Origin: a bacterium
GTDB lineage: Bacteria; JAJRZV01
Assembly (NCBI GenBank): GCA_024275095.1
Contig: JAJRZV010000089.1
Coordinates: 1-6,337 of the forward strand
Length of the DNA: 6,337 nucleotides
Direction of reading: 5' to 3'
Under the pieces are notes generated by a model. That model worked only from the letters and a program-made list of their open reading frames with translations, made no database searches and was not told the origin of the DNA. Numbering within the stretch: position 1 is the stretch's first letter; every line of letters begins with the position of its first letter. The translations under genes were made by a program, and so were the position numbers. Shown piece by piece: positions 1 to 6,337 of the stretch.

Positions 1-2253
1 ACCCTGTACAATGGTCTTGCATGCGATTTTGCCGACCTGCTGATGCCCATCATCTGGCCCCTCATCGAGGGCATGATAAAGGATGCGATCCTGGGCTTGA
101 TTCCAGGTCTTGTACAGAGCCTGCTCGAAAGTCAGATCAAGAGCATGCTTCGTGACAGTCTGGGATTGCCCCTCAACCTGGCGGAAACCGTTTTCAACGA
201 CCCGTTCGACATCGCGGAGGGGTGCGTCAATCCCGGGCTGTATCCTTTGTGCGAGGGGCTCGTGCTCGGTGCACGCGTGACAGATACAACTTCAGGCGAC
301 GGGACCATTGTGGAGATTCCCATGTCCTGTGGCTTGAAGCTTGAGCAGACGGGCACCCAGAACAGGGATTGCTCGCTCTGGAATACGGCCCTCAATGAGC
401 CCTATTACGGAAAGAAAGACACGTTTCCTTCCTGGTGCGATGTGGATTATTCAGCCCTGCCTTCATATTCCAATCCCAGTTCTCACCTGGCATGGGATTC
501 CGTGCAGATCACGAGTGACGCCGGACTTCCTGAGTACTACCACATGGGACTGGTTCTCGGTCCCGATGGCATCGTGGACCTTCTCAATGCCATGTACAAG
601 ACCGGAATGCTCTGCATCGAGGCCACCAATGACCCCAACTCTGATGCTGGAATGGTGCTGCCGCTGGGCGATGTGCTCAAGGTGGAGAACATTGGTGTAC
701 TCGTTCCCGGACTCCAGGACATTGCCATTCCAGGCAGTGAGGCGAAGATACGAGTTGTGCCCAAGGGCACGCCCACCGTCGTGAACAACTGGTGCATCAA
801 GTTTGGAGATACGTTCTCGAGTAACGTGGATGGTTGCACGTTGATCTCGGGTTATAACAGGTATGACATGGCCATCATGCTCCCCAACCTGCGCACGGAC
901 ATCCTGGCAAGGCTCTCCAACCCGGCCTTTGACCCGAACACCTATTACAATGTGGCGAGCCTTGACTGGCGCTGGAACCTTGGGATTGAACTTCAGCCGG
1001 TGTTCACGTGCCACCCGCTCGATGATTTCTGCAACAGGTGGTATGTATCCGTCACCCCGGAAGCGGCCGGATACATCCAGCTTTTCTTTGACATGGACTG
1101 GGCAGTTAAAAACGTGACTTTCAACACGGATGTGGAAGCGGCACTGGGCACGGGATGGGAGGAAGATTTCTTCAGTGACCTTCTCTTCACCATCATGAAT
1201 GCCTCCTTTGCAAGTGTGATCAGAACCGAGTTCAGGTTGCCCGGCCTCAACTACCGGCTTCAAAAAATGGGTCCGTTCCCCTGGGGTACCTACGACGGCA
1301 CCTCTGTTGACGGCGCCGATGCGGATTGCTACTACGACGCGGAGAACGACGTGTGCGCTTCTGGTGCACAGGCATGGACAGACTACTTCAGCATATTCAT
1401 GAAGCTGGTGGGAGACTTTGACCTGAACCAGCTCGGGGCCGCCTTCGGGCTTGCGCCCCCGGTGAATACCTCGAAGCTCTATCCTGAAACCAGCATCGTG
1501 CTCACAACCGGCCAGGAGATCAACGGGACGGCAAGCCTCTCACCCCTCAGGGCACGTGATGCAGGGTTTGTACGCAAGGGCAGCGTGATCACGCTCAGGG
1601 GCAGTGACCCGCTCGGCCTGCCCGCAGGCGTGGCTTACCGCATTGATGATGGTTTCTGGTGGGTGCCTGTAAAGCCAGGAACAACCGTGGAACTCCCGGC
1701 CCTCACTGACGGTGTTCACAAAATCGAGGCAATGACCATAAACCAGCTTGGCGTGGTTGACAGGTCCCCCGCTGTCCTTTACGTCGTCATAGACAACAGC
1801 ATGCCCGATATTCGAATCCGCGGGCCACGCAGCCTGAATGCCGGTGATACATTCAGTGCTGAAGTTTACGTGAGAGACGCTGTAAGCAAGCCCGAGAAAC
1901 TCCTTGTGAGCTACAGGTTTGACAGTGATGACACCTGGACCCAGGTGGATGTGGGTACCACCGGTCGATTCACTGTGACAAAACCCGGTGTGGAGGATGG
2001 CGACCATACCCTCTACGTTTCTGCTGTCGATGAGACAGGCAACCGGGGTGTGAGAATATTTAAATTCAAGGTCAGCAAGGCCAACACGGAAGCTGAGCGG
2101 AACGCGCCCGAGACCACCACATACGGCTACGGTTGTGCATTTGTGAAAAACCCGGGTGTGTCTGCATGCGCGACGGGTTTGCTGGTGGTGTTGATTCCCG
2201 TCATGGTTGGGTTGTTGATACGACGGCGCAGCAAAAGGGCGAAAAGAATGTGA
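1..2253 (+). CDS. Large exported surface protein with two Ig-like modules and C-terminal membrane anchor (5' end outside window)
   Basis: The frame is open from base 1, so the ATG at 43 is probably internal and the gene starts upstream; 750 codons are visible. I do not recognise the family. Residues 1-60 (counting from base 1) form hydrophobic or amphipathic helices. Residues 60-490 are a body rich in Cys, Trp and Tyr with Cys residues that could form disulfides, which suits an exported protein. Residues 494-600 and 601-693 are two Ig-like beta modules sharing the pattern YR(I/F)D..W, then (D)G.H....A....G, resembling Ig/OmpL47-type extracellular modules. The end carries Cys712, a hydrophobic stretch at 721-740 and the tail RRRSKRAKRM, a sorting-signal layout. 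The protein is probably attached to, or processed at, the cell envelope. The next gene on the same strand is a lipoprotein 124 bp away, so co-expression is possible but not shown. Gene reality is near certain; function is unknown. Confidence 0.9.
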   Translation, partial: TLYNGLACDFADLLMPIIWPLIEGMIKDAILGLIPGLVQSLLESQIKSMLRDSLGLPLNLAETVFNDPFDIAEGCVNPGLYPLCEGLVLGARVTDTTSGDGTIVEIPMSCGLKLEQTGTQNRDCSLWNTALNEPYYGKKDTFPSWCDVDYSALPSYSNPSSHLAWDSVQITSDAGLPEYYHMGLVLGPDGIVDLLNAMYKTGMLCIEATNDPNSDAGMVLPLGDVLKVENIGVLVPGLQDIAIPGSEAKIRVVPKGTPTVVNNWCIKFGDTFSSNVDGCTLISGYNRYDMAIMLPNLRTDILARLSNPAFDPNTYYNVASLDWRWNLGIELQPVFTCHPLDDFCNRWYVSVTPEAAGYIQLFFDMDWAVKNVTFNTDVEAALGTGWEEDFFSDLLFTIMNASFASVIRTEFRLPGLNYRLQKMGPFPWGTYDGTSVDGADADCYYDAENDVCASGAQAWTDYFSIFMKLVGDFDLNQLGAAFGLAPPVNTSKLYPETSIVLTTGQEINGTASLSPLRARDAGFVRKGSVITLRGSDPLGLPAGVAYRIDDGFWWVPVKPGTTVELPALTDGVHKIEAMTINQLGVVDRSPAVLYVVIDNSMPDIRIRGPRSLNAGDTFSAEVYVRDAVSKPEKLLVSYRFDSDDTWTQVDVGTTGRFTVTKPGVEDGDHTLYVSAVDETGNRGVRIFKFKVSKANTEAERNAPETTTYGYGCAFVKNPGVSACATGLLVVLIPVMVGLLIRRRSKRAKRM
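2131..2250 (+). other. Cys-containing C-terminal sorting/anchor signal of the upstream surface protein
   Basis: This encodes a short GCAF motif, a linker, about 20 hydrophobic residues (2161-2220) and a cluster of Arg/Lys at the extreme C-terminus. That motif/transmembrane/basic-tail layout is the known plan of CTERM sorting signals. The Cys just before the membrane segment recalls the MYXO-CTERM, Synerg-CTERM and JDVT-CTERM classes, which are thought to be cleaved by rhombosortase-like or CAAX-type proteases. I cannot assign it to one class from memory. A plain C-terminal membrane anchor is the simpler alternative. Confidence 0.5.
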
Positions 2254-2377
2254 TGTGGTAAATCCTGAAACCGGGTACGGGGTGAACAAGAGAGGAATTT
2301 AAAAAAGACGTTACGCATACAGGAGGAGAAAGGTTTATATTTGAAGTGAAAGCAGAAGAAGGGTAAAGTGTAAATTT
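2254..2377 (+). promoter_or_regulatory. Intergenic leader of the lipoprotein gene with a possible -10 box
   Basis: This gap holds no gene. TATATT at 2336-2341 matches the bacterial -10 consensus at 5 of 6 positions. The only nearby -35 candidate, TTACGC at 2311-2316, is weak and spaced at 19 bp. A perfect Shine-Dalgarno-like AGGAGG lies at 2321-2326, but no start codon of a long frame lies 5-10 bp downstream of it. No hairpin plus T-tract terminator for the upstream gene is visible. The promoter call is tentative. Confidence 0.2.
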
Positions 2378-4489
2378 GTGTACAGCTGGCGATCAATTGG
2401 CGGTATCGCGTTGAGGAAAATAATTGCAGGGGTGGTTCTGTTAACGATACAGCTGGCGGGATGTGGGGGTACATCTGCATTAAAAGTCGTGTTCACGTCA
2501 CCGGAAAACGGGGCCTCGGGCGTTCCCATTGATAGCGTGTTTGTTATCGAGTTCAACAAAGCCGTTGATGTTAATTCCCTCGTCAGGGGCTACGGCTGGG
2601 ACACGAACATCCCGCATGCACGCGTTGTGATCAACCATGGCAGAATCATCCAGGTGTTTCCCGGAGAAGGACCTCTCGAGGAAAACCAGCAGTATATCTT
2701 GAAATTTTACAGGAAGCTTTCTTCTGCGGACGGGAAACACCTGGAGAGAGACTACGTGTTCACGTTTCAAACGGGAACAAAGGCTCCGTCTGTGGACTTC
2801 GATCTGCCCGTTACCGTTGCAAACGCGGCAGAAATAAAAACGCTTTACGCCTCGATTGTTGCAGATGAGACCGGAAATTATATTTTTTTCTCCAATGGTG
2901 AGCTTGTGTTATCGGGAACATACCAGGTGCCCCGGAGGGAGTTGTTTATACCTTTATCACAGTTTTCGCTTGAGGAGGGCTACAACCTTTTACGTCTGGA
3001 ATTCATGGATAAACAGGGCCTGAAAAGTATCGTTCAGAAAAGTTTTATTTACGATATCACTCCACCTGAACAGGTAAGTGATGCTGTGTTTTTACCTGCC
3101 GGATATGTAGAATTTACACCTGTAAAAGATAACCTCACGCCCGTGTCGTATCTTCTTTACCTGAGTTATAAAGTTTCTTCCACTTACGTTTATACAACCC
3201 AATGTGCTCCTGTGAATGTCACCACTGCCGGCAGTGTCACTTACGACGTCCTTGAAGAATGCAACGACCTGCCGCCGCTTTTTTTACAGGGAATGTACGG
3301 GAAAATCACGGCAGTTGACACTGCAGGTAACATGTCGGATGGAAACACCTTTACCGTCAGGTTTGCTGATCGATTTGCCCTGGATGTTTCCGGTCCTGTA
3401 CTCGACATGGCAGCATGTGGACTCAGGGGCGATTCACTGCAGGATTTCGCGGCGGTGGTAAGCGCTTCAGGAGCACTGTACCTGGACGTGTGGAGAGGGG
3501 GAAGTGATGGTCTTGGTGCGCCTTCGCCCCAGACCCACCCGGCCGCGGAAATTCCCCTTCCCGCCGCAACCGTACTGAAAGCGAAGGTAACGTGCGGTGA
3601 CGTGAATGGAGACGGCGTGAAGGACGTTGTCGTAGGATTGCCCGGCATGAGCGCCGGGAGGGGAGGACTCGTGTTCGTACCCGGCCAGGCAAACACCATC
3701 CCCACAGGATACGCTTTCACCATCTCGGGACAGGCAAGCGGTTCGCTCCTCGGCTACAGCGTTATAATTCAGGATGTTAATCAGGACGGCCATGTGGACG
3801 TGGTGGCAGGTGCCCCGGGAGATAATAATGTGTATGTATATTACGGGCCCGTGACAGCCGCGAAACCTTCTGACACGAAAATACTGCCGCCTGAAGGATA
3901 CCGATCCATGGGGCTGGAACTCCTCGGCCTGTCAGACGAAATTTTCAATGCAAGAGCGTTTGCTGTCTCTGCAACAGCTGAAACCAGCTCACGCACCGAG
4001 TACCTTCTTTTCGTAGATGCGAATTTTACGGGCGCCATCCCGGACGGAGAGGGAGGACTCGTTGCTCCTTTCATTGAAATCCCGGGTGCAGGGTCCTTTC
4101 GGGCAATAGCTACTGCCGGGGGATTCCCGGAAGGGAAATACTACATGCCCTGCGCTTCGGGCGTGTGTCCTTTTTATCACGCTCCCGTGCAGTTGCCCGC
4201 GGCGTGTTCTCGTGTGCGGCTGTGGCAGCTAGGTGTCGTTGACATTCGCTCCGTTCAAAAAGAAGCCATTTTTTACACGTGTACATACATGGGCAGCCAG
4301 GGCTTTCACGTGGAACTGAACGAGATTTCACCACGCAGAAAAATCACACCGTTGATAAACATCAGCGAAGAAAATTGGACACAGAGCTTTGCTCTCGAGA
4401 GCTTTGCTTCAGGTAATGTCTCAGGAGACACAAGAAGTGAATACTTCCTGTCCGCAGGAACACATCTTTTTTATTACACCCCCCAATAG
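2378..4489 (+). CDS. Predicted lipoprotein with Big_5-like Ig domain and FG-GAP (integrin-like) repeats
   Basis: The 703-aa protein has a lipoprotein signal peptide with hydrophobic residues 15-28 and lipobox LAGC (Cys29). Gly at +2 would favour the outer membrane under the enteric sorting rule. Residues 35-130 match the Big_5/SbsA Ig-like pattern (SPENGASGVP, then EFNKAVD, then a YVFTFQTG end). Residues 131-335 look like further beta-sandwich domains, including ITAVDTAGNMS. From about 340 to the end is an FG-GAP/VCBS-type propeller: the calcium loops DVNGDG (408-413) and DVNQDG (466-471) are 58 residues apart and each leads into DVV.G.PG. Weaker blades lie near 342-373 and 682-700. Start: GTG 2378 is the furthest usable codon. 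TTG 2411 gives a more compact signal peptide (MRKIIAGVVLL) and has GGCGG 7 bp upstream, so it is a real alternative. The role is probably adhesion or surface binding, not enzymatic. The stop codon touches the transposon junction, so the last residues may differ from the ancestral protein. Confidence 0.85.
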   Translation: MYSWRSIGGIALRKIIAGVVLLTIQLAGCGGTSALKVVFTSPENGASGVPIDSVFVIEFNKAVDVNSLVRGYGWDTNIPHARVVINHGRIIQVFPGEGPLEENQQYILKFYRKLSSADGKHLERDYVFTFQTGTKAPSVDFDLPVTVANAAEIKTLYASIVADETGNYIFFSNGELVLSGTYQVPRRELFIPLSQFSLEEGYNLLRLEFMDKQGLKSIVQKSFIYDITPPEQVSDAVFLPAGYVEFTPVKDNLTPVSYLLYLSYKVSSTYVYTTQCAPVNVTTAGSVTYDVLEECNDLPPLFLQGMYGKITAVDTAGNMSDGNTFTVRFADRFALDVSGPVLDMAACGLRGDSLQDFAAVVSASGALYLDVWRGGSDGLGAPSPQTHPAAEIPLPAATVLKAKVTCGDVNGDGVKDVVVGLPGMSAGRGGLVFVPGQANTIPTGYAFTISGQASGSLLGYSVIIQDVNQDGHVDVVAGAPGDNNVYVYYGPVTAAKPSDTKILPPEGYRSMGLELLGLSDEIFNARAFAVSATAETSSRTEYLLFVDANFTGAIPDGEGGLVAPFIEIPGAGSFRAIATAGGFPEGKYYMPCASGVCPFYHAPVQLPAACSRVRLWQLGVVDIRSVQKEAIFYTCTYMGSQGFHVELNEISPRRKITPLINISEENWTQSFALESFASGNVSGDTRSEYFLSAGTHLFYYTPQ
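4478..4486 (+). repeat. Left arm of 9-bp inverted repeat flanking the insertion element
   Basis: ACCCCCCAA here is the exact reverse complement of TTGGGGGGT at 5664-5672. The two arms lie just outside the element on either side, so without the element they could form a G/C-rich hairpin. This arm encodes the last three residues (TPQ) of the lipoprotein. A chance match of homopolymer-rich sequence is possible. Confidence 0.5.
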
Positions 4490-4506
4490 GGGTCGGGGTC
4501 GGGGTC
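4489..4506 (+). repeat. Three tandem GGGGTC hexamers at the left end of the element
   Basis: Three exact GGGGTC units start at 4489, 4495 and 4501. The third is the start of the left terminal inverted repeat; the right end has only one unit. The first G is also the last base of the TAG stop of the lipoprotein gene. The extra units may come from slippage or from an imprecise insertion. With the CCCC at 4481-4484, the first GGGG can pair as a CCCC-AATA-GGGG hairpin. Confidence 0.85.
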
Positions 4507-4524
4507 AGGTCTCAAGATTCAAGA
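4501..4524 (+). repeat. Left terminal inverted repeat
   Basis: The repeat begins GGGGTCAGGTCTCAA and ends ATTCAAGA. Read inward, it matches the reverse complement of 5633-5656 at 23 of 24 positions; the only difference is G here versus A there at position 16. Confidence 0.85.
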
Positions 4525-4529
4525 AAATG

Positions 4530-4597
4530 ATTGGTGGGAGTGGGAAGATAGTGTTTAAATTTTTTCTTTACCTTTGTAACCCACAGTTTTCACCAAT
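4530..4597. repeat. Imperfect subterminal inverted repeat on the left side of the element
   Basis: ATTGGTG (4530-4536) pairs with CACCAAT (4591-4597), and GTGGG (4540-4544) pairs with CCCAC (4580-4584), around a loop of about 35 bases. It lies between the left terminal repeat and the transposase stop codon. It could be a structured end recognised by the HUH transposase, or the 3' hairpin of the transposase transcript. On the minus strand it is followed by CATTTTCTTG, which is only a weak T-tract. Confidence 0.4.
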
Positions 4598-4610
4598 ATC
4601 CCTTGAAAGC

Positions 4611-5573
4611 TTATTGTGTTCTTAAATACACACATTCTTTGATCTTTTCTAACTTTTTTTGAAGTTTTTTATGTGATAGCAGACTTTTATGAAATCTTTT
4701 CACCATATCTGATACAGCTGCATAATCCATGTCAAATTTTTCTCCTATCTCTTTTAACGTAAGAGGCGTCAAGGATTTTAAAAGATAAAGAGCCATCTTC
4801 CTGGCTTCATTGTTTCGTTTTTTCTTGAAAATTTCTTCTTTTTCTACTCCGTAAACATATTGAACACCCGAAATTATCTCATCAAAACCATATGGTTGAT
4901 GAATCAAGTTCTTTTCCGAATACTCCCGTAACTTATCCTTTCTATTCTTCACCTTTTCCATAACTTCTTGAGCAAACTCGCTGCTACCAAGAATAAATCC
5001 GTACTGCACCTGCTGAAAAATATCTTCTTCTCTGCCCTGATTGCCATATACATATTCAATATACCCTTTCCCTCCTCTTTGTCCAAAAAAAGAAAGAATC
5101 CTCTCACACTCAAGCCACTCCGGTTTTTCCACCTTCCCGATGAAATATTTCAAGCTGCTCCATGGATACTCTTCAGCTTTCTTTAACATTTTTTTTCTAA
5201 CAGGATTAAGGTGAATGTACGCGCTTACTGCTAAAAGATAAGAATCATCTTCTATAAGTATTGCTTTATACCTCCCTTGGAAAACAGGTCCTATAAGCTG
5301 ATGCTTCGCTTTAACCCAGTTGGAGTAGGAAGCATTAAGAGCATGAAAAAATCTGCTGAGATTGGCAAACGGTGTCTCTACAATAAGATGATAATGATTA
5401 TCCATAAGCACATACCCGTGACATATCACCTGAAACCGTTCACATTGAATACCCAGCTTTTTGAGAAAAACTTCTCTATCTCGTGAAGTAAAAAATATAT
5501 TTTCTTTTCTAATTCCCCTTGAAAAGACATGGTAAAAAGCGCCTTCAAACTCTATTCGAAGTGGGCGAGCCAT
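4611..5573 (-). CDS. HUH (Y1) REP-associated-type transposase with C-terminal DnaA-domain-IV-like region
   Basis: This 320-aa protein is a single-strand DNA transposase of the IS200/RAYT superfamily. It starts MARPLRIEFEGAFYHVFSRG, typical of the family. The HUH motif is MDNHYHLIVE with metal-binding His60 and His62. GPVFQGRYKA (95-104) and AYIHLNPVR (118-126) follow; Tyr119 aligns with the catalytic tyrosine before the INP/LNP motif in E. coli RayT. The conserved YPWSSLKYF follows at 136-144. These key residues are intact, so activity is plausible. Residues about 231-298 resemble DnaA domain IV: KKKRNNEARKMALYLLK, then LTLKEIGEKF, then a DYAAVSDMVKRF helix, giving the protein a DNA-binding HTH beyond the usual short Y1 enzyme. 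From family knowledge I believe such Y1-DnaA_C fusions exist elsewhere. There is no Shine-Dalgarno before the ATG, so translation may be weak or leaderless. It is the element's only gene. Confidence 0.93.
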   Translation of the reverse strand: MARPLRIEFEGAFYHVFSRGIRKENIFFTSRDREVFLKKLGIQCERFQVICHGYVLMDNHYHLIVETPFANLSRFFHALNASYSNWVKAKHQLIGPVFQGRYKAILIEDDSYLLAVSAYIHLNPVRKKMLKKAEEYPWSSLKYFIGKVEKPEWLECERILSFFGQRGGKGYIEYVYGNQGREEDIFQQVQYGFILGSSEFAQEVMEKVKNRKDKLREYSEKNLIHQPYGFDEIISGVQYVYGVEKEEIFKKKRNNEARKMALYLLKSLTPLTLKEIGEKFDMDYAAVSDMVKRFHKSLLSHKKLQKKLEKIKECVYLRTQ

Positions 5574-5579
5574 TGTTTT

Positions 5580-5609
5580 ATTTTAACGACCAGATTTAAA
5601 AAAGAGCAA
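5580..5609 (-). promoter_or_regulatory. Possible promoter of the transposase gene
   Basis: On the minus strand, TTGCTC (5604-5609) is followed 18 bp later by TAAAAT (5580-5585), a 5/6 match to the -10 consensus. The -10 lies only 6 bp before the ATG, so a transcript from it would be nearly leaderless. This agrees with the missing ribosome binding site. The -35 match is poor (3/6), so the call is weak. Confidence 0.25.
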
Positions 5610-5629
5610 TCCTGCTTCATTCCCGGTCG
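5587..5629. repeat. Short subterminal inverted repeat on the right side of the element
   Basis: CGACC (5587-5591) pairs with GGTCG (5625-5629), and the interval contains a small AGCA-ATCC-TGCT hairpin. It occupies the position equivalent to the left subterminal repeat but does not share its sequence. Five base pairs could be chance. Confidence 0.2.
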
Positions 5630-5632
5630 AAA

Positions 5633-5656
5633 TCTTGAATTTTGAGACCTGACCCC
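5633..5656 (-). repeat. Right terminal inverted repeat
   Basis: The sequence ends TTGAGACCTGACCCC and is the reverse complement of the left repeat with one mismatch. It marks the right boundary of the element, next to the rpsT upstream region. Confidence 0.85.
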
Positions 5657-5663
5657 TTGGCTC

Positions 5664-5672
5664 TTGGGGGGT
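5664..5672 (+). repeat. Right arm of 9-bp inverted repeat flanking the insertion element
   Basis: TTGGGGGGT is the exact partner of ACCCCCCAA at 4478-4486. On the plus strand it is followed by TGCTTAT, a poor T-tract, so the ancestral hairpin could have been a weak terminator of the lipoprotein gene. The closer CCCC at 5653-5656 can also pair with these Gs. Confidence 0.5.
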
Positions 5673-5689
5673 TGCTTATAAGGTAAGCA
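5673..5689 (+). promoter_or_regulatory. Small hairpin in the rpsT upstream region
   Basis: TGCTTA (5673-5678) and TAAGCA (5684-5689) form a 6-bp stem with a 5-base loop, about 40 bp before the rpsT start. It could be an operator or a leader structure. The whole upstream region from the element end to the start is only 74 bp. The promoter motifs there are weak (TAATAT at 5698-5703 with TTATAA at 5676-5681, 16-bp spacing), so I do not fix a promoter. Confidence 0.25.
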
Positions 5690-5715
5690 GTATGAAATAA
5701 TATGCGGAAAATTGT

Positions 5716-5723
5716 GGAGGTGG
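5716..5723 (+). promoter_or_regulatory. Strong ribosome binding site of rpsT
   Basis: GGAGGTGG lies 7 bp before the ATG at 5731, an almost ideal Shine-Dalgarno that fixes this start and suits a highly expressed ribosomal protein gene. Confidence 0.85.
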
Positions 5724-5730
5724 AGAAGAG

Positions 5731-6000
5731 ATGCCGAATATCAGATCGGCGAAAAAGAGAATGCGACAGGATCTCAAGAGACGCGAAAGGAATCGTCAGG
5801 TGAAGACAGAGGTTAAAAGTGTCATAAAGAAAATCAGGAAGCTTGTAGCCCAGGGTAAAATAGAGGAAGCCAGAGAGCTTCTCCCACGTGCCCAGTCCGT
5901 GATCGCCAGGGCGGGCTCAAAGAGGGTACTTCACAGGAATGCCACCAGCCGTAGAATCAGCCGGCTTTTCAGGCTGGTGAACAAGAAAGCTGCTGCTTAA
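5731..6000 (+). CDS. rpsT: 30S ribosomal protein bS20
   Basis: The 89-aa, very basic, helical protein begins MPNIRSAKKRMRQDLKRRER and contains the family's conserved stretches NRQVKTEVKSVIKKIRKL and GSKRVLHRNATSRRISRL. Length and sequence are those of full-length bS20, which binds 16S rRNA and helps assemble the small subunit. The start is fixed by the strong ribosome binding site. bS20 is bacterial, so it argues against an archaeal origin for the window. The gene converges with a hydrolase-like gene 25 bp downstream. No terminator hairpin is visible between them, only a T-run at 6022-6027. The element ends 74 bp before the start codon, so its proximal promoter may have been altered. Its usual neighbours (for example murJ or holA in some bacteria) are not seen here. 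Confidence 0.98.
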   Translation: MPNIRSAKKRMRQDLKRRERNRQVKTEVKSVIKKIRKLVAQGKIEEARELLPRAQSVIARAGSKRVLHRNATSRRISRLFRLVNKKAAA

Positions 6001-6025
6001 TTGATTTGATAGAGATAGAAATTTT

Positions 6026-6337
6026 TTAAAAGGGTATGTCCTGGGCCCAGTGTTGTCCTGTGCTGGTGTGCCGGATCCAGGTGTAAAGTTCGGGATAGAT
6101 TTCCTTCCGGGCCGGTGGTGAGGCGATGACACTCAAATGACCGTATTCCCTTGAAAACAGGCTCTCTCGCGAAAGGAGAAGAAAGCTTGATGACCGCCCG
6201 ATTTTTTTGACGACTTCATAGGTGAGGTAATAGGGGGTTACATTATCAAGCTGCCCGACAATGACGGTAAAGGATGAAAGGCGCTTTAAGGTCCGCAGAA
6301 GTTTCTGATGATTGAATAAAAAATTGTCACCCGTGTG
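6026..6337 (-). CDS. Alpha/beta-hydrolase-like protein, C-terminal 103 codons (5' end outside window)
   Basis: Reading the minus strand from 6337, the frame stays open for 103 codons to a TAA at 6026-6028. The fragment contains SSFTVIVGQLDNVTP (residues about 21-35) and REYGHLSVIASPPARKEIYP (about 63-82), followed by ELYTWI. A hydrophobic strand leading to G.LD..TP and then a GH motif with a helix ending in W is the usual layout of the acid and histidine parts of an alpha/beta-hydrolase catalytic triad, here Asp31 and His67 of the fragment. The nucleophile would lie beyond the window, so lipase, esterase and PHA-synthase-like relatives cannot be separated. The gene faces rpsT tail to tail. 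The frame is clear; the family call is moderate. Confidence 0.75.
   Translation of the reverse strand, partial: HTGDNFLFNHQKLLRTLKRLSSFTVIVGQLDNVTPYYLTYEVVKKIGRSSSFLLLSRESLFSREYGHLSVIASPPARKEIYPELYTWIRHTSTGQHWAQDIPF

Follow-up and report, generated by a model that had tools for sequence, protein, structure and literature searches.

Which DNA is read by the DnaA-like tail of a Y1 transposase, and what does such a tail do for the element that encodes it? The question is raised by an element in the 6,337-nucleotide stretch of bacterial DNA analysed here (the window), the parts of which are as follows (window coordinates).

2378–4489: gene for an FG-GAP/Ig-like protein, neighbour of the element
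4489–4500, plus strand: a further pair of GGGGTC copies in tandem, immediately beyond the left end, seen in the sequence
4501–5656, gene on the minus strand: complete TIRYT-type element (inverted repeat 23/24, intact ORF, domain matches)
4501–4512, plus strand: cap GGGGTCAG and spacer GTCT of the gene-distal end (end logo of 69 elements)
4513–4526, plus strand: tandem heptamers CAAGATT CAAGAAA (lag-7 repeat signal within elements)
4611–5573, minus strand: transposase ORF, 320 aa, with H60, H62 and Y119
4635–4889, minus strand: DnaA-domain-IV-like region, residues 229–313 (Bac_DnaA_C, 1e-11; 1j1v, Z 15.1)
4695–4727, minus strand: recognition helix, residues 283–293 (DYAAVSDMVKR), of which columns 285, 286, 289 and 293 track the heptamers
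5016–5573, minus strand: HUH/Y1 catalytic region, residues 1–186, with the TnpA-REP 4er8 fold (Pfam; Foldseek; Z 17.6)
5631–5644, minus strand: tandem heptamers CAAAATT CAAGATT
5645–5656, minus strand: cap GGGGTCAG and spacer GTCT of the gene-proximal (promoter-side) end
5731–6000: rpsT, the other neighbour gene

The 24-nt inverted repeat (4501–4524 and 5633–5656) matches at 23 of 24 positions (96% complementary) and is the sole long inverted pair of the region. Together with the intact ORF, the residues H60, H62 and Y119 and the Pfam domains, it bears out the preliminary description of the locus as a complete HUH element. The stop codon of the upstream gene (4487–4489) touches the GGGGTC array, and a further inverted pair, CCCCCCAA (4479–4486) and TTGGGGGG (5664–5671), flanks the element; the upstream gene may have had its terminator hairpin interrupted by the insertion. 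An Rfam search of the window gave no match.

The window element fits a known, uncharacterised class as a complete member, namely TIRYT/TIRtron (2013) and TnpA-REP subclass 2.1.2 (2018), and its sequence is that of an autonomous TIRYT element (TIRtron) of putative mobility. The names TIRYT, for genes of this sort, and TIRtron, for the elements, come from the main text of Di Nocera et al. 2013, which gives GGGGWSAS as the end motif and reports that the end repeats of some genomes occur solo, in pairs or in groups (PMC3733652). According to the main text of Quentin et al. 2018, subclass 2.1.2 carries a C-terminal Bac_DnaA_C-like domain, with REPs absent nearby; the ends are unlike DnaA boxes, and the role of the tail was left open, the tail being perhaps uninvolved in target recognition or reading a new sequence (PMC6006769). 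The novelty implied by the preliminary description therefore falls away, as earlier papers on the class had described both its inverted-repeat ends and its DnaA-like tail (PMC6006769, PMC3733652).

Pfam placed Y1_Tnp at residues 14–121 of the transposase (37.5 bits, cut-off 23, E 3e-9) and Bac_DnaA_C at residues 231–292 (45.1 bits, cut-off 31.5, E 1e-11), both above the cut-offs, and H60, H62 and Y119 were invariant among ten homologues. The NCBIfam family REP_Tyr_transpos was also matched (1.1e-17), but with 64.2 bits against a cut-off of 80. In an AlphaFold2 model (mean pLDDT 87.7), residues 1–186 matched E. coli TnpA-REP (4er8, Z 17.6), IS608 structures matched with Z ~11, and residues 228–320 matched DnaA domain IV (1j1v, Z 15.1, rmsd 1.3; 3pvp, Z 15.5). 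Thus both the profile search and the structure prediction show the DnaA-domain-IV-like tail to be genuine, joined to a TnpA-REP fold. An AAA+ domain is absent, domain IV being the sole DnaA part in the protein. The base-contact motif of E. coli DnaA, D433-H434-T435-T436 (base-specific residues as given in PMC7561715 and PMC5742627), reads D-Y-A-A at residues 283–286. Since the contacts H434-T435-T436 are replaced by Y-A-A, the tail would not be expected to target a DnaA box.

The ends of approximately 100 elements proved to be two-part, a feature that is new here; the first of the two sets compared drew on the genome of the window, on 40 diverse genomes and on two phyla and a contig collection. 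Each consists of the cap GGGGTCAG, a 4-nt spacer and two tandem 7-bp repeats at positions 12–25. The ends were taken by a cap-anchored search, which yielded no end for about one-quarter of the homologues; an earlier cap-free search gave the same picture. In the logo of 69 elements, positions 0–7 (GGGGTCAG) and 10–11 (CT) were near-invariant, and left/right identity dropped to background past position 25, where the second heptamer closes. Thus the terminal inverted repeats of the preliminary description, 24 bp long and said to be simple, are present but not simple, each end being a cap followed by two tandem heptamers that run to about nt 25–26. The heptamer sequence varies among elements, and both copies in one element stay alike: identity at lag 7 was 0.61 within elements vs 0.47 when the second repeats were dealt among elements (z 8.5, 0/2000), most of the signal coming from position pairs 13/20 to 16/23 and other lags being weak. 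As the shuffle control retains the shared consensus, the two copies change together. The lag-7 signal was replicated in 24 new DnaA-type elements from a second, independent collection of 290 genomes (z 4.6, 0/2000). A text search of the main text of PMC3733652 and PMC6006769 turned up nothing on internal repeats of the ends, and a literature search with cap sequence strings found no paper on these elements.

We then compared variation in each part of the end with variation in each domain of the protein, using partial Mantel tests, which phylogeny inflates. In the first set, the heptamers tracked the C-domain (0.39, 0/500) and not the N-domain (−0.15), and the cap with its spacer tracked the N-domain (~0.3) and not the C-domain (~0). 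For the combined set (n=95), the heptamer values were 0.25 for C given N (0/1000) and 0.01 for N given C, and those of cap plus spacer 0.29 for N given C (0/1000) and 0.05 for C given N. Among the DnaA-type elements only (n=67), the cap tracked the N-domain alone (C 0.03, N 0.24) and the heptamers tracked both domains (C 0.18, N 0.15). The DnaA-type replication set (n=24) gave a heptamer/C-domain partial correlation of 0.08, which was not significant (192/1000), and its heptamers also tracked the N-domain (0.26); when 33 pairs of sister elements were compared, the contact residues tracked cap and heptamers equally (0.61 and 0.58).

A scan of single columns ranked recognition-helix residues 285, 286, 289 and 293 near the top for the heptamers, alongside P4, and residues 2 and 4 highest for the cap, with corrected significance lost once the ten elements of genome G039 were removed. 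The DnaA base-contact positions defined in the literature, a set tested on the same elements after the column scan had been seen and so not fully independent, tracked the heptamers (p<0.0005, and p=0.0012 against random column sets) but neither the cap (p=0.30) nor the sequence that follows the repeat (p=0.06). Relatives of 270–300 aa with a shorter HTH tail (such as L096, L104 and L134) carry another heptamer type (TTGCCTT) and display the same split, cap with N-domain and heptamer with C-domain.

The explanation that we favour, with a probability of about 0.68, assigns the reading of the cap, and the cut made there, to the HUH domain and the reading of the heptamers to the DnaA-like helix. 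The HUH domain would recognise the cap and cut the strand at its outer edge, and the recognition helix, with its altered base-contact residues, would bind the heptamers as double-stranded DNA, either in the chromosome or in the stem of two paired ends within the single-stranded element. The stoichiometry would fit, with one dimer (two tails) per stem (two heptamers). Transposition would be of the single-strand type, without target duplication and with a short, family-specific target beside the cap. The specificity of each family may lie in its heptamers, so that relatives sharing a genome would avoid cross-mobilisation, and the hairpin mini-elements and solo ends would have arisen as non-autonomous products comparable to REPs and REPINs. 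The covariation supports the idea, raised in the preliminary description, that the tail recognises the ends, with the tandem heptamers as the candidate site. This division of labour, which we infer from sequence, is well motivated and is not found in the main text of PMC3733652 or PMC6006769.

The window's own genome (2.45 Mb, 136 contigs) contains three full elements, C55 (the window element), C36 and C108, each with a different end sequence; the proteins of the two others are 57% and 42% identical to the window transposase. A pattern search of this genome found no second copy of the exact window element or its end, and with up to 3 mismatches the end had no other copy except two C36-like ends (2–3 mismatches). 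Exact further copies of the 24-bp ends, for which the preliminary description had proposed a search, are therefore lacking, and the related elements have ends of their own. As the window element is single copy, its own mobility is putative. A search for an empty site matched its flank to its own genome only. The C36 end is dispersed in the same genome as ~40 copies, which are conserved to position 25, where the second heptamer closes, and are preceded by the target TYC, with C at −1 in 36/41. In many cases (e.g. L017, L018, L026, L034 and L035, around position 1500), such a solo end is fused to a longer repeat that leads into a palindrome, GATTGCTTCGGTC...CTCGCAATGAC, making a composite from two repeat families that are unrelated to each other.

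Among 100 homologous elements, no target-site duplication was detected, direct flank matches being at chance level, and an extra GGGTC lay beside an end in 21/100 against 3.7% expected. The extra cap copies (GGGGTC) outside ends suggest either that elements insert next to ends already present or that ends are duplicated serially. Non-autonomous hairpin mini-elements of 74–75 bp, with the same cap-plus-heptamer modules and unrelated flanks, were found in G305; L311 (8829–8904), L356 and L357 consist of two facing ends that form near-perfect hairpins (MFE −46 kcal/mol for one). Two 153-bp elements in G258 (L351, 228–381; L352, 230–383), likewise non-autonomous and built with these modules, are located 3 kb apart, share 28-nt ends and have unrelated interiors. 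Relatives of the query occurred in 2 viral-contig loci, 20 plasmid records, just one of which covered 80% of the query, and 1 phage record.

Shared ancestry alone might account for the heptamer/tail covariation, the catalytic region reading the whole inverted repeat in the form of a hairpin stem, the way REP/RAYT systems do. Phylogeny does inflate Mantel-type tests, the sister-pair and small-set tests fail to separate cap from heptamer, and the mini-elements fold as near-perfect hairpins. However, cap and heptamer dissociate in opposite directions in the combined set, the signal is concentrated on the DnaA base-contact columns, and the lag-7 repeat identity is unnecessary for a stem; we regard this account as quite improbable. 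Less probable still is a reading in which the tandem heptamers are not a recognition site but represent the TTGACA-like −35 region of a promoter, or low-complexity sequence that arose by chance. Although TTGACAT is common among the heptamers and the gene-proximal end usually lies 20–100 nt ahead of the start codon, the heptamers are kept at both ends (left/right identity 0.83–0.99 up to position 22), occur also in solo ends and gene-less mini-elements, and include many variants that are not −35-like (GGAAACT, TTTAGTT and AAAGAAT); moreover, covariation within elements is above that of shuffles.

Another possibility, which we consider unlikely, is that the tail tethers the transposase to replication, via DnaA boxes or the replisome, and that the ends are read by the HUH domain only. 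The tail does fold like DnaA domain IV, and such targeting is proposed in the main text of Quentin et al. 2018 (PMC6006769). In the window's own genome, the cap strand of solo ends agreed with the local GC skew (G-rich strand) in 27/36, and in another count solo ends followed the skew in 31/43 (p=0.005). However, the strand bias was absent from six other genomes (29/66), a weak negative, most of these genomes having little local GC skew, and IS608-type enzymes have a replication bias without a DnaA-like tail. Moreover, H434-T435-T436 of DnaA are Y-A-A in the transposase, and the tail is tracked by the heptamers, not by the cap. Thus replication coupling through the tail, as put forward in the preliminary description, is not supported, the strand bias not being replicated and the contact motif being altered; nor is replication coupling in general.

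If the HUH domain reads the cap and the DnaA-like helix the heptamers, the two-part ends would offer a concrete candidate DNA site, with named residues, for a tail whose purpose the 2018 survey left open. The ends also hint at what separates HUH elements with inverted repeats from IS200/IS605 elements with hairpin ends, and at the origin of solo end repeats that resemble REPs. It is an evenly balanced proposition that TIRYT transposases in general are modular two-site readers, in which the HUH domain serves a cap that is nearly universal, and a second, exchangeable domain (DnaA-type or short HTH) reads the tandem heptamer and sets family identity. A change in the helix would then alter the ends recognised, and many such elements could coexist in one genome without cross-mobilising.

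In comparison with known systems, the window element has in common with TIRYT/TIRtron elements a RAYT-like Y1 HUH transposase, with its catalytic Tyr, between terminal inverted repeats, and GGGGTCAG at both ends agrees with GGGGWSAS; the tandem heptamers and their link to the tail are absent from the main text of PMC3733652. With TnpA-REP subclass 2.1.2 it shares the C-terminal Bac_DnaA_C-like domain (45.1 bits vs a cut-off of 31.5), and the difference lies in the candidate tail site proposed here, a point left open in the main text of PMC6006769. RAYT/TnpA-REP systems with REPs (E. coli, 4er8) have the same catalytic fold (Z 17.6) and dispersed non-autonomous end repeats, whereas GTAG-tagged palindromes are absent at the gene flanks of the window element, where a long inverted repeat capped by GGGGTCAG takes their place, and the transposase has an additional HTH domain. 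IS200/IS605 elements (IS608 and ISDra2) are similar in their HUH Y1 fold, the absence of target duplication and a family-specific target beside the end, but their recognised ends are subterminal hairpins; at the window element inverted repeats were found as the putative ends, and it is without tnpB and has an extra domain. The tail itself shares the fold of DnaA domain IV (rmsd 1.3 to 1j1v), but its base-contact residues are altered and it is fused to a transposase; DnaA reads a 9-bp DnaA box, whereas the inferred site of the tail is a heptamer.
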